This document shows, piece after piece, positions 1 to 9,556 of a DNA stretch of 9,556 nt. The notes under the pieces were generated by a model, which saw nothing but the letters and a program-made list of their open reading frames with translations, was not told the DNA's origin and ran no database searches. How positions within the stretch are numbered: position 1 is the first letter of the stretch; each line of letters opens with the position of its first letter. A program made the translations under genes and the position numbers. The DNA comes from Deltaproteobacteria bacterium (lineage in GTDB: Bacteria; Desulfobacterota; SM23-61), in assembly GCA_029857975.1 (NCBI GenBank), contig JAOUFX010000059.1:1-9556 (forward strand), given 5' to 3'.

Positions 1-806
1 TGCAGATCAGCAGGGGATGTCCGTTCCGGTGCGACTTTTGTTCCGTGACCGCTTTCTTTGGCCACACCTGTCGCCTGCGCCCTTTGGAAGAAGTGCGGAA
101 GGAAGTGGAACTCCTCCTGCAAAAGACAAACTTCATTTTTTTTGTTGACGACAACATCATCGGCAATCCCGCCTATGCCCGGGACCTTTTCTCCATTTTG
201 AAGGAATACCGGGTCAAGTGGCTTAGCCATGCTTCCATCAATATTGGTGAAGACGACGATCTCCTCAAGAAGGCGGGGGAGAGCGGCTGTTACGGGCTCT
301 TCATCGGCTTTGAATCCCTTTCGCAAAAGACCCTGCAGAGCCACCATAAAACCGCCAACCGGGCCGACCGGTACAGGGATCTGGTAAAAAAGATTCATGA
401 TCAGGGGATTGGCATTGAGGGGTCTTTCATCTTCGGTTCCGATGGAGACGACTTTTCTGTTTTTCTTCGGGTGGTGGAGTTTTGCGAAGAAACCAAGATC
501 GATGCCGCTGTTTTCGCCATCTTAACTCCCTACCCCGGAACGCGCCTATACGAACAATATACCCGCGAAGATAGGATCATATCCCGCAACTGGGACCTCT
601 ATGACATGAACCATGTGGTCTTTAAACCCAGAGGAATGTCGATTGAACAGCTCCAGGAAGGCCATGACTGGGCCAATCAACGTTTCTACTCTTATCCTTC
701 CATGCTCAAGCGTTTTTGGCCAGTCCGCCGCTGCCACCAGGTTTTTCTCCCCGCCAACTGGGGGATGCGCCGGGCATGGAACCGTTTGGCCCAACCCGCT
801 CGGTAA
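1..806 (+). CDS. B12-type radical SAM protein, C-terminal part (5' end outside window)
   Basis: The reading frame is already open at base 3, so the gene continues upstream of the window; a GTG at 45 is internal and not the start. The first visible residues contain the radical SAM cluster motif CPFRCDFC (CxxxCxxC, codons at 18-41), which binds a 4Fe-4S cluster and S-adenosylmethionine. Then come the barrel-type segments FFVDDNIIGN, GLFIGFES, GSFIFGSDGDD and LTPYPGTRLY, typical of the BchE/PhpK-like class that carries an N-terminal cobalamin-binding domain, and a C-terminal part resembling DUF4070. The N-terminal B12 domain itself would lie outside the window, so its presence is inferred. The substrate cannot be told. 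The gene ends in TAA 10 nt before a protein of the B12-dependent methionine synthase activation family, which suits a corrinoid context. Confidence 0.9.
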   Translation, partial: QISRGCPFRCDFCSVTAFFGHTCRLRPLEEVRKEVELLLQKTNFIFFVDDNIIGNPAYARDLFSILKEYRVKWLSHASINIGEDDDLLKKAGESGCYGLFIGFESLSQKTLQSHHKTANRADRYRDLVKKIHDQGIGIEGSFIFGSDGDDFSVFLRVVEFCEETKIDAAVFAILTPYPGTRLYEQYTREDRIISRNWDLYDMNHVVFKPRGMSIEQLQEGHDWANQRFYSYPSMLKRFWPVRRCHQVFLPANWGMRRAWNRLAQPAR

Positions 807-816
807 GGAGAAAAAT

Positions 817-1503
817 ATGGATTTCTTGGTATTGGATAACATTCCCTTCCAAATCGACCCGGAGCAACTTTATAAAAACTTAAAAATAAAAAAGGAGGGT
901 GAGCTTGCTGCCAGGCTGAACCATCTGGTTGATAAAGCGCAGGCTATAGGCAGGCCGAAAGCCTCCTATAAGGCGGCCTTCATTGAATCCAGAGGGGATG
1001 ATCAGGTAAACGTCGAAGGTGTTATGTTTACCAGCAGGGTCCTGCGGGTCAATCTGGAAAAGGCCCATCGCGTCTTCCCGTTTGTGACAACCTGCGGGTT
1101 AGAGTTAGAGGAGTGGTCGAATGCAATCGATGACCTGCTGGAAAAATATTGGGCGGATGTGATCAAAGAAATGGCCCTGCGGGCTGCCCTCAAGCACTTG
1201 AAAGAACATCTGATCGATCATTTTCAACCCGGGAAAATGTCGAGAATGAATCCTGGATCATTGGCCGATTGGCCCTTGCCGGAGCAGCGGCAGCTCTTTG
1301 CCCTCCTCGGGGGGGGGCCGGCCTCCATCGGAATCAAACTTACGGATTCATTCCTCATGGTACCAATAAAGTCGGTCTCCGGGATATGGTTTCCTACCGA
1401 GGAGAGCTTCGAAAGCTGCCTTTTGTGCCCGAGGGAAAAATGCCCCGGCAGGAGAGCCCCCTATGATGCGGATCTGTACGACAAAAAATATCGCCCAAAA
1501 TAA
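817..1503 (+). CDS. Stand-alone vitamin B12-dependent methionine synthase activation-domain protein
   Basis: This 228-residue protein starts at ATG 817, preceded at 6 nt by AAGGAG (805-810) overlapping the end of the upstream gene, so the two are probably cotranscribed. It resembles the C-terminal SAM-binding activation domain of MetH as found alone in anaerobes. The visible signatures are VTTCG (residues 90-94), the RMNPGSLADWPLPEQ segment (143-157, where MetH has its activation-domain signature), IGIKLTDSFLMVPIKSVSG (171-189), and a C-terminal CxxCxxxxC cluster (C201, C204, C209) followed by GRRAPYD. In MetH this domain gives SAM to the reductive remethylation of cob(II)alamin. A separate copy may serve a short MetH lacking the domain, or reactivate another corrinoid protein. 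The cysteine cluster suggests a metal or Fe-S site, which is inference. An upstream in-frame extension to 613 lies inside the radical SAM gene and is rejected. Confidence 0.85.
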   Translation: MDFLVLDNIPFQIDPEQLYKNLKIKKEGELAARLNHLVDKAQAIGRPKASYKAAFIESRGDDQVNVEGVMFTSRVLRVNLEKAHRVFPFVTTCGLELEEWSNAIDDLLEKYWADVIKEMALRAALKHLKEHLIDHFQPGKMSRMNPGSLADWPLPEQRQLFALLGGGPASIGIKLTDSFLMVPIKSVSGIWFPTEESFESCLLCPREKCPGRRAPYDADLYDKKYRPK

Positions 1504-1541
1504 AAGTCTAGACTCAACTTCTCAAAAAAATGGGGGTAACC

Positions 1542-1569
1542 GTTTAGCCCTTCGAAAAATTGGCTAAAC
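1542..1569. repeat. Inverted repeat GTTTAGCC-N12-GGCTAAAC
   Basis: This is a perfect 8-bp inverted repeat 39 bases after the stop of the activation-domain gene. It has no T-run behind it, so it is a poor intrinsic terminator. Its core TTTAGC...GCTAAA recurs 129 bases downstream with nearly the same spacing, which suggests a paired operator or a dispersed intergenic element. Confidence 0.5.
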
Positions 1570-1670
1570 TTCAATGCCCAATGCAAAAGTTAAATTGAAA
1601 ATTTCAAAAGGATTATGGTTTTACAGAAAAATTCGCATTTTTCAATCTGCAATTTTCACTTTTCAATGAA

Positions 1671-1699
1671 ATTTAGCGTGTCTTTTCCAAACGCTAAAT
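1671..1699. repeat. Inverted repeat ATTTAGCG-N13-CGCTAAAT
   Basis: This perfect 8-bp inverted repeat lies 49 bases before the VOC gene. It shares the TTTAGC...GCTAAA core with the repeat at 1542-1569. Its position just ahead of the start region of the gene fits an operator or leader hairpin. The DNA between the two repeats is very AT-rich, with several TTTTCA/TGAAAA runs and no coding potential. Confidence 0.45.
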
Positions 1700-1747
1700 A
1701 GATACAAATGGGAAAGTAGGGAAAAATTTCTAAAGGAGAGTGATCCG

Positions 1748-2173
1748 ATGCCTTTCTCAATGGAACATGTCGCCATCCGCTGCCGGGATATCGAAGCTTC
1801 GGTCGATTACTATCGCCGCATGTTTGGTGCGCAGGTCATTCTGAAACGAAATCTGGCCGATTCCAAGCGCATCGTCTTTCTGCGCCTCGGCGAAAGTATG
1901 CTGGAATTGATGTACATGGGGCCGGCCAGCGAGCCCGTGGATCCCCGGGAACACTATGGAGTCCATCACCTTGGCATCAAGACCGATGATTTTGAATCTG
2001 CTTATCGAGATCTGAAGGCTAAGGGAGCCGAATTTCTCGGCGAGCCGTTCGAACCAACGCCCGGGATTCGCCTGGCCTTTTTGCGGGAACCGAACGGGGC
2101 GGTCATCGAACTGGTCCAGCGGGACCCCAAGGTTTTTCAAGAGGCAATGAGTAAGGGAACCGTCAACTGGTAG
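1748..2173 (+). CDS. VOC superfamily (glyoxalase/epimerase-like) metalloprotein
   Basis: The 141-residue product starts at ATG 1748 with AAGGAG at 1733-1738. It has the two-repeat beta-alpha-beta-beta-beta layout of the vicinal oxygen chelate family: HVAIRCRDIEASVDYYRRMFG at the N-terminus, LRLGESMLELMYMG, HHLGIKTDDFESAYRDLKAKG, and FLREPNGAVIELVQRD at the end. Likely metal ligands are H7, E53, H73 or H74, and E121, an H-E-H-E set like that of nickel-type glyoxalase I. Methylmalonyl-CoA epimerase and dioxygenase-like members use a similar fold, so the reaction stays open; the length fits either a lactoylglutathione lyase-like or an epimerase-like member. The gene stands alone between two gene-free stretches, with a probable terminator about 80 bases after its stop. 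Confidence 0.85.
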   Translation: MPFSMEHVAIRCRDIEASVDYYRRMFGAQVILKRNLADSKRIVFLRLGESMLELMYMGPASEPVDPREHYGVHHLGIKTDDFESAYRDLKAKGAEFLGEPFEPTPGIRLAFLREPNGAVIELVQRDPKVFQEAMSKGTVNW

Positions 2174-2180
2174 TGGATGT

Positions 2181-2339
2181 GATAGCTGCGACCTAACCTG
2201 ACATTTCCGCTTGGCCGTTATGCAGCTGTCTGTAAGGTTCCGCTGAGCATTTTCCCTTTCGCCAAGGGAACCGTTTTTAGGAAGGTCTGCCGGGGAGTTT
2301 TTCCGTTGGCAACTCCTCTAACGACCCGTACCTTTTTTT
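2181..2339 (+). ncRNA. Structured intergenic region, possible small RNA or tandem terminator
   Basis: Three consecutive stems can be drawn on the plus strand after the VOC gene: 2181-2189 with 2222-2230 (9 bp, one G-U), TTCCCTT with AAGGGAA (2252-2258 and 2264-2270), and 2292-2299 with 2311-2318 (8 bp, one G-U), the last enclosed by AAGGT (2282-2286) and ACCTT (2330-2334). A run of seven T follows at 2333-2339. The pattern could be a small RNA ending in an intrinsic terminator, or two terminators for the VOC gene. It matches no riboswitch I recognise. Confidence 0.25.
2252..2278 (+). terminator. Probable rho-independent terminator of the VOC gene
   Basis: The perfect 7-bp stem TTCCCTT/AAGGGAA with a five-base loop is followed, after CCG, by TTTTT at 2274-2278. 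An overlapping stem GGTTCC (2236-2241) with GGAACC (2267-2272) could compete with it. Confidence 0.5.
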
Positions 2340-2667
2340 GCGAAAAGCAAAGGAAGCGGCATATATAAATTTTTTTTACCATAGGTATGGTTGAGGTAAA
2401 ATTATCTTTTTATAAACCAATATTTAATGGCCATAAACCGATTGTTTCCCTCGAAATTTGCACAAAAATGATCAATGGTTTCTTTTTTCTTTTGAATGAG
2501 ACATAAATCAAGCCATCCCGATAACCAATAAAAATCCTGCCTAATAATTTAGAAAAGAGACTAAATAAAATCAACTTCCAAAAACACTCAAAAACTGCCA
2601 ATAAAAATATTTCAACCTTCCCCCCAGCTTTTCCTTTCCAGGGTGCTTTCCGCCTTCAATGATTTGT

Positions 2668-2683
2668 TGGCATAAAATTTGCC
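2668..2683 (+). promoter_or_regulatory. Sigma-54 (RpoN) -24/-12 promoter
   Basis: The sequence TGGCATAAAATTTGCC has the GG-N10-GC core (GG at 2669-2670, GC at 2681-2682) and the TTGC element of the consensus TGGCAC-N5-TTGCW. Transcription would start near 2694, giving a leader of about 78 nt before the gene at 2772. Sigma-54 promoters need an enhancer-binding activator; the long gene-free stretch upstream has room for its sites, and the palindrome near 2378-2391 is a candidate. Confidence 0.6.
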
Positions 2684-2771
2684 TTGAGAAAATAGGCAGA
2701 TTATTCAATGACAATGGTTTCCCGAACTCATATTTCATTATCCTCTCGTTGCTTTACGATAGAGGTTGATG

Positions 2772-3014
2772 ATGTTATCTGAATATTTGGAATCACTGGC
2801 TCCGGGAGAATTATTAAGATTGCGGGGAGATGTTCTTAAACATATTAAAACGAGGGAGTATCTATATCAAAAAACAGAAATAGATAATACAATTTTTTTG
2901 TTGCATAAAAGCGGTAGTTTTGGCCTGCACGTAAAAGTGGAAGATATTGACTGGGACGCATATCGAAAACAAAGTGGAGAGGTGACTTCGTTACGACAAA
3001 AACAATTATTATAG
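2772..3014 (+). CDS. Small hypothetical protein, 80 residues
   Basis: No family is recognised. The start is taken as ATG 2772, preceded at 6 nt by AGAGG (2761-2765); the adjacent ATG 2769 and TTG 2766 are possible but too close to the ribosome binding site. The product has no signal peptide or membrane segment. It is mixed-charge and mostly helical-looking in its first half (SEYLESLAPGELLRLRGDVL), then has a SGSFGLHVKVEDIDWDAYRK stretch. It sits behind a sigma-54 promoter, and its TAG stop is one base before the ATG of the next gene, so the two are probably translationally coupled. Low GC and good codon continuity favour a real gene. Confidence 0.55.
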   Translation: MLSEYLESLAPGELLRLRGDVLKHIKTREYLYQKTEIDNTIFLLHKSGSFGLHVKVEDIDWDAYRKQSGEVTSLRQKQLL

Positions 3015-3015
3015 A

Positions 3016-3393
3016 ATGGCCCAAAAAAGCAGGAGGCAAATCATGGCCGTATTGATTTTTCTTGTAGGTTTTTTTCTTTTCTTCGGATCGGATTCTTTTG
3101 CCCAGGTCTACAAGTATGTAAACAAGGAGGGTAAGGTCTGCTTTACCGATAACTTAATGTCCTCGGTTTTAAAAGACGGCACCTCCAATAAAGAACAAAA
3201 ATCAAAAGTGGTAATCCATCAAAGAAAAAGAAACGGATCAGGCGTAAAGGATATCATGCAATTAGGTCATGAGATTCTCGAAGAAGAATTAGCTAAACCT
3301 CCTCGGAAACAAAATCGTCGTCTGATTCAGGAAATGACAGAAATTTTATATGGAGAAGAACCCAGTAAAAATCCGAAAAATGCCAAGAATTAG
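3016..3393 (+). CDS. Secreted DUF4124-domain protein
   Basis: The 125-residue product has a signal peptide: a basic n-region (KSRR, residues 4-7), a hydrophobic core (VLIFLVGFFLFFG) and a probable cleavage after SDSFA, leaving QVYKYVNKEGKVCFTDNL. This last stretch matches the DUF4124 pattern (xYKYVDxxGxxxFTD) common in periplasmic proteins of proteobacteria. The remainder is lysine-rich and charged. Two starts are possible. ATG 3016 gives the basic n-region and is coupled to the previous stop (TAGAATG). ATG 3043 has a strong AGGAGG (3031-3036) but lacks the basic n-region. I prefer 3016. The gene converges with the selenoprotein operon. Confidence 0.7.
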   Translation: MAQKSRRQIMAVLIFLVGFFLFFGSDSFAQVYKYVNKEGKVCFTDNLMSSVLKDGTSNKEQKSKVVIHQRKRNGSGVKDIMQLGHEILEEELAKPPRKQNRRLIQEMTEILYGEEPSKNPKNAKN

Positions 3394-4184
3394 AAGCCTA
3401 AAGATTTATATTTAATAATATGGTGGATTCCTTGCCTCTGGATCAAGTCTTTAACCGGGACCGGGCCCCTTCTATGTTGATAAATTTGGTGGCAACCAGA
3501 AAGGTCCCATCTTTCCAATCTCCTTGAGCGTTCCCACCCTTTCCTTGCGGTACTCCTCGAGGTGAGAAAAAAATCCAGGTCGAGGCGCCGGCGATGTAAT
3601 TCCTCCGAAAATATCTTCACCAAATCGTTCAGCGAAATTATTCCGTCTTCCTTACGGGGATCGAACTGGGCCCACTTACGAATGTGCTCTTCCGACCGGA
3701 AGAAATTCACCGTGCTTCAGGTATAAGGGAGGTTTTCGTACCATTTCCACATGGGAACAGCCATATATCCCATCACCCCTTCGGGCTCAACCCGGAGGAG
3801 GACGCCATCCTTTATATCCACCCGTATGGGCAACCCACAATCCAGGCAGGGTGCGTCGATCCGAACCGTTTTCCCCGGGAAAAGCCAGCAGACTGCCAGC
3901 GACTCGAAAGCTCACTGACCAAACCACTTCTGTTGGCCATCGATCGTCAGCCGGTATTGAGTTGGAAGGTTGTTGAATGGGGCAAAGGAGACGATATAAT
4001 CATTCCCCGGAAATAGCCAAGCGGGGATCCGCAGACCAAAGAGCTCATGGAGAGTTTTTCGCCCCTCCTCGGGTGAAATCCTTAACTGCGCAGCAATTTC
4101 AGTATAGTGCGGCGCCTGCCCGGTTTCTATCATACGCCTCAAAATGAAATGAAAGGTGTTATCAAGAATAGTGGGTTTATTCAT
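3390..4184 (-). CDS. merB: MerB-family (organomercurial lyase-like) protein with two in-frame UGA codons, predicted double selenoprotein
   Basis: The start ATG 4184 has AAGGAGG (4191-4197) 6 nt before it. Read in one frame the gene passes UGA at 3914-3912 (residue 91) and 3719-3717 (residue 156) and ends at TAA 3392-3390 (264 residues). Residues 1-90 form the winged-helix N-terminus of MerB (HTH region TEIAAQLRISPEEGRKTL, then PFNNLPTQYRLTIDGQQKWF). The UGAs align with the catalytic cysteines of R831b MerB: WFGQ-U91-AFE against C96-ALD, and YT-U156-STVNFF against C159-CHVHFF. C113 matches C117, and catalytic D99 is E94. Each UGA has a SECIS-like hairpin. MerB breaks carbon-mercury bonds by protonolysis and holds Hg(II) between the two cysteines; here both would be selenolates. 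A shortened T-run near residue 205 (3567-3573) seems to shift the tail out of frame; with one more T the protein would end at 3472 (237 residues). The substrate is inferred only from the family. A decayed gene is the alternative. Confidence 0.85.
3567..3573 (-). other. Probable 1-nt frameshift in a T7 homopolymer of the MerB-like gene
   Basis: On the minus strand the coding sequence reads GAT followed by seven T. The annotated frame continues into a basic, low-quality tail (LTSRSTARKGWERSRRLE). With one extra T the downstream frame gives SHLEEYRKERVGTLKEIGK, then GPFWLP, and stops at TAG 3474-3472. That version looks like a genuine helical tail and removes the overlap with the convergent gene ending at 3393. 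It may be a sequencing error, a true mutation, or slippage. Confidence 0.6.
3687..3704 (-). promoter_or_regulatory. SECIS-like hairpin after the second UGA of the MerB-like gene
   Basis: Starting 12 nt after UGA 3719-3717, the minus strand reads TTCTTCC-GGTC-GGAAGAG. This is a 7-bp stem (one terminal G-U) capped by GGUC, the loop also found in the E. coli fdhF SECIS as I remember it. Bacterial SelB binds such a hairpin directly downstream of the UGA to insert selenocysteine. Confidence 0.75.
3884..3900 (-). promoter_or_regulatory. SECIS-like hairpin after the first UGA of the MerB-like gene
   Basis: Starting 11 nt after UGA 3914-3912, the minus strand reads GCTGGCA-GTC-TGCTGGC. This is a 7-bp stem with two G-U pairs and a GUC triloop. 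The upper part GCAGTCTGC begins 15 nt after the UGA, and the E. coli fdhF element has GCAGGTCTGC at the same distance, so they differ by one G. Confidence 0.75.
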
Positions 4185-4245
4185 GCAAGGCCTCCTTTCC
4201 CAATCAACTTTCCTATCCATCCCCTCCGGCAAATACCCGGCAATG

Positions 4246-4285
4246 ATTTCTGAAACACTCGGGGACGGGTTGCATATTCAGAAAT
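4246..4285. repeat. 9-bp inverted repeat between the two selenoprotein genes
   Basis: ATTTCTGAA (4246-4254) and TTCAGAAAT (4277-4285) form a perfect 9-bp stem with a 22-base spacer inside the 158-base gap between the GrdB-like and MerB-like genes. No T-run follows on the minus strand. It may be an RNA stability or processing hairpin, or an operator. The rest of the gap shows no gene. Confidence 0.4.
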
Positions 4286-4342
4286 AACCGCCAGCCTTTT
4301 GCATGGGTTGTTTTAAAACCTACGCCTTCTCCCGGCGGGATT

Positions 4343-5242
4343 TCAAGACTTGCCATTGCGGTAGCGGTCACCTTTCTTCGCTTCGGCCTGCTGGCGGCGG
4401 CGCTCTTCTCCCGCCCGGGCGAGCGCTTCGCGGTTACTGTCATCGACCCGCATGAAGGCGTCGCGCCACTCGTCGTTGCTCCAGCGAAACGGCGTCTGAA
4501 CCGTCGTGCGGGGCATCCAGGCCCTTTCAAGCAGATCAAGGGCAGTTCCTACGATCGAGCGCTGCATCTTTGTGTCCCAGGGCTTCCCGCAGGGGTTTCC
4601 CAGCGGGAAGTCGGTGAACACGAAGCGGGCGACGCCGCATTCCTCTACGATGTCGCGGGCCGAGCCCAATACCACCGTAGGCACGCCGTTTTGTTCGAGG
4701 TGTCGGGCGACCAGACTCACGGTCTGGTGGCAGACCGGTCAGAGTGCCGAGAGGAACATGGCGTCGACACCATCCTCACGGCACCACTCAAGGATCTGCG
4801 GGGCGTCCCGCAACGATGTCCTGCCCTGGCTGTAGTCGGTGGGGACCCCATAGAAGCGGGACGACACCGACTCGATTCGGCTGCCAGCAGCGTACTCGGC
4901 TAGACGGTTCAGCGGTAGGAAACTATCGACGTCGTCAGTGTGGGTTGCGCCTTTGTCCCAGAACAGGTCGGCAGTGAACATGCGCCTCGGGGCCGGATTT
5001 GCCGCCACCGCGTATAATTCCCTGATTTTCCGCCGGCCCTGTCCTTCGGCTTCGGCATCCATTTTGCCTGCGGTCGTCACCAACCCTACCCGGCACTCGG
5101 AGAGCGGCTTCTTAAGAGGGGTTAAGGGGGCGTCGTCGTGGTGGGCCCAGGTATACGGCTGGGAGTAGCCCTGCGCGGCATAGTACTCCCGGCTGCGATC
5201 GATATAGCTCACGAAAGACCGGTATGGCCGGCGCTGATTCAT
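4343..5242 (-). CDS. GrdB/PrdB-like selenoprotein (glycine/sarcosine/betaine/D-proline reductase family)
   Basis: The start ATG 5242 has AAGAGGTG just upstream (5254-5247). One frame runs through UGA 4741-4739 (residue 168) to a UGA stop at 4345-4343, giving 299 residues. The N-terminal part has RVGLVTTAG, HTDDVDSFLPLNRL, RFYGVPTDYSQ and DAPQILEWCREDGVDAMFLS; after the UGA come PVCHQTVSLVARHLEQNG, VPTVVLGSARDIVEECG and FPLGNPCGKPWD. These match the family of short GrdB/PrdB-related proteins in proteobacteria, where the UGA position is often Cys in a CPVCHQT motif. A U-P-V-C pair is expected to be redox-active. GrdB proper cleaves amino-acid derivatives reductively with a selenolate; this short relative lacks a known reaction. 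The gene is visibly more GC-rich than the flanking small genes, hinting at a different origin. It lies 158 bases upstream of the MerB-like gene, probably in one transcript. Confidence 0.88.
4710..4728 (-). promoter_or_regulatory. SECIS-like hairpin of the GrdB-like gene
   Basis: Starting 10 nt after UGA 4741-4739, the minus strand reads ACCAGAC-CGTGA-GTCTGGT, a perfect 7-bp stem with a five-base loop containing GU. Distance and size agree with the two hairpins in the neighbouring MerB-like gene. Confidence 0.75.
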
Positions 5243-5257
5243 GGGGCACCTCTTCTA

Positions 5258-5482
5258 TTAAAATTCTTCTGCTTCCCGAATTGATTCTTCTCTTATCCTT
5301 GGTAGAATTGTATGAAATTGAGGGGAGTAAGTCAAGGTAATGGTTACCTCATCCACCCCGATCATCTTGACCAAATCCTTCTGAAATAGTTCTGAAATAG
5401 TCCTTGTTCCAACCTCCATTTTTTGATACGCTCTCCAAGAGTTACGGCGGGGTTTCGGTAGGTTCAAGGTTGGCTCGACCAC
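5258..5482 (-). pseudogene. Relic of an Xre-type helix-turn-helix regulator
   Basis: Joining two frames recovers TLGERIKKWRLEQGLFQKD followed by LVKMIGVDEVTIT, which matches the helix-turn-helix of a common Xre-family protein (consensus like TLGERIKKRRLELGL-FQKDVAKLIGVDEATIYNWE). The two halves are put out of frame by a perfect 11-bp tandem duplication (5379-5400). After VTIT the similarity stops, and the frame ends in PRIREESIREAEEF 15 bases before the GrdB-like gene. The 74-codon ORF spanning the region has no good ribosome binding site. It is probably dead, although the 5' part of the selenoprotein operon transcript may cross it. Confidence 0.5.
5379..5400. repeat. Perfect 11-bp tandem duplication
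   Basis: TTCTGAAATAG occurs twice back to back (5379-5389 and 5390-5400). Removing one copy restores a continuous helix-turn-helix reading frame on the minus strand, so the duplication looks like the inactivating event, or a reversible phase switch. Confidence 0.8.
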
Positions 5483-5524
5483 TGGCCATTAAATTATGTT
5501 TAGGCAGCGAACGGAGATAGGCGA

Positions 5525-5890
5525 GTGGCAATCATCGTTTCCATCCTTGGCGTTCTCATTACTCTGATTGGAGTAATGGGTATCGCCAAGCCCCAACGTC
5601 TGATTTATCTTGTCGAGCATTGGCACGGTCCCACTCGATTCTGGGTTGCCATTGTTGTCCGCGTCCTGCTCGGCGTCGCTCTGCTTGCCGTCGCGCCAGC
5701 CTGCCGGCTTCCCATGTTGGTTCGTATTATTGGCGTGATCTCGATTGTGGCGGCTATGGGCATTCTAATTTTCGGACGCGCGCGTTTAGACTCTTTCATT
5801 AGGTGGTGGCTCATGCGTCCTGCGCTGATGCGGCTTTCGGCGACCGTGGCGGTCGCTTTTGGAGTCTTATTGGTCTACGCAGGAGCGTGA
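5525..5890 (+). CDS. Small integral membrane protein, four predicted helices
   Basis: The 121-residue product starts at GTG 5525 with GGAG at 5512-5515. Four hydrophobic segments are visible at about residues 2-20, 39-58, 63-83 and 99-119, with arginines in the loops (RLIYLVEHW, RARLDSFIRWW, RPALMR). It resembles an uncharacterised family of about 120-residue inner-membrane proteins with tryptophans after the first and third helices. No catalytic or transport motif is seen. It is divergent from the relic regulator and the selenoprotein operon, and a transposase remnant follows directly after its stop. Function unknown. Confidence 0.7.
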   Translation: MAIIVSILGVLITLIGVMGIAKPQRLIYLVEHWHGPTRFWVAIVVRVLLGVALLAVAPACRLPMLVRIIGVISIVAAMGILIFGRARLDSFIRWWLMRPALMRLSATVAVAFGVLLVYAGA

Positions 5891-5923
5891 GAGAGCGCGC
5901 TGCTTAAGGGCGCTGCAGATGAC

Positions 5924-6283
5924 GGAGTGGGTCCGAAGACGGGGGTGCCTTATCTGGCGGAAATGGGTTCGGTCGAGAATTTTTCTTCTCTCAAAAAGCT
6001 GATCGCTTTTGCGGGAATGGACCCCTCGGTTTGCCAATCGGGCAAGTATATCGGTAAGAGTAAACTATCCAAAAGAGGGAATCGCCATCTTCGAAGAGCC
6101 ATCTACCTGATGACCGCTGCCGTCGTGAGTCAAAACGCGTTCTTCAAAGCCTATTTTCTCAGAAGGAAGAGAGAGGGGTTGATTCCTCAAAAGGCTTTAC
6201 TGGCGACGGCCCATAAGTTGATTCGAGTGATTTTTGCTATGCTCTCTCAGCGGACATATTTTCAGGAAAAAATGGCTCAATAA
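5924..6283 (+). mobile_element. C-terminal remnant of an IS110-family transposase
   Basis: Similarity begins abruptly at GVGPKTG (5924-5944) and continues through YLAEMGSVENFSSLKKLIAF, AGMDPSVCQSGKYIGKSKL, SKRGNRHLRRAIYLMTAAV and KALLATAHKLIRVIFAML to TAA. This is the C-terminal catalytic part of IS110/IS1111 transposases (Transposase_20), about 120 of the usual 340-420 residues. The N-terminal RuvC-like DEDD domain is missing, so the element is dead. IS110 elements lack strong terminal inverted repeats and I cannot place the ends. The 5' breakpoint lies within about 35 bases of the membrane-protein stop. Confidence 0.85.
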
Positions 6284-6346
6284 AGATAGTTGACTGAAAT
6301 CTTGATTTCTACATTTTATTAATCTATGCATGATATCAAACGGTAA

Positions 6347-6520
6347 TTTTTTATTCCATTGGGAGCGGCCATCGTAGGTTTCTCGACACCCGGCGAGGTT
6401 CAAACCCTTGCCAAAGTCAGGCCAGATTTCACTCGTCTCTCCGGAAAAGAGCAAAAGGAATTGACTGACTGTTTCCGCCCTTATGCCCCCCGCTTGGCTT
6501 ATTATCGCGGAGTTCTTTGA
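6347..6520 (+). pseudogene. Short protein remnant, possibly an aldo/keto reductase C-terminus
   Basis: An open frame without start runs after TAA 6344-6346 to TGA 6518-6520 and reads AAIVGFSTPGEVQTLAKVRP, then DFTRLSGKEQKELTDCF, then RPYAPRLAYYRGVL. The IVGFSTPGEV segment and the following L-S-x-x-E-x-x-E-L helix look like the C-terminal end of an aldo/keto reductase. The call is a resemblance by eye. No ribosome binding site or start is present, and the fragment lies next to the transposase remnant, so it is probably debris. The rest of 6284-6696 shows no gene. Confidence 0.35.
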
Positions 6521-6696
6521 AGCGGGGATGGAATAATCCCCTCCGTCTCCCATTTTTATCTCTTTTTGACCGCAAATAAGCACTAAATATAAGCCCAAAG
6601 AATGTCGATACGTTAAATAGTATCCATTTCAGGCTCATTTAATTTTCCGAATATTTGCAAGCAGTTTCCTCTTATGAAACCAGGAGGCAGTAGGCT

Positions 6697-7371
6697 TTGA
6701 ATTCCCAGCAACACGAAGAAGTACGGAAGCGGAGAGCTAAAGCCAGCACCACCCGGATAAATCTATACCAAAAGATGGTTCTTGTGGCGGGGGTGCTGAC
6801 GTTATTTTTTTTGGCCATCAGGATAAGTCCCCAGTTGGCCCCCTTCCTGGTAGCTGGAGTTGTCGGGGGAATGATGGTGCTGTTCCTGATCTTCAAAACC
6901 TGGTGGCCGAGGAGAGAAGCGGAAGCCAAAGCTGTACCGCAAGAGGCCCTTCCTGCCGAAGAAGAGTCCGTGGAGCCACAGCCGATTCCTTCCATGGCAG
7001 AAGGAAAAATAATCGATGACTCTCCTGATTCAATATCCGAACAGATAAACTCAGAAGGTTTCCAGGAGAGCATCCTCCCGGAGCCGGAAGAAGCGGTCAC
7101 GCCCCATCAACCCCCTCCTGTGGAAAAAGAGGAATGGAGCCCCGTTCAGGAGTTCTCCAGAGATGGGGTTTTGGCCCAAATCCAGGAAAGGTTGGCGATG
7201 GTGGAAGAAAAAGTCTCCCGTCTGGAGGATCGGGTGATGGACTTGGAAGAAAAGGCCGCCAGTTACCAGGAAGGGCAATTGAAGTCCGAATCCAAAATAG
7301 ACCTCCAGACAATCCTCTATCACCTGGATGAAAAGGAGGGGAAAGTCGTCCAGCCATCTATAAAACGTTAA
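6697..7371 (+). CDS. Membrane-anchored coiled-coil protein of unknown function
   Basis: The 224-residue product starts at TTG 6697 with AGGAGG at 6682-6687. Order of parts: a basic N-terminus (EVRKRRAKASTTR), two membrane segments at about residues 26-42 and 47-66 with a short connecting loop, a KTWWPRRE boundary, a long acidic, proline-rich linker (about 70-150), and a coiled coil (about 155-192, AQIQERLAMVEEKVSRLEDR with regular heptads) ending in a basic tail. Both termini are probably cytoplasmic. The plan suggests a scaffold or envelope-organising protein, but no family is recognised. The start codon is weak and could lower expression. The PilZ gene lies about 115 bases downstream. Confidence 0.7.
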   Translation: MNSQQHEEVRKRRAKASTTRINLYQKMVLVAGVLTLFFLAIRISPQLAPFLVAGVVGGMMVLFLIFKTWWPRREAEAKAVPQEALPAEEESVEPQPIPSMAEGKIIDDSPDSISEQINSEGFQESILPEPEEAVTPHQPPPVEKEEWSPVQEFSRDGVLAQIQERLAMVEEKVSRLEDRVMDLEEKAASYQEGQLKSESKIDLQTILYHLDEKEGKVVQPSIKR

Positions 7372-7489
7372 CCATCTCGAAGCAATATCCTCCCAACCTT
7401 TCTCGGCGGGGATTATAATACCTTCACTTACCCCGACTTCGGCGCTCGGATGGTCTTGTTGTTATCTATAGGAGAGGGTGGATCTTGGC

Positions 7490-8032
7490 ATGATATTGTC
7501 AATCTATGGTGAATTTATTGAAGGATCAACCCGGGGCGAGTTTTTCTTTATGGTTCCCGTGAATCGCGCTTCCATCTTCGAGATGATCTGGAAAAAAAGT
7601 TATCCAAAGATTAATCGTTTAATATCGGGGTGGCGCAAATATTTTGCACTTGAACGCCGCAAACAACTGCGTTATCCAATCGCCATCAATGTGGAATTCT
7701 ATGTTTGCGATGGGGTAACAAATAAACCCCTCACAACAAAGGGGACAGGGCGCCTTGTTAACATCTCCCGTAAAGGCGCCCGTCTGCAAACTAATACCGT
7801 CCGTATTGGATTCTACCATCTCGTCATAAGTAGTGGCTTGCAAGAGAAAATTGTTCTTATGTTTGAATTCCTGCCATCCGCGGAAGGGGTTCTTTGGACA
7901 ATCAAAAGCCGAATACTTTGGTATAACAGGATTAGCGGTGAAGGTGGATTCAAATTTGAATTCGGGGTGGAATTTTGTGACATTTCTCCAACCCAACAGA
8001 AATGTCTCGAATCTGCGATCAGATCTATCTAA
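7490..8032 (+). CDS. PilZ-domain (c-di-GMP-binding) protein
   Basis: The product (180 residues from ATG 7490, or 184 from GTG 7478) has the two PilZ signatures: RxxxR in RRKQLRYP (R57 and R61) and NxSxxG in LVNISRKGARL (N91, S93, G96), followed by beta-strand segments up to FKFEFGVEFCDIS. The N-terminal 50 residues are not a recognised domain. PilZ proteins change partner binding on c-di-GMP binding and control motility, exopolysaccharide or transcription; the partner here is unknown. GGAGAGGGTGG (7471-7481) precedes ATG 7490; for GTG 7478 it would be too close. A TATAAT at 7414-7419 could be a -10 box, without a clear -35. Confidence 0.85.
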   Translation: MILSIYGEFIEGSTRGEFFFMVPVNRASIFEMIWKKSYPKINRLISGWRKYFALERRKQLRYPIAINVEFYVCDGVTNKPLTTKGTGRLVNISRKGARLQTNTVRIGFYHLVISSGLQEKIVLMFEFLPSAEGVLWTIKSRILWYNRISGEGGFKFEFGVEFCDISPTQQKCLESAIRSI

Positions 8033-8089
8033 TTGCTCTAATTGAAGTTTTTTTACCTTAAGAAGAAAAGGATTACCAAAGAAAGGACC

Positions 8090-8185
8090 ATTAAGATAAC
8101 CTATCTTGCGCTATTTCTCAGTTTTTTTTCCTTATCTGCCTCAGTCATTTCAACACCCAATGAGCCGAAGAAAACCCATCTGTGA
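8090..8185 (+). other. Possible small secreted peptide with ATT in place of ATG, or its relic
   Basis: From ATT 8090 the frame reads KITYLALFLSFFSLSASVIS, then TPNEPKKTHL and TGA. This has the look of a signal peptide with a basic start, a hydrophobic core and a serine/alanine c-region. AAAGGA (8082-8087) stands 2 nt before it. The upstream frame is open to TTG 8042 with more basic residues. ATG to ATT mutation of an old secreted-protein gene is the simplest account. Confidence 0.25.
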
Positions 8186-8198
8186 CCTACATTGGGTT

Positions 8199-8903
8199 CT
8201 AGTCATACTTTGATTCCTTTGTTCCTTTATAGATTCTGGCTAATTTTTCGTAATTTCCTTTAACCTTCTGAACGTACCGGATACCGTCTTTTCCTGTATT
8301 TCCATAGTATAGCTTCAAATAAGAGTTAGGTTGAGAGTTACGGTACATATAAAGTATCTGCATAGCCTTCTTTATATTCTCTTCAGTGTTGAAGTAATCA
8401 TCCATCGACCAGGTGGGAGCATGAATCTGCATCAGACCCCTGGCATCTTTTGGACTCACTGCCTTGGGATTAAATTGAGATTCTGTTAGCGCCACCGCTG
8501 CCACTTCCAAAGGGTCAAAACCAAATTCTCGGCTCCACTTAGTGATCAAAAAAGCAAACACAAACTTTTCATTGACATCTATGACCTCGGTAGCAGTCCC
8601 TATGGATGCTGCCAGCTGGTCAATCTCTTTGTAGGCTCTTACATAGGTTTCAATATCTCTGTTCATAAAACGTACCAAGTTGCTAACAAGGCGCTCATGG
8701 GCAGTTCCATCTGCGGCCACAGTATAGCCGCAAAGGTTTACCAAAACTGCCAGTACTACACAGAGCCTTTTCATACAACGAGGAACAAATTGGTTGAAGT
8801 TGCCTATCCAGACATTTATCCATTCCTGGAAATTTCCGGTGCGGAAAAGATACTTTCTGTATAGAACCTTTGGTTCCATACGCATCAATCGATCAAAGTC
8901 CAT
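8199..8903 (-). CDS. Lytic transglycosylase, SLT-domain (membrane-anchored)
   Basis: The 234-residue product starts at ATG 8903, with a strong GAGGAGG 5 nt before it. The SLT lysozyme-like domain runs from about residue 115 to 220: ALTESQFNPKAVSPKDARG with catalytic E141, GLMQIHAPTW (156-165), NIKKAMQILYMYRN and LKLYYGNTG (197-205). Such enzymes cut the MurNAc-GlcNAc bond of peptidoglycan with formation of 1,6-anhydro-MurNAc. A hydrophobic segment at 47-62 (LCVVLAVLVNLCGYTV) follows a 43-residue charged N-terminus, so it is either a signal anchor or the true signal peptide if translation begins at M44 (8774); no ribosome binding site supports M44. It stands alone and convergent to the PilZ gene. 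Confidence 0.87.
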   Translation of the reverse strand: MDFDRLMRMEPKVLYRKYLFRTGNFQEWINVWIGNFNQFVPRCMKRLCVVLAVLVNLCGYTVAADGTAHERLVSNLVRFMNRDIETYVRAYKEIDQLAASIGTATEVIDVNEKFVFAFLITKWSREFGFDPLEVAAVALTESQFNPKAVSPKDARGLMQIHAPTWSMDDYFNTEENIKKAMQILYMYRNSQPNSYLKLYYGNTGKDGIRYVQKVKGNYEKLARIYKGTKESKYD

Positions 8904-8968
8904 AGCTACCTCCTCTAAATAGAATTACTTTATATGTAGATCTATTTTATCGTTTAGCGATGGTAGCT
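8904..8968 (-). promoter_or_regulatory. Leader hairpin covering the transglycosylase ribosome binding site
   Basis: In the minus-strand leader AGCTACC (8968-8962) can pair with GGTAGCT (8910-8904), which includes the end of the GAGGAGGT ribosome binding site and abuts the ATG. A second stem, AAATAG (8947-8942) with CTATTT (8921-8916), nests inside it. Together they could mask translation initiation. Confidence 0.3.
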
Positions 8969-9031
8969 TCCCCAACCTTTATCCCTATAACTGGGCAAGA
9001 AATAAGCCGATTTCTTATCAAATGAATTTCA

Positions 9032-9361
9032 TTGGATTTTTTACAAATCTTCGTGTTAACCCCCCATAAAAGGTGGAAAAATATTTCCTTTTTTCCCAAA
9101 TTATATTCCATCGTGGGAATTATTTTTTTTAAAATCTTCTCCACTTTGGTACCCAAGGGTTATAAGATCAGGTCTCGCCTCTCGCAAACATCGCAGCATA
9201 CCGTAAATAGATTAGGGGTGAATTTAAGCCTTGAAGATCCTTCAGTTTTTATCTACCATCCAATCAGCGTTATTCCACCCATCCTTAATGAGCCTAACAA
9301 GCTAACCTCTAAACTTCTGGAGGAGGCAATGAGAAGGTATTTCCAGAAGATGCCCCATTGA
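9032..9361 (+). CDS. Doubtful 109-codon ORF of unknown function
   Basis: The frame from TTG 9032 has no ribosome binding site. Its N-terminal half is hydrophobic and of odd composition (SIVGIIFFKIFSTLV), while the last 60 residues look more protein-like (LSLEDPSVFIYHPISVIPPI, KLTSKLLEEAMRRYFQKMPH). A strong plus-strand terminator begins at the stop codon, which supports a real or formerly real gene end here. The start and the 5' part may be decayed. Confidence 0.3.
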   Translation: MDFLQIFVLTPHKRWKNISFFPKLYSIVGIIFFKIFSTLVPKGYKIRSRLSQTSQHTVNRLGVNLSLEDPSVFIYHPISVIPPILNEPNKLTSKLLEEAMRRYFQKMPH

Positions 9362-9410
9362 AGGCTCCAGGAGGATGCTTTTGTCTCTTTGGAGCCTTTA
9401 TTAATTTTTG
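9361..9410 (+). terminator. Rho-independent terminator
   Basis: AAGGCTCCA (9361-9369) pairs perfectly with TGGAGCCTT (9390-9398), a 9-bp stem, followed by TATTAATTTTT. The T-rich side is on the plus strand, so it ends plus-strand transcription, directly after the stop of the ORF ending at 9361. Confidence 0.6.
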
Positions 9411-9468
9411 ATTAAAAAGACAGTATTTTTAGACTAAAGAAATCGCGTCCCTTCCAAGGGGTTTAGGA

Positions 9469-9556
9469 TCAGGGGGGATTAATCTTGGTCAGGAGCCTTT
9501 GAAGGATAGGATTGGAGAAATTTGCTCTACCCTCAAGGTCTCTCGGTCTTCCTAAT
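9469..9556 (-). CDS. Possible C-terminal end of a gene entering from the right edge
   Basis: On the minus strand a frame is open from the window edge to TGA 9471-9469 and reads LGRPRDLEGRANFSN, then PILQRLLTKINPP. The 28 codons are too few to identify a family, and chance cannot be excluded. Confidence 0.2.
   Translation of the reverse strand, partial: LGRPRDLEGRANFSNPILQRLLTKINPP

Follow-up and report, generated by a model that had tools for sequence, protein, structure and literature searches.

A MerB-fold protein family with selenocysteine predicted at both catalytic cysteine positions and enriched in genomes carrying hgcA

In MerB, the residues Cys96, Asp99 and Cys159 hold mercury and act on it (passages in PMC4525700), and a deltaproteobacterial locus raises the question of what a MerB-like protein would do with in-frame UGA codons in place of both cysteines. 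The window, meaning the whole stretch of DNA that was analysed (9,556 nt; contig JAOUFX010000059.1, assembly GCA_029857975.1), contains a 264-residue open reading frame on the minus strand (4184-3390), and translation confirmed the claim of a first-pass annotation that this single frame holds exactly two UGA codons, at residues 91 and 156 (3912..3914 and 3717..3719; a spacing of 65). Residues 72-190 match the Pfam MerB family PF03243 (E 7.7e-22; score 78 against a cut-off of 27 bits), and a phmmer search of solved structures pairs residue 91 with Cys96 and residue 156 with Cys159 of R831 MerB, as the annotation had proposed, while Ser160 of the C160S mutant structure 3f2g pairs with Ser157 of the window protein. 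The implied conservation of Asp99 did not hold, the equivalent residue being Glu94 (3903..3905; Glu in 80/80 relatives). Cys113 (3846..3848; Cys in 80/80) occupies the position of MerB Cys117, and an extra Cys116 (3837..3839; Ser in L079) makes a CxxC, with both cysteines present in 79/80 relatives. The family-homologous part of the protein (residues 1-206; 3567..4184, minus strand), supported by PF03243, 80 aligned relatives and an AF2 model (pLDDT 95.1), has the predicted fold of MerB, with which all of the best eight solved-structure matches agree. The ATG is a plausible start, with a likely ribosome-binding site (AAAGGAGG, 4191..4198, minus strand) six bases ahead of it.

Residue states at the two positions were read in the best 120 of 571 homologues found: 50 have Trp at both positions, 65 have Cys at the first and end exactly at the second, and the rest comprise three Cys/Cys, one Ser/end and one Trp/Leu. 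Gene callers that read TGA as Trp yield a Trp, and those that take TGA as a stop yield an early end; in these entries, known as protein only, Trp at both positions or an early end at the second is read as standing for UGA. A DNA-level alignment was made for the best 80 of 142 relatives, whose record titles point mostly to deltaproteobacterial MAGs and otherwise to Nitrospirae, Nitrospinae, Tectomicrobia, Chloroflexi, Spirochaetes, Poribacteria and Alphaproteobacteria. It has TGA at both positions in 76/80 and TGC/TGA in 4/80, with no TAA or TAG at either position, and in none of the 80 does a further in-frame stop precede codon 219; given these codon counts, the double-UGA pattern is more than chance. 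The annotation had looked to homologues with Cys or UGA at both positions for support, and such states were found at 80/80 loci, along with the Cys/Cys relatives. Among the protein homologues, P0058, which lies inside a Sec/Sec clade, carries Ser where the first Cys or UGA would be and terminates at the second position, and P0069 is a further exception to Cys-or-UGA. Across 53 sequences, counting TGA as Cys leaves G22, G83, C91 and C156 as the sole invariant residues.

Of 395 genomes sampled evenly from the phylum of G001, the window's nearest kin (a phylum presumed to be Desulfobacterota, going by record titles for loci on those assemblies), 22 hold 26 full copies with two TGA each, split copies in G429 and G442 carry one TGA per piece, and G075 holds a fragment. 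At least 14 changes of state at the two positions are needed on a 116-row FastTree, in which long branches meet and which includes 22 of the 66 proteins ending at the second position, none of the 51 with Trp at the first, and neither L081-L099 nor L115-L119. The three Cys/Cys family rows sit among UGA rows in this tree, P0034 through a long-branch join, and Cys and predicted Sec exchange at the same two positions. One contig, L034, carries two double-UGA MerB-like copies (starts 3086 and 12419), the second truncated where the contig stops; it is this second copy that represents L034 in the hairpin and codon alignments and in the tree.

Features that accompany bacterial selenoproteins, namely UGA with Cys in homologues, a predicted downstream SECIS hairpin, and SelB with tRNA-Sec in most carriers, were all found. 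Predicted hairpins follow both UGA codons in the window, at 3884..3900 (GCUGGC-AGUCU-GCUGGC; alifold of 77 sequences) and at 3687..3704 (UUCUUCC-GGUC-GGAAGAG; alifold of 79 sequences), both on the minus strand, and across the family alifold gives GCUGGC-GGUCU-GCUGGC after the first UGA and YUCUUCC-GGUC-GGAAGAR after the second. Bacterial SECIS elements carry a G at one of the first two positions of the loop. In a scan of 81 sequences over about residues 11-200, the most synonymously frozen five-codon windows were +4 to +8 after the first UGA and +5 to +9 after the second, where the hairpins lie, with normalised entropies of 0.166 and 0.066 (medians, 0.85 and 0.86). In helix 2, evaluated in 54 of the 81 sequences, 98.9% of cells are paired and the covariation score was matched by 0/500 shuffles, though further pair types were equalled by 30/500. 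The outermost pair of this helix joins a Leu/Phe codon to a synonymous Glu base and alternates between C-G (42 of 81 sequences) and U-A (28), with 5 U-G and 6 unpaired (uncorrected for kinship). Taken by themselves, window hairpin 1 is no better than shuffles (z 0.56) and window hairpin 2 slightly better (z -1.13), and Rfam had no match on the window at gathering score.

The annotation had named selB and selC among the genes to look for. SelB was found above cut-off in 68/79 carrier genomes (45/50 and 23/29), these assemblies being drafts and 11/79 showing none above cut-off, and also in two kin of the window, G001 and G075; tRNA-Sec was found in 39/49 genomes, G001 included. Both UGA codons are thus predicted to be read as Sec, an insertion that we infer from sequence, and the annotation's paired-selenolate active site in a MerB-fold protein is supported, as a prediction, by the homologues, by selB and tRNA-Sec in carriers, by PF03243 and by the fold. 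At L128 (G001:C222:3118-5189), tRNA-Sec adjoins SelB, as it does in G003 (C152) and G037 (C722); this SelB of G001 (297.6 bits) is additional to a stronger one on C107, and G003 also has two. Directly upstream of the MerB-like gene and on the same strand, a PrdB/GrdB-like gene (4346..5242) has an in-frame UGA at 4741-4739 (SALUPVCHQT) and is predicted to be a second selenoprotein in the window; it scores below cut-off for TIGR04483 (E 2.4e-25) and TIGR01918 (E 3.6e-9) and has no Pfam match.

Methylmercury production belongs mainly to hgcAB-carrying anaerobes (according to passages of PMC8261052), and the annotation had remarked that the suggested lineage includes mercury methylators. HgcA, called in the 395 genomes by NF040863 at E <= 1e-60, occurs in 18/22 carriers of the double-UGA gene and 98/373 others (Fisher p 2.3e-7), or, above the curated cut-off, in 16/22 and 97/373 (Fisher p 1.3e-5). 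These tables treat G075, with its fragment, and G429 and G442, with their split copies, as non-carriers; counting the three as carriers puts HgcA in 20/25. The link persists within families: permutation within 12 families (95 genomes) gave 18 observed against 12.1 expected (p 0.00065), in a table that leaves out genomes with neither the gene nor HgcA and so works against the link, and across 10 families (78 genomes) HgcA is in 18/21 carriers and 24/57 others (p 0.00046). The latter test drops f11 and f49, hence its 21 carriers, and has HgcA at E <= 1e-60 and nifH by cut-off; the nifH control had no link (5/21 carriers vs 12/57 others, p 0.59). Carriers have larger genomes (mean, 4.57 vs 3.53 Mb), but genome size was rejected as the cause, adding nothing beyond the gene (p 0.53), while the HgcA link holds with genome size in the model (p 0.0006). 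Selenium use was likewise rejected as a confounder: SelB is near-general in the sample (353/395 genomes; 21/22 carriers, with G065 a carrier lacking it above cut-off) and so selenium use cannot explain the link. Family f8 alone has no link (HgcA in 3/5 carriers vs 3/8 others), and the order-level repeat, with f8 as its single family, covers only 17 genomes. HgcA is absent from 4/22 carriers, with two more (G113, G133) holding only a sub-cut-off fragment, while both G001 and G075 have HgcA. With these two genomes and the enrichment in carriers, the remark on methylators was borne out, and the association lends moderate support to methylmercury as the substrate, both chemistry and substrate being what we infer.

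The reading that we favour, with confidence only a little above even, is that this is a MerB-fold family, with both catalytic positions predicted to be Sec, that binds and cleaves methylmercury in bacteria that would also make it. A more specific version, in which a selenium-based organomercurial lyase lineage serves as the methylators' own demethylase or safety valve in HgcA cells, without a mer operon, is put forward tentatively and stands somewhat below even. The support is computational: the two codons and how well they are conserved, hairpins backed by conservation and covariation, a predicted fold, Sec machinery in the majority of carriers, and the hgcA link. By analogy with Cys96, Asp99 and Cys159 of MerB (as described in passages of PMC4525700), Sec91 and Sec156, as selenolates, would take the R-Hg+ ion, and Glu94, in the place of Asp99, would protonate the leaving carbon, converting methylmercury to methane. 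The Hg(II) would be retained in a Se-Hg-Se site from which release would be slow, and might be passed on via Cys113-x-x-Cys116, the added CxxC being a candidate mercury relay, via cellular thiols or via sulfide, or else kept, making the protein an inert sink.

The genomic surroundings bear on whether mercury is the target. When 953 neighbour ORFs from the 80 loci and the window were clustered, no gene was common to more than 12 loci and no shared operon was apparent; operon logic was rejected as a functional clue. None of the 25 most frequent of 182 Pfam families among 106 of the 149 nearest neighbours was a mer, mercury or metal-handling family, and MerA above cut-off, present in 2/22 carriers (G103, G139) and 16/373 others, was rejected as a partner. 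This scarcity of mer genes is in keeping with a lyase of MerB fold that acts not on mercury but on a different organometal or alkylated soft element (arsenic, tin, tellurium, selenium or a methyl-corrinoid). So is the gene content of the window, which has a radical-SAM gene, a Met_synt_B12-like gene and the PrdB/GrdB-like upstream gene, and SaoL, a relative, is entered as an organometallic lyase in passages of PMC13188914 that name no substrate. The enrichment of HgcA within families and the retention of the MerB fold with both mercury-ligand positions argue the other way, leaving such a lyase unlikely, although it survives best of the alternatives. Three flavoproteins that score below cut-off on the MerA model and resemble lipoamide dehydrogenase by reading, L123 (G001:C109:14250-15620), L124 (G178, of the genus of G001) and L125 (G309), read HLPUC or HMPUC in a C-terminal tail, the U being an in-frame UGA, close to the end that bears a Cys-Cys pair in the MerA of G103; as read from their sequences, they are possible Sec partner reductases.

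Residues 1-67 form a winged helix in the AF2 model, though PF12324, which the annotation had suggested searching along with PF03243, was absent from the matches. A metal-sensing transcription regulator, in which a LexA-like winged helix would be joined to a MerB-like selenolate sensor domain, is judged improbable. The same low standing is given to a redox protein with a Sec91-Sec156 diselenide and the CxxC as its resolving pair, acting on no organometal substrate: redox-type neighbours (CCG-domain in 6/106, C_GCAxxG in 3/106 and, by reading sequences, an FAD oxidase in Syntrophaceae) and the near-constant CxxC are in its favour, but the eight best structural matches, all of them MerB, the acid residue kept as Glu in all 80 relatives and the HgcA link speak against it.

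The window copy itself departs from the family near its end. A T run is one base shorter in the window than in L001 (blastn), which takes the reading out of register with the family after residue ~206, and the last ~58 residues (window ~3566-3390; annotated here as 3390..3566, minus strand) are not family sequence, the relatives' C-termini being different; by eye, the C-terminus typical of the family is read in a different frame, ending near 3472. The MerB homology that the annotation drew across 3390..4184 accordingly stands for residues 1-206 and fails for the remainder. The slip may be an assembly or sequencing error, or a real lesion. The nearest kin, G001, is collinear at 94-98% identity, its flanks of the gene being 96-98% identical, and lacks window 3385-4186, and the sister genome G075 lacks window 3245-3942 and retains residues 1-82 only; the gene, absent from one and a fragment in the other, is dispensable. 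Given the frame slip and these losses, the window copy, taken alone, may be in recent decay. Purifying selection shaped the copy (dN/dS 0.116 against L001), and the case for the double-UGA family is independent of its state. Dispersed repeats at window 1535-1705 and 9303-9409 have many copies in G001 and G075, the second also in G255. That the UGA codons are not Sec at all, as under a reassigned code or as ordinary stops of a broken gene, is highly improbable: the Trp in database entries, the frame slip and the two sister genomes would fit it, but a reassigned code was rejected with TGA also the final stop in 22/80 family genes, and the two TGAs shared by 76/80 relatives without any TAA or TAG, the hairpins and frozen codons that follow each UGA, and the dN/dS of 0.116 all speak against it.

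If the methylmercury reading is true, selenium-mercury chemistry is placed inside an enzyme active site, and a Sec-containing MerB in hgcA genomes becomes a concrete candidate for intracellular demethylation. Two Sec residues in place of both catalytic thiolates would also offer a natural comparison of selenium with sulfur in one active site. Surveys that demand Cys96, Asp99 and Cys159 would miss the double-UGA family, and gene callers that halt at UGA would miss or shorten it.

Compared with known systems, the window protein has the domain and fold of MerB (PF03243 and the MerB fold) and departs from its signature: a MerB survey checked homologues for Cys96, Asp99, Cys117 and Cys159 (passages of PMC8261052), where the window protein has UGA, Glu, Cys and UGA. 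It falls below the NCBIfam MerB cut-offs (NF009710, 42.9 of 193 bits; NF033555, 37.6 of 200 bits) and, together with L002 and L069, below the cut-off of every model of NCBIfam release 20.0 that these proteins match. Relative to R831 MerB and MerB2, the double-UGA family has UGA for both catalytic cysteines, Glu for Asp99, an extra Cys116 and about 20% identity, and it lacks mer genes among its common neighbours. SaoL is likewise a MerB-like selenoprotein, described in passages of PMC13188914 as an organometallic lyase with one Sec in the motif CU, the SAO operon having six selenoprotein genes. Compared by that description and by the score to its model NF040728 (window, 36.7; L002, 42.5; L069, 40.6 bits; cut-off 140), rather than residue by residue, SaoL has one Sec where the double-UGA family has two. 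The annotation knew of no description of such a protein, and for the two-Sec form this stands within the literature searched, selenoprotein reviews included, so far as its text was available (by term count, MerB is unmentioned in the available text of PMC5029168 and PMC12013277), while a one-Sec MerB-like protein, SaoL, is already in print (passages of PMC13188914).

Among more distant MerB-like proteins, L106-L109 and L113-L120 are Cys/Cys, and L111 and L112 are Cys/TGA. Those of ~300 aa (L106-L110, L112-L114 and L118-L120; 281-301 aa in L106-L109, L113, L114 and L120) keep both Cys positions and Glu94, like the double-UGA family, and differ in an insert ahead of the MerB domain and in Thr at 116; all are Cys/Cys save L110/L112, one gene in G411 with UGA at the second position. 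L107 (TGC) and L112 (TGA) are close sisters that differ at the second catalytic codon, on branches of 0.028 and 0.022. L111 (G091:C171; 205 aa), in which position 96 is Cys, 99 is Asp, a CxxC is present and UGA falls at the Cys159 position, is closer to canonical MerB (94.5 bits; cut-off 193) and has one predicted Sec. Set beside these relatives, the predicted two-Sec form is a selenium variant of the known MerB family, and its co-occurrence with hgcA is new.
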